Source: Methylacidiphilum infernorum V4 (GTDB lineage: Bacteria > Verrucomicrobiota > Verrucomicrobiia > Methylacidiphilales > Methylacidiphilaceae). From it: DNA of 64,000 nucleotides. Each line of letters opens with the position of its first letter. The stretch's first letter is position 1. Location of the stretch: positions 1,736,001 through 1,800,000 of the forward strand of contig NC_010794.1 of the NCBI RefSeq assembly GCF_000019665.1, read 5' to 3'. The notes beneath the pieces are model-generated. The model did not search any database. It saw nothing but the letters and a program-made list of their open reading frames with translations, and was not told the origin of the DNA. Shown here one piece after another: positions 1-64,000 of this stretch. A program made the position numbers and the translations under genes.

Positions 1-716
1 ATGTGCTTTCCGTGGACGATACCCCTCATGGCCCAATGATCATCCTTTCTCGTAGCCATCCTAATTTTATTTTGCGTCTGTTGGAATTGGAAGTCAGCGA
101 AGTAGCAGACAAGATAGTCGAAGTCAAGGCTATCGCTAGAGAACCCGGATTCCGTACTAAAATTGCAGTTTGGAGTAGCAATCCCAAAATTGATCCTGTT
201 GGTTCTTGCGTGGGTGTAAGAGGGGCTAGAGTCAAAAACATAGTAAGAGAACTCCATAGTGAGAAAATTGATCTTTTTAAATGGTCTCCCAATGTTGAAG
301 AACTCGCCATTGAAGCTCTTAAACCTGCAAAAGTAAAAAAGGTGGAAGTCGATCAACAAAATCATCGTGTTAAAGTTACGGTCGATGAAGAAAACTATTC
401 TATAGCCCTTGGCAAAAAAGGAAAAAATGCCTGGCTTGCTTCTAAAATTGTCGGCTGGGATATTGATATTGTTAAAGAACCTTCTTTCGTGGTCGATAAT
501 TTTACTCAAAAAATCACTAAAGCGGCTGAAGAAATGGCCTCTTCTTTAGCCATTGACCAAAGCGTGGCCGAGCAGATAGTTCGTGCCGGCTTTATAAATC
601 CTGAAGCCGTAGCGGAAAGTGAAGAAGAAGATCTCATGTCTGCTCTCCCCGAACTTGATCCCCAATTGATTCATCGCTTAAAAGAAGCCGCCCTTCTCGT
701 GGGAAAAACAAATTGA
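1..716 (+). CDS. nusA: Transcription termination/antitermination factor NusA, C-terminal part (5' truncated by window edge)
   Basis: NusA binds RNA polymerase and nascent RNA to modulate pausing, termination and antitermination. The reading frame (codons from base 3) is open to the left edge and begins at the end of the S1 domain. It continues through SRSHPNFILRLLELEV into the two KH RNA-binding domains; the GSCVGVRGARVKNIVREL and ALGKKGKNAWLASKI stretches are the KH GxxG loops. The tail contains an acidic/helical segment (EEEDLMSALPELDP). The stop is TGA at 714-716. It is followed 33 bases later by infB and then rbfA, the classical nusA-infB-rbfA translation/transcription operon. The N-terminal domain and true start lie outside the window. 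Confidence 0.93.
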   Translation, partial: VLSVDDTPHGPMIILSRSHPNFILRLLELEVSEVADKIVEVKAIAREPGFRTKIAVWSSNPKIDPVGSCVGVRGARVKNIVRELHSEKIDLFKWSPNVEELAIEALKPAKVKKVEVDQQNHRVKVTVDEENYSIALGKKGKNAWLASKIVGWDIDIVKEPSFVVDNFTQKITKAAEEMASSLAIDQSVAEQIVRAGFINPEAVAESEEEDLMSALPELDPQLIHRLKEAALLVGKTN

Positions 717-749
717 AATCATAACCTCAAGCCCATTTAATTTATTTGC

Positions 750-2831
750 ATGAATTCAAAAAAAAGCTCCTCATCCACCGAACTCAAGACTCTCAATAAC
801 AATTCTTCCAACAGGCTTTCTTTAGATAAATCTAAAAAGCCTGCCAAGGAAGTGGATTTTGCCCTTCCTCCCAAAGAGAAGAAAACCAAGGCTGTTGTTG
901 TCCTCGATGAAATTAAAGAAAAGCCTAGAAAAGAAGAAAAAAAGGAAGCTTTTCCTCCCCCTCTGGCTCAAGCAGAACAGCCTGAAAAAAAAGAGCCGAA
1001 AACCGGGCAGGGCAGCGATCAGGCGGCCCATTCTCAGGAGTCGGAAAAGAAAACCATCTTTATAAAAGGGCCTGTCACGGTCAAAGAGTTAGCCTCCCTC
1101 ATAGGCATTAAACCCTTTCAGCTCATCCATCATCTGATGGAAATGAACATTTTTGCTTCCATGACCCAGTTGCTTGACGAAACGGTAATCCAGGCCGTCT
1201 GCAACAAGCTCGGCATCGTCATTCAAACAGAAAAAAAAGAAAGGCATCTCCAATCTTCTGTTTTATCACCTCCTCCGAAACCAAAGGCTAAAGAGGCTCC
1301 TCCCCAACCTTCATCTCATATTAAACCGAGGGCTCCCGTAGTCACTTTTATGGGGCATGTAGATCACGGGAAAACCTCCTTGCTTGATGCTATCAGGCAA
1401 ACCCGAGTCGCCGCCGAGGAAGCCGGTGGCATCACCCAACACATTGGTGCCTACACGGTCGTGAAAGAGGGAAGAGCCGTAACCTTTATTGATACTCCGG
1501 GGCATGAAGCCTTTACGGCCATGCGTGCCCGAGGGGCTTCCATTACCGATATTGTTGTCCTGGTTGTCGCCGCCGATGATGGGGTGATGCCCCAGACCCT
1601 AGAAGCCATCAATCATGCTCGAAGTGCAAAAGTTCCTATTATCGTGGCTATTAATAAAATTGATCTTCCTGGAGCCAACCCCTTAAAAGTGAAATCCCAA
1701 CTCCAGGAAATCGGCCTGGTTCCAGAGGAATACGGTGGAAATACAATCTTTTGCGAGGTATCCGCCACCAAGAAAATCGGCATAGATAATCTCCTCGACA
1801 TGATTTTGCTCCAAGGTGAAATTCTGGAATTGAAAGCGGATTACGAGGGAAATGCCAAGGCTAGAGTCATTGAGTCTCAAATTGAAAAAGGAAGAGGACC
1901 CACGGCCACGGTCATCGTCCAGTCGGGACGCTTAAAAGTTGGAGATCTCGTCCTCTGCGGTCCCTACCATGGCAAGGTGCGTGCGCTTATCGATGATAGG
2001 GGAAAAAATATTAAAGAGGCCTTCCCCTCCATGCCTGTGAAAGTCTTAGGTCTTGACGGGGCACCCTTGCCTGGAGAAGAACTGGTTGTAGAAAAAGACG
2101 AAAAGAAGCTCAAGGAGATCGTCCAGGAAAGAATTGAATCCCTCAAAAAAGCTCGTGAAGAGTCCCTTGCTCCCAAGGTTACCCTTGAAAACATTTTCCA
2201 GGCAATTGAAGAAGGCCAAAAAAAAACCTTGAATATTGTGCTTAAGGCCGATGTCCAAGGTTCCCTTGAAGCTTTAACCGAACAACTCAAAAAAATTACC
2301 AGCTCAAAAGTGGATCTAGATATCATCCATTCAGGCGTCGGTTCTATATCCGAATCCGATATCCTGCTTGCCAAAGCTTCCAAGGGGATTGTCATTGGAT
2401 TCAACACGAAAACAGACTCGGCTGCTGCTTCCTTAGCCAAAAGAGAGGGAGTTCAAATAAAGCTATTCAGCGTGATTTATGAACTTGTAGATCAAATCAA
2501 GGAAGCCATGTCGGGCCTATTGGAACCAGAACTGCGTGAGACCATTATTGGAACGGCCATTGTAAAAAAGGTATTTGAATTATCCAAGTACAAGGTAGCC
2601 GGATGCATGGTCCAATCGGGAAGAATAGTCCGAGGAGGATTAGCCCGTATTTTGAGAGCTAAACAACCCATTTATGATGGAGAAATACTTTCCCTCAAAA
2701 GATTTCAAGATGAAGTATCCGAAGTGAGGATGGGCTTGGAGTGCGGTATTCGGCTGGGTAATTTCAACGATTATGAAATTGATGACATCATCCAATGTTA
2801 TCAATTGGAAAAGATCCCTCAAAAATTATAA
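750..2831 (+). CDS. infB: Translation initiation factor IF-2
   Basis: GTPase that places fMet-tRNA in the ribosomal P site and promotes subunit joining. The 693-residue product has a Lys/Glu-rich linker (about residues 1-100), an IF2_N domain ([16 protein letters not shown], near 108) and a full G domain. The G domain shows [12 protein letters not shown] (G1, near 202), DTPGHEAF (G3) and NKIDLP (G4), followed by the beta-barrel domains II, III and IV. The N-terminal extension is short compared with E. coli IF-2, near the size of the IF2-gamma form. ATG start at 750. It sits between nusA and rbfA in one operon. Confidence 0.97.
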
Positions 2832-2869
2832 TAAACTATTAACAAGGATCTTTATTTCTGAGAGATCTC

Positions 2870-3220
2870 ATGACTTCAAGGGCGATCAGAGTATCCGAGG
2901 TTATCCGCAGGGAGCTTTCCTTTTGTTTTCAACGCGAGGTAGAACTCGAAGGGCTGGTTTTAACCATATCCTCGGTTGAAACAACGGCAGATCTAAAAGA
3001 AGCTTCGATCTTTGTGAGCCTTTTCGATGCCTCGATATCCGACGAACTCTTGCTGGATATACTCAACAGGCATCGTAGCGAATGGCAAAGATGGATCGGT
3101 AAAAGACTCCAAAGCAAATTTACGCCACGATTAACCTTTAAGATCGACGATTCGTTGTATAGGGGCGACAAGGTGCTGAGAATCATAGAAGAACTAGACA
3201 AGGAGAACAAACAAAAATAA
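2870..3220 (+). CDS. rbfA: Ribosome-binding factor A
   Basis: Small KH-like protein (116 residues) that binds the 30S subunit and is needed for late 16S rRNA 5'-end maturation and cold adaptation. The N-terminal SRAIRVSEVIRRELSFCFQ and the central VETTADLKEASIFVSLFD (the usual VxxTxDLxxAxVYVS region) are family signatures. Length is normal for the family. It lies 38 bases after infB and closes the nusA-infB-rbfA group; the next gene belongs to a different functional unit, and no convincing terminator hairpin is seen in the 93-base gap. Confidence 0.92.
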   Translation: MTSRAIRVSEVIRRELSFCFQREVELEGLVLTISSVETTADLKEASIFVSLFDASISDELLLDILNRHRSEWQRWIGKRLQSKFTPRLTFKIDDSLYRGDKVLRIIEELDKENKQK

Positions 3221-3313
3221 GGACCGGCTAAAAGGCAATAAAAAGCAGATTGTACAAGTAATCGAAGGCGATTTCAGTTTGATTCATAAAAAGACGGTTA
3301 TTATGCTATATCC

Positions 3314-4231
3314 ATGTGGATATACCTCCTAAGGAGAATATTATCTTCTTTATTCCTCTTATTCGGAATCGTCACCCTGACTTTTTTCCTGGTTAGACTG
3401 GCCCCGGGAAGTCCTTTTAGTTCAGAAAGAAATATTTCTCCCACTATTCTCAGGGAACTCGAGGCGCGTTACAATCTCAGTGGAACACTGCTCGAACAAT
3501 ATGAAAATTATCTTCTGCGAATCTCCCATGGAGATTTAATGCTCTCTACTCGGTACCGTAACAGGTCGGTAAACGAAATCATAGCACAAACCCTCCCCGT
3601 CTCCATACTACTGGGAGGATGTGCTTTTGTTTTATCGCTTGTTTTCGGCATTACGATGGGTTCCCTGAGCGCTTTGTTCTGGAACCGTCCCTTTGACAAA
3701 ATTACCCAGGCTATTACCCTGGCAGGCATTTCTATCCCTAGTTTTGTACTCGCCCCTCTTTCTGTATTGATATTTGCCATTCTCTTGAGGCTTCTCCCTC
3801 CTGCAGGATGGGGATCCCCAGATAAAATTATCCTTCCTACGTTTTGTCTCGGGATACCCTATGGATGCGTTGTTTGTAGGTTAACCAGGAGCGCTATGCT
3901 CGAAGTTCTCCATTCTGACTACATACGCACAGCCAGGGCAAAGGGATTAAACGAACCCTGCATTCTATTCGTTCATGCCTTGAAAGCTGCAGCCCCTCCC
4001 ATCATCGCCTATTGCGGCCCATTGGCCGCCAACTTGATGACAGGTTCCATGGTTATTGAACAGATATTTGGCATCAGCGGAATGGGTTCTTTTTTCGTGG
4101 ACGGAGTTCTTAACCGAGATGTTTTCCTCGTCAGTGGAGTTACCCTGGTTTATTCTCTTTTACTCATCACTTTTAATCTAGTCGCCGACATTCTATGTCT
4201 TCTTTTCGACAAGAGAATAGTCCTAGAATGA
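3314..4231 (+). CDS. ABC transporter permease, DppB/OppB type
   Basis: Inner-membrane permease of the peptide/nickel ABC importer class (305 residues). The family start is clear: a hydrophobic first helix followed by FFLVRLAPGSPFSSE, matching the RLxPGDP loop of DppB/OppB. Further hydrophobic segments follow, then the EAA loop (YIRTARAKGLNEPCILFVHALKAA) that contacts the ATPase. The gene overlaps the downstream permease by ATGA, so the two are translated together and probably form a heterodimer. No substrate-binding protein or ATPase is next to them, so the substrate (peptide, metal complex or other) cannot be assigned. Confidence 0.88.
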   Translation: MWIYLLRRILSSLFLLFGIVTLTFFLVRLAPGSPFSSERNISPTILRELEARYNLSGTLLEQYENYLLRISHGDLMLSTRYRNRSVNEIIAQTLPVSILLGGCAFVLSLVFGITMGSLSALFWNRPFDKITQAITLAGISIPSFVLAPLSVLIFAILLRLLPPAGWGSPDKIILPTFCLGIPYGCVVCRLTRSAMLEVLHSDYIRTARAKGLNEPCILFVHALKAAAPPIIAYCGPLAANLMTGSMVIEQIFGISGMGSFFVDGVLNRDVFLVSGVTLVYSLLLITFNLVADILCLLFDKRIVLE

Positions 4232-5130
4232 ATACTTTTAGAACAAGAAAAGGGTATGGGAGATTCCCTCTCAAATCATTCCTGACATTTTTTCTGCTCG
4301 TCATTTTGGCCGTAATAGGTCCCTGGTTATATCCCGAGTCCCTTTCCCAGGTTACGGATGAAAGCCTCCATCCACCTACTCTCCGTCATATATTCGGGAC
4401 GGATATCCATGGAAGAGATCTATTCGTAAGGATATTATTCGGAGCAAGGATCTCTTTTAGCGTTGGATTAAGTGGATCTCTCATCAGCCTTTTGGTCGGG
4501 GTTTCCTATGGAGCCATAGCTGCCTACGCCGGAGGCAAAGTGGAAAGGATAATGATGCAGATTGTCGATCTCCTCTATTCCTTACCCGTACTCGTTTTTG
4601 TCATCGTTCTGATCGCCTTGTTCGAAAAACCGCTACGGGCTATTCTCTACCAGGCTCACCTTGGTTATCTCCTTCCCTATTCTCGAATCATACTCCTTTT
4701 AGTGGGGTTGGGACTGGTCGAATGGTTAACCATGGCCAGGGTCGTGAGGAGCCGGGTGCTGGTCTTAAAAGAAGCCCTTTTTGTCCAAGCCGCCAAGGTT
4801 CTAGGTCAAAATAGTTTGAATATCCTTTTAAAACATATTTTGCCAAATCTAGCAGGACTCGTGGCCGTGTATCTCACCCTAACCATTCCTACCGTTATCT
4901 TAGAAGAATCTTTTCTTAGTTTTCTTGGATTGGGCGTAGAACCCCCTACATCCAGCCTGGGCAGCCTGCTTTCTGATGGTGCCAACACGATTAATCCCAT
5001 TAAAATCTCCTGGTGGCTTCTTTTTTTTCCCGGTTTATACCTCAGCTTGGCCCTATGGTCTTTAAACGTTTTTGGAGAATGGTTACGGGACAAATTGGAT
5101 CCCCAAGCAAGATCCGCTTCTCAGCAGTAA
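4228..5130 (+). CDS. ABC transporter permease, DppC/OppC type
   Basis: Second permease of the same importer (300 residues from this start). The HIFGTDIHGRDLFVRILFGAR segment is the diagnostic DppC/OppC loop after the first helix. The EAA loop VQAAKVLGQNSLNILLKHIL and the terminal ESFLSFLGLGVEPP motif are also present. An in-frame start exists at 4195, but the ATG at 4228 forms an ATGA overlap with the stop of the DppB-type gene and is preferred. The 3' end overlaps the convergent galE by ten bases. ATPase and binding protein are not in the window. Confidence 0.88.
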   Translation: MNTFRTRKGYGRFPLKSFLTFFLLVILAVIGPWLYPESLSQVTDESLHPPTLRHIFGTDIHGRDLFVRILFGARISFSVGLSGSLISLLVGVSYGAIAAYAGGKVERIMMQIVDLLYSLPVLVFVIVLIALFEKPLRAILYQAHLGYLLPYSRIILLLVGLGLVEWLTMARVVRSRVLVLKEALFVQAAKVLGQNSLNILLKHILPNLAGLVAVYLTLTIPTVILEESFLSFLGLGVEPPTSSLGSLLSDGANTINPIKISWWLLFFPGLYLSLALWSLNVFGEWLRDKLDPQARSASQQ

Positions 5131-6086
5131 CCTTGGGGATGGGATTTATGCCATGACCAGGCACTATGGATAATCGAACTCATATCGTTTTTCGGTTTCC
5201 AGCCAAAAGTTTCAAGGGCTTTGCTGAAATCGGCCACAAGAATGGGAGGATCCCCGGGGCGTCGGGGAGCAAAAACTGCAGGAATGGGCTGCGAGGTAAT
5301 TTTTCTTGATAACTCGATAATCTGGAGAACCGAATAGCCCTTTGCGTTTCCTAGATTAAAAACCCCTTCAAAAGGAAGTTCCAGTGCTTTTATGTGGGCA
5401 TCCACTAAATCGACAACATGGATATAATCCCGCACAGCCGTTCCATCCTCGGTGGGATAATCCTTGCCATAGATTTCCACTTGAGGTTCAAGACCAAGGG
5501 CCACATGGAGGATCCGTGGAATCAAGTGGGTCTCTCTTCTATGATGTTCACCATGGCTTGCGGTTGCACCGGCAGCATTAAAATACCGAAAAATGACCGG
5601 GCTGATCCCATGAATTTTCCTATACCATTCGAGCATTTTTTCGAAAAGGAGTTTTGATTCTCCATAGGGATTTTCAGGATGTACCGGGACATTTTCATCG
5701 ATGGGAATTTTATTCACGCAACCATAAACAGAACAAGTTGAAGAAAATACGATCCTTTTGACTTCAAACTTGACCAGGGCATCTAAAAGATTAATCCCAA
5801 AAGCCACGTTATTCCGGAAATAAAGAGAAGGGCTATTCATTGATTCTGAAACGAGGGCCTTGGCTGCAAAATGAATGACAGCCTCAGGTCTTTCCGAATC
5901 AAAAACAGAAAAAAGGAGCTCTCGATCGGCAAGATCTCCCTGGATAAATAAAGCCCTCGGATCAACAGCTTGCAGGTGCCCCTCAGACAAATTATCAAGG
6001 ACAACGACTCGATATCCCCTACCGAGAAGCATTTCCACGCAAATACTTCCAATATAACCCGCTCCACCTGTAACCAATATCTTCAA
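5121..6086 (-). CDS. galE: UDP-glucose 4-epimerase
   Basis: NAD-dependent short-chain dehydrogenase-fold enzyme interconverting UDP-glucose and UDP-galactose for LPS or exopolysaccharide sugars. The 321-residue product opens with the NAD-binding GGAGYIGS motif. It carries DNLSEGH, the catalytic SSTCSVYG serine region, the YxxxK pair in PYGESKLLFE, and the RYFNAAGA and DGTAVRDYIHVVDL motifs. The start is TTG at 6084-6086, preceded by an AAGGGTGAG ribosome-binding site. It is convergent with the upstream permease pair and not part of the nif operon, from which about 490 bases separate it. Confidence 0.93.
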   Translation of the reverse strand: MKILVTGGAGYIGSICVEMLLGRGYRVVVLDNLSEGHLQAVDPRALFIQGDLADRELLFSVFDSERPEAVIHFAAKALVSESMNSPSLYFRNNVAFGINLLDALVKFEVKRIVFSSTCSVYGCVNKIPIDENVPVHPENPYGESKLLFEKMLEWYRKIHGISPVIFRYFNAAGATASHGEHHRRETHLIPRILHVALGLEPQVEIYGKDYPTEDGTAVRDYIHVVDLVDAHIKALELPFEGVFNLGNAKGYSVLQIIELSRKITSQPIPAVFAPRRPGDPPILVADFSKALETFGWKPKNDMSSIIHSAWSWHKSHPQGYC

Positions 6087-6580
6087 TTTGCACTCACCCT
6101 TTTACCGGCAGATAATAGTGCCTTATCCCTTTATTAAGCAAGAACCATAATTTACCCGTTAATCTCAAGCAATGCTCTCGGTACCGATCGATCATCCAGC
6201 AAGAATAAAGAAAGAAGGCCGCCCCCCTTTCCTTAAGTTGTCTCTGGGAGGTTGCTTCCGGCTCACCGCTCCATAAACAACTCCATCCAAGCACAAAAAA
6301 ACGGTTCCTTTATCCCTTCTCTTCCTCCCTTGGGCTTTCCCAGGCTCCTTCCGGGATACTCAAAGAAAACCAAAGAGGATGCTCCATTACGGTAGATAAA
6401 AAAGCCCGCCTCGTTAAGCTTGCAATAAAAAGGTAGAGGCAGCTATTGTCCTTGGACCGGCCGCAATAAGTTCTAAGGTCGATAGACTAACCCAGTACAA
6501 CTCCAATCATGCTTGGCGTCGCAGACTACTTCGGCAAAACCTCCAATCGATGCTCAAGGCTCACAAAAAAGGTTTTTTGG
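6087..6580. other. Intergenic region between the end of the nif operon and galE
   Basis: About 490 bases without a recognisable gene. A 66-codon frame on the minus strand (6094-6294) has no family signature. No tRNA, sigma-54 element or convincing terminator was found. The base composition is mixed, with some C-rich tracts, and may represent a decayed sequence. Confidence 0.5.
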
Positions 6581-7051
6581 TTAACCTTCGAACCTTGCTA
6601 CTTCCGGAAAACGCGAAATCATTTCAATACCCATCGAGGCATATTTAGCTCCCGCCTCTGCCAATTTTTCGAGGGTAGGATAACCGAACCGGTGCACATC
6701 ACGCAAAGTCTTGTTGATCACGACAAGCCTTCCTCCAAAAAGGATCACCCTTCCAAAGCCTTCATGATGCATGCTCATCATGGGAACGATAAGGACACCC
6801 GTTCTTTTTTCGATGGTCAATGCCACAGCATTGAAAAAAAGTTCAACTCTCCACAAAACATCCGGATCAGGATCACCGATGATGGGAATCTCTTTTCTCT
6901 TCTGCGCATCAACAATATAATCTTTTAATAACTCTTCATCCTTTTTTCCATCCCAGTTCCCATAAGTATCCTGGGCTCGATACTGGTTGACCAGTTCATC
7001 GATAAAGCCGCTCAGCAGTTGATCATCCATTTTTACTTCGTTCAGTTTCAT
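6581..7051 (-). CDS. NifX-associated nitrogen fixation protein (DUF269/PF03270)
   Basis: Small protein (156 residues) found next to nifX in most nif clusters; its biochemical role is not settled, although relatives are thought to assist FeMo-cofactor synthesis or transfer. The signature is the central block [21 protein letters not shown] followed by [16 protein letters not shown]. Its ATG lies two bases after the nifX stop with a GAGGAATAGAA ribosome-binding site, so it is the last gene of the seven-gene nif operon. No further nif gene follows before galE. Confidence 0.9.
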
Positions 7052-7053
7052 TT

Positions 7054-7452
7054 CTATTCCTCTTCAAAATCAAAAACCTTCTCTTTTCCCTTGTTCATCG
7101 CTTTCCTTAACCATGGGGGAGGCGTTCCATTAAGAATCTGTTGCAGCTTCACGAGGATATCTTCAATGGACTCAGCATGGTTTGACTTTACGGGATGTAT
7201 GCCCTTGGCAACCACTCTTGCCGCCCCGGATCCCCCGATGGCCGCCACATAGAGTATCGAGCAATCCTTAATGGCTTCTAACTTAGGCTCCAGCTTGTCT
7301 TCATTGCCGTCTTCTTTAAGCTCACCGTCAAAACTCACGGTTTGCAAACAACGGTAGCCCTCTTTATCCACCTCGTAGATCATGATGTTTTTGGCCCATC
7401 CAAAATGGGCGTCAACTCTCGTTAAATCCTGTGTTGCAAAAGCAACTTTCAT
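7054..7452 (-). CDS. nifX: FeMo-cofactor carrier protein NifX
   Basis: NifX binds NifB-co and VK-cluster intermediates and shuttles them to NifEN during FeMo-co assembly. The 132-residue product has the dinitrogenase iron-molybdenum cofactor fold ([20 protein letters not shown] at the N-terminus, then [21 protein letters not shown]). The start chosen is the ATG at 7452, preceded at the right distance by AGAAAGGA. An earlier ATG at 7476 is further inside nifN and lacks a ribosome-binding site. The gene overlaps the nifN 3' end by 41 bases, which implies coupled translation. Confidence 0.9.
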
Positions 7453-8800
7453 GATTGAATCCTTTCTGGTTTGCATTCAGCAGGGGATTGTCTTTGCCTC
7501 CTTCATTGGCTTCATGATGCTCAATAACAAGATTTGCGATTTCAAAAAGAAGATTTGAGCTTCCTCTATAACCGATGTTCAATCGGTGAGCCGCACCCAC
7601 CCTATCGAACAGGGGAAGGCCAATCCGATACAAGGGGATGCCCAACCTTTGAGAAGCTCCCCTTCCATGAGAATGGGTGAGAATCAGATCGGCTCCTCGG
7701 GCCCTAATCTCCAGATCTTCCAGATCTCCTATCACCACTTCTTCACAGGGCATGTTATGGAGCAGAACAGAGTCAGTGGTCGTCACCGCCGCCGGAAGTA
7801 AAGCTCCCATTTCAACCATGAAATTCCCGATCGCCCATAATAGATCAGGCTCGGCTCCGAGGGCTACTTTGAGTCCTCCAAAATAAAATTGGCAATCAAG
7901 CATGGCATCAACGAGCTGAGATCTCTGGCGGCGGTATTTTCCCGGGACAGGTTTTCCCGACAAACCACTGAGCCGTTCCATGAAAAGATCAACAGGGCTA
8001 AGGCCGGTGAGACGATCAAAAATATAAAAAGGAACACCCGTCTTCATTTCCAAGGTCAAAGCCGCTGCCCGCATCTGTTCGCCGATAGCAAGGGTAACTA
8101 GCGACTTTCCCATTTCTTTTATCATTCCAAGCTCGGTACCTCCCGTTGTCGTTGGTGAAAAATCCTCGGGAACATGACCGTCAAGAGAACCTGAAATATC
8201 GGGCAGGATAATGGCTGACAAGCCAAAATCTTCGACTATTTGCTTGATCTCTTCGATGTCCGCCGGTGTCAGATGACTACCAGGCAAGATGTTGATTTGA
8301 CCTTTTGTCGTTTGAGGAGAAGCTTCGACGTGCTCTTCTATTATTTTTGTTACAGCCTTTGCCCATCCATCCTGGAATGCCCCTACAAAATCGGGAGTGG
8401 AAACATAAACAAGCTTGCAATCGTCGATCTCGGGATGCCTATCGCGGACGATTTTTATATAACTTTCCACATCGTCGCCTTTTGTTTCGGTAAGCCCGGT
8501 TGAGCAGATCCCGATCAATGAAGGCTTTGCCCTTTTATAAATATTTACCGCCGCCTGTTCAATGTTATCGAGTCCTCCCATGATCGTTGTGACTTCGTTC
8601 ATGGCCGTCGTTTGCAACGGGATCATTTCCCGGAAATGGCGGACGAAAAGGACAAGGCCAAAGGCCGTGCAGCCTTGAGAGCCATGGAGAACCGGCATGC
8701 ACCGGTTTATTCCCATGAAGGCAAGCGCCCCGCCGATAGGTTGGCTCATCTTCAGAGGGCTTACCGAACAAGCTTTTTTGCTGGAGATTATTTTTGCCAT
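7412..8800 (-). CDS. nifN: Nitrogenase iron-molybdenum cofactor biosynthesis protein NifN
   Basis: Beta subunit of the NifEN scaffold on which NifB-co is converted to FeMo-co. The 462-residue product is a NifK paralogue: SPLKMSQPIGGALAFMGINR and MPVLHGSQGCTAFGLVLF hold the cluster-ligand cysteine region, and CSTGLTETKGDDVESYI matches the NifN/NifK core. Start ATG is seven bases after the nifE stop with AGAAAGG in front. The C-terminal tail overlaps nifX. Confidence 0.94.
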   Translation of the reverse strand: MAKIISSKKACSVSPLKMSQPIGGALAFMGINRCMPVLHGSQGCTAFGLVLFVRHFREMIPLQTTAMNEVTTIMGGLDNIEQAAVNIYKRAKPSLIGICSTGLTETKGDDVESYIKIVRDRHPEIDDCKLVYVSTPDFVGAFQDGWAKAVTKIIEEHVEASPQTTKGQINILPGSHLTPADIEEIKQIVEDFGLSAIILPDISGSLDGHVPEDFSPTTTGGTELGMIKEMGKSLVTLAIGEQMRAAALTLEMKTGVPFYIFDRLTGLSPVDLFMERLSGLSGKPVPGKYRRQRSQLVDAMLDCQFYFGGLKVALGAEPDLLWAIGNFMVEMGALLPAAVTTTDSVLLHNMPCEEVVIGDLEDLEIRARGADLILTHSHGRGASQRLGIPLYRIGLPLFDRVGAAHRLNIGYRGSSNLLFEIANLVIEHHEANEGGKDNPLLNANQKGFNHESCFCNTGFNES

Positions 8801-8807
8801 ACCTTTC

Positions 8808-10187
8808 TTAGTCCCACGGAGCCGCGGTCTTGACTACTTTCCAAACCGGATTGCTTAACGCCCGATCGATCTGATCAACCAGGTTAACCATTCCTTCATA
8901 TCCGGCATAGGCATGATGTCTTTCTTGGTTTATGTCTAGCCAGGGGACCTTGGCTTTCAAAGCTACAAATTGGGATCTCCCACCAGAAAGCAGTATGTCG
9001 GCCTGGGCTTCCTTGAGCATCTTGTACATTTCCTTCGGCGTCATGTCTTCAATCAAGTGAGCCTCCTCACCCATGATTTTCTTTATCCTTTCCTTGTCTT
9101 CCGCAGTGGATTTTTTGACACTCGTCCCAACCACGATCATGCCTACCTCTTGTAAAGCGGAAACAACGGACCAGGACTTGACCCCGCCTGTTATTAACAA
9201 GACCCTTTTCCCGGAAAGTTTCTTCTTGTATCTTTCCATCCTTTGCCAAGCCTTCTGCTCTTCGTGGCGGATTAAAATTTCTGTTCGAGAAAGCAGTTCT
9301 TCGGGGGCTCCCCTTTGCACAAGAAGCCTCGCTATATTCCTTAAAGCTTCGCTCATATCCGAAATTCCATAAAAGGAGCCCTCAAAAAAAGGGATGCCAT
9401 AACGTTCTTCCATCTTCCTAGCAATGTTGATCATCGCCTTGGAGCAGACAAGCATTGCCGCCCGGGCCCTATGACAGCTCGCTATTTCCTTGTATCGGCT
9501 ATCTCCAGAGATGCAGGCCGCAATTCGAATACCCAACTTGTCGAAAAGGGGCTTTACTTGCCACAATTCACCCGCCAGGTTATACTCGCCTATGATGTTA
9601 ATATCAAACGGGGTCGTTATTTCCGGCTCTTCAGTCCCTATCACGTAGTCCAAAAGGGCTTCCCCGGCGAGTTTATTCCCAAGGTTTTTACTTCCTGCAA
9701 AACCCGGGGATTGCACGGGCACTACGGGTACTCCAAATTTTTCCTTTGCTGCCTTGCAGACCGCTTCCAGGTCATCCCCGATCAACGCGGGAATGCATGT
9801 GTTATACACAAATACGGCCGGGGGCTTATACCTTTCAATCGCCTCTTTTATGGCTTTGAATAACTTCTTTTCCCCTCCATAAATCACGTCCATTTCGTTC
9901 ATATCCGTCGTAAAGCCCAGGCGGTAAAGCAGGGGACCGGAAGATTTCGAGCCCCTGTTATCCCAGGAATTACCTTCACAGGCTATAGGGCCATGAACAA
10001 GATGAACGACATCCGTAATAGGCTGCAAGGCGATCTTCGCCCCATCGAATGCACAGCCTCCGGCTGCAGCCCCCGGTTGCAGTATTTTCGTGCATCCCTT
10101 CTTCCTTTCCTTGTCTGATTTAGAAAGGTTCTTCTGGCAGGCGGGTTCCTGGAAAACTTCCTGGATTTTTGCCGAAAGAGCGTTCAT
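8808..10187 (-). CDS. nifE: Nitrogenase iron-molybdenum cofactor biosynthesis protein NifE
   Basis: Alpha subunit of the NifEN scaffold, a NifD paralogue of 459 residues. Visible motifs are GGCAFDGAKIALQPITDVVH, HLVHGPIACEGNSWDNRGS (cluster cysteines) and VYNTCIPALIGDDLEAVCKA. The C-terminus MVNLVDQIDRALSNPVWKVV aligns with the end of NifD. An AAGGAGATGG ribosome-binding site precedes the ATG. It lies 39 bases downstream of nifK in the operon. Confidence 0.95.
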   Translation of the reverse strand: MNALSAKIQEVFQEPACQKNLSKSDKERKKGCTKILQPGAAAGGCAFDGAKIALQPITDVVHLVHGPIACEGNSWDNRGSKSSGPLLYRLGFTTDMNEMDVIYGGEKKLFKAIKEAIERYKPPAVFVYNTCIPALIGDDLEAVCKAAKEKFGVPVVPVQSPGFAGSKNLGNKLAGEALLDYVIGTEEPEITTPFDINIIGEYNLAGELWQVKPLFDKLGIRIAACISGDSRYKEIASCHRARAAMLVCSKAMINIARKMEERYGIPFFEGSFYGISDMSEALRNIARLLVQRGAPEELLSRTEILIRHEEQKAWQRMERYKKKLSGKRVLLITGGVKSWSVVSALQEVGMIVVGTSVKKSTAEDKERIKKIMGEEAHLIEDMTPKEMYKMLKEAQADILLSGGRSQFVALKAKVPWLDINQERHHAYAGYEGMVNLVDQIDRALSNPVWKVVKTAAPWD

Positions 10188-10226
10188 TTAACCATCTCCT
10201 TGCAGCCCTTTTCCCCCAATCAACCG

Positions 10227-11807
10227 TTAACGGATTATGTCGAAGCTGTAATCGGATTTCGCCGGAACAATCGTATTTTTGTCCATCTCGTCGAAAATCT
10301 TGTCGAGGATCCATACCAATACATTCAACCCACCTTGATATCCCCAAATGGGATAACGGTGGTGATGATGCCTATCAAATAACGGGAATCCTATGCGGAT
10401 TAAAGGAGTGCCGGTGTCTCTCTCGAGGTACTTGGCATAGGTATTACCGATCAGAAAATCAACCGGCTCGGTAAAGAGAAGGGAGCGCATATGCCAAAGG
10501 TCTTTTCCCGCATAAACATTGCCATTTTTACCAAATGGAGAAGAGTTTAGAAGCGCCTTGGCTTTTTCCTCCCATTCCTTCCCCCCGTTTGTACATAACA
10601 CATGTACAGGTTCGGCTCCAAGTTCCAGTAAGAATCCGGTCAACCCAAGGGCCATATCCGGATCCCCGAATAGGGCAAAACGTTTCCCATGGATATGAGC
10701 GGTGGAATCGGCTATGGCATCAACTAACCTACCCCTTTCTCTCTCAAGTTCTTCCGGGATGGGTTTACCGGATAACCGGCTGATCTCCATAAGCAGTTCA
10801 TCGGTAGCACGCACCCCGATAGGACAATGAAAAGCAGTCGTTTCTTGCCCTTTCTCGGCAATGTAAGGAAGGGTTTTTTCCGTGCAAAATCCTTGAATCG
10901 AGATCGTGGCTTTTGAATGGATGGCTTCGGAAATATCCGACAGTTTCGTTCCCCCGTCGTACATTCGGAAGGTGCCGTCCGTAGGGGTATCCCACACATC
11001 GCTATTATCCGAGATGATCAGGTAATTGACCCCCATCAGATTTAATATCCTTTTGAGTTCACGCATGTTCCCAACGGTATAGGGATCAAAACCGCCGATA
11101 ATATTTATTCTATCCACGGGCTTTCTCTGCAGGGGAGGAATAGTCTGCGCTTTGCCGTCCCAAAAATAACTAAGAATGCCTTTCATCATGTTGTCGTAGC
11201 CTGTGACATGGCTTCCGACGAAAGAAGGGGTGTGGGCAAAGGGAACGTCAAAGTCCATGGGAATACTCCCTTTATCCCGGGCGTTCTTTATAAACGCATT
11301 AAGATCATCCCCAATCACTTCAGCCATGCAAGTCGTCGAAACGGCGATCATTTTTGGCTTATAGAGAGAATAAGAATTGGCTAATCCATCGATCATGTTG
11401 TTGAGACCGCCGAAAACCGCTGCATCTTCAGTCATGGACGAGGAAACACAACTTGAAGGCTCCTTGAAATGCCTGCTGAAATGGCTTCGAAAATAAGCCA
11501 CGCAACCCTGGGAGCCATGGACAAACGGCAACGTCCCTTCGAATCCGACAGCCGCAAAAATGGCTCCCAGGGGTTGGCAGGCTTTGGAAGGATTTATGGA
11601 AATAGCTTCCCTGGCAAAATTTTTTTCCCTGTAGTCCCAGCTCTTCGTCCACTCCCTAATTTTTTCCACCTCTTCAGCGGGAGCTGGGTTTTCAAATTCA
11701 CACTTTTTCTTTTCGAACATCCGCAAGTACTGCGGCTGTCTAAACAAGTTAAAATGATCGAGAACGTTTTCCGCATTTTGGCTCTTAGTTCCATCCATAT
11801 TTTCCAT
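10227..11807 (-). CDS. nifK: Nitrogenase molybdenum-iron protein beta chain
   Basis: Beta subunit of MoFe protein (component I); with NifD it holds the P-cluster. [39 protein letters not shown] and [17 protein letters not shown] carry the three P-cluster cysteines. [17 protein letters not shown] is a family hallmark. An ATG exists at 11822, but the one at 11807 (526 residues) is preferred because GGAGGAAAGG stands eight bases in front, whereas nothing resembling a ribosome-binding site precedes the first. Length matches NifK of other diazotrophs. Confidence 0.95.
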
Positions 11808-11846
11808 AATCCTTTCCTCCATCGGTGGTTCAGTTTAATCGCCCTT

Positions 11847-13322
11847 TTAAGATTTTGTTTTCCATGGAGCAGCAGTCATTTTCCAGACCGGATTGTTAAT
11901 GGCCATGTCCATGTCCCGAGCAAAGATGGCAAAACCATCGTAACCATGGTAAGGACCGGAATAGTCCCAGGAATGCATCTGGCGAAAGGGAAAACCCATT
12001 TTCTGGAAAACGTACTTTTCTTTAATTCCCGAACCGACAAGATCGGGTTTAAGCGCTTCGACAAACTTTTCAAATTCATAACCGGTGACATCATCATAAA
12101 TAAGGGTCCCATCCTTCACATAATGGGTTGTTCTTTGGTAGTCATCGTTATGACCAAATTCATATCCGGTTCCGATCACTTCCATTCCCAAATCTTCATA
12201 AGCTCCAATCACATGCCTTGGCCTTAGTCCTCCCACAAAAAGCATCACTTTTTTACCTTCCAACCGAGGCCTATACTTGGCGATTACGGAATCGACCATG
12301 GGCTTGTACTTCTCGATAACCTTTTCGGCTCCTTCCTTGATTTTATCGTCAAAGAAGCCGGCAATTTTTCTCAAGGATTCGGCAATTTTCGTCGGCCCAA
12401 AAAAATTATATTCTACCCAAGGGATGCCGAATTTCTCTTCCATGTATCGGCTGATATAGTTCATCGACCGATAACAATGGAGAATGTTGAGCTTGACTCT
12501 AGGCGTCCTTTCTAATTCCTTTAAGCTGCCGTCACCCGACCATTGTGCTACGACCCGCAATCCCATTTCTTCAAGGAGTATCCGCGAAGACCAAGCGTCT
12601 CCTCCGATGTTGTAATCGCCGATAATAGCCACATCGTAGGGACTACCCTGGAAATCCTCTTTTCTTCCAGATGTCTTTTCCAATACCCAATCCCGGATAC
12701 TGTCGTTGGCTATATGATGGCCTAAGGATTGAGAAACCCCTCTGAAGCCTTCGCAACGGACAGGCACAATTGTTTTCCCACCGAAATCTCGACTTTTGGC
12801 CTTAGCCACGGCCTCTATATCATCTCCAATGAGCCCGATGGGGCATTCGGACTGAATGGTAATTCCTTTATTGAGGGGAAAGAGTTGTTGGAGTTCCTCA
12901 AGAGCCTTGGCCAGTTTTTTGTCCCCTCCAAAAACAATGTCCCTTTCCTGGAAATCCGTCGTAAACTGCATGGTTACAAAGGTATCAACCCCGGTAGTCC
13001 CGATGTAATAGTTCCTTCGTGAAGCCCAAGAATACTGCCCGCAACCCACGGGGCCATGACTGATGTGGATCATGTCTTTTATGGGTCCCCATACTACCCC
13101 TTTGGAGCCTGCATACGCACACCCTCTTATGGTCATCACCCCGGGTAAAGATTTAATGTTCGATTTGACTCCACAATCGGTCTTGCCCGATTCAAACGTG
13201 TTGAGATGTTTTTCTCTCTTCTTTGCCGTCTTTTCTGGATAGGCTTTAAGGACTTCCTTGATGAGGGCCTTGTTTTTTTCTTTTAGATTGGACGCTTGTC
13301 CGCTATCGATCGTCAGACTCAT
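11847..13322 (-). CDS. nifD: Nitrogenase molybdenum-iron protein alpha chain
   Basis: Alpha subunit of MoFe protein, binding FeMo-co and half of each P-cluster (491 residues). Ligand regions are all present: [33 protein letters not shown] and [16 protein letters not shown] for the P-cluster; [18 protein letters not shown] (FeMo-co cysteine); and [19 protein letters not shown] (the FeMo-co histidine). A GAGGAG ribosome-binding site is eight bases before the ATG. It is separated from nifH by 118 bases holding a strong hairpin. It has no insert of the VnfD/AnfD type, so this is a molybdenum nitrogenase. Confidence 0.97.
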
Positions 13323-13386
13323 AAGCTTTCTCCTCTCTCTTTTTTCCTTTTCTTATTTCCAAAAAAAAATCATTTTCCCCGGATTC

Positions 13387-13426
13387 GATCGAACCCCTCT
13401 CCAAGTTCAGAACGAGGGGTTCGATC
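13387..13426 (-). promoter_or_regulatory. Perfect 13-bp hairpin in the nifH-nifD spacer (transcript stabiliser/processing element)
   Basis: GATCGAACCCCTC (13387-13399) and GAGGGGTTCGATC (13414-13426) are exact inverted repeats around a 14-base loop. The hairpin starts 15 bases after the nifH stop in the direction of transcription. No T-run directly abuts it; a T9 run lies about 17 bases further on. A stem-loop in this spacer is known in other nif operons, where it allows nifH mRNA to accumulate above nifDK. The sequence shows the stem; the stabilising or attenuating role is inference. Confidence 0.75.
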
Positions 13427-13440
13427 TTCCATCGTCGCAA

Positions 13441-14361
<921 letters not shown>

Positions 14362-14390
14362 TTATGGCTAAATGCCGTTGCCCTTGTTCG

Positions 14391-14406
14391 AGCAGTAACC
14401 ATGCCA
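14391..14406 (-). promoter_or_regulatory. Sigma-54 (-24/-12) promoter of the nifH operon
   Basis: Read on the minus strand the site is TGGCATGGTTACTGCT, with GG and GC separated by exactly ten bases, as required for RpoN promoters. It differs from the nifV promoter at only three of the central positions. The predicted transcript starts near 14380 and has a leader of about 46 bases. Confidence 0.8.
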
Positions 14407-14557
14407 AGATCGCTTTACCGAAGAAAAAACGGCTGCTTCTCCCCGTTTTACCTAGAGAACTACAGGGTTTTGTTACTAGGAATAACTCCCTAGGCCATCT
14501 CTAGAAAAATGAGCCGCATCTTGCAGATGAATTCTTTCTAACCCGGCGAAGTTAAGC

Positions 14558-14573
14558 TGTTAAAAAAAAGACA
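14558..14573. promoter_or_regulatory. Candidate NifA upstream activating sequence 1 (TGT-N10-ACA)
   Basis: TGT at 14558-14560 and ACA at 14571-14573 with a ten-base spacer form the classical NifA enhancer box. It lies about 150-180 bases upstream of the nifH promoter and 110-125 bases upstream of the nifV promoter, within normal enhancer distance for both. The motif is short, so either box alone could occur by chance; two boxes between two sigma-54 promoters is much stronger evidence. Confidence 0.6.
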
Positions 14574-14586
14574 AAAAGGGAATGTT

Positions 14587-14602
14587 TGTCGAAATGCTTA
14601 CA
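14587..14602. promoter_or_regulatory. Candidate NifA upstream activating sequence 2 (TGT-N10-ACA)
   Basis: TGT at 14587-14589 and ACA at 14600-14602 with ten bases between. It starts 29 bases from the first box, slightly under three helical turns, so both face nearly the same side of the DNA. It is placed to serve nifH (leftward) and nifV (rightward). No nifA gene lies in this window. Confidence 0.6.
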
Positions 14603-14682
14603 TCCATTCCTTTTGTTTGGACAGTTCATAGGGAAAATAGGGGGAATTGATTCCTTTTTGTCCTCTTAGGGGGTTAAACTTG

Positions 14683-14698
14683 TGGCATGTTTTCTGCT
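14683..14698 (+). promoter_or_regulatory. Sigma-54 (-24/-12) promoter of nifV
   Basis: TGGCATGTTTTCTGCT on the plus strand, with GG (14684-14685) and GC (14696-14697) ten bases apart. The expected transcription start, about twelve bases after the GC, is near 14708-14709. That is only about seven bases before the nifV ATG, an unusually short leader. Confidence 0.78.
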
Positions 14699-14715
14699 TC
14701 TAAACCTGAATAAGA

Positions 14716-15858
14716 ATGAATGGGAAAATCCTTTTGGCCGATACGACCTTGCGGGATGGGGAACAAGCTCCCGGGGTCTTTTTCAGTCCTAGGCAAAAGG
14801 TACAAATCGTTAAACTTTTGGCCCAATGCGGTATCAAGGAAATCGAAGCGGGTACACCTTCCAGCTGCAAGACCGAGATGGAAGCATTCCACAAAATCCT
14901 GTCCCTGGGGTTAAAAGTACGTATTGTTGCTTGGGGAAGAATGACTAACGAGGACTTGCAAGCCGTAAAAAGTTCTCGAGTCTCCACGGTTAATCTTTCC
15001 ATACCCCTTTCAGATATTCAGATATCCACAAAACTGAGAACCAATCGAAAACAGGTACTGGAAAAAATAAAAGAATATGTAGGCAAAGCAAGGGAGATGG
15101 GGCTTGAGGTTGCCTTGGGTGGAGAAGATTCTTCCCGAGCCGAAGAAAATTTTCTTGTCGAGGCCATTGAAGTGGCAAAACAGGAAGGAGCATTTCGTTT
15201 CCGCTATGCCGACACCGTGGGGATCCTTGATCCCCTGTGCACTTACCAAACCTTATCCAGGCTTAAAAAATGGACTTCTTTCCCCCTTGAGTTTCATGGC
15301 CACGACGATTTTGGCATGGCTACGGCCAATTCGATTGCTGCTTGGCGAGCAGGAGTGGCATCGATAAGTGCCACGCTCTGTGGCCTAGGAGAAAGAGCGG
15401 GCAACGGGGCACTTGAAGAAATAGCTTTTTTCCTGGCCCTCCGAGAAAACGTAGATGTCGGAATCGATTTAAAAGGGCTTTTTTCATTGTGTCTCTTAAC
15501 GTCCCGTCTTTCTAAGAGAAAAATTCCCCCTTGGAAGAGTATTATCGGAGAAGAAATTTTCCTCCATGAGTCGGGAATCCATGTGGATGGCATTCTTAAA
15601 AATCCAAGAAATTACGAACCTTTTAATCCCTCCATCATCGGCAGGAAACACCGTTTTACCTTGGGAAAACATTCGGGAAGAAAATCGGTCCTGTGGACCT
15701 ACGAAAAACTGGGAATCACCTTGAGTGAACAAAAGGCCACAGAAATCTTACACAAGATTAAGAATTTCACGGCAACCAAGAAAAGGCCTCCTTCGAAGGA
15801 AGAGCTTTTTCAATTTTTAACCGAAAATTTTCCCCACTCTTCGAATATCGGCACTTAA
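14716..15858 (+). CDS. nifV: Homocitrate synthase NifV
   Basis: Condenses acetyl-CoA and 2-oxoglutarate to homocitrate, the organic ligand of FeMo-co. The 380-residue product has the DRE-TIM metallolyase start ADTTLRDGEQAPGVFFS. Further on it has the RFRYADTVGILDP region, LEFHGHDDFGMATANS (metal-binding His pair), GLGERAGNGALEE and LHESGIHVDGIL. It is closest in motif layout to NifV rather than 2-isopropylmalate synthase (no regulatory C-terminal domain, length about 380). It diverges from nifH and has its own sigma-54 promoter. Confidence 0.92.
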   Translation: MNGKILLADTTLRDGEQAPGVFFSPRQKVQIVKLLAQCGIKEIEAGTPSSCKTEMEAFHKILSLGLKVRIVAWGRMTNEDLQAVKSSRVSTVNLSIPLSDIQISTKLRTNRKQVLEKIKEYVGKAREMGLEVALGGEDSSRAEENFLVEAIEVAKQEGAFRFRYADTVGILDPLCTYQTLSRLKKWTSFPLEFHGHDDFGMATANSIAAWRAGVASISATLCGLGERAGNGALEEIAFFLALRENVDVGIDLKGLFSLCLLTSRLSKRKIPPWKSIIGEEIFLHESGIHVDGILKNPRNYEPFNPSIIGRKHRFTLGKHSGRKSVLWTYEKLGITLSEQKATEILHKIKNFTATKKRPPSKEELFQFLTENFPHSSNIGT

Positions 15859-16003
15859 AATAAAGTTTCTTTCTTGCAGCTCCCCATGACCTAATCTTCC
15901 AGCCATCCTTTCTTATCGTTTTGCAAGCAGAAGCAAAAACTAGCCCCTAGCTCTCCTAAACGGCCAATTCAGCTTCTTCTTTATACCAAGAGTAGAGTTT
16001 TTT
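15859..16003. other. Spacer after nifV
   Basis: No gene. A weak stem TTTTGC/GCAAAA is visible around 15918-15937. It ends at the mini-element boundary at 16004. Confidence 0.4.
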
Positions 16004-16228
16004 ACCGTTCCGTCAGACTTACTCACTGCTGCTCAAACAGGGACAAAGCTGACAGACTTCCTCGTCGAGGCGGACGGGGCCGGCGCGTGCGCGTCAGTCC
16101 AGAGCCTTCCTCTCCACGGGCCGCCTTCCGGTGGAACTCACCGCAGGGCCGTTCAAGACGGCCAATATGAGGTAAAACAGACAAGAAAGATTGAAAAAGA
16201 TCAAATAATGAATCAACTGTTCAAACCC
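16004..16228 (-). mobile_element. Transposase-less mini-element related to the TnpB insertion sequence (copy A)
   Basis: This 225-base block closely resembles 20447-20675 and shares both ends with the intact TnpB element at 37814-39250. The low end (ACCGTTCCGTCAGACTTACT) is the right end, and the following 130 bases match the tnpB 3' end (for example CCAGAGCCTTCCTCTCC). The high end CAACTGTTCAAACCC is the left end. Between them only a short hairpin, GGCCGT/ACGGCC with loop TCAAG (16147-16163), replaces the tnpB body. It cannot encode a transposase. In TnpB families the retained segment is the guide-RNA scaffold, so this may be an orphan omega-RNA locus on the minus strand (inference). Confidence 0.7.
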
Positions 16229-16235
16229 CTAGAAC

Positions 16236-16855
16236 CAACCTTCTTAGGCCGATTGCCTCCCCCACAAGTCTAATCTTTTAGGGAGGGTGCATTTAAGCAG
16301 GGTTTTTCTATGGTCAGCCTTGGATTGTCATCCATGGATACAATGATTCATCCGGCATTCCCTTTCTGCTACCAGAAAATCGTGCATTGGGTGGCTCTTT
16401 TCCTTTACCCCCCCGATTGCTTGCGCAATCGTCTCCGGCAGTCTAGACTTTCCCGGCTACGTCCAGGGATCCTTTGCCGCAGTGCCGCCGCTACCGGCCT
16501 TCCTCGCCACGGCTAGGGCAGTTGCGGTCGCCAATTACTTGGGAGACTTTGCCGCATCCAGATCAAAATCGAGCTCTGCGCCTCATGCCGGACACACCCA
16601 CGGCCGATCCTTGGGAGGGAGTCAACCGTTTGTCCAAACACGGACCGGGCACAAAAGGCTGCCCGGGTAGGGACGATCAGCAATGATCCGGCTTTGGGCC
16701 CCCTCCACTGCCATAGCCCCTTGACTGATACACCCAACAGCTTCGCCGCCTTGGCTGTGCCCATGGTGCTATACATCTGGAAATTATACGTCGATGCGCT
16801 TGTTATCCGATACCAGGGGCAAGCTCCAGGTGCAAATGGGAGAAGGGCAAGCTTT
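16236..16855 (-). pseudogene. Decayed region with a fragment of an IS607-type resolvase (tnpA) HTH
   Basis: About 600 bases without an intact gene. On the minus strand from 16776 the frame reads MYSTMGTAKAAKLLGVSVK, which resembles the MerR-like helix-turn-helix at the start of IS607 serine-recombinase TnpA. After that the similarity breaks up (GLWQWRGPKAGSLLIVPTR) and the catalytic resolvase domain is not readable in any frame. The segment is more G+C-rich than the neighbouring genes. Together with copy A it makes the nifV-cysH gap a small mobile-element graveyard. The family call rests on about 20 residues and is moderate. Confidence 0.45.
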
Positions 16856-17569
16856 TCAAGGCAACAATCGATGGGTTTCGTGTAGGCCGCATTCTCTTTT
16901 TATTCCAAAAAAACGCGTTTCTTCTGCCTTCATCCCCTCTTCAAGCCTTCTTGTTGTATGAACATCGCCAATGGAAACGTAGCCCTGGTAGACAAGGGGA
17001 TGAACCGGCAGATGATGTTCATGTATAAATTGCTTAACCTTTTCATCTGTCCAATCAGCAATGGGATGGATCTTGACACGGTTCCAATGCCATGTTGCAA
17101 GTGCAATATTCTTTCTCGTTGAGGATTGTTCTCTACGTAATCCCGAAATCCAGCACTTTGCTCCAAGCTCCTCCAATGCCCGGTTCATGGGCTCCAGCTT
17201 CATCAACCGGTTGTATTTTTCAATCCCTTCCCTGCCTTTCTCCCAGAGTTTTCCATACCGCGCTTCAAACCACGCTGCCGAAAGGGATGGCCTATACACT
17301 TTAAGATTAATGTGAAATTTCTCGACAAGGCTATCTATGTACCTATATGTTTCCGGGAAAAGATAACCGGTATCAATAACGACAACGGGTATTTCAGGCC
17401 ATACAGAAAGGGTGAGCTTGAGCATGACCACCGCTTGGGCGCCAAAGCTCGAACTGAGCAGAACTTTTTTGTCAAAATATTCAATCGCCCAGCGTATCCG
17501 CTCTACCGGTTCCTTTTTTTCCAAAATACGGTTATACTCTTCTACGGCTTTGAAAAACTCTTTTTGCAT
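16856..17569 (-). CDS. cysH: Phosphoadenylyl-sulfate (PAPS) reductase
   Basis: Reduces PAPS to sulfite with thioredoxin or glutaredoxin in assimilatory sulfate reduction (237 residues). It has the PP-loop start LLSSSFGAQAVVML, VIDTGYLFPETYRY, KCWISGLRREQSSTR and the catalytic C-terminal ECGLH. It lacks the paired CC motifs that hold the 4Fe-4S cluster in APS reductases, which agrees with a PAPS-specific enzyme and with the APS kinase domain encoded by the divergent cysNC gene. An AGAGAGGA ribosome-binding site precedes the ATG. It is divergent from cysD with a 77-base gap. Confidence 0.93.
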   Translation of the reverse strand: MQKEFFKAVEEYNRILEKKEPVERIRWAIEYFDKKVLLSSSFGAQAVVMLKLTLSVWPEIPVVVIDTGYLFPETYRYIDSLVEKFHINLKVYRPSLSAAWFEARYGKLWEKGREGIEKYNRLMKLEPMNRALEELGAKCWISGLRREQSSTRKNIALATWHWNRVKIHPIADWTDEKVKQFIHEHHLPVHPLVYQGYVSIGDVHTTRRLEEGMKAEETRFFGIKRECGLHETHRLLP

Positions 17570-17646
17570 CTCGTCCTCTCTCTTAATAAAAAAAAAGGGT
17601 TGTCAAAAAAAAGAAATCAAATAAAACTATATTCACTCTATAGAAT

Positions 17647-18450
17647 ATGCAGAATTTAGACAACTTAGAATCTCAAAGTATTTATATTTTTCGTGAAGCC
17701 CGTTATGCTTTCAAAAATTTGGCTATGCTTTGGTCCATGGGAAAGGATTCCAATGTTCTCCTATGGCTTGCCAAGAAAGCTTTTTGTGGACACATTCCCT
17801 TTCCGATCGTCCATATTGATACTACTTATGAGTTTCCCCAGATGCTCGAATTCCGCTCCTGGGCAAAGGAATTTTACGGCTTTGAACTTATCGTCAAAAT
17901 CAACCACGAAGCAATAGCCCGCGGGATAAGTTACAAGACTCATGATCCCCTAACGGTAACTCACGAGCTGAAAACAGTGGCTTTAAAGCAAGCCCTGGAA
18001 ACCTATAAATGGGATGGCCTGATTACCGGGATCCGGAGGGATGAGGACGGGGTAAGGGCAAAGGAAAGGTATTTTTCTCCTCGGAACCAATCCATGGAAT
18101 GGGAATATAAAAACCAGCCTCCCGAATTTTGGAATTTATTTTTGGCTACCCTGCCCAACAATGGACACATGCGCATACAGCCCCTGCTTGATTGGACCGA
18201 ACTGGACATCTGGCTCTACATAAAGAGAGAAAATATTCCTATTCCTTCTCTTTATTTTTCAAAAAATGGGAAGCGTTACCGCTCGCTGGGCTGTTGGCCC
18301 ATCACCCACCCGGTTGACAGTCATGCATCGACCATAGATGAAATCATCGAAGAACTTTACACCACAAAAACATCGGAAAGAGCGGGAAGAGCCCAGGACC
18401 ATGCCGAACCCAATGCGATGCAAAAGCTTCGCGCAAAGGGTTTTCTCTAA
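17647..18450 (+). CDS. cysD: Sulfate adenylyltransferase subunit 2
   Basis: Small catalytic subunit of ATP sulfurylase, making APS from ATP and sulfate; active as a complex with CysN (267 residues). The PP-loop SMGKDSNVLLWLAKK and the IDTTYEFPQMLEFR, GIRRDEDGVRAKER and SLGCWPITHPVDSHA blocks are typical CysD. Immediately followed by cysNC (15-42 bases depending on start). No clear ribosome-binding site precedes the ATG, and TATATT at 17628-17633 would put transcription start close to it. Confidence 0.94.
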   Translation: MQNLDNLESQSIYIFREARYAFKNLAMLWSMGKDSNVLLWLAKKAFCGHIPFPIVHIDTTYEFPQMLEFRSWAKEFYGFELIVKINHEAIARGISYKTHDPLTVTHELKTVALKQALETYKWDGLITGIRRDEDGVRAKERYFSPRNQSMEWEYKNQPPEFWNLFLATLPNNGHMRIQPLLDWTELDIWLYIKRENIPIPSLYFSKNGKRYRSLGCWPITHPVDSHASTIDEIIEELYTTKTSERAGRAQDHAEPNAMQKLRAKGFL

Positions 18451-18492
18451 AACATTTTTATCCTTTTGAAAACTTCTTTTAAAAAAAAACCG

Positions 18493-20403
18493 ATGAAAAA
18501 TGATCTTCCTTTAGAAGCCAGAAGTCTGAATGTTATCTTCGCAGGTCATGTCGATCATGGGAAATCAACACTGATTGGAAGGATCCTTTGGGAAACGGAT
18601 AGCATTTCAAAGGAAAAAAAAGAAACAGTCATAGCCTATTGCAAAAAAAACAACATCGATTTTGAATATGCCTTTCTTTTGGATTCCCTGGCTGAAGAAA
18701 GGACTCAAAACATCACTATCGATGTAACCGAGGTGCACTTCTTTTATGGGAAAAGAAGATTCAGAATCATCGATGCCCCGGGGCACCTGGAGTTTTTGAA
18801 AAATATGATCAGCGGGGCAGCCAAAGCCGATTGCGCGGTACTCGTCATTGACGTGACTTCGGGAATCGGAGAGCAAACAAAAAGGCACGCTTTGCTCCTC
18901 TCTCTGTTGGGCATAAAACAGATTGTTATTGCCATGAACAAATTTGACCTTGTCAACTACGACAGGCAAACATACGAGAGATTGAGCAATGAATGTAAAA
19001 GCCTTTTTAAAAAGCTTGGGCTAGATAGCCTATCGATCGTTCCTCTCTCGGCAAAGGCCGGGGAAAACATCATAGGAAGATCTCAGCGGTTCAGCTGGTA
19101 CCATGGTGGAAGCCTGCTTGAAGTCCTGCTCGGTCTTGAATCTTCAGAGTCCGCCGAATGCTCCCCTTTGAGACTTCCCATTCAAGATATCTATCGCTTT
19201 GACAATCGCAGGCTTTTGGCAGGGAGAATTGAATCGGGGAAAATCGAATGCGGAGAGCTGGTCCGCTTTTTCCCGTCGGGCAAGAAAAGCAGGATCAAGG
19301 CTATCCACCATTGGCCAGCCGAAAGTTCGCCTCTTAAAGTGACGGCGGGCAAATCAACGGCGATTCAGATAGAGGATGAAATCTTCATTGAACGTGGAGA
19401 AATTATTGCCCACGAAGATTCCCCACCCCTCGTTGGAACCGATTTTTGCGCAAGATTATTCTGGCTGGGTGACTCTCCCTTGATTGTGGGAGCTCCCTAC
19501 ACTTTTCGGCTGGCTACCGGACAAAGTGTGGCCAGGGTATTGCAGGTGAACAGGGTTATCGATGCCTGCACCCTCGAAGACCTCCAGCCCGTGCCCATGG
19601 AAGTAAAGAAAAATGAAACTGCAGAAATCATTCTCCGCACCTCCGCTCCAATTGCTTGCGATCCCTTTGAAAAAATCCCGATGACGGGAAGGTTTATCCT
19701 GGCCGATAGGGACAGGATATCGGGTGGAGGAATAATACTGAAGGTTCTTCCCAGTAAAGCTGTCCATGAAACCCAGGGCAGATCCCGTATAACGCAGCTC
19801 CAGAGGACTAAATTCCTGGGTCACCGCAGCGGAGTATTTTGGATGACGGGTTTATCGGGATCCGGTAAAACTACACTCTCCAACCGCCTGGAACAGATGC
19901 TTTTCCACAGGGGAATCCTCGCTTATGTCATAGACGGTGACGAACTGCGGACCGGGTTGAGCAAGGATCTAGGATTTGATGTTGAAAGCCGCAGGGAAAA
20001 CATCCGCAGGGCAGCAGAAATGGCAAAAACCCTGGCTAAATCGGGCTTGGTAGTGATCGTTGCCCTCATTTCTCCTTTCGACGTGGATAGAAAGAATGCC
20101 CGGGCGATCTGTGAAAAAGAGGGCATTCTTTTTAAAGAGATTTACGTCGATGCTCCTCTTGACATCTGCAAGTCCAGGGATCCGAAGTTTCTTTACCTTA
20201 AAGCAAGTAAAGGAGAAATTCCTCAAATGACGGGCTTGGATTCCCCTTATGAACCTCCCCAATCTTGTGACCTCCATCTTTTGACCGGGAGTGAGTCTAT
20301 AGAAAGTTGCCTGGGAAAACTCTTGGATTTTATCATTCCCCTCGTCCGCCTTACTCCGGATAAAGAAAAGGACCTCCTGGAAGATCCCGCCGCAGAAATT
20401 TAG
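18493..20403 (+). CDS. cysNC: Bifunctional sulfate adenylyltransferase subunit 1 / adenylyl-sulfate kinase (CysN-CysC fusion)
   Basis: GTPase subunit of ATP sulfurylase fused to APS kinase, as in NodQ. From the ATG at 18493 the protein has 636 residues. The CysN part holds GHVDHGKSTLIGRIL (G1), DAPGHLEFLKNM (G3) and NKFDLV (G4), plus two beta-barrel domains (to about residue 440). The CysC part has MTGLSGSGKTTLSNRLE (P-loop), DGDELRTGLSKDLGF, SRRENIRRAAEMAK and MTGLDSPYEPP. A TTG at 18466 is an alternative start adding nine residues; neither has a strong ribosome-binding site. With cysD it converts sulfate to PAPS for CysH. Confidence 0.93.
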   Translation: MKNDLPLEARSLNVIFAGHVDHGKSTLIGRILWETDSISKEKKETVIAYCKKNNIDFEYAFLLDSLAEERTQNITIDVTEVHFFYGKRRFRIIDAPGHLEFLKNMISGAAKADCAVLVIDVTSGIGEQTKRHALLLSLLGIKQIVIAMNKFDLVNYDRQTYERLSNECKSLFKKLGLDSLSIVPLSAKAGENIIGRSQRFSWYHGGSLLEVLLGLESSESAECSPLRLPIQDIYRFDNRRLLAGRIESGKIECGELVRFFPSGKKSRIKAIHHWPAESSPLKVTAGKSTAIQIEDEIFIERGEIIAHEDSPPLVGTDFCARLFWLGDSPLIVGAPYTFRLATGQSVARVLQVNRVIDACTLEDLQPVPMEVKKNETAEIILRTSAPIACDPFEKIPMTGRFILADRDRISGGGIILKVLPSKAVHETQGRSRITQLQRTKFLGHRSGVFWMTGLSGSGKTTLSNRLEQMLFHRGILAYVIDGDELRTGLSKDLGFDVESRRENIRRAAEMAKTLAKSGLVVIVALISPFDVDRKNARAICEKEGILFKEIYVDAPLDICKSRDPKFLYLKASKGEIPQMTGLDSPYEPPQSCDLHLLTGSESIESCLGKLLDFIIPLVRLTPDKEKDLLEDPAAEI

Positions 20404-20446
20404 TTTTTTTCAAAGAAATCAAATCCCTCGAGGGATGAATGAATTA

Positions 20447-20675
20447 ACCGTTCCATCACGCTTGCTCACTGCTGCTCAAACAGGGGCATAGCTGGCAGAC
20501 TTACTCATCGAGGCGGACGGGGCTGGCGCCTGCTGCGCCTCAGGCCAGAGCCTTCCTTTCCCCAGGCCTGCCTTCCGGCGGAACTCGCCGTAGGGCCGTT
20601 CAAGACGGCCAATATGAGATAAAATGGAAAAGAAAGATTGAAAAAGATTAAATAATTAATCAACTGTTCAAGCCC
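20447..20675 (-). mobile_element. Transposase-less mini-element related to the TnpB insertion sequence (copy B)
   Basis: Sister of the 16004-16228 block, with clear base-by-base similarity along its whole 229 bases, including the GGCCGT/ACGGCC hairpin with loop TCAAG (20594-20610). Right end ACCGTTCCATCACGCTTGCT; left end CAACTGTTCAAGCCC. It carries the tnpB 3' segment (CAGAGCCTTCC, GGCGGAACTCGCCGTAG) but no room for a transposase. It lies 43 bases after cysNC and about 35 bases beyond the moaE stop codon, with its left end toward moaE. It is possibly mobilised, or expressed as a guide RNA, in trans with the intact TnpB at 37843-39045 (inference). Confidence 0.7.
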
Positions 20676-20709
20676 TGGAAGAGAAAGGGGGGGAAGCCCT
20701 GTCCATGTA

Positions 20710-21153
20710 TTATGGCCTTGGAGAGCTAAAAGCGGCAGCCAAGGGATGTTTCCAGATGGGGACCTCGGCTTTTAACCTGTCAACATATTCCTGGGCGAGT
20801 TGAAAAGCTTCCATCCGGTGTTTACTAAAAATTCTTAAAAAAAGAGAGGGTTCTCCTACTCTCACTGTGCCAACCCGGTGCTGGATTTCAATCTTTTGAC
20901 AAGGATATTTTTTCGATAACTCCTCGGCGATCTCGTAAAGAATTTTCTCCGCCATGGGTCGGTAAGCTTCATATTCAAGGCCGGCGATCTGTTGTCCCCT
21001 TTCCATGAGCCTGGCCACTCCCCAAAATTCGATTACGGCTCCTTCCTCTCCTCTAAGGGGAAAGGAAATTGGAGATATGACCAGGGGCTTCTCAGTGATT
21101 AAAACCTCAATTTCCATAAGCTCAAGCTTTAAGTGTCCTTGGTTATCCCCCAC
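20710..21153 (-). CDS. moaE: Molybdopterin synthase catalytic subunit
   Basis: Large subunit of molybdopterin synthase; with thiocarboxylated MoaD it inserts the two dithiolene sulfurs into precursor Z (147 residues). Family motifs are GAVIEFWGVAR, GLEYEAYRPMAEKIL, IEIQHRVGTVRVGEPSLFL (HRxG) and EYVDRLKAEVPIWK (catalytic Lys region). The 5' end overlaps moaD by 11 bases. It is the last gene of moaA-moaD-moaE on the minus strand. Confidence 0.93.
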   Translation of the reverse strand: MGDNQGHLKLELMEIEVLITEKPLVISPISFPLRGEEGAVIEFWGVARLMERGQQIAGLEYEAYRPMAEKILYEIAEELSKKYPCQKIEIQHRVGTVRVGEPSLFLRIFSKHRMEAFQLAQEYVDRLKAEVPIWKHPLAAAFSSPRP

Positions 21154-21448
21154 TAACGGGTGGTATAATGGCCATTTCCTGTGCTTCCTCTATCGGTTGA
21201 TCCCAAGAAGCATACCGGCAGTCTAGGGCCACTCGGGCAGCAGGAATTTTTTCAAAAAAAAGAGGCTCCATCGCCAAGACTATTTCTCTTGGGCTTTGAG
21301 ATCGGCCCACCGAGAGGACCTTTTCATCAAAACCAAGAACAGATCGTGCTTGAGCAAAAGCCACGATTTTTAATTTTTGAGAGGAATCGGAGCCCATATC
21401 GATCTTTGACAACTCCTTTTTTCTGCCGTCTCGATCCTGCCCGTTCAT
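21143..21448 (-). CDS. moaD: Molybdopterin synthase sulfur carrier subunit
   Basis: Ubiquitin-like sulfur carrier (101 residues) ending in the required PPVSGG double glycine, which is adenylated and thiocarboxylated. The core KLKIVAFAQARSVLGFDEK begins after about 25 residues; an internal Met (MGSDSSQKLK) could be the real start, which would give about 84 residues, the usual size. The upstream ATG overlaps the moaA stop as ATGA and is also credible. It lies between moaA and moaE and overlaps both. Confidence 0.9.
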   Translation of the reverse strand: MNGQDRDGRKKELSKIDMGSDSSQKLKIVAFAQARSVLGFDEKVLSVGRSQSPREIVLAMEPLFFEKIPAARVALDCRYASWDQPIEEAQEMAIIPPVSGG

Positions 21449-22458
21449 CCTCCGATGGCTGTCATAGCCCTTCCCGGACTATATTTTTCCCTAAAGGAAT
21501 GCTCTGGGGGTTTCTTTTGCAAAGCCCACTCGAAACTCTTGTACAAGCCTAAAGGATCAACGGTAGGCCTTAAAAAACCCTTGATGTCTATTTCCAAGTG
21601 GTTCCCCAAACAGGGTCTTATAAAGCCGTCACTGGTTAGACGCATTTTATTGCAGTTATCACAAAAATGGAAATCGGAGAGTGCGCCAATGAACCCGACA
21701 ATCGCATTGCGGGATTTCATCCGGAAATATTTCGCCGGGCCCTGGCCCCATTTTTTTTCCAAGGGCTCGAGTTCGTCTCCTTTTTCCAGTCTCTGCTTGA
21801 CTTGGTAAACGGAAAGGAAATTTTCCTTGGAAATCTTTGTCGTGTAACTTATGGGCATAAGCTCGATGAATCGAATGATGAGGTTTTTTTCCGCCGCAAA
21901 ATTGATCAGGGGTAAAATTTCCTCCTCGTTTATTCCCTTGAGAAGAACCGTGTTCAGTTTAATCGGTTCTATTCCTACCTTTCTGCATTCTTCAATGCCT
22001 TCAAGCACGGGAACAATATCCCCTCCCGTAATCTTTTTGTAAAGAGAAGGCTTTAGCGTGTCGAGACTAACATTAATGCCGGCAATTTGTGCCTCCTTGA
22101 GTTCCCGGGCGTAATATCCCAAAAGGGTGCCATTGGTTGAAAGCCTAACGGAAGAAATCCCCGGAGTGCGGGTGAGCCTCCGGATGAAGGCAAGGGTGCC
22201 TTTCCTGACGAGCGGCTCCCCTCCAGTGATCCTAAAATCCCTAAAACCATGCTTCATCGCCCCATGGAAAACCACGGCATACAACTCCTCGAAGGAAAGC
22301 TGGCTGTCTTTCTTGGACAAGAAGCCTAAATCTTGAGGGAAGCAGTAAATACACCTTTCATTACACCGATCCGTTACCGAAATGCGTAAATAGTGAACTT
22401 TTGTCGATTCAGCTTGGGTTTTGATGCCGCCATCAGTCTCAATATTTTCCTTAAACAT
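21445..22458 (-). CDS. moaA: GTP 3',8-cyclase
   Basis: Radical-SAM enzyme for the first step of molybdenum cofactor synthesis (337 residues). The first cluster motif is RCNERCIYCF (CxxxCxxC). The second 4Fe-4S site is FCDNCNKMRLTSDGFIRPCL (CxxC-x13-C), and the protein ends with GG. FRITGGEPLVRKG and VRLSTNGTLL are also present. A general Mo cofactor pathway next to nitrogenase and sulfate genes fits a cell using molybdoenzymes, though FeMo-co itself does not need MoaA. Confidence 0.95.
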   Translation of the reverse strand: MFKENIETDGGIKTQAESTKVHYLRISVTDRCNERCIYCFPQDLGFLSKKDSQLSFEELYAVVFHGAMKHGFRDFRITGGEPLVRKGTLAFIRRLTRTPGISSVRLSTNGTLLGYYARELKEAQIAGINVSLDTLKPSLYKKITGGDIVPVLEGIEECRKVGIEPIKLNTVLLKGINEEEILPLINFAAEKNLIIRFIELMPISYTTKISKENFLSVYQVKQRLEKGDELEPLEKKWGQGPAKYFRMKSRNAIVGFIGALSDFHFCDNCNKMRLTSDGFIRPCLGNHLEIDIKGFLRPTVDPLGLYKSFEWALQKKPPEHSFREKYSPGRAMTAIGG

Positions 22459-22473
22459 AATTAAGTATTTTCC

Positions 22474-22863
22474 TTAGCCATAGCTTTTGAAAAATTTCCT
22501 CTTTTCAGGATCGGTTTCAAATGGTTTTTCAATTTTCTTTTCCCCTTGAGATTCTCCCTCCTTCTTGGATTGCCACTCCTTGGCTACTTTGAGATAGGAA
22601 AGCCTCAGTTCGGTAAGAATATGTTCCAGTGCATGATGTTCTTCAGCAGTCAGATTGCCCTGGGTCTTTGCTTTCAAAGCTTCAAGTTGATCGATCGCTT
22701 CGGCTGCTTCTTGAAGCTTGGGAGATTGCAGCTCATGACCAGGCGCTTTTATTAGTCCAAGGAAAAAAAGGACTTCATGATACTTCATCATGACAAGGCT
22801 CACGAAATTTCTGGTAATCTCTTCAGGGGTATATCCAGAACCAGGCATATTATTTCCCTCCAT
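22474..22863 (-). CDS. DUF1844 domain protein
   Basis: A 129-residue helical protein of unknown function. The EITRNFVSLVMMKYHEVLFF, QEAAEAIDQLEALKAKTQGN and LTAEEHHALEHILTELRLSY blocks match the DUF1844 family found in PVC bacteria and others. It is followed by a charged, Lys/Glu-rich tail. The start could be the ATG at 22863 or the in-frame ATG five codons later. It is 15 bases upstream of moaA on the same strand, so it may be cotranscribed with it, but a role in Mo cofactor synthesis is not implied by the family. Confidence 0.8.
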   Translation of the reverse strand: MEGNNMPGSGYTPEEITRNFVSLVMMKYHEVLFFLGLIKAPGHELQSPKLQEAAEAIDQLEALKAKTQGNLTAEEHHALEHILTELRLSYLKVAKEWQSKKEGESQGEKKIEKPFETDPEKRKFFKSYG

Positions 22864-22899
22864 GTTCTTGCTTGTTTACTCCAAAATAAAGGTGCGAAG

Positions 22900-25443
22900 C
22901 TAAGGGTAAACAACTCCTATTACACTGTCTTGAGAGCTGAAAATTCTTTGGGCGGCTTCATTGAGCTCATCCAGGGTGAGTCGTTCAATTTTTTTTATTT
23001 TCTTTTCCTCGTAATCCCAACCCAGTCCAAGAAGAGCGTCGATCGTGGAACGCACGACATAAGAAGAAGGATATTGAGAGGCGATCTTTTCTTCACTGAG
23101 AAGTTTAGCCCTCGCCCTTTGCAGTTCTTCTTGAGAAAATCCCTCCCTGCATATTTCTTCCACCACCTCCTTGATGAGTTTTTCAACTTCTTCTTTGTAT
23201 TGTGGATCGGTGCCTGCGATAATGGAAAAGGATCCTCCCTTCCATCCCAAAAAACGCGAAGGAAAAACAAAATAAGCTAACCCTTTTTCTTCTCTTACTT
23301 TTATAAAAAGCCTTGATCCAAGGTCAGAAAGAATTTCGGCTATGACTTCGATGGGGACCTGGACGGGATCGTTAATCGGAGGAATCCTAAAAGAAAGCCC
23401 GACTATCGCCTGTTCTTTGCCCGGGATTCGCTGCTCAACCCTCAAGGGCTTCTCAAGCTTGGGATAGGGCCAATCCCATTCTTTAGGAATCGCTTTTTTA
23501 GGGAAGTCGGAAAAGAAAGATTCAATCCGTTTCAACTCTTTCTCTGGATCGATCGGTCCGCTGATCCCTAGTACCATTCTATTGGTCTGAAAGATCGTAA
23601 GAATAAACTGCCGTATATCTTCACCGGTAATCTGTTCCAAGGCTTCTTCCGTCCCCAGGGGATCGTAAGCGTAAGGATGGTTCTGCCAAAGAGCCTTTCT
23701 TAAGAGGGACTGGGCAATATAGACCGGATCGTCCATCATTGAGCGGATTTGATGGATCTGTTTTCTCTTTTCAATTTCTAGTTCTGTTTCGAGGCAAGCA
23801 GGCTCGTGGATCATTTCAGAAAAAATGCCCAGGGCGTTTTGCCACTCCTCGCTCAAACTTTCAAGATAAAGTCCCGCCGTGTTGTTTCCCGAATCCGCTC
23901 CAAAACTTCCTCCAATAACCTCAATGTCCCTGGCGAGTTTTTCAGCCGATCTCCGTTGCGTGCCTTTAACAAGGATGGCGGCGGCAAGTTTCGATAGGCC
24001 ATTCTTGCTTGGAGGTTCCCACAAAGGTCCTCCATCAAAAGTGGCTCGGTAATATTGAAGAGGCAAAGGATCGGTACGGTATATAAGCTGTATGCCGTTT
24101 GAAAGCTCAAAATGTTTTGATGAAGGCTCCGCAAGAGAGGAAGAAACGACTTTCGATTTATGTTTTTTGGGGATGATCTGCACTTGATTGAGTTTCTCTT
24201 CACGAAAATACATAGGGATAAGATCGAGGATTTTTTCTTTTTCCAAAGTATAAAGCCTATGTAAAAAACTCTCTCTAAACAAAGGATCCTTGAACATCAG
24301 CCATCCGCTACCCACGGTCTCGGCCCGGGATCTTGCCGATCGCAACTCTCTAAGCGATTGAGAAAATTGCTGCCTTATGCAGAGAATAAATTCCTCTTCG
24401 GTTATTCCTCTTTGAGGAAAGCCGAGCAGTTCTTCCCAAATTTTCTCACCGACTCTCTCGACATTTTCAGGGCCGCATTGGGCTTCAATACCGAACAGGC
24501 CCAGGGAGTCATCAGCAAAAAAAAAGGAATCCACCTGTTGAGCAATGGCTTCTTTTTCAACCAGTTTCTGATGCAAAAGAGAACTGCGGGTTTGGGCTAG
24601 AAAGGTTGAAAAAACATTTAAAGCGACGGCATCCTCATGCCCCCATCCCGGAACGCGAAACACGAAGCAAAGCCTGCCCACTTCCGTCTGGATTTCTTTT
24701 GAGGCAAACCTCCGAGAAAGCTGGGGAGGTTCATCGGGAAGATCGAGCGGTTCTAAAAACCCTGTCGGTTGATTCGATAAGATTTCCTTGGTTTTTGCAA
24801 AAACTGCCTCTGAAGAAACAGCACCAGAAACGACAACAAAGACGTTTTGGGGAACATAGCGACGATGGTAATAGTCCAACACCGCTTCTCTATCGATCGC
24901 ATCAAACAGTCCGGGTAGGCCGATGATGGGATACTTTAAAGGGTGCCTGCTAAAAGCCGTCTTTAAGGCCAGCTCAAAAAGCAGGCTATCCGGATCATCT
25001 TCAACCATGGCAATCTCCCGGCGGATTACCTCCTTTTCTTGGTCAAATTCATCGGGAGGGATGGCAGCATGGAAAACGATATCAGCAAGAATCTCCAAGG
25101 CTTCTTTCCAATGAGTGGAAGGAAGGTCGACATGATACACCGTCCGGTTATAAGTGGTATAAGCATTAAGATGGCCTCCAAGGGATTGCATCTCCCATGC
25201 AATTTGATTGCCCTTTCTTTTATCCGTTCCTTTAAAAAGGAGGTGTTCGAGAAGATGGGAAATTCCCGATCCCGCATACTTTCCCTCATGAATGCTCCCC
25301 GTTGCACACCAAAATTGAAGCGAAACAACATCGGCTTGGTGGAAAGGATCGACAAGAACGGTTAAGCCATTGGGCAGTTCTTCTTGATCGATTTGGGGAA
25401 ATAAAGATAGAGAAGAGGGCAAGGGTAGGGCTAAGGCGGGCAT
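22900..25443 (-). CDS. Two-module M16 family zinc metallopeptidase
   Basis: Insulinase/pitrilysin family peptidase of 847 residues made of two tandem M16 modules. The first carries the inverted zinc motif HLLEH (near residue 63, in SHLLEHLLFKGTDKR) and the downstream glutamate in EKEVIRREIAMVEDDPD, so it should be catalytic. The second module (from about residue 430, ELSNGIQLIYRTDPLPL) lacks HxxEH and ends with REEKGLAYFVFPSR and SRxF-like regions, as in inactive partner modules. The fused arrangement resembles PqqL/PqqF-type and plant processing peptidase pairs. No signal peptide is obvious. Substrate unknown. Confidence 0.87.
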   Translation of the reverse strand: MPALALPLPSSLSLFPQIDQEELPNGLTVLVDPFHQADVVSLQFWCATGSIHEGKYAGSGISHLLEHLLFKGTDKRKGNQIAWEMQSLGGHLNAYTTYNRTVYHVDLPSTHWKEALEILADIVFHAAIPPDEFDQEKEVIRREIAMVEDDPDSLLFELALKTAFSRHPLKYPIIGLPGLFDAIDREAVLDYYHRRYVPQNVFVVVSGAVSSEAVFAKTKEILSNQPTGFLEPLDLPDEPPQLSRRFASKEIQTEVGRLCFVFRVPGWGHEDAVALNVFSTFLAQTRSSLLHQKLVEKEAIAQQVDSFFFADDSLGLFGIEAQCGPENVERVGEKIWEELLGFPQRGITEEEFILCIRQQFSQSLRELRSARSRAETVGSGWLMFKDPLFRESFLHRLYTLEKEKILDLIPMYFREEKLNQVQIIPKKHKSKVVSSSLAEPSSKHFELSNGIQLIYRTDPLPLQYYRATFDGGPLWEPPSKNGLSKLAAAILVKGTQRRSAEKLARDIEVIGGSFGADSGNNTAGLYLESLSEEWQNALGIFSEMIHEPACLETELEIEKRKQIHQIRSMMDDPVYIAQSLLRKALWQNHPYAYDPLGTEEALEQITGEDIRQFILTIFQTNRMVLGISGPIDPEKELKRIESFFSDFPKKAIPKEWDWPYPKLEKPLRVEQRIPGKEQAIVGLSFRIPPINDPVQVPIEVIAEILSDLGSRLFIKVREEKGLAYFVFPSRFLGWKGGSFSIIAGTDPQYKEEVEKLIKEVVEEICREGFSQEELQRARAKLLSEEKIASQYPSSYVVRSTIDALLGLGWDYEEKKIKKIERLTLDELNEAAQRIFSSQDSVIGVVYP

Positions 25444-25481
25444 AATAAATTCCTACTTAGAAAAGGAGAAAAGAAAGGTTC

Positions 25482-25973
25482 TTATTCCTTGGAATGATTA
25501 GGGGTTTTTCCAGAGTCGTCTACCTTTTTTTTGCGTTTTGAAGAAGACTTTCCTTCCTTTCTTGCCTTTTCCTTTTGAGCCGTTTTGGACCGGATCGGCA
25601 GAAAGGGTTTTACAAAGGCTGCAGTAAAACTATAGCCTTTTTGAAAATCTTTCATATCCCCCATATCGGTTTTCCCAAGAAGTCCATACAGATCCATGTT
25701 TTTGATCATCTGTCCAAAATCCCTGCAACTTTTAACTCCCCACTCGTTGAGAACCAACTTGCTCATCGGACCAAACTCCTTAAGAGCATAATCTTTCAAA
25801 CCCTCAAGAATCTGCTTCCCACTGAGTTGTTCAATCTTCTGGTGCTTCTGTTTCCCCATGGTCTTCAGGGTATATTCCAGGCCATCTCGAACAAAATAGT
25901 AACTTTCCTTTAAATACCGGGAATCTTTCTCGACTATTTCTTCGACAATCGTTGTAAAGTCACGTTTGCGCAT
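25482..25973 (-). CDS. Minf_1886/TIGR04138 family protein (PVC-specific, unknown function)
   Basis: A 163-residue protein of a family seen in Verrucomicrobia and Planctomycetes. The IVEKDSRYLKESYYFVRDGL and YTLKTMGKQKHQKIEQLSGK stretches and the central ALKEFGPMSKLVLNEWGVKS block are characteristic. The C-terminus is strongly basic (KKKVDD after RSKTAQKEKARKEGKS), suggesting nucleic acid or ribosome contact, but no function is known. It follows a 53-residue membrane protein by five bases and precedes the M16 peptidase by 38 bases. Confidence 0.85.
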   Translation of the reverse strand: MRKRDFTTIVEEIVEKDSRYLKESYYFVRDGLEYTLKTMGKQKHQKIEQLSGKQILEGLKDYALKEFGPMSKLVLNEWGVKSCRDFGQMIKNMDLYGLLGKTDMGDMKDFQKGYSFTAAFVKPFLPIRSKTAQKEKARKEGKSSSKRKKKVDDSGKTPNHSKE

Positions 25974-25977
25974 ACAC

Positions 25978-26139
25978 TCACCTCGTTGGTTTGCTCGTTA
26001 AATCGACAGATCGGTCTAATTGAAAAAGAGACAAAAACCTGTAGAAACTTCTCCCCGCCTGGGTTAGAACGCATAGAATCACCAAAAAGAGAATAAGGGC
26101 TTGTTCTTTGCGGGTAAACCATGAATTAAACCAGTTCAA
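25978..26139 (-). CDS. Small single-span membrane protein with TTG start
   Basis: A 53-residue frame. It starts at TTG (26137-26139) with AGGAA six bases in front and stops at TGA (25978-25980), five bases before the ATG of the Minf_1886-family gene. The sequence begins LNWFNSWFTRKEQALILF and continues with one hydrophobic helix, then RSFYRFLSLFQLDRSVDL. The FTRKEQALILFLVIL part resembles the membrane anchor at the start of ComEA-type proteins, but no helix-hairpin-helix domain follows. Tight spacing with the next gene supports it being translated. Confidence 0.6.
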   Translation of the reverse strand: MNWFNSWFTRKEQALILFLVILCVLTQAGRSFYRFLSLFQLDRSVDLTSKPTR

Positions 26140-26341
26140 GATTTATTCCTATTCTACAACTTCCTTTATTTAATGAAATAACTTTATTTAAACACCTTTT
26201 CTTTTTTTAAGATAATCGATCTAAAAAAAAATTAAAAAAAAACAGTTTTTTTCTTCATCGCAACAACCACACAAGCTAATTGTTTAAACATTTGCCTAAG
26301 GCTGTTAAACTAAAATCTTTTTATCTTTACCGGATGATTTC
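26140..26341. other. AT-rich divergent intergenic region
   Basis: About 200 bases, very A+T-rich with long A and T runs, between the minus-strand small membrane protein and the plus-strand binding-protein-like gene. It must hold both promoters, but no box pair is clear enough to mark. Confidence 0.4.
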
Positions 26342-27193
26342 ATGAGTCTTCATCTTTTAGTCCCCGAGGGGCATCTTCCTGAAACCCTTCTTTCAGATTA
26401 TCGAACCCGACTCGGAGAGGAGCTTTTGGCTTTTTTCTACAAGGATGAAAATAGTGCCGTAGAACAAATCAAAAGGCAGGATTTCGACATAGTAGCAATA
26501 ACCGACCGAATGGCTTTCCTGCTTATCGGCCAAGGCCTTCTTGCCCGGCTCCCCGTGGAGAAAAAACTTTTGCCCCCCATCGATCATAAATTTTTATTCC
26601 ATTATTATGACCAGGCCAATACCTATTGCTGGCCCTACGGGTGGACACTCCTCGGTATCAGCTGGATTCCACGTCCCCATTTAAAGAACTATCCTTTGCG
26701 CTGGTCAGATCTCGCTGCTTCCACCTACGAGATTGTTTATCCCCTCGACAGTCTTCTCAAGGCTATGATCATTCATTCTCTTTCCCTGCGTTCTTCAGTA
26801 AAATCCTCCCTTCCTTTAAACAATCCCTCCCCCGCCCTTGCCGTTTACGTCGATACGGTTTCCGAGCTTTTAAAAAAAACCGAAAAAGAGTCCAACCGCG
26901 TGGTTGTTTTACCCAAGGATTATTCTTGGATTACCCTTTATCATTGGGCTGTCCCTATCCCTAAAAAAGAGATGAATTTTGATAAGATCAAAGAATGTCT
27001 CTTTTTCCTTTGCAACCCCCAGCAGCAAGCCGCCATTCTTTCTTGCAACTGGATTGGAGCCGTTTCCATGGAAACCTACATGAAGACAGCGGAAAACCAG
27101 AGAAAATCTTCCCTTATCTATCCTCCCGCACATTATTTAAATCTCTGTCGGTTCTTTCGTATGGATCGTTATCCTTTATTTTCATCAAGGTGA
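26342..27193 (+). CDS. Periplasmic binding protein-like (PotD-type fold) protein without signal peptide
   Basis: A 283-residue protein. FDIVAITDRMAFLLIGQGLL followed by RLPVEKKLLPPIDHKF and TYCWPYGWTLLGISW has the order of spermidine/putrescine-type substrate-binding proteins (a xDVVxxSD block, a Leu-rich block, then xxPYxWGTxGI). The start at 26342 gives no signal sequence or lipobox, and the protein is shorter than PotD (about 350). No ABC ATPase or permease is adjacent. It may be a cytoplasmic ligand-binding protein or a degenerate exported one. No confident function. Confidence 0.6.
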   Translation: MSLHLLVPEGHLPETLLSDYRTRLGEELLAFFYKDENSAVEQIKRQDFDIVAITDRMAFLLIGQGLLARLPVEKKLLPPIDHKFLFHYYDQANTYCWPYGWTLLGISWIPRPHLKNYPLRWSDLAASTYEIVYPLDSLLKAMIIHSLSLRSSVKSSLPLNNPSPALAVYVDTVSELLKKTEKESNRVVVLPKDYSWITLYHWAVPIPKKEMNFDKIKECLFFLCNPQQQAAILSCNWIGAVSMETYMKTAENQRKSSLIYPPAHYLNLCRFFRMDRYPLFSSR

Positions 27194-27319
27194 TCCGCAG
27201 GACTCTGAAATGAAAGCAAAAGGAGAGCGTCCAAAGAAATTTTCCAAAGAATCGACTTGAATTTCTCTCTATAACCATTTGTAATAAGTGGACTTTTCCC
27301 CGGGTTGCTTCTTTTTTCT

Positions 27320-28582
27320 ATGGCACGCTGGATTGATAAGTTAGAGCAATTCGCCGTTGATGTTATCCTCGAACGACGCTACGGGAAACGGGCCACCGTT
27401 TTCCGCTGGTTTCTTTCTTTTTTATCCCTTATCTATAACCCTCTTGTCAGGCTTAGAGTATGGCTTTACAAAAAGAGACTTTTGCGATCTTATGAACTTG
27501 GCTGTCTTGTCATTAGCGTGGGCAACCTCACGGTTGGAGGGACAGGGAAAACTCCCCTTGTCGAGAAGCTGGCCAAGGAGCTCTCTGCGGCTGGAAGAAA
27601 AGTCGCAATCCTGAGCCGTGGCTATAAAAGCGTTCCTCCTCCCCTCGGGCATAGGCTTATGGCCAAGTTAAAGGGAAGCAAAGAATTTAATCCAAGGGTT
27701 GTTTCGGACGGGGAAAAGATTTATCTCAGCCCTTTACATTCCGGAGATGAACCGTACATGCTGGCTAAAAATCTAAAAGGGGTAGCCGTCATCACGGGGA
27801 AAAATAGGGTTCAAAGCGGCCTCTGGGCGATTAAAAACATGAACATCGATATTCTCATCCTTGACGATGGCTTCCAGTACCTTCCTTTGAAAGAAAGATT
27901 GGATATCGTTCTCATCGACAGGGAATTTCCTTTCGGCAATAGGCATCTTCTACCCAGGGGGATGCTCAGGGAGCCCAAGGATCACCTCAAGAGAGCCGAT
28001 CTTCTCTTTATTACTAAATGTGATGGATCTAACCTTTCTCCTCTTAAAGAGGAGTTGAGAAAATTCAACAACCATGCGCCGATCATCGAGTGTGTTCATA
28101 AACCCCAATATCTCTTCCACATTGTAACAAGAAAAAAAGAACCGCTTGACTATCTCAAGGGCTTGAAAGTCGCCGCGATTTCCGGCATTGCTCAACCCGA
28201 AAGCTTCGAAAAGGGATTAAAAAAACTCGGTGCAGAAGTTGTTTATTCTAAGTATTTTGCCGATCACCACTGGTTTTCTGAGCAAGAGATCATTCGCTTC
28301 ATGGAAAGAAGCAAAGCCCGGAATGCCAAGGCGGCTATTACGACCGAAAAAGATGCCGTGCGCATTCCCACCACCCAATATTTTATCTTACCCTTTTACT
28401 TTCTTAGGGTGGAAATAGAGATGTTAAACGGTAAAGAGACTTTTCAATCGATTCTTTTTGAATCAATTTCCCCTGGCAGAAAATATCGAATAGTTTATTC
28501 TAGAAAGAGAGAGAGGAGCGACAGAATGACAAACAGTCCCACTTTTGCAGAAAGATGTGAAAAAACATCACAGGGATTTTGA
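27320..28582 (+). CDS. lpxK: Tetraacyldisaccharide 4'-kinase
   Basis: Membrane-associated kinase that phosphorylates the lipid A precursor at 4' (420 residues from the ATG at 27320; a TTG at 27305 is an alternative). It has an N-terminal amphipathic segment, then ISVGNLTVGGTGKTPLVEKL (Walker A region), ILSRGYK, SDGEKIYLSPLHSGDEPYML (normally DE-PxxLA), DDGFQYLPLKERLDIVLID and ITTEKDAVR. It is longer than E. coli LpxK (328), with an extra tail that overlaps the start of the heptosyltransferase gene by about 38 bases. It indicates an LPS-bearing outer membrane. Confidence 0.92.
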   Translation: MARWIDKLEQFAVDVILERRYGKRATVFRWFLSFLSLIYNPLVRLRVWLYKKRLLRSYELGCLVISVGNLTVGGTGKTPLVEKLAKELSAAGRKVAILSRGYKSVPPPLGHRLMAKLKGSKEFNPRVVSDGEKIYLSPLHSGDEPYMLAKNLKGVAVITGKNRVQSGLWAIKNMNIDILILDDGFQYLPLKERLDIVLIDREFPFGNRHLLPRGMLREPKDHLKRADLLFITKCDGSNLSPLKEELRKFNNHAPIIECVHKPQYLFHIVTRKKEPLDYLKGLKVAAISGIAQPESFEKGLKKLGAEVVYSKYFADHHWFSEQEIIRFMERSKARNAKAAITTEKDAVRIPTTQYFILPFYFLRVEIEMLNGKETFQSILFESISPGRKYRIVYSRKRERSDRMTNSPTFAERCEKTSQGF

Positions 28583-29564
28583 ACCGCTTTCCGGTCCTCT
28601 TTTAATCCGTTCTCCAAATTGGCTTGGTGACGCCGTGATGAGTATGCCGGCGGTAAAGGGGATCAAAGAGATCGATCGCTCCATTTCGCTCGTCGTAGCC
28701 ACACCTAGAAAAATTTCCTATCTCTGGTCTCTCTGTCCCTTCGTTGACGAGGTTCTAGAAATAGAACATTCCAAAAATATTTTTGAAAACGTAAAGAAAC
28801 TGAGAAAGAAAAAAATGGACAGGGCTATCCTCTTTACCCGTTCAGTGAGAACAGCCTTGGAATGCAAGCTTGCTGGAATTCCAAAAATCATAGGTTTTGG
28901 GAGAACCGATCAATCCTTTTTCCTTGACAAAAGAGTCCTCCTTTCTCAAGACCTGGAAACCCTTCACCAATCTCAAATCTACATTAGACTTGCCCAATCC
29001 TTGGGAGCAAAAAAAGACACCTATTCCTACCCTTTTTTAAAATTACCCGCACAGTGGAAGAAAACTCCACAGCCGATCATTGTAAGTGTTTGTCCCGGAG
29101 CCGAGTATGGACCGGCAAAGAGATGGTTTCCTTCTTCTTTTGCCTGGGTTTGTCAACGTTTAAAAGAAAAGTACGGTTGCCACATCCAGATTCTTGGAGG
29201 AGAAAAAGATAAAACCGTCTGCAGCGAGCTCGAACAAGCCGTTCAGGAAGCTGAAAATCTTGCAGGCAGAACAACCCTTGCCGAATTTATGGAAAGAATT
29301 TATAGCTCCCACCTTCTCCTTTGCAATGATAGCGGGGCGATGCATGTCGGCTCCTTGCTCAATACACCCACGATCGCCATCTTCGGTTCAACCGATCCAC
29401 GACGAACGGCGCCAATCGGGGGATGTTTTCGAGTAATCTATGAAAAGGTTCAGTGTAGCCCCTGTTTCCTGAGGCGATGTCCTATAGATATGCCCTGCAT
29501 GCGGGCTGTCAAACCCCAAGATGTTCTTCATGTTTGCGAAGAGTTGTTATCCCTTGGAGGTTAA
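28545..29564 (+). CDS. waaF: ADP-heptose:LPS heptosyltransferase II (GT9 family)
   Basis: Glycosyltransferase family 9 enzyme adding the second heptose of the LPS inner core (339 residues). Motifs are LIRSPNWLGDAVMSMPAVKG at the N-terminus, VSVCPGAEYGPAKRWFPSSF and the nucleotide-sugar site LLLCNDSGAMHVGSLLNTP. The VQCSPCFLRRCPIDMPCM cysteine run near the end is usual for WaaF. The start is uncertain: TTG at 28545 or GTG at 28557, neither with a good ribosome-binding site. A strong one (GAGAGGAG) stands before an ATG at 28526 that is in the lpxK frame instead. Confidence 0.88.
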   Translation: MQKDVKKHHRDFEPLSGPLLIRSPNWLGDAVMSMPAVKGIKEIDRSISLVVATPRKISYLWSLCPFVDEVLEIEHSKNIFENVKKLRKKKMDRAILFTRSVRTALECKLAGIPKIIGFGRTDQSFFLDKRVLLSQDLETLHQSQIYIRLAQSLGAKKDTYSYPFLKLPAQWKKTPQPIIVSVCPGAEYGPAKRWFPSSFAWVCQRLKEKYGCHIQILGGEKDKTVCSELEQAVQEAENLAGRTTLAEFMERIYSSHLLLCNDSGAMHVGSLLNTPTIAIFGSTDPRRTAPIGGCFRVIYEKVQCSPCFLRRCPIDMPCMRAVKPQDVLHVCEELLSLGG

Positions 29565-29590
29565 TCCCTGATATTTTTTCGAATACTCTC

Positions 29591-31225
29591 ATGGACAGTA
29601 CCCAGGCACAAGTACCCAAGAAGACTGCAAGGGCCGTTGGAATAGTCGGCATGGCCGTTGCAGCTTCAAGAATGCTCGGACTTGTCAGGGAACTTGTTTT
29701 TGCTTCACTCTTTGGCGCAGGAGCTCTTCTTGATGCTTTCCTAGCCGCCTTCCAGATTCCCAACCTCTTACGCGATCTCTTTGCCGAAGGGGCTTTATCA
29801 ACCGCTTTTACGACCGTGTTTTCGAAGACTGTCGAAGTCGACGGCAACAAAAGGGCCTTTTTGCTCGCCAACCGACTTTTTAGCGTATTCTTTATTTTCC
29901 TTCTTATTGTAAGCCTCCTGGGAATTATTTTCGCTCCTATTCTTGTGGAAATCACAAACTTCGGATTTCACAAAATCCCGGGGAAATTTGAACTGACTGT
30001 CCAACTTACCCGTCTTATGTTTCCTTTCATTCTTTTTGTATCCTTGGCTGCGTTGGTTATGGGACTACTCAACGCTTATCATATCTTCGGACTGCCTGCA
30101 TCCGCATCGAGCGCTTTTAACCTTTCTTCCATTCTTTTTGGCGTCCTCTTTGCCTACCTGTTCGATCCCCAGCACGATATTTTTCACCCCCGTTTCGGTC
30201 CCGCGTCCCTCTACGGCATATCCCTAGGAGTCCTCCTTGGAGGGCTTGTCCAGCTCTGCATTCAATTTTTCGCTTTTCCTAAAATAGGCTTCAGATATTC
30301 CTGGGAGTTCAATATCGCAGACCCAAAGCTTTTGGAAATTTGGAAGCTGCTTTGGCCTACGATGATCGCCGGGGCGGCTATACAAATAAACGTGCTGATC
30401 AACGGCATGTTTGCTTCTGAAATCAACGGAGCAAGATCCTGGCTTAACTGCGCATTCCGGCTAATGCAACTTCCCATCGGAGTCTTTGGAGTAGCGATTG
30501 CTACGGTTACCCTTCCTTCAGTTTCAAGACAAGACGCTCGGCGTGATCACCAAGCCTTCGGCCAAACCCTGGAATCTTCTCTTAGACTTGCCTTCTTTTT
30601 TACCCTGCCTTCGGCAGTTGGACTGGTTTTTCTATCCGACCAGATCATCGCCCTTATATACCAGCACGGTCGATTCAGTTCTTTTGACACCCTCCAGACT
30701 GCTTATGCTCTCAAAGCCTATGCTGTCGGCCTGTGCGGTTACGCTGGCATCAAGGTCCTGACCCCTTGCTTTTCCGCTTTGAATAAACCCCAGGTTCCCC
30801 TAAGGGTTACCTTGATAGGTATAGCCATCAACCTCTTATCCAATATTATCCTTGTTAAGATCTTTTCTTTAGGACATGTAGGGCTGGCCGCAACGACATC
30901 TTTAGTCAGCCTCCTCAATTTTACCCAGCTCTACCTTTCCATCATCAAGTCCATAAAGGTAGGTGAACTGAAGAAAGGGCTTTTTTTTCTCTTAAAAATC
31001 ATTTTCTCTAGCGTTCTTTGTGCCTCCTCTGCCCTCTTTTTTTCTCTTTGGATCGGCAAGCTCCTAGGGCAATCCTTTTTTTCTTTATTTTTTTCTACCC
31101 TCTTAGGAATCGCCCTAGCGGTCGTCATCTACCTCTTCACTACCTTCGGGTTGGGCGTAGAAGAAGGAAAAACTTTGTTGAGATTTTTATTTAAAAAATT
31201 TCATCTATTGAATAAAAAGAATTAA
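29591..31225 (+). CDS. murJ: Lipid II flippase MurJ (MviN)
   Basis: Polytopic inner-membrane protein that flips lipid-linked peptidoglycan precursor (544 residues). The N-terminal ASRMLGLVRELVFASLFGAG and IPNLLRDLFAEGALSTAFTT motifs are diagnostic. Alternating hydrophobic helices fill the rest, with YQHGRFSSFDTLQTAYAL near residue 355. The frame is open upstream to 29477, but that part lies within waaF and lacks family similarity, so the ATG at 29591 is used. It follows waaF in an envelope gene run. Confidence 0.93.
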   Translation: MDSTQAQVPKKTARAVGIVGMAVAASRMLGLVRELVFASLFGAGALLDAFLAAFQIPNLLRDLFAEGALSTAFTTVFSKTVEVDGNKRAFLLANRLFSVFFIFLLIVSLLGIIFAPILVEITNFGFHKIPGKFELTVQLTRLMFPFILFVSLAALVMGLLNAYHIFGLPASASSAFNLSSILFGVLFAYLFDPQHDIFHPRFGPASLYGISLGVLLGGLVQLCIQFFAFPKIGFRYSWEFNIADPKLLEIWKLLWPTMIAGAAIQINVLINGMFASEINGARSWLNCAFRLMQLPIGVFGVAIATVTLPSVSRQDARRDHQAFGQTLESSLRLAFFFTLPSAVGLVFLSDQIIALIYQHGRFSSFDTLQTAYALKAYAVGLCGYAGIKVLTPCFSALNKPQVPLRVTLIGIAINLLSNIILVKIFSLGHVGLAATTSLVSLLNFTQLYLSIIKSIKVGELKKGLFFLLKIIFSSVLCASSALFFSLWIGKLLGQSFFSLFFSTLLGIALAVVIYLFTTFGLGVEEGKTLLRFLFKKFHLLNKKN

Positions 31226-31276
31226 ATAAAAGGAAACCCCATCCGGTTAAATAGTTCAACATAAAATGGGCTTATT

Positions 31277-32197
31277 ATGGCTGAAGCTGAAGAAAACACC
31301 AAGCTTCCTCGAAGAAGAGGTCGACCTAAAAAACAATCATTTCCCAGATTGCCCTCAAAGAATAGCCAGGAGTTGTTTCTTGAAGGTTCCGCTCCATTCA
31401 CCGATCTCAACCAGGTAGAAAATAAAATCGAGCAGTTGCAAAAGAAGGCTGAATCTGAAAAGGAACCAACCCAAAAAATCGAAAAAAATAACGTTGAAAA
31501 CAAACCCGAGGGGCAATCGAAAATTGAAAACTCTCTTCCTGGAGTCCTTCCAAGCGAGGGATTGTCTTCCTTGCCTCCTTTTTCTTTCCCCAAGGGAAAA
31601 GGACAAGGGGAAAACACGGCTGATTTCGAATCAGAAAGGCAAATGAAAGCTATGAATATGCCCCAGAATACTGCTGCCGATACTTTGAAAAAAACAATTG
31701 AAAAACAGTCCAAGGAACAGAGGTCCTTGCAAAAAATCCTTTCCGTTTTCCTCTTTAGCTTCGTTGCCCTGTTTTGCTTCATCCTCATTCTTGCCGTTTA
31801 TGGTGCCGTAGTGATCTTTCAGAAAATCCATACCCAAGACGTGCTCATCACCGAAGTGGAAAAAAAACTCCAGGGAAGAATAGATCAGCTTGACGGTCTT
31901 GTTCTCCAGCAAAAAAAGGAAATCGATGAATTAGGGACTAGCCTTAACCAGCTTCACTCCTACATTACGGACACCCAAAAAGATCTTTCAAAAATCCGGT
32001 CCAAAATTGACGGCCTTGAATCCAAAATTGCCGAGCATTCCCAAAACCTCCAACAAATCAGCGCGGACATCAAACAGGACAAGCAGAACCGGCTTAAAAA
32101 AGAAGAAATTCTTCTGAAAAGAATTTCCCTTCTCGAAGAAGAAAGAACAAAGGCAAGCTACGACAGAAAAAGAGCCAAAGCTTCTTTTAATCCCTAG
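31277..32197 (+). CDS. Single-span membrane protein with N-terminal AT-hook-like motif and C-terminal coiled coil
   Basis: No known family recognised. The 306-residue protein has a basic AT-hook-like RRRGRPKK at residues 12-19, then a charged, low-complexity region (about 20-150). One transmembrane helix follows (about 155-181, LFSFVALFCFILILAVYG). The remainder is a coiled coil from about 190 to 290 rich in K, E, Q, L and I (for example LSKIRSKIDGLESKIAEHSQ). The likely topology puts the AT-hook in the cytoplasm and the coiled coil in the periplasm, suggesting a DNA-to-envelope tether, but this is inference. It is followed by a small unknown gene two bases away. Confidence 0.6.
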   Translation: MAEAEENTKLPRRRGRPKKQSFPRLPSKNSQELFLEGSAPFTDLNQVENKIEQLQKKAESEKEPTQKIEKNNVENKPEGQSKIENSLPGVLPSEGLSSLPPFSFPKGKGQGENTADFESERQMKAMNMPQNTAADTLKKTIEKQSKEQRSLQKILSVFLFSFVALFCFILILAVYGAVVIFQKIHTQDVLITEVEKKLQGRIDQLDGLVLQQKKEIDELGTSLNQLHSYITDTQKDLSKIRSKIDGLESKIAEHSQNLQQISADIKQDKQNRLKKEEILLKRISLLEEERTKASYDRKRAKASFNP

Positions 32198-32199
32198 AA

Positions 32200-32721
32200 A
32201 TGAGCCTGTTTACCGAATTGCGAAGGATCTCTCAAGATTGGTCTACCCGTATCCAAAGAGCAAAATCCATTCTTTTCCCTGCCCCGTGGAAAGAAGAAAA
32301 ATGGCTTGAATTCTGTAAATCCCTCTGCCTTTTCATTCAAGAAAGAGGGACCAACTGGGAACAGGATGGTAAATTGTACTGGGATCTGCGTTGCCGACTC
32401 AACGATGGCGGAGAATTGGTATGCCAAGTCGAACAGGATGGTCATGAAAAAATATCCCTTGCCGTCGCCCAAACCGGGGGATTTGTTGAGCCCGGAGAGA
32501 ATTATATATGGCTGCTTGTTGAACTGAACAAGGAAGGAAGATTTCTCAAGGATCCTTATTTTGTCGATGGAGTATGGAAAGAGGCTTTTCTTATCTTTCT
32601 TTTACCCCGGCATAAACAAGCTGCTTTTTTTCTTGCCGCCTTCAAAGAGGCAGCTTCTTCTTTACCTCTTGAACGTCCCTCCCCTGGAGTCGACTACAAA
32701 GCCTACCTGTTTGATAGATAG
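32200..32721 (+). CDS. Hypothetical protein, probably cotranscribed with the AT-hook membrane protein
   Basis: A 173-residue soluble protein with no family recognised. Trp and aromatic residues are frequent (QDWSTRIQRAKSILFPAPWK, NYIWLLVELNKEGRFL). There is no signal peptide and no membrane helix. Its ATG follows the stop of the upstream gene by two bases, implying translational coupling. The stop precedes pyrE by about 54 bases. It is kept as a gene because of the tight spacing and a full-length, protein-like composition. Confidence 0.6.
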   Translation: MSLFTELRRISQDWSTRIQRAKSILFPAPWKEEKWLEFCKSLCLFIQERGTNWEQDGKLYWDLRCRLNDGGELVCQVEQDGHEKISLAVAQTGGFVEPGENYIWLLVELNKEGRFLKDPYFVDGVWKEAFLIFLLPRHKQAAFFLAAFKEAASSLPLERPSPGVDYKAYLFDR

Positions 32722-32775
32722 AAAACTTTACTTTTTTCATGAACTTGTCGAGCTTGATAACAACACCCTTAAGTT

Positions 32776-33354
32776 ATGGTTGTAATTGACGATAACGATC
32801 CTTTGGCCTTAGATCTCCTGGAGAACCTCATCAAAAGCGGTGCCTTGCTCAAAGGACATTTCTTGCTTAGGAGCGGCCTTCACAGCAGGCACTTCCTCCA
32901 GTGTGCCCTTCTTCTTCAAAATCCTCTCTTATGTTCCCGTTATGCTTCTTATCTGGCACAAAAATTAAAACACCTCAATGCACAAACCATTGTTTCGGCA
33001 GCCATAGGCGGAATCCTTGTTGGTCATGAAGTAGCCAAGGAACTGGGATTAAGGCATATCTACGCCGAAAAAGAAAAACAGGGGATGTGCCTCCGTCGGT
33101 TTTATCTCCAAGATTCAGAACGGGTAGTGGTCATCGAAGATGTCATGACTACTGGGGGAACCGTAAAATCAATCATGGATAGTGTAAAGGCGATGAAGGG
33201 GGAGGTATGTGCTGTAGGCTGCCTTGTAGACCGCAGCGGGGGAACGATCGATCTTGGTGTTCCCTGTTACTCGCTTTTAAAACTCAAAATTGAAACTTTT
33301 CCTCCTGACAGGCTCCCTGAAGACTTGGAAAAGACTCAACCCCTGCGGCCTTGA
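32776..33354 (+). CDS. pyrE: Orotate phosphoribosyltransferase
   Basis: Transfers orotate to PRPP giving OMP in pyrimidine synthesis (192 residues). The PRPP-binding motif VVVIEDVMTTGGTVKSIMDS is intact, and the catalytic loop region YAEKEKQGMCLRRF is present. HFLLRSGLHSRHFLQCA is the usual N-terminal substrate block. The ATG at 32776 is used. No other pyrimidine gene is adjacent. Confidence 0.93.
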   Translation: MVVIDDNDPLALDLLENLIKSGALLKGHFLLRSGLHSRHFLQCALLLQNPLLCSRYASYLAQKLKHLNAQTIVSAAIGGILVGHEVAKELGLRHIYAEKEKQGMCLRRFYLQDSERVVVIEDVMTTGGTVKSIMDSVKAMKGEVCAVGCLVDRSGGTIDLGVPCYSLLKLKIETFPPDRLPEDLEKTQPLRP

Positions 33355-33394
33355 ATTCGTTTGTCCTTTCCTTTCCCAGCAGGACCTAGGACCG

Positions 33395-34198
33395 CTATTT
33401 TTTATCAAGGGATTCTAGGGCTACGCCTGTGTCCGCCTGCGCTTTAGGGTTTTCCCCCGGAGAAAAGTCTAAATTTTCACTTTCTTTAGGCGATAAGGGC
33501 TTGCCCTCTTCGATCTGGATATACGTTTTAGAAGAGGAGAGGGTTTTCCCAGGGGGAATCGTCGCTATTTGCATTTCTTTAATGACATAAGCATCCCCTA
33601 TACGCTGTACACTATTTATATCGAGTCTCTTGACGATTTGTCCCCCAGCATTGTAACCTTCAACCCTCAAAAGCGCATAATAGTCTTCAGCAATCCAGTA
33701 TCTTACCTTGGCATAGGCCGAGGGGACTGGACCCGGGTAAGCTTCAAAGGCCCAACAACTTAAAGTTTTAATGGAATCGGTTCCCAGGGGTTTTATCTTA
33801 TCCCAACGGATAAAATCCAGGCAAAGATCCTCATAACTGATATCGGTGTTCAAAATGTGCTTTGTACGGTTAAAACCCGTAATGGGTTGCCAAGGATCTG
33901 AGGGATGGTTTTTATAGGCAACATAGGTATTATCGGGATTGATTTCCACGTGGATCTGCAAGGGTAACCCCATAAAATGGTATTCCATGGAACGATCATG
34001 AAGAATCAAGGTGATGGGATAAGTATCCTTTGCAGCCTGGATCGAACCTTTAAGGATATAATCCTTGAGCCTAAAATTCCTCCAAAACCTCCCCTGGATG
34101 AATTCAAGGGGAGGAGAAGGCTTATCGGGATTGGGCTTGGACCAGAGGAAACAGGAAAGAAAAAAGACAAAAAAAAGGGGAAAAATACGCAAAACCAT
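33395..34198 (-). CDS. Exported LolA-like outer-membrane lipoprotein-sorting family protein
   Basis: A 267-residue protein with a clear signal peptide (IFPLFFVFFLSCFLWSKPNP). The body has the half-open beta-barrel pattern of the LolA-like/DUF (PF17131-type) proteins: AFEAYPGPVPSAYAKVRYWI and DYYALLRVEGYNAGGQIVKR, then LDINSVQRIGDAYVIKEMQI. It likely works in the periplasm with lipids or lipoproteins. The last 40 residues are polar and low-complexity. It lies 63 bases downstream of glmM on the same strand. Confidence 0.7.
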   Translation of the reverse strand: MVLRIFPLFFVFFLSCFLWSKPNPDKPSPPLEFIQGRFWRNFRLKDYILKGSIQAAKDTYPITLILHDRSMEYHFMGLPLQIHVEINPDNTYVAYKNHPSDPWQPITGFNRTKHILNTDISYEDLCLDFIRWDKIKPLGTDSIKTLSCWAFEAYPGPVPSAYAKVRYWIAEDYYALLRVEGYNAGGQIVKRLDINSVQRIGDAYVIKEMQIATIPPGKTLSSSKTYIQIEEGKPLSPKESENLDFSPGENPKAQADTGVALESLDKK

Positions 34199-34261
34199 AG
34201 AGTTAATACTTTGCCTCGATTTTTCTTGATCTTGAAAACAATACCCCTTTTTCTTGCATAT

Positions 34262-35635
34262 TCAACTCAATGCTTCTTTAAGAAAAGAGGAAAGCTTTTG
34301 ACCAACCTGCTGAACCCGTTCTTCCTCCTTGGCCTCGACTAAAAGCCTGATTTTGGGTTCAGTTCCCGAGTATCTCAATAGAACTCGGCCTTTTTTGTCC
34401 AAAAGGGCCTGGGATTCATCAAGTAATTTTTTTAGGCCTGGTATTTCTTCCAAAGGCTTTTTTCGACTTACATCTATGTTCCATAATTTTTGGTGATAAC
34501 GGATCAATTTTTTTCTTAAGCTACCCAGGCTCTTGCCGGTTGAACACATGATTTCTAGTACGATCAAGGCGGCAAGAAGTCCATCCGCTGTTTTTGAATA
34601 ATCAAAAGGGATGATATGGCCGGACTGCTCTCCACCAAGAGAGAGTCCTTCCCTCGCCAATGCCTCGGCAACATTCCTATCCCCTACAGGAGTACGGATC
34701 ACCCCTATGCCTTCCGCCTCCAAGGTTTCATCCAGTCCCAGGTTGCTCATAACGGTAACAGCGATCGTATTCTTAGAGAGCCTTTTTTTATCCTTAAAGT
34801 CAGAAGCAAGAATGCTTATAATGTCGTCCCCATCGCAAAGTTCTCCATTTTCGTCACAAAGAACCACCCTGTCCCCGTCTCCATCAAGGGCAATTCCTAT
34901 ATCCGCTCCGGACAACCGTACGAACTGCTGGATGTTCTGGGGAAAGAGGCTGCCACAGTTCAAGTTGATGTTTATCCCGTTAGGTTCCTTGCCAAAGGCA
35001 TAAAGAAAAGCGCCATAATCATCCAGGATCGCCGGAGCGACTTCGAAAGAAGCTCCATTGGCCGTGTCCAACGCAATTTTTATCCCCTTCAAATCCAAGC
35101 CCCCTGGGAAAAAGCTTTTAAGGAGATTTTGATACTCCCTGGAGGTATTATCGGGTAAAAAAATCTTGCCAACTTGGGAGCCCGTAGGTCCCTCGGACCC
35201 CAACCAATCAAAGCTGCTTATTTCTTTTTCTATCTCTTTTTCGAGATCAACCCCGAGTTTTCCGCCATCATGATCAAAGAACTTTAGACCGTTGTCGTAA
35301 AAAGGATTGTGAGAAGCACTGACCATTACCCCGCCTATGGCCCCGTAAACCCTAGAAAAATTACCCACCGCAGGGGAAGGGACCACGCCTAACTCAAAAA
35401 CATTTACTCCCTGGGAAATCACCCCAGAAATCACGGCATATTCCAGCATCCGGCTCGAGATTCGTGTATCCCTGCCCACGACTATTCCCTGTTTTTTTTT
35501 TGATGGACAATGAGCAGTGAAAACCTTGGCGGCCGCAGCTCCCGCGGCAAGGGCAATTTGAGGAGTCATGGGATAAACATTAGCCTTTCCTCTAATGCCG
35601 TCGGTGCCAAAAAGGGATTGTGCCTTAGGGTTCAT
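34262..35635 (-). CDS. glmM: Phosphoglucosamine mutase
   Basis: Converts glucosamine-6-phosphate to glucosamine-1-phosphate for UDP-GlcNAc (457 residues). FGTDGIRGKANVYPMTP is the N-terminal hallmark. GVMVSASHNPFYDNGLKFF holds the phosphoserine, ALDGDGDRVVLCDENG the metal site, GGEQSGHIIPFDYSKTADG the sugar loop and RYSGTEPKIRLLVEA the phosphate-binding loop. It is the last gene of a cdaA / small CdaR-like / glmM run, the order used by Firmicutes to link c-di-AMP and cell-wall precursor supply. The ATG is seven bases after the small membrane ORF. Confidence 0.95.
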   Translation of the reverse strand: MNPKAQSLFGTDGIRGKANVYPMTPQIALAAGAAAAKVFTAHCPSKKKQGIVVGRDTRISSRMLEYAVISGVISQGVNVFELGVVPSPAVGNFSRVYGAIGGVMVSASHNPFYDNGLKFFDHDGGKLGVDLEKEIEKEISSFDWLGSEGPTGSQVGKIFLPDNTSREYQNLLKSFFPGGLDLKGIKIALDTANGASFEVAPAILDDYGAFLYAFGKEPNGININLNCGSLFPQNIQQFVRLSGADIGIALDGDGDRVVLCDENGELCDGDDIISILASDFKDKKRLSKNTIAVTVMSNLGLDETLEAEGIGVIRTPVGDRNVAEALAREGLSLGGEQSGHIIPFDYSKTADGLLAALIVLEIMCSTGKSLGSLRKKLIRYHQKLWNIDVSRKKPLEEIPGLKKLLDESQALLDKKGRVLLRYSGTEPKIRLLVEAKEEERVQQVGQKLSSFLKEALS

Positions 35636-35642
35636 ATCGAGA

Positions 35643-35777
35643 TCATTTCAATAACCTGAGAGAGGAGAGGAGCTGGTCCAAGGAGCCCGGCTCTATCGAT
35701 TCCTTAAGAATAATCCAGATTGCAACCGCCAGGACCAAAGAAAACAATTTCTGCTTCCAGTGAGAAAAGATATTCAT
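35643..35777 (-). CDS. Minimal CdaR (YbbR)-like membrane peptide, no YbbR repeats
   Basis: A 44-residue frame: ATG 35775-35777, TGA 35643-35645, seven bases before glmM. It begins MNIFSHWKQKLFSLVLAVAI and continues WIILKESIEPGSLDQLLSSL. The W-x-lys-L-xSLxLAxxxW pattern of the single helix matches the N-terminal anchor of CdaR/YbbR proteins. Its place between cdaA and glmM is exactly that of cdaR in Firmicutes. The periplasmic YbbR domains are absent. The frame stays open to an ATG at 35822 (59 residues). The 138-base gap to cdaA holds nothing else. Confidence 0.6.
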   Translation of the reverse strand: MNIFSHWKQKLFSLVLAVAIWIILKESIEPGSLDQLLSSLRLLK

Positions 35778-35915
35778 TATCGCTTCGCCACACCGGTTAT
35801 CTTTTATCGACGGTCTTTCCATTGATCTGGTTGGCTTTACAATGATTTAAATTCCACAATCAATAACATAGAGCCAGGGAAAATTTCAAGTTATTTGTTC
35901 AATACGGAAAACCTC

Positions 35916-36659
35916 TTAAACAAGAATCTGGGTGAGTTTGGCCCTGAGTCCATCGGGATCAAAGTGCCTTTCTATTTTTCCCTTGTATGCCACCGAAATG
36001 ATGCTCGTGACCTCGGATATGACCACGACCACGGCATCGGTCTGTTCACTCAATCCTAGGGCGGCCCTGTGTCTCAGTCCTAATAGCCTCTCCATCTGTT
36101 CAACTTGGCTCAAAGGGAATATGGCTGCAGCCACAACGATCTGATCCCCCCGGATAATGACTCCCCCGTCATGGAGAGGAGTCCGTGGATAAAAAATGGT
36201 CACCAAAAGATCGGCGCTGACCTGGGCATTCAAAATCGTCCCCGTATCCCGTGCGGGCATAAAAACATCATCCTGTTCGATAGCTATAAGAGCCCCTATG
36301 TGCTCTCTTTGGAGAATTTCAGAAGCATTGACGATATGTTCGATGACTTCGGACTTCTGCTGCCTGCCGATATGAACAACACTTCTACGCCCCACCTCGG
36401 CAAAAACCTGCCGCAACTCGGGTTGAAATAAAACAACAAGGGCAACGAAAAAAGAGGGAGAAAAAAGCCTAAGGAGCTCGGTCAGTACTCTTAAATGGAA
36501 CACGGAAGAAAACAAGGTCAGGCCCACAAGAACAACAATAAGACCCGTCAATACCTGGAACCCCCTGGTCCCCTGTAACAACTTCCAGATTTGGTATATG
36601 GCAGTGGCAATAATCAAAATCTCCAGTATTCCAGAGATAGGAAAGCCGAATAATTTCAT
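35916..36659 (-). CDS. cdaA: Diadenylate cyclase CdaA (DacA)
   Basis: Membrane-bound DAC-domain enzyme making c-di-AMP from two ATP (247 residues). Three hydrophobic segments lie in the first 90 residues, followed by VLFQPELRQVFAEVGRR and the catalytic domain. In the DAC domain the usual DGA signature reads LHDGGVII (glycine for alanine), while GLRHRAALGLSEQTDAVVVV holds the RHR motif intact. ALIAIEQDD and VSADLLVTIFYPRTPL are also typical. The ATG overlaps the folP stop (ATGA), so folP-cdaA are translationally coupled. Confidence 0.93.
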   Translation of the reverse strand: MKLFGFPISGILEILIIATAIYQIWKLLQGTRGFQVLTGLIVVLVGLTLFSSVFHLRVLTELLRLFSPSFFVALVVLFQPELRQVFAEVGRRSVVHIGRQQKSEVIEHIVNASEILQREHIGALIAIEQDDVFMPARDTGTILNAQVSADLLVTIFYPRTPLHDGGVIIRGDQIVVAAAIFPLSQVEQMERLLGLRHRAALGLSEQTDAVVVVISEVTSIISVAYKGKIERHFDPDGLRAKLTQILV

Positions 36660-37519
36660 TGCAAAAGATCCGTATCCCAGAGTTTCTCAAGAAAATTTCT
36701 TGCCGCCACAGCCGCCGACACATCATGCACTCTCCAGATTTCCACTCCGAGGAAAAAGGCAACTGTTTGAGCAATGGTATTCATTATCTCAATATCTATT
36801 CCATGTTGTTTGGCAAAAGCTTGCAAAAAACTTTTCCGTGATACCCCGATCATGAGTGGCCTTCCAAGATCAAGAAAACGATCCAACCTCCGCAGCAACT
36901 TGAGATTATGCGTTTTATCTTTTGCAAATCCAAACCCCACATCACAAACGATTCTTTCCTTGGCTATGCCTACATTTAAACACCTTTGGAGTTTGTTTGA
37001 AAGCTCGGCAAAAACTTCTTCGACCACGTCCCCGTACCGGGCATCCCTTTGCATGTTCTTGGGCATCCCACGAGAATGCACGAGTATATAGCCGACATTG
37101 CCCCCCGCAACGACATCAAGAATACCTGGATCCCATCCCCCTCCGGATACATCATTAATGATATCGGCTCCTTCTTCTATAGCTACGCGGCTAACTGCCG
37201 CCTTGTAAGTATCCACGGACAACGGCACGGTCAATTTAGCCCTACATCTTTTCAGGACGGGGAGGAGTCTTAAAATTTCTTCTTTTTCGTCAACAGGATC
37301 GGCCCCAGGACGGGTAGACTCGGCTCCAAGATCGATAAAGTCAACCCCGCTGTCCTGCATCCAGAGTGCACGGTCTGAAGCCGCTTGGGGATTCATGTAT
37401 TTGCCCCCGTCAGAAAAAGAATCTGGGGTTAAGTTAATGACCCCCATAATCATGGGACGACGCGCAGGAAAACGAAGCATTTTTTTTCCCAAATTCCAAT
37501 GCATTTCTTTTTTTAACAT
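36656..37519 (-). CDS. folP: Dihydropteroate synthase
   Basis: Condenses 7,8-dihydropterin pyrophosphate with p-aminobenzoate in folate synthesis (287 residues). Signatures are MGVINLTPDSFSDGGKY and DLGAESTRPGADPVDEKEE (the two PROSITE DHPS motifs), then IINDVSGGGWDP, CDVGFGFAKDKTHN and IGVSRKSFLQ. The start could be MLKKEMHWNL (37519) or the Met at residue 6. It starts the folP-cdaA-cdaR-like-glmM run. Confidence 0.94.
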   Translation of the reverse strand: MLKKEMHWNLGKKMLRFPARRPMIMGVINLTPDSFSDGGKYMNPQAASDRALWMQDSGVDFIDLGAESTRPGADPVDEKEEILRLLPVLKRCRAKLTVPLSVDTYKAAVSRVAIEEGADIINDVSGGGWDPGILDVVAGGNVGYILVHSRGMPKNMQRDARYGDVVEEVFAELSNKLQRCLNVGIAKERIVCDVGFGFAKDKTHNLKLLRRLDRFLDLGRPLMIGVSRKSFLQAFAKQHGIDIEIMNTIAQTVAFFLGVEIWRVHDVSAAVAARNFLEKLWDTDLLQ

Positions 37520-37813
37520 GGCTTAAAATAGGACAAATTAAATTTCTTTCCTCTAAGATATTCTAAAGAAGTTTCTCAATGCCATAGCCTTTTTTTTGCA
37601 GCTAAGAGTTAAAAATTCATCCCGTAGAGCTTTCTTTTTTTCAAGCCAGATCCCTTGACTCCATCCTCGAAGAAAAAGCCAAAAAAGAAAAAAGAATGCC
37701 AACTCTATACCCAACAAGTGCTTTTTTCTTTTCCCCTTTTTTCCATGATCAAAGCCAAGAATAAAATCAACACAAAAAACGATCTGCAATTCCCAGGAAG
37801 AGGGCAGCTAAAA
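37520..37813. other. Spacer upstream of folP
   Basis: About 290 A/T-rich bases with many A and T runs. A frame of 78 codons on the minus strand is low-complexity and has no support. It probably contains the folP promoter and ends at the right end of the TnpB element (37814). Confidence 0.4.
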
Positions 37814-37990
37814 ACCGTTCCGTCAGACTTACTCATTCCTGCTCAGCCATCGACAAAGCTGGCTTCCTGCTTCACCGAGGCGGTTCGCTTGGCGCGAAAC
37901 GCCAAGCCAGAGCCTTCCTCTCCGCAGGCGTGATTTCCGGCGGAACTCGCCGTAGCGAGCGCCAGGCGCTCAAGATTTTTCGCCGCGTTC
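37814..37990 (-). ncRNA. Candidate omega (right-end guide) RNA of the TnpB element
   Basis: In TnpB families the guide RNA is transcribed from the tnpB 3' end through the element's right end, and its guide is the adjacent flank. Here the tnpB 3' end and right end (37814-37990) are the part preserved in two mini-elements and in the decayed copy, including GAGAGGAAGGCTCTGG and TGAGTAAGTCTGACGGAACG. This conservation beyond the stop codon supports an RNA function. The flank just outside (37794-37813) would be the guide. Exact ends and expression are unproven. Confidence 0.4.
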
Positions 37991-39045
37991 AGGTCGCGGT
38001 CGTGGATCGCACCGCAGGCCGGGCAAGTCCACTCCCGCGCCGACAGCGGCAAGGTTTCCAACTCGTACCCGCACGCCGAACACGTCTTGCTGCTGGCGTA
38101 GAACCGATCCGCAACCACCACCACGCTTCCCCGCATAGCGGCCTTGTACTCCAGCTGCCGCCGGAACTCGAAGAAACCGCCGGCTGCGATGGAACGGGCA
38201 AGACGCCGGTTGCCCATCATTCCACGCACATTCAGGTCCTCGACGCCGATGATCGAAAACCGACGCGTGAGGCCGGCCGACAGCTTGTGCAGGGCGTCCA
38301 TGCGGCTGTTGGCGATTCGAGCGTGCAGCCTAGCCAGCTTTACCTTGGCCTTTCGCCGGTTGGCCGATCCCTTGGCCTTGCGCGAGAGGCTCCGCGAGAG
38401 CCTGCGCAAGCGGCCCAGCCGCGCCTTGTGCGGCTTGGGGCCAGGCACCTTCTCCCCCGTCGAGAGCGTTGCCAGCGCGGTCAGGCCCAAGTCCACACCC
38501 ACCGCGCCTTGGTTCTCGGCTTTGGGTAGATGCAGCCCGGGAGCGTCTACTGTGATGCTGGCGAACCATCGGTCGGCCACCCGGGAGACCGTGGCCGACA
38601 CGATCTTACCGGTGAAGCGCAACGGCTCGCGCATGCGCACCCAGCCAAGATTCGGGATGCGAATGCGGCAGCCGTCAACCTCAAACTGATCGTTGGTAAG
38701 GGTGAAACGGTCGTCACGGCCTTTCTTGCGAAATTGTGGATACCGCGCTCGACCCGCGAAGAAGTTCGCAAACGCCTGCCCCAGCTGAATAATCGCCATC
38801 TGCGGGGCACATTTGGTGACTTCCAGCATCCAGGGGAACTGCTCGCGCTTGATGGCGTTGAGCTGGCGGCGCAAGGAATACTGCGATGGCTTGGGCAATC
38901 TCTTGTCGGCCTTCCATGCCTCGTACTGCTTTTGCCACTGCTCCAGCGCCCAGTTGTAGGCGAAGCGTGCCGTGCCCGCAGCCTTGGCAAAATAGGTCGC
39001 CTGCGCGTTGTTCGGATCAAGGGCTATTTTGTGGGAAATCAGCAT
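37843..39045 (-). CDS. tnpB: RNA-guided endonuclease TnpB, apparently intact
   Basis: TnpB (400 residues), the ancestor-type RuvC nuclease of Cas12. It has an N-terminal wedge region (LISHKIALDPNNAQATYFAK) and all three RuvC acids: D185 in GVDLGLTALATL, E269 in IIGVEDLNVRGM and D351 in HDRDLNAAKNLERL. A four-cysteine zinc ribbon lies between the last two (C322 and C325, C341 and C344). Length is typical. The codon usage is markedly G+C-rich compared with folP and polX on either side. Known activity of the family is cleavage of empty donor sites to keep the element, guided by omega RNA. Confidence 0.93.
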   Translation of the reverse strand: MLISHKIALDPNNAQATYFAKAAGTARFAYNWALEQWQKQYEAWKADKRLPKPSQYSLRRQLNAIKREQFPWMLEVTKCAPQMAIIQLGQAFANFFAGRARYPQFRKKGRDDRFTLTNDQFEVDGCRIRIPNLGWVRMREPLRFTGKIVSATVSRVADRWFASITVDAPGLHLPKAENQGAVGVDLGLTALATLSTGEKVPGPKPHKARLGRLRRLSRSLSRKAKGSANRRKAKVKLARLHARIANSRMDALHKLSAGLTRRFSIIGVEDLNVRGMMGNRRLARSIAAGGFFEFRRQLEYKAAMRGSVVVVADRFYASSKTCSACGYELETLPLSAREWTCPACGAIHDRDLNAAKNLERLALATASSAGNHACGEEGSGLAFRAKRTASVKQEASFVDG

Positions 39046-39234
39046 TGCGCAACCTTAAGATTATCCCTGTTTTTATCAGATCCAACGCTTTCGTGTCTCC
39101 TGTTGCCTTTCCATTCCCAACGCTTCAGCACTTGGGCACAAATACCAAGAAACTCGGCGGCTTCGTGGATACCTGCCAGTTAGCGTTTTATGTGTGAAAT
39201 ATTTAAAAAAGCGCAGGAATAAGCAAGGATTAAA

Positions 39235-41133
39235 TTAACTGTTCAAACCCTTTTTCTTTCTTCCCTTGATCTGTAAAGCTTGGATTACTTCTTTGAGAGG
39301 GAGGCAGTTGATAACATCTTCTTTGCGCAGCCACCCTTTACGGGCGATATTGACTCCAATCTTAAAGAAAGCGATTTCTTTGAAGTGGTGTGCGTCAGGA
39401 TTGATAACGCACTTTACCCCTTTATCTCTAGCTGTTTTCCATAGTCTCCAGTCCATATCCAGCCGCATAGGCTGAGCATTTAACTCTATCCAACAACCTG
39501 TCTTTGCGGCGCAATCAATAACCTTGTCCATGTTTACAGGATAAGGTTTTCTGACCAACAATAATCTTCCCGTCGGATGCCCTAACATTGTCACGTAAGG
39601 ATTCTCCATGGCTTTTATAAGCCTTTGGGTATTATCATCTTCATCGCTAGAAAAACCGGCATGAAGAGAAGCAACGACATAATCCAGCTCTTTGAGCAAG
39701 GAGTCGGGAAAATCCAATTTCCCTTCTTTCAAGATGTCACACTCGATACCGCTCAATAACCGGAAATTTTTCCACCGGGCATTCATGTTTTTTATTTTTT
39801 CAACCTGGGCATATACTCTTTCTTCACTCAGCCCATTAGCTTGAAAAGAAGATTTCGAGTGATCGGCTATACCCAGGTATTCTAATCCCATGTCCATGGC
39901 TGCCTTGGCCATCTCTTCCAAGCTACTCCTGCCGTCGCTTTCGGTTGTATGACAATGGAAAACTCCCCGAATATCTTCCCATTCCACGAGTCTTGGGATT
40001 TCATTTTTTTCAGCAGCTTCAATCTCGCCCATGTTTTCTCTCAGTTCTGGAGGAATGTAGGCAAGACCCAAGGATGCATAAATGTCTTTTTCGCTCCGGC
40101 ATGGAATCTTGGATTCAAAAGGTTGAACAAGCTGAGGGTTATCCTCGGATTCTCCTTCAGCCGTTTCTCTTTCTTGTGCTCTCGACACCCGGAAAAGTCC
40201 CCATTCGGATAGTTTTTTGCCCTGGGCAATCGCTCTTTGCCGCAAGGCCACGTTATGTTCCTTGCTTCCTGTAAAATGAAGGAGAGCATAAGCATAATCT
40301 TCATCCGGGACAACGCGCAGATCACAGGAAATACCTTTTTCCAGTAACACCGTGGATTTCGTTTCTCCATGATTGACAATGCGACTTACTTGGGGAAACC
40401 GCACGAAATAATCCATGACGGCCTGCGGTGTTCCGGAAGTACATATAAAATCAAGATCTTTTACGATCTCTTTTCCCCTCCGAAAACTCCCGGCAACATG
40501 AACATGAACAATTGAAGGATTTTTTTTCAGATAATCAAGGAGCTCTTCTACGATGTTGATGAGATCCCCGTACCGATGGTAGGCGGCAAAAGAGCGGAAT
40601 TGACTAATTCCTAAAAGGATGTTTTCTTCGGACTTTGGACCAAAACCGGCTAATACGGCGATCCGATGTTCCTTGCATGCTTTCTCCAAAGAATCAATAT
40701 CTTTAATCCCGAGTTCCTCATAAAGAATCTTTGCTCTCTTGGGTCCCACTCCCGGAATCTCAAGTATCTCTAAGAGACTGGCAGGAAACTCTTTTTTCAA
40801 TTCTTCGTAATAGGGCAGGCTCCCCGTAGTGATCAGCTGGGTTATTTTTTCTCCAATTCCCTCCCCAATGCCTTTTATCCCCTTGAGACGTCCTTGGGCG
40901 ACCAGATCGTCCAGCTCCTCGGCTAAAGAGTCAATTACCCTTGCAGCTGTTCGATAAGCCCTGGATTTAAAGGGATTTTCCCCTTTCAATTCAAGCAAAG
41001 TGGCGATGCCTTCAAGAACAGAAACGACCGTCTGTTTATCCACTTTCTTCGCCGGGGAAAGAACTTTTTTTGGAACTTCGACTTGTGAAGCGTCTGAAGT
41101 CGGGGACTGATTTTCCTTTTTTTTCTTTGCCAT
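39235..41133 (-). CDS. polX: DNA polymerase/3'-5' exonuclease PolX
   Basis: Family-X DNA polymerase for gap-filling in base-excision repair, fused to a PHP phosphoesterase (632 residues). It has N-terminal helix-hairpin-helix repeats (LKGIKGIGEGIGEKITQL, LEIPGVGPKRAKILYEELG), a nucleotidyl transferase core (VAGSFRRGKEIVKDLDFICT, with its DxD acids) and a C-terminal PHP domain (VFHCHTTESDGRSSLEEMA, IADHSKSS, INPDAHH). The ATG at 41133 is preferred over an upstream TTG (41205). The last codons GLNS plus stop coincide with the left end of the TnpB element, so the present C-terminus was reset by that insertion. Confidence 0.92.
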   Translation of the reverse strand: MAKKKKENQSPTSDASQVEVPKKVLSPAKKVDKQTVVSVLEGIATLLELKGENPFKSRAYRTAARVIDSLAEELDDLVAQGRLKGIKGIGEGIGEKITQLITTGSLPYYEELKKEFPASLLEILEIPGVGPKRAKILYEELGIKDIDSLEKACKEHRIAVLAGFGPKSEENILLGISQFRSFAAYHRYGDLINIVEELLDYLKKNPSIVHVHVAGSFRRGKEIVKDLDFICTSGTPQAVMDYFVRFPQVSRIVNHGETKSTVLLEKGISCDLRVVPDEDYAYALLHFTGSKEHNVALRQRAIAQGKKLSEWGLFRVSRAQERETAEGESEDNPQLVQPFESKIPCRSEKDIYASLGLAYIPPELRENMGEIEAAEKNEIPRLVEWEDIRGVFHCHTTESDGRSSLEEMAKAAMDMGLEYLGIADHSKSSFQANGLSEERVYAQVEKIKNMNARWKNFRLLSGIECDILKEGKLDFPDSLLKELDYVVASLHAGFSSDEDDNTQRLIKAMENPYVTMLGHPTGRLLLVRKPYPVNMDKVIDCAAKTGCWIELNAQPMRLDMDWRLWKTARDKGVKCVINPDAHHFKEIAFFKIGVNIARKGWLRKEDVINCLPLKEVIQALQIKGRKKKGLNS

Positions 41134-41280
41134 GTTGTTAATTTTAGCTTTTTTTTTATGAGAAAAAAATGAAGAAAATCCCCTTTTGATTGCCCGGTAA
41201 GGCAAGTATATAATCTCCCCTAGCTTAACAAGCTGTCCAGGGCTGCCTTAAGGGAATCCTTTTCATTGATAAAACTAGAA

Positions 41281-42567
41281 ATGGACTTCGTGCTCTCTGA
41301 AAAATTATGGAAAGAAGCCCAGGAAATTTTTCCTGGCGGAGTCAATTCTCCCGTTCGTTCTTTTCAATCGGTAGGCGGCTTCCCTTTTTATGTCAGCCGA
41401 GCGAAAGGTTCAAAAATCACCGATGTCGATGGAAACGACTATACCGATTATGTCTGTTCATGGGGAGCTTTAATTCATGGTCATGCCCATCCTGCCGTTG
41501 TGCGGGCCGTGGGAGAAGCCCTTAAAGACGGAACGAGTTACGGCGCAAACAGCCCGCTTGAAATCAAGCTTGCCCGGCTTATCCAGTCCGCCATGCCTTC
41601 GATCGAAAAAATCCGGTTCGTCAACAGTGGAACCGAGGCATGCATGACCGCTATAAGAATAGCCAGGGGAGTGAGTGGAAGAGAAAAGATAATGAAGTTT
41701 GAAGGATGTTATCATGGACACTCGGATAGCCTTTTGGTCAAAGCCGGTTCTGGAGCTCTCACTACGGCTGTACCCAACAGCGCCGGCATTCCTCCATGTC
41801 TTTCCTCTTTAACTCTCGTTCTTCCCTGGAATGACAGGCAAACTCTTCTTGAAGCTTTTAAACGACAGGGCAAAGAAACGGCTGCCGTTATCCTCGAACC
41901 GGTGCTGGCGAACTGCGGATTAATTCCTCCCGAAGAGGGTTTTTTAGAATGCCTCTTTAAGACGGCTCGAGAATATGGAACTCTTGTCATATTCGACGAG
42001 GTGATTACAGGTTTTAGATTGGCCTTGGGCGGGGCACAGGAAATTTTCGGAATTCAACCTGACCTGACCGTGCTTGGGAAAATCATTGGTGGAGGATTGC
42101 CCGTGGGGGCTGTTGGAGGCAAAAAAGAGATCATGGACAGCCTATCTCCACTGGGAAGTGTTTACCAAGCCGGGACACTCAGCGGCAATCCCCTGGCTAT
42201 GGCCGCGGGCATTGCTCAACTTGAACAGATCAAAAAAGCACCACCCTACAGCCATCTAGAAACTTTAGGAAGTGAGCTTGAATCGGCAATAAAAGACATT
42301 CAAAGAAAGCTACCAATCCCTTTTCAGTTCAATCGACGCGGATCCCTGTTCAGCTTTTTCTTTACCGCAAAAAACATTCGATCCGCTACCGATGTTTATA
42401 GCGTAGATAAAAAGCGATTTTCTTGTTTCTTTACCTCCCTTCTCCATTCAGGCATATTTCTTCCCCCTTCCCCTTTTGAAACCGCTTTTTTGAGTACAGC
42501 CCACAGCGAAACTGACATTGATGAACTGGTCAAGTTCGTTTATGATATTTTAAAGAAGATGCCATGA
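41281..42567 (+). CDS. hemL: Glutamate-1-semialdehyde 2,1-aminomutase
   Basis: PLP enzyme making 5-aminolevulinate in the C5 haem pathway (428 residues from the ATG; a TTG at 41266 would add five). Class-III aminotransferase motifs: FPGGVNSPVRSFQSVGGFP, SWGALIHGHAHPAVV, VNSGTEACMTAIRIAR, FDEVITGFRLALGGAQE and the PLP lysine in LGKIIGGGLPVGAVGGK, then YQAGTLSGNPLAMAAG. Its stop overlaps the ATG of the S55 gene (ATGA). Confidence 0.94.
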   Translation: MDFVLSEKLWKEAQEIFPGGVNSPVRSFQSVGGFPFYVSRAKGSKITDVDGNDYTDYVCSWGALIHGHAHPAVVRAVGEALKDGTSYGANSPLEIKLARLIQSAMPSIEKIRFVNSGTEACMTAIRIARGVSGREKIMKFEGCYHGHSDSLLVKAGSGALTTAVPNSAGIPPCLSSLTLVLPWNDRQTLLEAFKRQGKETAAVILEPVLANCGLIPPEEGFLECLFKTAREYGTLVIFDEVITGFRLALGGAQEIFGIQPDLTVLGKIIGGGLPVGAVGGKKEIMDSLSPLGSVYQAGTLSGNPLAMAAGIAQLEQIKKAPPYSHLETLGSELESAIKDIQRKLPIPFQFNRRGSLFSFFFTAKNIRSATDVYSVDKKRFSCFFTSLLHSGIFLPPSPFETAFLSTAHSETDIDELVKFVYDILKKMP

Positions 42568-44363
42568 CTCTTTTATTACGCCTCGTTTTCGTGGTTTGGG
42601 TTTCCCTGGTTTTCTTTCTTTCCACGGGGCAATTTTGCCTGGGTTCCGAAAGCAACTCTGCTGTGGAATATTATCCGAAAGAAAAGCTTAAACCCGGAAT
42701 GCGGGGTATTACTTATACCGTCTTACAAGGAGATAAAATTGAACCCCTCCAAACGGAGATCCTGGGTATAGCTAAAAACTACATCGGGCCGGGGCTCGAC
42801 CTGATCATCGCCAAGCTCGTCGACCCCAAAACGGCGGTGATTGGAGCCGTTCATGGCATGAGCGGCAGTCCTCTCTACGTGGATGGGAAACTTGTAGGGG
42901 CATTGTCCCGTCGGATTGCTTCCTTTGAAAAAGATGGCCACTGTGGTTTTACCCCGATAGAAGATATGCTTAAGGTCGAAAGGATGGAGAATCAAAACCT
43001 CGGTTCTCCTTCGTCGTATCTTTCTTTAGGGAACAGCTCCTCCTGGAATCTTATCGGACCTCGTCGCCCCGGGGGACTTTTGCAACAAAGAACGGATTGG
43101 CTGGCTGTCCCTCTTACGGTTAGCGGCATCAACCAAAATCTTTTTGAAAAGTATCTCAAGCGATTCGGCTGGGAAAAATTTCCCTTCCTGGTTGTTTCCG
43201 GTGGATCTGGATCTTCCTCTTTGACCGTCCAACCTGAATCTTTGCAACCGGGTTCTCCCGTCTCCGCCGTCATGATGACAGGAGATATTTCTATAGGAGG
43301 AACCGGTACCTTGACATGGAGAAAGGGGATCAACGTTCTAGCTTTTGGTCATCCCATGTTCGGATTCGGCAAAAGCGATCTTCCCATGGCCATGGCTGAA
43401 GTCATTACGACCATCCCCAGCTATGAAACCCCTTATAAACTGGCGAATATCGGTTCCGTTATAGGAACTATACTGGAGGATCGGCTTTCGGCAATCGGAG
43501 GCAAAATAGGCCCTATTCCTCCCATGGCTTCTTACAGCTTGAAAAGGATCCACGATGATAAAATGCTGAAGCCTCTAGAAGGGCGATTTATATCGCATCC
43601 TTCCCTCTCTCCCATGCTCGTCAATCTTGCCTTAGCCGAGGCCTTGTCTTCTACGGATAATTCCTCGCGAACGTTTTCAGTTAAAGTCGAGGGGAAGGTT
43701 CTTTTTGAAAATCTCCCTCCCCTTTTCCTGGGAGGGTTTTATTCGGGACATGATACCGATATCATCGATGCGACCATGGAAATTACCAAGCCGTTGAATA
43801 TCCTTTTTGAACAACCTTGGATCGAACCCAAAATCAAGTCCTTGGACCTTTCCGTTGTTTCTTCTGAAAAAGAAAAGGTATGGATGGTCGAAAAGATCTA
43901 TACCGATTCTCAAAGATATAAACCTTCTTCTCAAGTCCATCTCCAGCTTGAACTGAAAGAAAAGTATGGAGAAAAACTCCTGCGCAGTGTCCAGTTCAAT
44001 ATCCCCTCAACGGTGGGTGCTTCCACGACCTTGACGGTGCGCGTTCTTTCCGGCAATATCCTTGACAAGATTATCTTGGATAAAAAGATCCAGGATATAT
44101 CCGACGCAAAGGAGCTTGTTGAGGCCCTGAATGCAAGACATAAAACCAATAGCCTTTACATACAACTTGTTGCCGAAAGTCCCGGAGAAGTCCGCGCAGG
44201 TCATGAACTGCCTTCCTTACCTCTTTCTTTAACCGTCCTTTCCAATGCATCAAACGTTTCCAGGCTGACCGTTCAGGACAACGAGGAGATATTAACAGAA
44301 ACCGAAATGGAGCTCCCGGGCATGGTATGGGCAGACAAGGCCGTGAAAATTGAAGTCCAGTAA
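42564..44363 (+). CDS. Exported SpoIVB-type (peptidase S55) protein
   Basis: A 599-residue protein with an N-terminal signal peptide (FVVWVSLVFFLSTGQFCLG). The N-terminal half matches the SpoIVB S55 serine peptidase domain: LKPGMRGITYTVLQGDKIEP, AVIGAVHGMSGSPLYVDGKL (candidate catalytic Ser in GMSGSP) and INVLAFGHPMFGFGKSDLPM (His region). The C-terminal half is a beta-rich periplasmic domain of unknown role. Homologues occur widely in non-sporulating bacteria, where substrates are unknown. It overlaps hemL by ATGA and is followed by a di-haem peroxidase. Confidence 0.8.
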   Translation: MTLLLRLVFVVWVSLVFFLSTGQFCLGSESNSAVEYYPKEKLKPGMRGITYTVLQGDKIEPLQTEILGIAKNYIGPGLDLIIAKLVDPKTAVIGAVHGMSGSPLYVDGKLVGALSRRIASFEKDGHCGFTPIEDMLKVERMENQNLGSPSSYLSLGNSSSWNLIGPRRPGGLLQQRTDWLAVPLTVSGINQNLFEKYLKRFGWEKFPFLVVSGGSGSSSLTVQPESLQPGSPVSAVMMTGDISIGGTGTLTWRKGINVLAFGHPMFGFGKSDLPMAMAEVITTIPSYETPYKLANIGSVIGTILEDRLSAIGGKIGPIPPMASYSLKRIHDDKMLKPLEGRFISHPSLSPMLVNLALAEALSSTDNSSRTFSVKVEGKVLFENLPPLFLGGFYSGHDTDIIDATMEITKPLNILFEQPWIEPKIKSLDLSVVSSEKEKVWMVEKIYTDSQRYKPSSQVHLQLELKEKYGEKLLRSVQFNIPSTVGASTTLTVRVLSGNILDKIILDKKIQDISDAKELVEALNARHKTNSLYIQLVAESPGEVRAGHELPSLPLSLTVLSNASNVSRLTVQDNEEILTETEMELPGMVWADKAVKIEVQ

Positions 44364-44528
44364 GCAGAAGTGCCGTTCTATTCCAATAGGATAAAAAAAA
44401 TCTTTTACTTTCATTTCTTGACAGTTCGATCAAAAGATTATAAAGCCTTCAGTAGTTTGTATTTAAAAATATTTTCATCCTTTCTGGATGAAGCTTTGAA
44501 AATTTTTTACAAAAAAAAGAGGTTACCG

Positions 44529-45569
44529 ATGCACAAGGTCAGTGGGTTTTTTCTCTGTTTTATCTGTTTGCCCCTTCTTTCCTTTTTTTCCTCGAACCCC
44601 GGTTATTCTCAAGAAATTGCTCCTGATAAAGTCAAAACCATCTTCGGCATCGTCCCCAAAGTTGCAGAAAATCCTTCTAATCCCGTTACTCCTGAGAAGG
44701 TCAACTTGGGGCGCTATCTCTTTTTTGAACCCAGGCTTTCAAAGAGTTCTAAAATCAGTTGCAATTCCTGCCATAGCTTGGCTAATAGCGGGGTTGATGG
44801 CCTGCCGACTTCAATCGGTCATAAATGGCAAATCGGTCCAAGAAATGCTCCCACGGTATTGAATGCGGCCTTGGAATTCACCCAATTTTGGGACGGTCGA
44901 GCCAAGGATGTCGAAGAACAAGCCATGGGACCGATGCTAAATCCCAAGGAAATGGCCTCGACCAAGGAACTCGTGGTCCAAAGGCTGAAAAGTATCCCCC
45001 AATACGTGGAAATGTTCAAGAAAGCATTTCCTGATGAAACCGATCCGGTCAGTTTTGAGAACGCGGCAAAAGCGATAGCTGCCTTTGAACGCACCCTCAT
45101 AACCCCGTCTCGTTTTGACCGATACATGGACGGAGACCTGTCGGCGTTAAGTCCCGAAGAAAAAGAAGGACTGAAGACTTTTATCCAGACCGGTTGTATT
45201 TCCTGCCATAATGGAACGGGTATTGGAGGAGGAATGTTCCAAAAATTCGGCTTGGTCCACAAGGTTAGCTGGTTGCAGGACCTGGGGAGATTCGAGGTCA
45301 CCAACAACCCGGCGGATAAATATGTTTTCAAAGTTCCTTCTCTACGCAACGTGGCTAAAACCGCTCCCTATTTCAACAATGGTCATACTTGGTCTTTAGA
45401 AGAGGCGGTAAAAACGATGGGGTATGTGCAGCTTGGAAAGAATTTAACCGATGAAGAAGTAAAGAAAATCGTGAGCTTCCTCGGCAGTCTTTCTGCAGAA
45501 CCTCCCCTGCAAGTTACTCTACCCAATCTCCCTCCTTCGACACCACAAACCCCAAAACCAATGCCTTAA
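44529..45569 (+). CDS. Exported di-haem cytochrome c peroxidase
   Basis: Periplasmic peroxidase of the CcpA/MauG class (346 residues). The ATG at 44529 has AAGAGG in front and gives a proper signal peptide (LCFICLPLLSFFSSNPGYSQ). Two haem-binding sites are visible: SCNSCHSLANSGVDG (near residue 80) and GCISCHNGTGIGGGMF (near 225). RNAPTVLNAALEFTQFWDGR and VPSLRNVAKTAPYFNNGHTW are family blocks. The end is a Pro-rich tail (NLPPSTPQTPKPMP). It would reduce H2O2 using c-type cytochromes. Confidence 0.92.
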   Translation: MHKVSGFFLCFICLPLLSFFSSNPGYSQEIAPDKVKTIFGIVPKVAENPSNPVTPEKVNLGRYLFFEPRLSKSSKISCNSCHSLANSGVDGLPTSIGHKWQIGPRNAPTVLNAALEFTQFWDGRAKDVEEQAMGPMLNPKEMASTKELVVQRLKSIPQYVEMFKKAFPDETDPVSFENAAKAIAAFERTLITPSRFDRYMDGDLSALSPEEKEGLKTFIQTGCISCHNGTGIGGGMFQKFGLVHKVSWLQDLGRFEVTNNPADKYVFKVPSLRNVAKTAPYFNNGHTWSLEEAVKTMGYVQLGKNLTDEEVKKIVSFLGSLSAEPPLQVTLPNLPPSTPQTPKPMP

Positions 45570-45708
45570 AAGGGTGATTTTTAGAGGAAAACTAAGCCTT
45601 GGATTTCGGGTTTTAGCTTGTATTGGCTCCTCTTTTTATAAGAGCGGTGTTTTTTTCTTCTTTTTCTAAGGCTAATAAGGATATGAAAACGGAGCATGCA
45701 TTTTGGCC

Positions 45709-47868
45709 ATGAATATTTTTAAAAAGATTCCCTCTCAAATCTTTATTTTAAGCTTATTTTTTTTTCAAAGCCCTCCAGAAATCCACGCTATTCATCCTCA
45801 AAGAATAATTTTAGACAGTTACAATGACTTTGCCCAAGGAACTTCTGAAAGTGTCGAAATAAAAGCCGAAGGAACGCTTGTTCCCTCCCCTTTCATGGAA
45901 AAAATTTGCAGCCTTCCTGCCGAACAAACCTGGTCAATCTTGGCTGAATCTTTAGACAGTTGCCTTGTAGGAACATCTCCAGAGGGGAAGTTGTTTCGCG
46001 TCAAAAAAGACGGTTCATACCAACTCATCGCCAAGTTTCCCGAAGGGAATGTTTCAGCCTTAGCCAAAAACAAGAAGGGAGAGATCTTCGTCGGCACTTC
46101 CCCCGATGGGAAAATTTACAAAATCGATACAAACGGCCACTTTACCGTCTTTTTTGATCCAAAGGAAAAATACATATGGAGTCTTATTTGTGATGATAAA
46201 TCTAATGTCTATGTAGGAACCGGAATTGGAGGACGTATTTACCGGTTAACCGCCGAGGCCAAAGGAGAAATTTATGCCACGGTCAATGAAACCCATGTCC
46301 GTACCTTGCTTTTCCATCCTGCAAAAGATACCTTGCTTGCGGGAACGGCAAACAGGGGAGCCATTTACGAAATTTTCCAAGGAGGCAAATCCATCCTTCT
46401 TGTCGATCCTGAAAAAGATGAGATCAACCAACTGGTAGCTGGAGAGGAGGGAAACGTTTACTTTTCTACCGTCGGAAAGAAAAAATCTCCTCGGATACAA
46501 AATCAATCCCCACAGGACAGCTCCTCCTTACTGCCAGAAGGGTGGATAGAAGTCAGTGGAGAACCCGACGAAACCAAGGAGTATCCCAGCACAAAAACTC
46601 AACCCCTCGTCTCGATAAAGCCTTCTATTCCTCCAAGGCTTTCCGAAATCTGGAAAATGGAAAAAACAGGGACAGCCTATCCCATTTGGAGCAGCAAGGA
46701 TTTTGTTTTTGCCATCCAGTGGTTTAAGGACCGGCTTTTCATAGGATCAGAGTCCGGAGGTTATATCTACTCGATTGATTCCAATGGGAAAATGGATCGG
46801 GTGATGAAAACGGATTCTAACCAGGTTAATGCCTTTGCCTTAAGTGGGAACCAACTATTCATTTCTTCAAGCAATCCCGTTCACATTTATTTGAGCGGAG
46901 AAAGTGCGCGTGAAAGAGAATCTGTCTATCGTTCTTGGCCTTTAGATGCAGGATCGATAGCCAAATGGGGATCAATAAGGCTGGAAAAAGAAGGAAACGT
47001 TGAAATCCTCACAAGAACGGGTAATACCCATAGGACAGAAGCGGGATGGTACGGGTGGCAGCCGCTCGTGGACAACCATTGTGTAAGTCCAAAGGGCAGG
47101 TACTTGCAATTCGAACTTCGGCTCGGGAAAAACGCCAAGGTGAGCCGGGTCGAAATCGCCTGTTTACCCGAGAATATTCCTCCTAAAATCGAATTGTTAA
47201 AAATCCTCCCTTCCGGAATTTCTTATAGCAGTCTAACGATGCCTCCTCCGCCCCCTCCAACCAAGACGATCGATCAGCTTCTTTCTCACGATGAAAAACC
47301 CCCTGAGTTTGAAAGCCAAGCCCTTCCCCCGCGATTTCAGATCAAGGAAAGCCGGGGACTTCGGACAGCCGTTTGGAAGGCTGTTGATCCGGATGGAGAT
47401 GACCTAAAGTACTGCATTTTCTTTAGGCCTTTTCTTTCTCCTCGCTGGACAGTCCTTGCCAAGGACCTGGATGAAAGTTTATTTAGCTGGGATACAACCG
47501 GATGGCCGGATGGCTTTTATGTCCTCAAAGTAGAAGCTACGGATGAAAAGGATAATCCTTTGGGCATGGGGTTAAAAGCCTCTCTAGAAAGCCGTCCTTT
47601 CCTGGTTGATAATACTCCTCCCAAGATCCACATCCAGAATAAAACCCTAAACGCCATTAGTCTAACGGTATCGGATGAAGGCAGCGGGATTAAAACGGTG
47701 GAAATTTCCGAAGATGGGAAAAACTTTACTCCCCTTTATCCCAAGGAAGGAGTACTGGATTTTCAAAAACAAGAATTTGTCATTTCCCTGACCCAAGAAA
47801 AGAAAATCCTTTTTATTCGTGCTGAAGATGAAAGCGGCAACATCTCCAATGCCCTTGTCAACCAGTGA
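45709..47868 (+). CDS. Exported beta-propeller protein of unknown function
   Basis: No specific family recognised. The 719-residue protein has a signal-like N-terminus (MNIFKKIPSQIFILSLFFFQ). Repeats of about 45 residues follow, such as CLVGTSPEGKLFRVKKDGSY, IFVGTSPDGKIYKIDTNGHF and VYVGTGIGGRIYRLTAEAKG. These are blades of a seven-bladed-like propeller in the first half. The second half holds an Ig-like region (WDTTGWPDGFYVLKVEATDE, PPKIHIQNKTLNAISLTVSD). It is likely cell-surface or periplasmic and may bind other proteins or glycans. An alternative TTG start at 45703 is less likely. Confidence 0.7.
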   Translation: MNIFKKIPSQIFILSLFFFQSPPEIHAIHPQRIILDSYNDFAQGTSESVEIKAEGTLVPSPFMEKICSLPAEQTWSILAESLDSCLVGTSPEGKLFRVKKDGSYQLIAKFPEGNVSALAKNKKGEIFVGTSPDGKIYKIDTNGHFTVFFDPKEKYIWSLICDDKSNVYVGTGIGGRIYRLTAEAKGEIYATVNETHVRTLLFHPAKDTLLAGTANRGAIYEIFQGGKSILLVDPEKDEINQLVAGEEGNVYFSTVGKKKSPRIQNQSPQDSSSLLPEGWIEVSGEPDETKEYPSTKTQPLVSIKPSIPPRLSEIWKMEKTGTAYPIWSSKDFVFAIQWFKDRLFIGSESGGYIYSIDSNGKMDRVMKTDSNQVNAFALSGNQLFISSSNPVHIYLSGESARERESVYRSWPLDAGSIAKWGSIRLEKEGNVEILTRTGNTHRTEAGWYGWQPLVDNHCVSPKGRYLQFELRLGKNAKVSRVEIACLPENIPPKIELLKILPSGISYSSLTMPPPPPPTKTIDQLLSHDEKPPEFESQALPPRFQIKESRGLRTAVWKAVDPDGDDLKYCIFFRPFLSPRWTVLAKDLDESLFSWDTTGWPDGFYVLKVEATDEKDNPLGMGLKASLESRPFLVDNTPPKIHIQNKTLNAISLTVSDEGSGIKTVEISEDGKNFTPLYPKEGVLDFQKQEFVISLTQEKKILFIRAEDESGNISNALVNQ

Positions 47869-47948
47869 TCAAGCGCAGTTCCAAGTGCAAGGAATAGAGC
47901 TAGCCGCTACCTTTTATGCTCCTCCCCTTAAACCTACTGCCCCTAAAT

Positions 47949-47989
47949 TTTCGTTTACCGAAACGATCCGGATCCCCAGGTAAACGAAA
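47949..47989. repeat. Perfect 11-bp inverted repeat with nested 10-bp palindrome
   Basis: TTTCGTTTACC (47949-47959) and GGTAAACGAAA (47979-47989) are exact inverted repeats. The 19-base loop contains GATCCGGATC, itself a perfect palindrome. It begins 81 bases after the propeller stop. It may act as a terminator or protein-binding site; there is no T-tract to decide. Confidence 0.55.
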
Positions 47990-48570
47990 CGCAGGCTCGA
48001 TTCTACAAACTAGGATAATACAAAAAAGGCCGATCATCTGGCTTCCGATAAAGGGTAAAACTGGCGGCCAAGAATAGAGGCTAACCTTTTTTAAGCTGGA
48101 CCGGAGGTTTCTGCGCTACCAATAAAGAAAACAACGGCTGGATGCCCTTCTCACAGCCGGGCTCTAAGAAAAAGGAAATAATTTCCACTTTCTTCTCGCC
48201 GCTTTCTCTGCTTGGAGGGAAGCCGCCCAGGTCTCGAAACAAGCTTTCCCTTTAGGGCAAGAGGCAGAACCTGTTATACTCAGGGTTCAAGTGCTGCGGG
48301 AAGATGGAAAAATAAGAAACCTTTCCCGATCAAGCAAAAAGAAAAGCTTAGCCCTGGCCGGCGTCAACCTTCATCAAGTGTTGAAGAACTGTAATCTCCA
48401 GGGATTGCCAGGTTCACACCGGGGTAAATACAGGCGATCAACCGGCCGATCTCATCCTTGAGTATGGTTTGAGGAGCTGAAACTTGGGTAAGGAACACGG
48501 CAACAAAGCTCGGGCTTATGCCCAAAAGACCGCTTTTCTCTTCTTTGTCAACCCATTACAAGGAAATGCG

Positions 48571-48590
48571 AAGGGCAATCCTTGCCCTTT
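48571..48590 (-). terminator. Hairpin after ftsH
   Basis: AAGGGCAA and TTGCCCTT with a three-base loop (48571-48589) form an exact stem starting 21 bases beyond the ftsH stop. A T-run is present only in the plus orientation, so on the ftsH strand it may stop exonucleases or act as a weak terminator. Confidence 0.45.
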
Positions 48591-48609
48591 TAAGATAACC
48601 TCGCTTCAA

Positions 48610-50673
48610 TTAAGCCGGGGCTCCTTCAAGACCGGGTAAAAGCCCACCATCTTTAGTGGTTTCTTCCTGTCTTGCCGGGCTCTTCGTAGAAGAAGCTTCA
48701 CCTCCATTGGAAACTGGGGAAGAATTCTTTGAAGGAGGATTGGTCATCTTTCCCGTTTTCACAATTTCGGTCACTTGGTCGGCATTGAGGGTCTCATACT
48801 CCAAGAGGGCTTGGGCTAACGCTTCGACTTTATCTTTATGCTCCAGGATAATTCTTTTAGCCTTTTCATAAGCCGCCTGGATGAAATGTTGGACCTCGTG
48901 GTCAATTGCACGAGCCGTGGCTTCACTATAGCCTCTTGAAGTTCCTAACTCCCTACCGAGAAAAACCATTGAAGAGTCATCGGCGTAATGGACCATGCCT
49001 AACTTTTCACTCATCCCCCACTCACACACCATTTTCCGAGCATACCAAGTAGCCTGGCGAATATCACCGCTGGCTCCACTCGATATATCACCCAAGAAAA
49101 CTTCCTCAGCCACCCTGCCTCCCATGGCTACGCAGAGATCATCCAGGACCTCTTTCTTTCGGGCATTGTATTTATCGGAAGCAGGAAGCATCATCGTCAC
49201 GCCCAATGCAGGCCCTCGCGGGATAATCGTAACCTTGTGTATGGGATCGGTATTTTCCAAGAGGACATTGAGAACGGCATGGCCTGCTTCATGATATGCG
49301 GTGGTCTTTCGCTCTTCCTCGCTCATGGCAAGGCTGCGGCGCTCCTTACCCCACCTCACCTTGTCCCTGGCTTCTTCCAAATCCGGTTGATCAACGTTAT
49401 CTTTGCCTTTTTTAGCGGCTATTAACGCCGCTTCATTGATTAGGTTAGCTAACTCGGCTCCGGAAAATCCGGGTGTACCCCTTGCCAGCGCGGAAAGATC
49501 GGCATTTTTTGAAAGCTTAATCTTTTGCGCATGAACCCTAAGGATCTGTTCACGACCCCGGATATCGGGCAAGTTTACCCGAACCTCGCGGTCAAACCTT
49601 CCGGGTCTCAAAAGCGCGGGATCCAACACGTCCTTCCTATTGGTCGCCGCAATGACGATAACTCCTTCTTGAGACTCGATCCCATCCATTTCAACCAAAA
49701 GAGCATTTAAAGTCTGTTCCCGTTCATCATGGCCTCCGCCAAGGCCGGTTCCTCGAGCACGTCCAACCGCATCGATTTCGTCAATAAAGACGATGCATGG
49801 AGCATGACGCCGGGCTTGTTCAAACATGTCCCGAACTCGTGAGGCTCCCACGCCCACGAACATCTCCACAAAATCCGAACCACTAATGCTGAAAAAGGGC
49901 ACGTCGGCTTCCCCCGCTATAGCCTTGGCCAGCAGAGTTTTTCCTGTTCCCGGAGGCCCCACCATCAAAACACCTTTGGGAATCCTTCCTCCGAGTTTCT
50001 GGAATTTCTTTGGGTCCTTGAGAAATTCAACCAGCTCCTGGACTTCTTCCTTGGCCTCTTCCACTCCCGCAACATCTTTGAAAGTCACCTTTGTTTTTCC
50101 TCCGCTCAAGAGACGCGCTCGGCTCTTTCCAAAGCTGAAGGCCCCCCTGCCCGCCATCCTAATCTGTTGGCGGAACAGAAAATAAAGAGCCAAAATAAAC
50201 AAAAGGAAGGGAAGAACGCTTAAAAAAGCTTGCCCCCAAAAATTGTGAATGACTTTGACATCGATTTCGGGGAACCCCTTGGATGCTAAGAACTGTTTTA
50301 AGTCCCTGTTGAATTCCAAGTCAACTACGGTGCGAAACGGAACAACGATTTCCGCATTTTCGGTTGGCCCCGCCGGCCGCGTGTACCTTCCCTCCAGAAA
50401 TGTCTGCCCGGTAGATGTATCCCGGATAAAAACCAAGGCCTTGACCCTTCCCTGGTCTAAAAGCCGTGTCAACTGGGGAAGGGATTTCTGCTCAATTCCC
50501 GGACCCTGATTCACGCTGACATAATAAGCCAGCACGACAAAAAGAATTGAAACAAGAAAGAAAAGAAATCCTTTCCAATTCGATTCACCGCCCGGTTCGT
50601 TTTTCGATGAATCGTTTCTTTTTAACGATGAACCTTTTTTCATTTTTGGAAATTGCAATGAAGACTTTGGCAT
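48610..50673 (-). CDS. ftsH: ATP-dependent zinc metalloprotease FtsH
   Basis: Membrane-anchored AAA+ protease for quality control of membrane and regulatory proteins (687 residues from the ATG at 50673). It has two hydrophobic segments around a periplasmic FtsH_ext domain, then a cytoplasmic AAA domain with [20 protein letters not shown] (Walker A), [15 protein letters not shown] (Walker B) and the arginine-finger region [12 protein letters not shown]. The peptidase has [14 protein letters not shown] (HExxH). The promoter at 50700-50728 predicts a transcript starting near 50693, which excludes the longer frame beginning at 50709. The C-terminal tail is low-complexity and polar. Confidence 0.95.
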
Positions 50674-50699
50674 ACCAATAAATATTATTTTTTTTAAAC

Positions 50700-50728
50700 A
50701 TAATACCACTACAAAGAAATTCTTGCAA
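50700..50728 (-). promoter_or_regulatory. Sigma-70 promoter of ftsH
   Basis: Read on the minus strand: TTGCAA (50723-50728), a 17-base spacer, then TATTAT (50700-50705). Start expected near 50693, about 20 bases before the ATG at 50673. Confidence 0.6.
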
Positions 50729-50801
50729 ACGAAAGCTGGGATTTATGGAGATTTTCCTCTTTTTTTATCGGAAGAATTTGAAACAAATCCTAGGGGAATC
50801 C

Positions 50802-52139
50802 ACCGTATTCTTTGGCTTGCTCACCCCTGCCTAAATAGGAAAGAAGCAGGCTTCCCGCTTCATCGAGGCCGGTTTCGTTCTCGCCTTGCGACCAAGACCA
50901 GAGCCTTCCCCTCCAGGAGCCGACACCGTGGAACTCACGGCCAAATCCTTGCGATTCACTGGGGCGTCCACCTCCCGGTGTTGCTCAGCCCCACAGGCTG
51001 GACAGCTCCACCTCCGCGCCAAGATCGGCAAGCTTTCCAACCGGTGCCCGCAGCAGGAACGGCTCTTGCTGCCGGAAAAGATCGGATCGGCGACCACCTC
51101 CCCGCCTCGGATCGCGACCTCTTATTCCAACTGCCGCCGCAACTCCTAGAAGCCCACCTCTGCGATCGACCGAGCCATTCTCGGGTTGCCTATCATGTCA
51201 CTCACCGCCAGGCCCTCAGGCGCCGCTGGGCTAAAACCGGCGTCTGAGTCCAGTCGTGGGCTTGAGCAGGACCTCCATGCGGCTGTCAGCGATTCTGCCG
51301 TCAAGCCTCGCCAGCTTCTCCCTGGCCTTGCCCCGGCTGACCGACTTCTTCCTCTTGGAGCCCAGGCTCAGCACTAGGCTGCGCAAGCGGTCCAGCAGCT
51401 CCTTGGGCGGCTTGGAACTGGTCACCTTCTTCCCAGCCGAGATCCTTGCCAGGGCCTACACGGCCGGATCCACGCCCACCGCGCCTTGGTTTTCGGTTGG
51501 GGGTAGGAACAAGGCGGCCGGGTGTGTCCACAACGATGCGGGCGAACCACTTGCCGGAGATGCCGGCAGGACGCTGCCGACATGATCTTGCCAGTAAAAC
51601 GCAAGACCTGGAACATGCGCTCCCAGCCGATCTTGGGGATTCGAATCTGCAAACCGTCGCCTTCAAACCGGCGGCTTGTGAGGGTGAAACGGTCGCGAAC
51701 GGCTTTCTTAGGAAGAGTTGAGGTAACGGATCCGTCCGGCAAAGAAGTCCTGGAACGGTTGCCAGACTGGATAATCGCCGCTTTAGGAGCGCACTTGGCA
51801 GCTTCGGGCATCCACGGGTATTGATTGTGCTCGAGCGCATTCAACAGGCTTTGTAGCGAAGCCCGCAAAGGCTTCGGTATAGAGGCGTCTTTTCCCCATG
51901 CCTCGTACCGCTTTCCCATTTTTTGCCCCAAGCCCAATTGTCGACAAAGGGGGCTGTTCCCGCCGCCTCGGGCAAAACAATCAGCCTGCTTTTTGTTTGG
52001 ATCCTGGACGATCTTGTGGGCGATCAGCACCGCGACCCCACTGGAACTGGGCAGCCTCACGAACGCAGCCCTTCTTGCGCGAGCTGTTCGAAACGCACAC
52101 CGCAGAAACGAGCACCTCAGAAGCGAACCGATCAAACCC
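50802..52139 (-). mobile_element. Decayed TnpB insertion sequence
   Basis: About 1340 bases related along the whole length to the intact element at 37814-39250. The right end ACCGTATTCTTTGGCTTGCT is recognisable but diverged. The left end, GATCAAACCC, lies at the mqnE stop codon. It is more G+C-rich than neighbouring genes. Older than the 37814 copy, judged by the number of frameshifts and substitutions. Confidence 0.75.
50831..52032 (-). pseudogene. tnpB pseudogene (frameshifts and stops)
   Basis: The N-terminal part (LIAHKIVQDPNKKQADCFAR, PWMPEAAKCAPKAAIIQSGN) and the central RLRSLVLSLGSKRKKSVSRG lie in different frames. The C-terminal zinc ribbon with SKSRSCCGHRLESLPILARR and WSCPACGAEQHREVDA is split off in a third. 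The last RuvC acid region reads HREVDAPVNRK instead of HDRDLNAAKN, so the active site is gone as well. Comparing it with the intact copy shows it cannot make TnpB. Confidence 0.8.
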
Positions 52140-53280
52140 TAGCAGGCAAATAAGAATTAGGCTCTAGTTTCCGGTAATAGGTATCCCGACGTATGGGAAT
52201 TTTTCCCGCATTTTCAATCGCCTTTCTTAAGGTGGCAACGGTCTGTCCCGGGGGTGTCTTCGATCCGGCCATGTGAAAGATTCTTTCCTTTTCAATCGTC
52301 CCGTGCAAGTCATCTGCCCCGTAATTGAGGGCGAGTTCTGCAACGGCCATTCCCGAACTGATCCAGTAGGCCGTTACGTGATCAAAGTTATCCAAGAACA
52401 GCCGGCTGAAGGCAATCGTTTTTAAAAAATCGATGCTCGTAGCCTTCTTTATATTTCCCAGCTTTGTGTTTTCCGGTTCAAAGGCAAAAGGAATAAAAGC
52501 ACAAAAGCCCTTCGTTTCATCTTGAAGTTCCCGAAGCCTCGATAGGTGATCAACTCGATGGGCAAGGGTTTCAACATGGCCAAAAAGCATTGTCGCCGTA
52601 CTTTTTTTCTTCAGGTTGTGCCACCGCCTGTGCACTTCGAGCCACTCATCGGCGCTTTCTTTACCTGCACAGATCCTTTTTCTTATTTCCGGATCAAATA
52701 TTTCGGCTCCTCCCCCCGTTAAAGAATCCAGGCCGGCGGATGCAAGGTCAACCAGGACCTCTTGGATAGATTTCTTGGCGATTCTTTTCGCCAAATGGAT
52801 GATCTCTACGGCCGTAAAGGCCTTAATCATTACCTGGGGCAATTTTTCTTTTATTGCTCGGATCAAATCGAGGTAATAAGAATAGGGTAGCTTCGGGTGC
52901 AATCCGCCTACGCAATGAACCTCCGTGGCCCCTTTTGCCGCCGCCTCTTCGGTTTCTTTAACCAGTTCTTCTATGGAATGGGTAAAAGCTCCTTGTTGGC
53001 CATTTCTTCTATAAAAAGCACAAAATTGACAGCTCAAGATACAAACATTCGAATAATTCAGGTACCGGTTAAGAATATAGGTAACCACATGCCCATTCTT
53101 ATCCCTGGAAACCCAATCGGCAAGGCTGCCTACAAAATTCACGTCCGGACAGGCATAAAGACGCAGCCCATCTTTAACGCTCAACCTAAGGCCATTACCG
53201 ATTTTCTCTACTATATCCGCTAATCCCAGCCGCAGGGAACGATCTAAGAAAGTCGAATAGATATTCTCGTTGATTCTCAT
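52132..53280 (-). CDS. mqnE: Aminofutalosine synthase
   Basis: Radical-SAM enzyme of the futalosine pathway to menaquinone (382 residues). The cluster motif is NVCILSCQFCAFYRRNGQQG (CxxxCxxC). ATEVHCVGGLHPKLPYSYYL and VMIKAFTAVEIIHLAKR, with AEIFDPEIRKRICAGKE, identify MqnE rather than MqnC. The stop TGA (52132-52134) falls within GGGTTTGA at the edge of the decayed TnpB element, so the last codons were shaped by, or selected as, the insertion site. It is cotranscribed with mqnP and ubiX-like genes. Confidence 0.9.
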   Translation of the reverse strand: MRINENIYSTFLDRSLRLGLADIVEKIGNGLRLSVKDGLRLYACPDVNFVGSLADWVSRDKNGHVVTYILNRYLNYSNVCILSCQFCAFYRRNGQQGAFTHSIEELVKETEEAAAKGATEVHCVGGLHPKLPYSYYLDLIRAIKEKLPQVMIKAFTAVEIIHLAKRIAKKSIQEVLVDLASAGLDSLTGGGAEIFDPEIRKRICAGKESADEWLEVHRRWHNLKKKSTATMLFGHVETLAHRVDHLSRLRELQDETKGFCAFIPFAFEPENTKLGNIKKATSIDFLKTIAFSRLFLDNFDHVTAYWISSGMAVAELALNYGADDLHGTIEKERIFHMAGSKTPPGQTVATLRKAIENAGKIPIRRDTYYRKLEPNSYLPARV

Positions 53281-53284
53281 AACC

Positions 53285-54148
53285 TTACACGGAGAGACTC
53301 AATAGAACTCCCACGAAAATAAACAGGCTGATCCAAGCATTCATATTAAAAAAGGCCATGTTGATCTGCCTTCTTCCCCCGGTTCTGCTCAATATATGCT
53401 CATAACCAAGGATAACGGCCACCACTCCAAGAGCTATCCAATAAGGGCTTCTCATATCACCGATCAATCCAAAAACAGCCCAACTGATCCATGCTAAAAA
53501 ATGTAACAAGGCGGCTAGCTTCAATGAAAATGGCTCTCCAAATTGGGCCGGCAGTGAATATAGGCCAACCCGCCTATCAAATTCCACATCCTGTAGAGCA
53601 TAGATAATGTCAAAGCCAAAAGTCCAGAAAAAGACGGCAAGGGATAACAAGCAGGGCAGAGGACTTGCAAGGCTTCCTTTTACCGCCGCCCATGCTCCAA
53701 GAGGAGCCAAGCCCAGGCACAATCCAAGGACGGCGTGAGAATAGGGCCCAAATCTCTTGGTCAATGAATAAAAAACGATGAGAAAAGCCGCTAAAGGAGA
53801 AAGGAAAAAACAAAAAGAATTCAAAGAAAAAGCTCCAAGCTCAAATATCCCTAAGGAGACGATGCCTAGGGCCAAGGCTTCCCTCTTGGTTGCAAGTTTT
53901 GTCCTTCCTTCTGTCCGAGGATTTTGTTTATCAAATTCCCAATCCAGGAACCGGTTAAAAGCCATTGCCGCTGTCCTTGCTCCAATCATACAAAGCAATA
54001 TGCCTATGAAAATTTTCATTGGAGGCATCCCCTTTGCCGCAACAGCCATAGAGGCCAACGCAAAAGGAAGGGCAAATAGCGTATGAGAAAATTTTACAAG
54101 TTCAAAAAGATTTCTTATCTTGATAAAAAGGTTTTTTAAACCGTTCAT
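53285..54148 (-). CDS. mqnP: UbiA-type prenyltransferase (MqnP)
   Basis: Polytopic membrane prenyltransferase (287 residues) attaching the isoprenoid tail to the naphthoate ring. Two Asp motifs bind the prenyl diphosphate: AFNRFLDWEFDKQNPRTEGR and IIYALQDVEFDRRVGLYSLP. VKFSHTLFALPFALASM is the usual first helix. Position between mqnE and a UbiX-like gene supports the menaquinone (MqnP) rather than ubiquinone role. Stop and mqnE start are four bases apart. Confidence 0.87.
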   Translation of the reverse strand: MNGLKNLFIKIRNLFELVKFSHTLFALPFALASMAVAAKGMPPMKIFIGILLCMIGARTAAMAFNRFLDWEFDKQNPRTEGRTKLATKREALALGIVSLGIFELGAFSLNSFCFFLSPLAAFLIVFYSLTKRFGPYSHAVLGLCLGLAPLGAWAAVKGSLASPLPCLLSLAVFFWTFGFDIIYALQDVEFDRRVGLYSLPAQFGEPFSLKLAALLHFLAWISWAVFGLIGDMRSPYWIALGVVAVILGYEHILSRTGGRRQINMAFFNMNAWISLFIFVGVLLSLSV

Positions 54149-54154
54149 TCCATT

Positions 54155-54709
54155 CTAAAAACTTTGCTTCCAGCGGATAGACAATGAATTGTCTATACCG
54201 AGGTGATCTAAAACTCGGGCATTCACCGTATCGACCAGGTCCTCAATAGCCTGTGGGAGCCCGTAAAAGGAAGGACAAGCGGGTAATATTACCGCCCCGG
54301 CTTCTGCAAGGGTTGCAAGATTACGCAAGTGAATGAGATTAAGAGGCGATTCTCTAACAACCAAAATCAACTTTCTTTTCTCTTTTAAAAAAACATCCGC
54401 ACTTCGAGTAATCGTTGAGTTCGAAATTCCCTGGGCAATTCGACAAGCCGTTCCCATGGAGCAGGGAATAACGACCATGGCGTCAAAGCGTGCAGATCCG
54501 CTAACAAAAGGGGCATCCATGGTATTATCGCTATATAAGCCAAATTTTTTAGGAATATCCAGGCCACGTCCCAATTCCAAGGCGATTACCTGCTTGCCCC
54601 TGTTACTCACGACCACGTGAATTTCATGATCGGTTTGAGAAAGAAAATGGAGTAACCTTTGAGCATATAAAGCTCCACTGGCTCCGGTAATGCCGACCAC
54701 AATTTTCAT
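54155..54709 (-). CDS. ubiX: Flavin prenyltransferase UbiX (MqnM-like)
   Basis: Makes the prenylated-FMN cofactor for a UbiD-type decarboxylase (184 residues). KIVVGITGASGALYAQRLL is the N-terminal FMN site; VVIPCSMGTACRIAQGISNS and LILVVRESPLNLIHLRNL are diagnostic. In the futalosine pathway the equivalent protein is MqnM, partner of MqnL, which is not in this window. First gene of the ubiX-mqnP-mqnE run. Confidence 0.9.
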   Translation of the reverse strand: MKIVVGITGASGALYAQRLLHFLSQTDHEIHVVVSNRGKQVIALELGRGLDIPKKFGLYSDNTMDAPFVSGSARFDAMVVIPCSMGTACRIAQGISNSTITRSADVFLKEKRKLILVVRESPLNLIHLRNLATLAEAGAVILPACPSFYGLPQAIEDLVDTVNARVLDHLGIDNSLSIRWKQSF

Positions 54710-55460
54710 CTTTTTTTCCGCTTTCTCTCCGGGAATTGAACTTTTTAAGCCTTCTTAATTTTTCAGTAATAATGTCGATCTTAAGGTCGTTCCAAACAAC
54801 CCGATGAACCGCTTTATGTTTTGGAAAGGCAAGAAAAAAGCTCTTTTGCCTATAACTTGAGAGTTCATTTCCGTTCCAAGTCCTATTACGACCAATCTGC
54901 TTTTCCGAAAGCCTAGGGCAATAACAAGGAGAGCCAACCTTCAATCTCTCCGCCCTAACCCGCAGAGATGCATTTTACTGGCAGATGGAAACGATCTCTA
55001 TCGGGAACATCCCTAGGTATTCCACGGCTAGGGGTAGTATAACTTTACGGGGCATGTCACGCAAACAGGAAAAACACAGAAAAGATCTCTTCTTTTTATG
55101 AGCCGGCAATGAAAGGTTCTTTAGCGGTAACCCTTTCAGCTTTATCCTTAGGAGGTGGCCTTCTTTCCGGGCGGCGTTTTTCCCTTCTGACTTCCTTGCA
55201 GGCGGCAGCAAAAAGGACTGAACCTAATAATAGTTTTTCTTTTATCAGATTAAAAATGCATTTTGCACAGCTTTTCTAGTAATAACATAGTTGCATTTTG
55301 CTTCTTTTAAATGCTTCTTAGTTTGTCGGGAATTTGAAATTAAAAAGGTTGCAAATAGTATACATTTTGCAAAAAAATCTTTTTTTTATTCCTCTTTATA
55401 CAAGGGGAAAAGCGGAAAAGCAACAGCACTATTTAAGGTTTCCAAAAAATTGAGAAAAGA
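54710..55460. other. Intergenic region upstream of ubiX and the response regulator
   Basis: About 750 bases between divergent genes. Two minus-strand frames (54624-54944 and 54975-55211) lack family signatures or clear ribosome-binding sites. The right-hand 200 bases become very A+T-rich and carry three copies of a CATTTTGC-type repeat described separately. Confidence 0.45.
55257..55370 (+). repeat. Three direct repeats of (TG)CATTTTGC before the response regulator
   Basis: TGCATTTTGC occurs at 55257-55266 and 55292-55301, and ACATTTTGC at 55362-55370. The intervals, 35 and 69 bases, are close to multiples of one another. They lie 90-200 bases before the response-regulator start and could be operator boxes, for instance for its own LuxR-type domain. 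A TATACA at 55359-55364 may be a -10 box overlapping the third copy. Confidence 0.45.
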
Positions 55461-56147
55461 ATGGAAAACAAAAGCAGAACAAAAAAAGATAAAATTAAAA
55501 TATTCATAGTGGATGATCATCCCGTAGTTCGAGAAGGAATCATTCAACTTCTCAGCCGAGATAAAAACCTGCATGTTTGCGGGGAAGCGGGAAACGCCTA
55601 CGAAGGGTTTGAGGGGATAGGGAAAGTTTTGCCCGACATTGCGATCATTAATCTTTCCATGCCCGGGAAAAATGGATTGGAACTGATTAGGGATATTCGA
55701 TGTGCCTATCCCCAGGTTTATAATCTTGTTTTTTCTATGCATGACGAAATGATCTACGCAGAAAGGGCTTTAAAGGCGGGAGCAAGGGGTTACCTCATGA
55801 AGACGGAAGGAGGAGAAAAACTGATCGAGGCTATTTATAAAATTGCCAAGGGGGAGATAGCCGTTAGCCCGAAAGTTTCCAACCTTATTATTTCCAATAT
55901 TTCAACAAAGACCCAGAAAACGGTCAATAATCCTACTCAACTGTTGAGCAACAGGGAATTTGAAATTTTTCAACTCATCGGCAAAGGCCATGGAATAAGA
56001 CAGATCTCTGAACAACTGCACATCAGCATAAAAACGGTTGAATCGTACAGGAGCTCGATCAAGGAAAAGTTGAAAATCAAGTCTACCGAAGAACTTGTTC
56101 ATTATGCGGTAAGCTGGTGTCAAGCTGAATTCCTAGGCATGAAATAA
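55461..56147 (+). CDS. NarL/FixJ-type response regulator with Asn in place of the phospho-acceptor Asp
   Basis: A 228-residue two-domain regulator. The receiver has the acidic pair at D18-D19 (IFIVDDHPVVREG), the Ser/Thr switch (LVFSMHDE) and the conserved Lys (GYLMKTEGGEK). The phospho-acceptor position in PDIAIINLSMPGKNGLEL is Asn (N64, AAT at 55650-55652) instead of Asp. The C-terminal LuxR HTH is intact (LLSNREFEIFQLIGKGHGIR, then QLHISIKTVESYRSSIKEKL). No histidine kinase is adjacent. It probably works without phosphorylation or in a locked state. It is followed 21 bases later by a methyltransferase gene. Confidence 0.9.
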   Translation: MENKSRTKKDKIKIFIVDDHPVVREGIIQLLSRDKNLHVCGEAGNAYEGFEGIGKVLPDIAIINLSMPGKNGLELIRDIRCAYPQVYNLVFSMHDEMIYAERALKAGARGYLMKTEGGEKLIEAIYKIAKGEIAVSPKVSNLIISNISTKTQKTVNNPTQLLSNREFEIFQLIGKGHGIRQISEQLHISIKTVESYRSSIKEKLKIKSTEELVHYAVSWCQAEFLGMK

Positions 56148-56168
56148 ACTCTAAGCTCGCCCCTTCCC

Positions 56169-56897
56169 ATGAAAATCCCCCCTTTCATGAAAAAGGCTAA
56201 AGCGTTTTTTTCCCGAGGGGTTTTATGTTTATGTTTCAGCTTGTTTTTTCGTGGTCATGCCGCTACCGCCGATTCTTTTTCTCAATCTTATCGGTTTAAA
56301 GATCCCTACTTGTGGTCAAGGGAGTTCGATTCAGCTTCTCGGGATAAATGGCAGAAACCACAGGCCGTTCTCCATGCCTTGCGTTTAAAACCCGGAGAAA
56401 AAATCGTAGATATTGGGGCAGGAACGGGGTATTTCGCTGTGAAATTTGCTCGTGCCGTTGGTCCTGAAGGCGAAGTACTCGCCTTGGACAGGGAACCGGC
56501 CATGGTTGACTACTTGCGGAAAAGAGCACAAAAGGAAGGTCTAAACAACCTCAAAGTCCGCCACGTGCCTACCAACGACCCAAAGCTTAAAAAACAGAGT
56601 GCCGATCTCATTTTTTTCTGTAACAGCTATCACCATATTCACAACCCAGGATACCTGAAGAAATTGGCTAACGCTTTGAAAGAAAACGGCCGCATTTGTG
56701 TTATCGACATCAAGGAAGGATCTCCACGGCTTTTCCCTTCCACGGCAAAATTTAAAAAGCATTTAAAACTTTCTGCCCAATCCGTGGTGGAGGATTTCAC
56801 CAAAGCGGGATTTTACCTCGACAAAGAATTTTTCTTTTTACCTTACCAGTACTTCCTGGAATTCAAACCGGGCCCTATTCCCTCAAGGCAATTATAG
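56169..56897 (+). CDS. Exported SAM-dependent methyltransferase
   Basis: Class-I methyltransferase (242 residues) with a signal-like N-terminus (FFSRGVLCLCFSLFFRGHAA, followed by TADSFSQSYRF). The SAM fold is clear: KIVDIGAGTGYFAVKFARAV (motif I), EVLALDREPAMVDYLRKRA and LIFFCNSYHHIHNP (motif IV region). An export signal on such an enzyme is unusual because SAM is cytoplasmic. An alternative start at 56187 (MKKAKAFFSRG) keeps the hydrophobic segment. The 3' end overlaps the convergent dapB by six bases. Confidence 0.8.
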   Translation: MKIPPFMKKAKAFFSRGVLCLCFSLFFRGHAATADSFSQSYRFKDPYLWSREFDSASRDKWQKPQAVLHALRLKPGEKIVDIGAGTGYFAVKFARAVGPEGEVLALDREPAMVDYLRKRAQKEGLNNLKVRHVPTNDPKLKKQSADLIFFCNSYHHIHNPGYLKKLANALKENGRICVIDIKEGSPRLFPSTAKFKKHLKLSAQSVVEDFTKAGFYLDKEFFFLPYQYFLEFKPGPIPSRQL

Positions 56898-57641
56898 GGC
56901 TAAAACAGAAGTTATCCGGTCCAATCCAAGGACATCCTTCATGGAATAAAGGGCAGGGGCTTTACCGATTATCCACTTGGCCGCTTTGAGAGAACCCAGA
57001 GCAAAAGGAAATCGATTTTCAGCTCTATGGGTAATTTCTATGACCTCACCTGGACCGCAGTACATGACCGTATGCACGCCTACAACCGTTCCCGCTCGAA
57101 TGGAATGAACTTGAGGAAGTCTATTCCTAGGGTTTTTTTCGGCTTTCTGGCCCAACCCTTCATCCCCTTTTTCTTCTGCTTCAACAAGCACCTCTAAAAG
57201 CCTTTTTGCCGTTCCACTGGGAGAATCGAGTTTTGTATTGTGGTGGATATCAATGACATCCTTATCATAACTTTTTCCCAAAACGAGGGAAGCGATACGG
57301 ACCAAAAACTCCATGGCATTTATTCCCAAGGAAAAATTCGGAGATAAAACGATGGGGATTTTTTGGGCAGCCTGTTTAATTTCCGCAAGTTCCTCTGGGC
57401 TATGGCCAGTAGTACCCATAACAAGCGGAACAGACCGACTCATCGCTTTTCTTACCAGTTCGGGGCTGAAATGATGCACCGAAAAATCGATGATGCAATC
57501 CACTTCTTTTACCAAGAGATCTTCTAACTTATCTTCCTTGTCGACTAGTCCAACGATTTTGACCTCGGGATCTAAAGCGGCGGCCTGAACTACCGTTTGC
57601 CCCATCTTGCCGCCAGCCCCGGTTAAAAGAATTCTTATCAT
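56892..57641 (-). CDS. dapB: 4-hydroxy-tetrahydrodipicolinate reductase
   Basis: NAD(P)H-dependent reductase of the lysine/diaminopimelate pathway (249 residues). MIRILLTGAGGKMGQTVVQA is the nucleotide-binding start. GTTGHSPEELAEIK, LSPNFSLGINAMEFLV, DIIDIHHNTKLDSPSGTAKR-like sequence (as VIDIHHNTKLDSPSGTAK, catalytic) and ITHRAENRFPFALGSLKA follow. An ATG at 57683 overlaps the dapA stop as TGATG and would add 14 residues; it could drive coupled translation. Last gene of dapF-dapA-dapB. Confidence 0.93.
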   Translation of the reverse strand: MIRILLTGAGGKMGQTVVQAAALDPEVKIVGLVDKEDKLEDLLVKEVDCIIDFSVHHFSPELVRKAMSRSVPLVMGTTGHSPEELAEIKQAAQKIPIVLSPNFSLGINAMEFLVRIASLVLGKSYDKDVIDIHHNTKLDSPSGTAKRLLEVLVEAEEKGDEGLGQKAEKNPRNRLPQVHSIRAGTVVGVHTVMYCGPGEVIEITHRAENRFPFALGSLKAAKWIIGKAPALYSMKDVLGLDRITSVLAL

Positions 57642-57682
57642 AGCCCTGGTTCCTTCTGCTGGGTTTTTCGTTTCATGCACCA

Positions 57683-58588
57683 TCAGGCAAGCAAGTGTTG
57701 AAAGCTGGCCAGCTTTTCCTTTGTCCGCTTTATGGTTGCTTCAAGTTTGGCCTGGTTTTGAGGTTGGAGAGGAGCCAAGGGGAGCCTTATTTCAAATTCA
57801 GCCCACCCCTCCATCGCCAACGCCGTTTTGATAGGTACGGGGTTGGTCTCGATCATGAGATCCCGAAACAAAGGGTAGAGAAGGCGATGGAGATGACAAG
57901 CCTGGTCCGATTTTCCAGAAAAAAATAATCGGACTAATGCCCCCACCGCCTTGGGGAAAAGATTTGAGGCTACACTGATTACTCCAACCGCTCCAACGCT
58001 TAAAAAGGGTAAAGTTAAAGAATCATCTCCACTCAAAATAGAAAATTCCTCGGGGAGAACCTGTCCAAGTTGGCTTACCCTATCTACACTGCCACTGGCT
58101 TCTTTAATGCCGACAATGTTCCTGTTTTTTTCTGCCAACCGGGCAACGGTTTCTACTGAAATGTCCACTCCGCACCTCGAAGGAATATTATAAAGGATAA
58201 TCGGCAGCGATGTGGAAGAAGCAATGGCGGAAAAATGGCGAAACAGTCCTTCTTGAGAAGGACGGTTATAATAGGGAGAAACAAGGAGTACTCCATCAAC
58301 CCCGATTTTTTCTGCTTCTCTGGTCAAATGGATTGCTTCAGCCGTACTGTTTGAGCCCGTTCCGGCGATAACCTTTATGCGTTTGCCGGCTATTTCCTTT
58401 GTCCACCGAATGACCTCGATATGCTCATCATGGCTTAGAGTCGGCGATTCTCCCGTCGTCCCTACGGGAACAACGCCGTCGATGTGGTTTTCGACCTGGT
58501 TTTCAACAAGCCTTTCCAAGGCTTTCTTGTCTATCTTTCCTTTTTGAAAAGGGGTAATAATGGCGGTGTATGTTCCTTGAATCTTCAT
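57683..58588 (-). CDS. dapA: 4-hydroxy-tetrahydrodipicolinate synthase
   Basis: Schiff-base aldolase joining pyruvate and aspartate semialdehyde (301 residues). IDGVVPVGTTGESPTLSHDE (with the TT pair), VLLVSPYYNRPSQEGLFRHF (Tyr), ILYNIPSRCGVDISVETVAR and NIVGIKEASGSVDRVSQL (with the lysine that forms the Schiff base) are all visible. The stop overlaps a possible dapB start. dapF lies 11 bases upstream. Confidence 0.95.
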   Translation of the reverse strand: MKIQGTYTAIITPFQKGKIDKKALERLVENQVENHIDGVVPVGTTGESPTLSHDEHIEVIRWTKEIAGKRIKVIAGTGSNSTAEAIHLTREAEKIGVDGVLLVSPYYNRPSQEGLFRHFSAIASSTSLPIILYNIPSRCGVDISVETVARLAEKNRNIVGIKEASGSVDRVSQLGQVLPEEFSILSGDDSLTLPFLSVGAVGVISVASNLFPKAVGALVRLFFSGKSDQACHLHRLLYPLFRDLMIETNPVPIKTALAMEGWAEFEIRLPLAPLQPQNQAKLEATIKRTKEKLASFQHLLA

Positions 58589-58599
58589 ATTTGCTTTTT

Positions 58600-59421
58600 T
58601 TACGTTATTTCTATGGTCCCTACAAAAACCTTTTTAGCAGGTCCTTCGAGAAATGCCTCCCTAAAAGCCGGCCCCGATTTCACAAAATAGACTTTTAAAG
58701 TCTCTCCGCTACGCACTGAAACCTCTATCGGGCAGTCCATATCCAAAACAAGGTGGGATATCAAGGCGGAGGCGGTCACTCCAGATCCACAAGCCAATGT
58801 CTCTCCTTCTACTCCCCGTTCATAAGTTCTTACCTTTATCTTCCGCTCCCCCACCCTCCATGCAAAATTCACATTGGTGCCTTCGGGCTGAAATGCCTTG
58901 TGCCAACGGATACGGGAACCGATTTCCTCAAGCGTGCTCCTTGGAAGATTTTCGCAATCTTCAAAAAGCACAACGTGAGGAACTCCCGTATCGATCTTAT
59001 GGAGCTCGTAGGATTTTCCCTCTATTTCCAGGGGAATACGCAATGTCAAGTTCTTGGGGGTAGGAAGAGTTATTTTAACCGCTTCACCAGAAATCCACCC
59101 CGTTATTCTTCCCGCCTCTGTCATAAAGCAAACTTCTCCCTGCTCCCCATCCTTATTTTCCATTTCAAAAAGAAAACGAGCAAAACAGCGTGCTCCATTC
59201 CCACAAAAGCTTGCCCGGCTTCCATCGGCGTTGAAATAAACCATGCGGGGCTCTTTCCCTTCATCGTTTTCAACCACCAAGAGCCCATCGGCCCCTATAC
59301 CCTTGTGCCGATCGCAAAGAGTGCTAATCCGTGAGCTGTCCAACTGGATCAATTTTCGACGATTATCGAGCAGAATAAAATCGTTGCCCGCTCCGTGCAT
59401 CTTCGTGAAAAAAACATCCAT
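58600..59421 (-). CDS. dapF: Diaminopimelate epimerase
   Basis: PLP-independent epimerase giving meso-DAP for peptidoglycan and lysine (273 residues). Both catalytic cysteines are present: DGSRASFCGNGARCFARFL and GVEGETLACGSGVTASALIS. FTKMHGAGNDFILLDN is the family N-terminus. ATG at 59419-59421. First gene of the dapFAB operon and divergent from hisH with a 57-base gap. Confidence 0.95.
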   Translation of the reverse strand: MDVFFTKMHGAGNDFILLDNRRKLIQLDSSRISTLCDRHKGIGADGLLVVENDEGKEPRMVYFNADGSRASFCGNGARCFARFLFEMENKDGEQGEVCFMTEAGRITGWISGEAVKITLPTPKNLTLRIPLEIEGKSYELHKIDTGVPHVVLFEDCENLPRSTLEEIGSRIRWHKAFQPEGTNVNFAWRVGERKIKVRTYERGVEGETLACGSGVTASALISHLVLDMDCPIEVSVRSGETLKVYFVKSGPAFREAFLEGPAKKVFVGTIEIT

Positions 59422-59478
59422 AAAAAATTTGTTTTTTAGCTAATATTATACAAAATCGCTAGAAAAAAACGTAGAGAA

Positions 59479-60162
59479 TTGCAAAACCTGAATGCTGACC
59501 CTATCCAAGCCGATTTTCCCGTCGGCTTGATTGACTACGGAATGGGGAATCTCCAGAGTGTTGAAAACGCCCTTACTGCCCTTCGATACCGGGTGGAAAG
59601 GGTAGTCTTTGCCCCATCCCACATGGATTTTCTTGCCCTCGTTTTACCTGGTGTAGGAGCCTTCGGCGATTGCATGAAAAGCCTTCAAGATAAGGGTTTT
59701 TTGCCCTTTCTCAAACAGTGGATATCAACGGACATGCCTTTTTTGGGAATTTGTCTTGGATACCAGATTCTTTTTGAAGAAAGCAGCGAATCGGATGGTG
59801 ATGAAGGCCTGGGAATATTTAAAGGAAAGGTCCTGCGGTTTCCCGGAGGTAAAGAAAAGGTTCCTCACATGGGCTGGAATTCCGTTCAAATCGCTAAAAG
59901 TTCAACTTACTTGGAAGGCATAAGCTCCGGCGATTATTTTTATTTTGTTCACAGCTACTATCCCGATGTCCTCCAAAAAGAAATTATTCTTTTGCAAACG
60001 GATTATGGGGGAGTCAGCTTTAGTAGCGCTATCTCGCGGGGAAATCTTTTAGCTACGCAGTTCCACCCTGAAAAAAGCCATAAAAAGGGTATTCAGCTTT
60101 TAACCAATTTTCTTTATAGAGCCAAAATGGCCAGGTGTTCAGAAAAAAAGGCAAAACAATGA
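59479..60162 (+). CDS. hisH: Imidazole glycerol phosphate synthase glutaminase subunit
   Basis: Glutamine amidotransferase that feeds ammonia to HisF (227 residues). GLIDYGMGNLQSVENAL is the start of the domain and LGICLGYQILFEESSES contains the nucleophile Cys. The His-Glu of the triad are in LLATQFHPEKSHKKG. The start is TTG at 59479; no in-frame ATG precedes the domain, and AGAGAA stands just before. It overlaps hisA by ATGA. HisF is not in the window. Confidence 0.92.
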   Translation: MQNLNADPIQADFPVGLIDYGMGNLQSVENALTALRYRVERVVFAPSHMDFLALVLPGVGAFGDCMKSLQDKGFLPFLKQWISTDMPFLGICLGYQILFEESSESDGDEGLGIFKGKVLRFPGGKEKVPHMGWNSVQIAKSSTYLEGISSGDYFYFVHSYYPDVLQKEIILLQTDYGGVSFSSAISRGNLLATQFHPEKSHKKGIQLLTNFLYRAKMARCSEKKAKQ

Positions 60163-60881
60163 AAATGTATGCAGCCATTGATCTTTTTAAAGGCCAGGTT
60201 GTTCGATTAAGGCAAGGAAAACTTGAAGAAATGACCGTTTATGGCTCTGATCCGGTCAAAACGGCCCTTTTTTGGCAGAGCCAAGGAGCGGATGGTTTGC
60301 ACATTGTCGACCTGGAAGGGGCCTTTTCGGGAACTCCTCGACATTTGGATCTCCTAGAGAAAATTGCTTATGCGGTGACCATTCCTATCCAGTTTGGCGG
60401 GGGCTTGAGAACGGTAGAACAGGTGTTAAAAGCCCTTGAAGGTGGAGCACAGCGAGTGGTCATCGGCAGCAAGCTGGTAACGGATCCGGGATTTTTGCAG
60501 GAACTTTCCGAAAAAATAGGACCTGAGAAAATCGTTGCTGCCCTAGATACCCAAAACGGTGAAATCCAGATCGAGGGATGGAAAAAATCCAGTGGCTATA
60601 GTTTAGAAAACTTTATCAAATGGGTAGAGCAAAAGGGAGCCGGATTTTTGCTCTACACGAACATCCAAACCGATGGAACATTGAAAGGAGCAGATGTCAG
60701 GGGTACTCAAAAGGTTGTCGAGATGAGCCGTTTACCCGTCTTTGCCTCTGGAGGCATCGGTTGCACCAAAGATGTGGAAGAACTCCTAAAATTAAAAGGG
60801 CTCTATGGAGCTATTCTCGGAAGAAGCTTGTATGAAGGCAAAATTTCTTTAAGCGAAATAAAAAAAAATTTTAAGCTTTAA
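60159..60881 (+). CDS. hisA: ProFAR isomerase (HisA)
   Basis: TIM-barrel isomerase of histidine synthesis (240 residues from the ATG overlapping the hisH stop). YAAIDLFKGQVVRLRQGKLE (catalytic Asp, normally PAIDLxxGxxVRLxxG), VDLEGAFSGTPRHLDL, IPIQFGGGLRTVEQVLKA and the second-half phosphate site VFASGGIGCTKDVEELL are visible. A longer frame from 60135 would lie within hisH. Followed by a hairpin at 60885. Confidence 0.94.
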   Translation: MKMYAAIDLFKGQVVRLRQGKLEEMTVYGSDPVKTALFWQSQGADGLHIVDLEGAFSGTPRHLDLLEKIAYAVTIPIQFGGGLRTVEQVLKALEGGAQRVVIGSKLVTDPGFLQELSEKIGPEKIVAALDTQNGEIQIEGWKKSSGYSLENFIKWVEQKGAGFLLYTNIQTDGTLKGADVRGTQKVVEMSRLPVFASGGIGCTKDVEELLKLKGLYGAILGRSLYEGKISLSEIKKNFKL

Positions 60882-60884
60882 TAT

Positions 60885-60915
60885 GAAAAGAAAGCCATTC
60901 AAGGCTATTCTTTTC
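60885..60915 (+). terminator. Hairpin after hisA
   Basis: GAAAAGAAAGCC (60885-60896) and GGCTATTCTTTTC (60903-60915) pair over twelve bases with one bulge, around a six-base loop. It begins four bases after the hisA stop. The right arm is T-rich, as in bidirectional factor-independent terminators, though no separate T-tract follows. Confidence 0.5.
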
Positions 60916-61404
60916 CTCTCCATCCCGTCATGGAAAAAAAGCGTCTTTTTTCGGCAAAAAACGAGTACAAAATTATGCTTTAGCTATAACTTTTAGGTTT
61001 TCTCTCCACGCTTCATCATTCAAGGAGTCGATTCTGCTCTCTTTGTTTAATTTCAAACTTCCACGATGAACCGGCTGTCTTTTTTATTGCCCTATCTCTT
61101 TTTGACCAGGAGCTTTCCTTATATTCCAGGAGAGGAAATAAAATTTTGCTTTTTGCAGGCGGTATTGAAAAATCGTTGACCGGCCCCCCCTTTTTGTACC
61201 TGGTTTTGACCCAAAACCGAACACCCACTCGGTGCACGGCGTAAGCTATGCGTCTATGAAAAGGGCAAAAGGGAAGCCCTTGGCATGAAAAGGATCCCCT
61301 GACCAATATTCCCTAGCCCATTTTTAAAAAATTGTTCAAATTAAAGAGGGAAAAATTATAAGGGTGGTATAAAAAAAGGAAAGAGGAGGGAGACTATAGA
61401 CTAT
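60916..61404. other. Intergenic region before the TonB-dependent receptor
   Basis: About 490 bases with no gene recognised. A 96-codon minus-strand frame (61016-61306) has no support. A possible promoter pair is TTGTTC (61332-61337) and TTATAA (61356-61361) with an 18-base spacer. A GAGGAGGG ribosome-binding site sits at about 61383-61390. Confidence 0.4.
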
Positions 61405-63870
61405 TTGAAGGCACCTTTACGGGTTGTTCTCACCTCTGTTGTGTTCCTTGCAAGTGGATCGTTTTTTTCGAGCCCTTTTCTTTATCCCCAGGTCCTTGAA
61501 AATTTGAAAAAATCCTCCCCCTTGGCTTCAACCTTACCTGAAGAAATCGTTCCGGAATATCTTGATTCCCTTCTTGCAGACCAGCCGGAGAACCCTTCCC
61601 AGGATGGCGATTCAACAGCTTCAAGCGATCAAACCGGGATAGCACCGGGGACTCAATCCATAAAAATTCTTTCTCAAAGCAGTTTAAAAAATATCAATTT
61701 TCAAAATGTCAACGAACTTTCAGCTTATCAAGTGGGAATCAACCAAACCCAAATCACCGGTAGCCCTCAAGCCGAACCTATTCTTCGGGGCTTGCCCGCA
61801 ACCCGCTACAGAAATGGAATACTCGTCGGGTTTAGCAGGGATGCTCAATATGGCCCTCTGCTCAATCCCAACATGGATGAAAACATGGATATGGTCATGG
61901 GGCCTTCAAACATTATCTTCGGTCCACAAGAACTAGCGGGAGGCTATCTCAACGAGATCACAAAGTTGCCCTACTTTGACCAATTCAAGGGGGAAGCTTC
62001 CTACACCGTGGGCATGTATGGAACCAATTTCTGGAACTTGGATTTGGGAGGGCCGATCAAAAACAACCTAGCTTACCGGCTTGATTATTTTGGTCAAGAT
62101 GGCTCTTCTTACTATAACTACTACTACGGATCTTATTTAAGAAGGGAGTCGGGTTTCATAGCCCTCAGCTATCAGCCCTACGAGAATTTCTCGATCGATT
62201 ATAATGCGGAGATCGATTCCAACAGCCTTAATCCACCCGCAGGACTTAACCGCCCTACCCAGCAGCTCATCAACAATAGATTGTACCTGACGGGTCCCTT
62301 TGCGGGTTGGTACGATCAAAACGGCATATTTCATAGCGGGATCGGCACTTCCCCACCCGGTGAGGGTTATGCGGTAAACTGGGGACCGCTTGTATCGATT
62401 GATCCAAGAACCAATCTTTTAAACAATCCCATCAACAGCACCGAACAACTTTACGCGGTTTCCCAGCTCATTGAAACCCTAAAAATTTCCTCCAATTTCA
62501 AGATTGTCAACAACTCGATGTTTGAATATTACAGCACTTTTATCGATCAAATGATCCCCGGAGACTTTTGGTCGGTGCTTCCCGCAGGATACAATTTTGA
62601 CGACAGGATGGAATGCCTGGGAAATTTCTCAACTTCCTTGGGGAACCTTTCGATAGACAACAACTTTGATGGTGGGGTTGAAATTCGTTATTACAGCGAT
62701 AGGGAATACTCCGGGGTTTGGCACTCTCCCATTAACACTTGGGATCTAACCAAGCCTCTGCTGGATAACGATTTTTCTCCCCTCGTTTCCTACAGCCAGG
62801 CCCTGCTCTTCTCAAACCCTTATCTTACCGACATTCCCGTTCCGGGATATCCCGGCTTTTACTTTAACTCCCATAATTTTTTATCCACCGCTTCCACATT
62901 CTATAAACTTTCTCCCTTTTATCAGCATAAAATGGACTTAACTAAAAAATTGAACATCGTTGTCGGCGCCCGTTCCGATCTTTATATCGTCCATGCTTCT
63001 AGTCCGCCTGGCACTCCTGCTCCCCTTTTCCTGGAAAACAACATGACCGCGATCCTTCCCCAAGTATACACCGGGGTTGTTTACGACCCTTTTTCTTGGA
63101 TGAATACCCATTTTAGTTATTTTTTCGGCCAGAACCCCTTCCCAAGCGCCTATGGAAGTTTCGCTCCCGATTTTACTGCCACCTATTACCATCTGACCAA
63201 CCAATATTTCGAGATCGGAACAAATTTCACGCTCTACAAGGATAAGCTGTCCGTGAGCGTTTCGGGATTTTACCAGGATGGATTCATCCCCGCCTACGTC
63301 CTTCCGGAAGGCTCGGTAGCCACAACCCAGGCTTATTTAAAAGGTGGACAGCTTCAGGCCACCTGGAACCCCATACACAATTTATCTTTGAATGCAGGCT
63401 ATGCGTTTATCGACGCCCATGAAAACTGGACGGGTTCTCCTATAGGTCCTTTCACCACCCAGCCTTATCCCTCTAATGTAGCCAAACAACTCGGGTTGCA
63501 CGTCGATCCTTATGTTTTTCTGGCTCCTCTCGATTACCCCTTCATCGGTTTTCCAAGAAATTACGGTAACGCTACTTTGAGTTACCAGTCCAAGAAGGGT
63601 TATGGCTTTTCACTCTGGGCAATTATTCAAAGCGGGCAGTTTTTGAATTATGACTACACCGTAAGAATTCCTACTTGGTATACCCTCAATGCACGCCTTT
63701 TTTACACGACCTCCAAGTGGGAAATCAGCCTTTATTTTTATAACCTTACCGATGAAAAATATTGGGCCGCCGGAGCTCCCGGTTTTATCAGTGCAAGATC
63801 CTTCAATTACGATTTTATAACTCCCCAACTGCCCTTCTGGATCCAGGGAACTCTACGGATTTTCTTCTAG
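61405..63870 (+). CDS. TonB-dependent receptor
   Basis: Outer-membrane 22-strand barrel importing a large ligand such as a siderophore, haem or metal complex (821 residues). A signal peptide (VVLTSVVFLASGSFFSSPFL) is followed by a linker. The plug domain comes next (VNELSAYQVGINQTQITGSP, ILRGLPATRYRNGILVGFSR, MVMGPSNIIFGPQELAGGYL). The barrel is rich in Tyr and Asn and ends in the required C-terminal Phe (QLPFWIQGTLRIFF). The start is TTG at 61405. No TonB box is obvious, and substrate is not clear from context. Confidence 0.85.
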   Translation: MKAPLRVVLTSVVFLASGSFFSSPFLYPQVLENLKKSSPLASTLPEEIVPEYLDSLLADQPENPSQDGDSTASSDQTGIAPGTQSIKILSQSSLKNINFQNVNELSAYQVGINQTQITGSPQAEPILRGLPATRYRNGILVGFSRDAQYGPLLNPNMDENMDMVMGPSNIIFGPQELAGGYLNEITKLPYFDQFKGEASYTVGMYGTNFWNLDLGGPIKNNLAYRLDYFGQDGSSYYNYYYGSYLRRESGFIALSYQPYENFSIDYNAEIDSNSLNPPAGLNRPTQQLINNRLYLTGPFAGWYDQNGIFHSGIGTSPPGEGYAVNWGPLVSIDPRTNLLNNPINSTEQLYAVSQLIETLKISSNFKIVNNSMFEYYSTFIDQMIPGDFWSVLPAGYNFDDRMECLGNFSTSLGNLSIDNNFDGGVEIRYYSDREYSGVWHSPINTWDLTKPLLDNDFSPLVSYSQALLFSNPYLTDIPVPGYPGFYFNSHNFLSTASTFYKLSPFYQHKMDLTKKLNIVVGARSDLYIVHASSPPGTPAPLFLENNMTAILPQVYTGVVYDPFSWMNTHFSYFFGQNPFPSAYGSFAPDFTATYYHLTNQYFEIGTNFTLYKDKLSVSVSGFYQDGFIPAYVLPEGSVATTQAYLKGGQLQATWNPIHNLSLNAGYAFIDAHENWTGSPIGPFTTQPYPSNVAKQLGLHVDPYVFLAPLDYPFIGFPRNYGNATLSYQSKKGYGFSLWAIIQSGQFLNYDYTVRIPTWYTLNARLFYTTSKWEISLYFYNLTDEKYWAAGAPGFISARSFNYDFITPQLPFWIQGTLRIFF

Positions 63871-64000
63871 CCGCCGCAGCTTATTCCTTGTGAAAAAACA
63901 AGTGGAGTAACATAATTTCAGATCTCTGCCCAACCCTCACGGGAGGGCCCCATGTCCCGGCTCCCCGCGTGACAACGATATGACTCAATCCTATTTTTCT
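63871..64000. other. Window end, nothing recognised
   Basis: The last 130 bases follow the receptor stop and show no identifiable gene or repeat. The next gene lies outside the window. Confidence 0.4.

Follow-up and report, generated by a model that had tools for sequence, protein, structure and literature searches.

Two short, related blocks of a bacterial genome raise the question of whether a stretch of DNA without any gene can behave as a mobile unit and additionally supply guide RNAs to TnpB, an RNA-guided nuclease, encoded at another locus. Both blocks lie in what we refer to as the window, the whole stretch of 64,000 nucleotides from Methylacidiphilum infernorum V4 analyzed here. We found them no more than 3 bases away from the limits given in the original prediction, and the full-length kinship it described holds at 87% identity over 220/224 nt (E 8e-76). 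On balance, we favor the reading that the blocks are non-autonomous mini-elements of the IS607 family produced by internal deletion, on which TnpA and TnpB would act in trans. The relevant features are listed below, with LE and RE denoting the left and right ends and R1 a covariance model of 163 positions that was built without any mini-element.

16005..16225, minus strand: mini-element 1 (copy w1752212), with the LE on the high-coordinate side and an RE that finishes with ..GAACGG at 16005
16226..16229, minus strand: target GG plus putative TAM of mini-element 1, GGGG at the left boundary (consensus RGGG)
16166..16225, minus strand: left end of mini-element 1, ~51 nt colinear with the LE and tnpA leader of autonomous IS607 elements
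16005..16165, minus strand: omega-RNA scaffold of mini-element 1 (R1 106.8 bits, E 3.9e-28, model positions 1-163/163)
15985..16004, minus strand: would-be guide of mini-element 1, TAAAAAACTCTACTCTTGGT
20448..20672, minus strand: mini-element 2 (copy w1756659), absent from the orthologous intergenic region of sister genome G001
20673..20676, minus strand: target/putative TAM of mini-element 2, AGGG, from the flank tally
20448..20612, minus strand: omega-RNA scaffold of mini-element 2 (R1 92.8 bits, E 3.1e-24, model positions 1-163/163)
20428..20447, minus strand: would-be guide of mini-element 2, TTAATTCATTCATCCCTCGA
37815..39247, minus strand: TnpB-only IS607-type element, both ends in common with the mini-elements, tnpA absent
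37843..39045, minus strand: intact tnpB, 400 aa, RuvC motifs GVDLG (183), GVEDLN (267) and DRDLNAA (349) plus two CxxC
37815..37974, minus strand: omega-RNA scaffold overlapping the tnpB 3' end (R1 144.6 bits; sequence in the model's training set)
50803..50960, minus strand: omega-RNA scaffold of a fourth, decayed TnpB element (R1 76.5 bits, E 1e-19)

Ends Shared with TnpB and TnpA Elements

The mini-elements have both termini in common with the TnpB element of the window, as previously claimed. The right end aligns over 143-146 nt at 74% (E about 1e-19) and the left terminus agrees in 13/14 nt, while a multiple alignment displays the remaining left end (~51 nt) as colinear with few gaps. The tnpB gene of this element harbors the Pfam domains OrfB_IS605, TNB and HTH, scores 309 bits against NCBIfam guided_TnpB (cut-off 100) and matches the structure of ISDra2 TnpB at E 3e-69. 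As the element carries no tnpA, it is itself non-autonomous. The decayed TnpB element retains a tnpB remnant at about 51000-52140 with stops in all frames. Another decayed TnpB element in the genome (L056) is frameshifted.

Cognate TnpA and TnpB are resident in the genome, in an intact IS607 element (L048) whose LE and RE are common with the mini-elements. Its TnpA (L048:1131-1775) scores 216 bits against NCBIfam transpos_IS607 (cut-off 110). A whole-genome search for the Y1 transposase gave no match to PF01797, ruling out an IS200/IS605 origin. Judged by sequence, these comparisons show the mini-elements to share their ancestry with the TnpB elements and to be non-autonomous derivatives of the IS607 family (serine TnpA, GG target, probable RAGATH-18-type RNA), with transposition presumably driven by TnpA.

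A Family of Mobile Mini-elements

The resemblance goes well beyond chance: BLAST locates the repeat 30 times in the genome, and 20 of these matches are near-complete copies of 204-225 bp with both ends. Elements begin with YTTGAACAG after an RGGG flank and terminate in GAACGG, the closing GG being present in nearly all elements tallied. Among the left flanks of 23 elements, position -5 is R in 21/23 and positions -4, -3 and -2 are G in 22/23, 23/23 and 20/23, respectively. Insertion has thus occurred at GG targets, and the RGGG flank fits both the (G)GG target described for IS607 (PMC6188088) and GAGGG, the TAM of some IS607 TnpBs (PMC11061315). All 20 copies share one junction between LE and scaffold and are near-uniform in length; their adjacent flanks differ throughout, as had been noted for the two window blocks.

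In the sister species G001, the orthologous sites are empty at 4/4 loci tested, including the locus of mini-element 2. The empty-site junction is clearest at m989973 and less clear where the spacer has diverged. No target duplication was seen at the unoccupied sites, several of which have diverged spacers, and the ends of the mini-elements are not inverted repeats. These features reject a classical MITE and point at the IS607 type instead, so that the mini-elements are a MITE in the broad sense, with terminal inverted repeats absent. The 20 copies, the 4/4 empty sites and the resident IS607 TnpA together support the proposal that these are mobile units without transposase or TnpB, mobilized in trans. 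Some elements of the set have promoter hexamers at conserved spacing in the LE, no better than those of shuffles.

The family extends beyond this genome. In G007, which belongs to another genus of the same family, we detected three mini-elements with an unaltered scaffold core, along with four related tnpB-linked elements. BLAST with a G007 mini-element against 289 genomes sampled across the phylum gave matches confined to the same family. No mini-elements were found in phages, a plasmid search returned partial matches only (the best being a Hydrogenophilus TnpB), and two exact-pattern scans of genome contigs yielded zero matches.

The Omega-RNA Scaffold

R1 matches every mini-element end to end. 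For the two window blocks, said to have kept the omega-RNA end, the model spans the whole scaffold in both (E 3.9e-28 and 3.1e-24). The GGCCGT/ACGGCC hairpin, in turn, does not replace the coding body as had been supposed; it is the native 5' hairpin of the omega-RNA scaffold. A corresponding hairpin occupies the same place inside the tnpB 3' end of sister-genome elements (TTTGGCCGTCCTAAACGGCCCTA), and the window tnpB has GAGCGC/GCGCTC at this site.

The scaffold architecture appears to be of the IS607 reRNA (RAGATH-18) type. Autonomous elements and intact-core mini-elements weakly match Rfam RF03064 (RAGATH-18) over its full length with 26-28.6 bits, below the gathering score of 44.9; the window copies gave no match to this family, and Rfam at gathering threshold gave zero matches over the window. 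The anticipated stem covariation is present in tnpB-linked or cognate right ends, where 87.7% of cells are paired vs 83.8% in shuffles and 30-49% in slid registers, and where 31 double-change cells are found vs 12.3 in shuffles (0/500). It does not extend to the mini-elements alone, for which pairing and covariation are not above shuffles (54/500 and 50/500), and therefore selection on the RNA after gene loss is not demonstrated.

A Subfamily with a Swapped Core

In 13 of the 20 copies, both window copies included, the RAGATH-18 core helix has had its 3' arm swapped for a segment, GAGTAAGTCTGTC, that resembles the terminal GAGTAAGTCTGAC of the element. Helix P1 (CCUGU:GCAGG) is paired in 42% of cells in this subfamily vs 97% in the unswapped copies. 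A shifted helix of 7 bp, P1' (GGCAGGC:GUCUGUC), is paired in 85/90 cells, compared with 24-36/90 when the register is slid; the U-to-C changes inside it preserve the pairs. This pattern hints that P1' may replace the lost P1. Near-monophyletic with support 98/96, the swapped subfamily is also the largest.

The rearranged RNA core of both window copies may or may not still work. Supply of guide RNAs in trans appears plausible but unproven for the mini-element family, and is doubtful for the two window copies because both belong to the subfamily with altered P1. The first 18 nt of their would-be guides have no second match in the genome at <=2 mismatches, and a regulator-like role, with the guides aimed at other loci of the genome, was rejected on these grounds.

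Proposed Mechanism and Alternatives

In the proposed origin, an ancestral element with TnpA and TnpB would have lost its interior to a deletion, so that ~60 nt of left end plus tnpA leader came to abut the omega RNA at its 5' edge. Nothing but LE, complete scaffold and RE would have remained, ~220 nt in all. Such units would be excised and inserted at (G)GG by TnpA in trans. A scaffold transcript reading into the flank would then yield an omega RNA with the flank after RE as its guide, and TnpB in trans could cut the resealed empty site (RGGG plus guide), allowing repair from a sister copy to restore the mini-element. The omega-RNA and TnpB steps are more likely in copies with an unaltered core (the three of G007 and most of the seven unswapped ones here) than in the 13 swapped ones. 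We tentatively suggest that this could amount to an omega-RNA-only selfish element, with guide RNA as its sole product, borrowing TnpA to move and TnpB for retention, spread over two genera and rearranged in one subfamily.

The RE may, on the other hand, be retained solely for the need of TnpA. There is an appreciable chance that the mini-elements are passive MITEs for which TnpA recognition alone matters, the 160-nt right part being kept for the RE and accessory TnpA sites while the inherited fold decays and no guides are made. Covariation within the mini-elements is indeed not in excess, and the most amplified subfamily has lost P1 of RAGATH-18. In the ends of IS607-family elements, TnpA binds to short direct repeats in subterminal position (PMC6188088), and the swapped segment, because of its resemblance to the terminus, could be an extra repeat of this kind. 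However, a RE of ~160 nt exceeds expectation, since TnpA of IS1535 binds the RE poorly and has its main binding sites in the LE (PMC6188088). Moreover, the deletion ends at the scaffold 5' edge, the scaffold is unaltered in the G007 mini-elements, and the omega-RNA end is also kept in a further deletion derivative of this genome (570 bp) and in one of G004 (311 bp).

It is improbable that the swapped RNA is a remodelled form or decoy, bound by TnpB and either unusable or differently used, which would lower TnpB activity or favor spread of the mini-elements. The well-paired P1' with its pair-preserving changes and the abundance of a near-monophyletic subfamily would fit such a role, but P1' could be a chance by-product of the swap, and the unswapped copies manage without it. 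Independent shortening of full TnpB elements, with no mobile family involved, is hardly credible: other decayed TnpB elements exist (window 50803-52140 and the frameshifted L056), but separate decay is rejected by the one junction common to all 20 copies. These copies are also near-uniform in length, differ in their flanks and have empty counterparts at orthologous sites, and the matching layout recurs in another genus.

Comparison with Known Systems

Read as IS607-family deletion derivatives, the mini-elements are of the kind already known from PATEs and ORF-less IStrons. Stand-alone IscB omega RNAs, reportedly described by Altae-Tran in 2021, are said to come from loci without an adjacent nuclease gene and are presumed to act in trans. 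The mini-elements likewise are putative guide-RNA loci with no nuclease gene next to them, but their RNA is of the TnpB/RAGATH-18 type and resides inside units for which empty sites support mobility.

With IS607 TnpB systems, such as ISFba1 and its RAGATH-18-derived guide RNA (PMC11061315), they share the TnpA/TnpB context, a G-rich putative TAM at the LE, a would-be guide from the RE flank, an apparently RAGATH-18-like core and a PK2-like pairing between 5' hairpin loop and 3' end; they differ in carrying no proteins and in the swapped P1 of the window copies. In their parents the scaffold overlaps the tnpB coding sequence, whereas the reRNA has been described as separate from it (PMC11061315). 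Haloquadratum PATEs are also core-deleted, keep the ends of TnpB-family elements and are presumed to be mobilized in trans (PMC3119063). They are, however, archaeal and IS605-derived, with IS605-type palindromic ends, sizes down to 52 bp in some and no omega-RNA scaffold reported (PMC3119063), in contrast to the serine TnpA context of IS607 and the complete scaffold seen here. ORF-less IStrons, e.g., BcISt1 variants, have similarly lost both ORFs and kept the RE structure, but carry a group I intron (PMC4227781), none of which was found by Rfam in the window. The open-access papers searched contained no direct precedent for IS607 or TnpB mini-elements.

The family offers natural scaffold variants, with intact or swapped core helix, with which the omega-RNA needs of TnpB can be probed. 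If the mini-elements do make TnpB guides in trans, homing by TnpB would become common property, open to exploitation by parasites of the element, and a geneless stretch of about 220 bp would then be the smallest unit that can profit.

A Repeat Family of Gene-less IS607 Elements

The two mini-elements (minis) of the window are 87% identical from end to end, confirming that they are related over their whole length, as first proposed.

Mini-elements and associated features
16005-16225, minus strand: mini, block 1 (window)
20448-20672, minus strand: mini, block 2 (window)
37843-39045: intact TnpB (window)
L048: intact TnpB (host genome)
L029-L035, e.g. L030:1269-1838: seven elements of the 570-bp type, 568-572 bp, 98-99% identical

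The host genome was searched as one contig of 2,287,145 bases, in which BLAST located 30 mini-related places; near full-length copies with both ends number 20 (204-225 nt). With so many copies at a mean pairwise identity of 78% (range 60-91%), the minis are a repeat family. One copy, m1411894 (locus L010), is chimeric: its left part belongs to the mini family and its right part is nearest to the resident TnpB elements. This pattern suggests gene conversion between the two. A remnant at 16411-16533, immediately adjoining block 1, shares 78% identity with the 570-bp element and belongs to a second IS607 type.

In the minis, the left ~51 nt run colinear with autonomous elements in the host genome and other family members, matching their left end and tnpA leader, and the alignment diverges around the tnpA start. 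The right 160 nt are the counterpart of the tnpB 3' end plus the right end. Taken together, these matches indicate that the minis are the parent element without its genes. The GGCCGT/ACGGCC hairpin, originally predicted to replace the coding body, instead has a homologue in other elements, a hairpin lying within the 3' end of their tnpB (TTTGGCCGTCCTAAACGGCCCTA in the sister genome G004, GAGCGC/GCGCTC in the window tnpB).

Minis start with YTTGAACAGTTGATT and close with GAACGG. When the flanks of 20 minis are tallied together with those of three TnpB-bearing elements, the left side reads RGGG and the right side is motif-free. IS607-family elements have GG termini and a (G)GG insertion target, and lack target duplication (PMC6188088). 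An intact IS607 element with mini-type ends is present in the host genome (L048:1090-3000), encoding a 214-aa TnpA (transpos_IS607, 216 bits; cut-off 110) and a 404-aa TnpB. An IS605 assignment, suggested by the name TnpB, is opposed by the search of the host genome, which found no Y1 transposase.

Joined flanks of four minis were searched across the genus. In G001, a sister-species genome, all four queries (block 2 and the host minis m95807, m989973 and m1411894) match over the joint with the insert absent. At the m989973 site, coding sequences reach the junction from both sides; at the other three, the junction cannot be placed to the base because the spacer has diverged. In the host, the gene upstream of m989973 (L012) apparently takes its stop codon from the mini, the frame running ..AGG GCT TGA into the left end.

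The Omega-RNA Scaffold and its Altered Core

The scaffold was defined on an alignment (A3) of right ends of other elements, most with tnpB nearby (three, L064, L070 and L079, have none detected) and with this genome's minis excluded. The structure tested comprises a 5' hairpin, a second hairpin whose GUUCC loop pairs with GGAAC at the right end, RAGATH-18 helices P1 and P2, and a 3' stem. Pairing occupies 87.7% of cells; shuffles reach 83.8% and slid partners 30-49%. Two-sided changes number 31 cells against 12.3 in shuffles (0/500). The same layout, including the loop-to-3'-end pseudoknot PK2, is seen in the solved ISFba1 reRNA (PMC11061315). R1, the covariance model built without minis, aligns to both window blocks over all 163 positions (106.8 bits for block 1, 92.8 for block 2). 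Full-length matches to Rfam RAGATH-18 occur in autonomous elements and in several minis whose core is intact; at 26-28.6 bits, under the gathering score of 44.9, they are suggestive of membership, not proof. Over all minis taken together, neither pairing (54/500) nor covariation (50/500) rises above the level in shuffles, a result that gives no evidence of selection on RNA within them.

A decayed fourth TnpB element at 50803-52140 of the window retains a recognisable scaffold. HEARO, the IscB guide RNA family, lies ~15 nt downstream of the right end of one mini (L014:1259-1488, minus strand), and another adjoins a TnpB element in G004 (L075:1158-1392, minus strand).

Thirteen of the 20 minis, both window copies included, carry GAGTAAGTCTGTC or a close variant in place of GAAGCAGGAAGTC. 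The swapped segment resembles the element's own terminus, GAGTAAGTCTGAC, and eliminates the 3' arm of P1, of which 42% of cells are paired in swapped versus 97% in unswapped minis. An alternative helix shifted outward, GGCAGGC:GUCUGUC, pairs in 85/90 cells of swapped copies versus 24-36/90 in slid registers. Swapped copies group into a near-clade (support 98/96) that also contains a single unswapped copy. In ISFba1, PK1-disrupting mutations abolish cleavage (PMC11061315); by analogy, PK1 would involve nucleotides equivalent to the swapped region.

Spread Within the Family

R1 matches were found in 12 of 13 genomes of the family. In G007, from another genus, there are three minis, 225-226 bp long, that share this layout and whose P1 arm is intact, along with four tnpB-linked relatives. 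A DNA search of the host's four other congeners found no full-length minis of this family. Many minis without any tnpB, the pattern held to count against the original prediction, were not seen, as cognate tnpB is present in both mini-bearing genomes, although a test of copy number against tnpB would need more genomes than these two.

Deletion derivatives keeping an omega-RNA end have also arisen independently: the 570-bp type, which stems from a second IS607 element and has seven host copies, and a single 311-bp copy in G004. Each 570-bp element has one ORF, in which the TnpA helix-turn-helix is fused to the TnpB zinc-finger/RuvC-III tail, and retains the right end of the second IS607 element (L025/L060).

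Probable Mobilisation, Possible Guide Supply and Precedent

Mini anatomy makes it well supported that TnpA would move these elements in trans. The complete scaffold, the TAM-like RGGG flank and the intact TnpBs further point to minis that may supply guides in trans and be retained through TnpB. The main rival to guide supply and TnpB-driven retention is that the minis are passive MITEs. For unswapped copies we consider such supply and retention an evenly balanced prospect; for the two window copies it seems rather doubtful.

Stand-alone omega RNAs have been described for IscB. PATEs (PMC3119063), transposase-free derivatives of TnpB-family elements, are already known, as are ORF-less IStrons (PMC4227781). 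Within the open-access literature searched, we found no report of IS607 minis consisting of ends and a complete scaffold.
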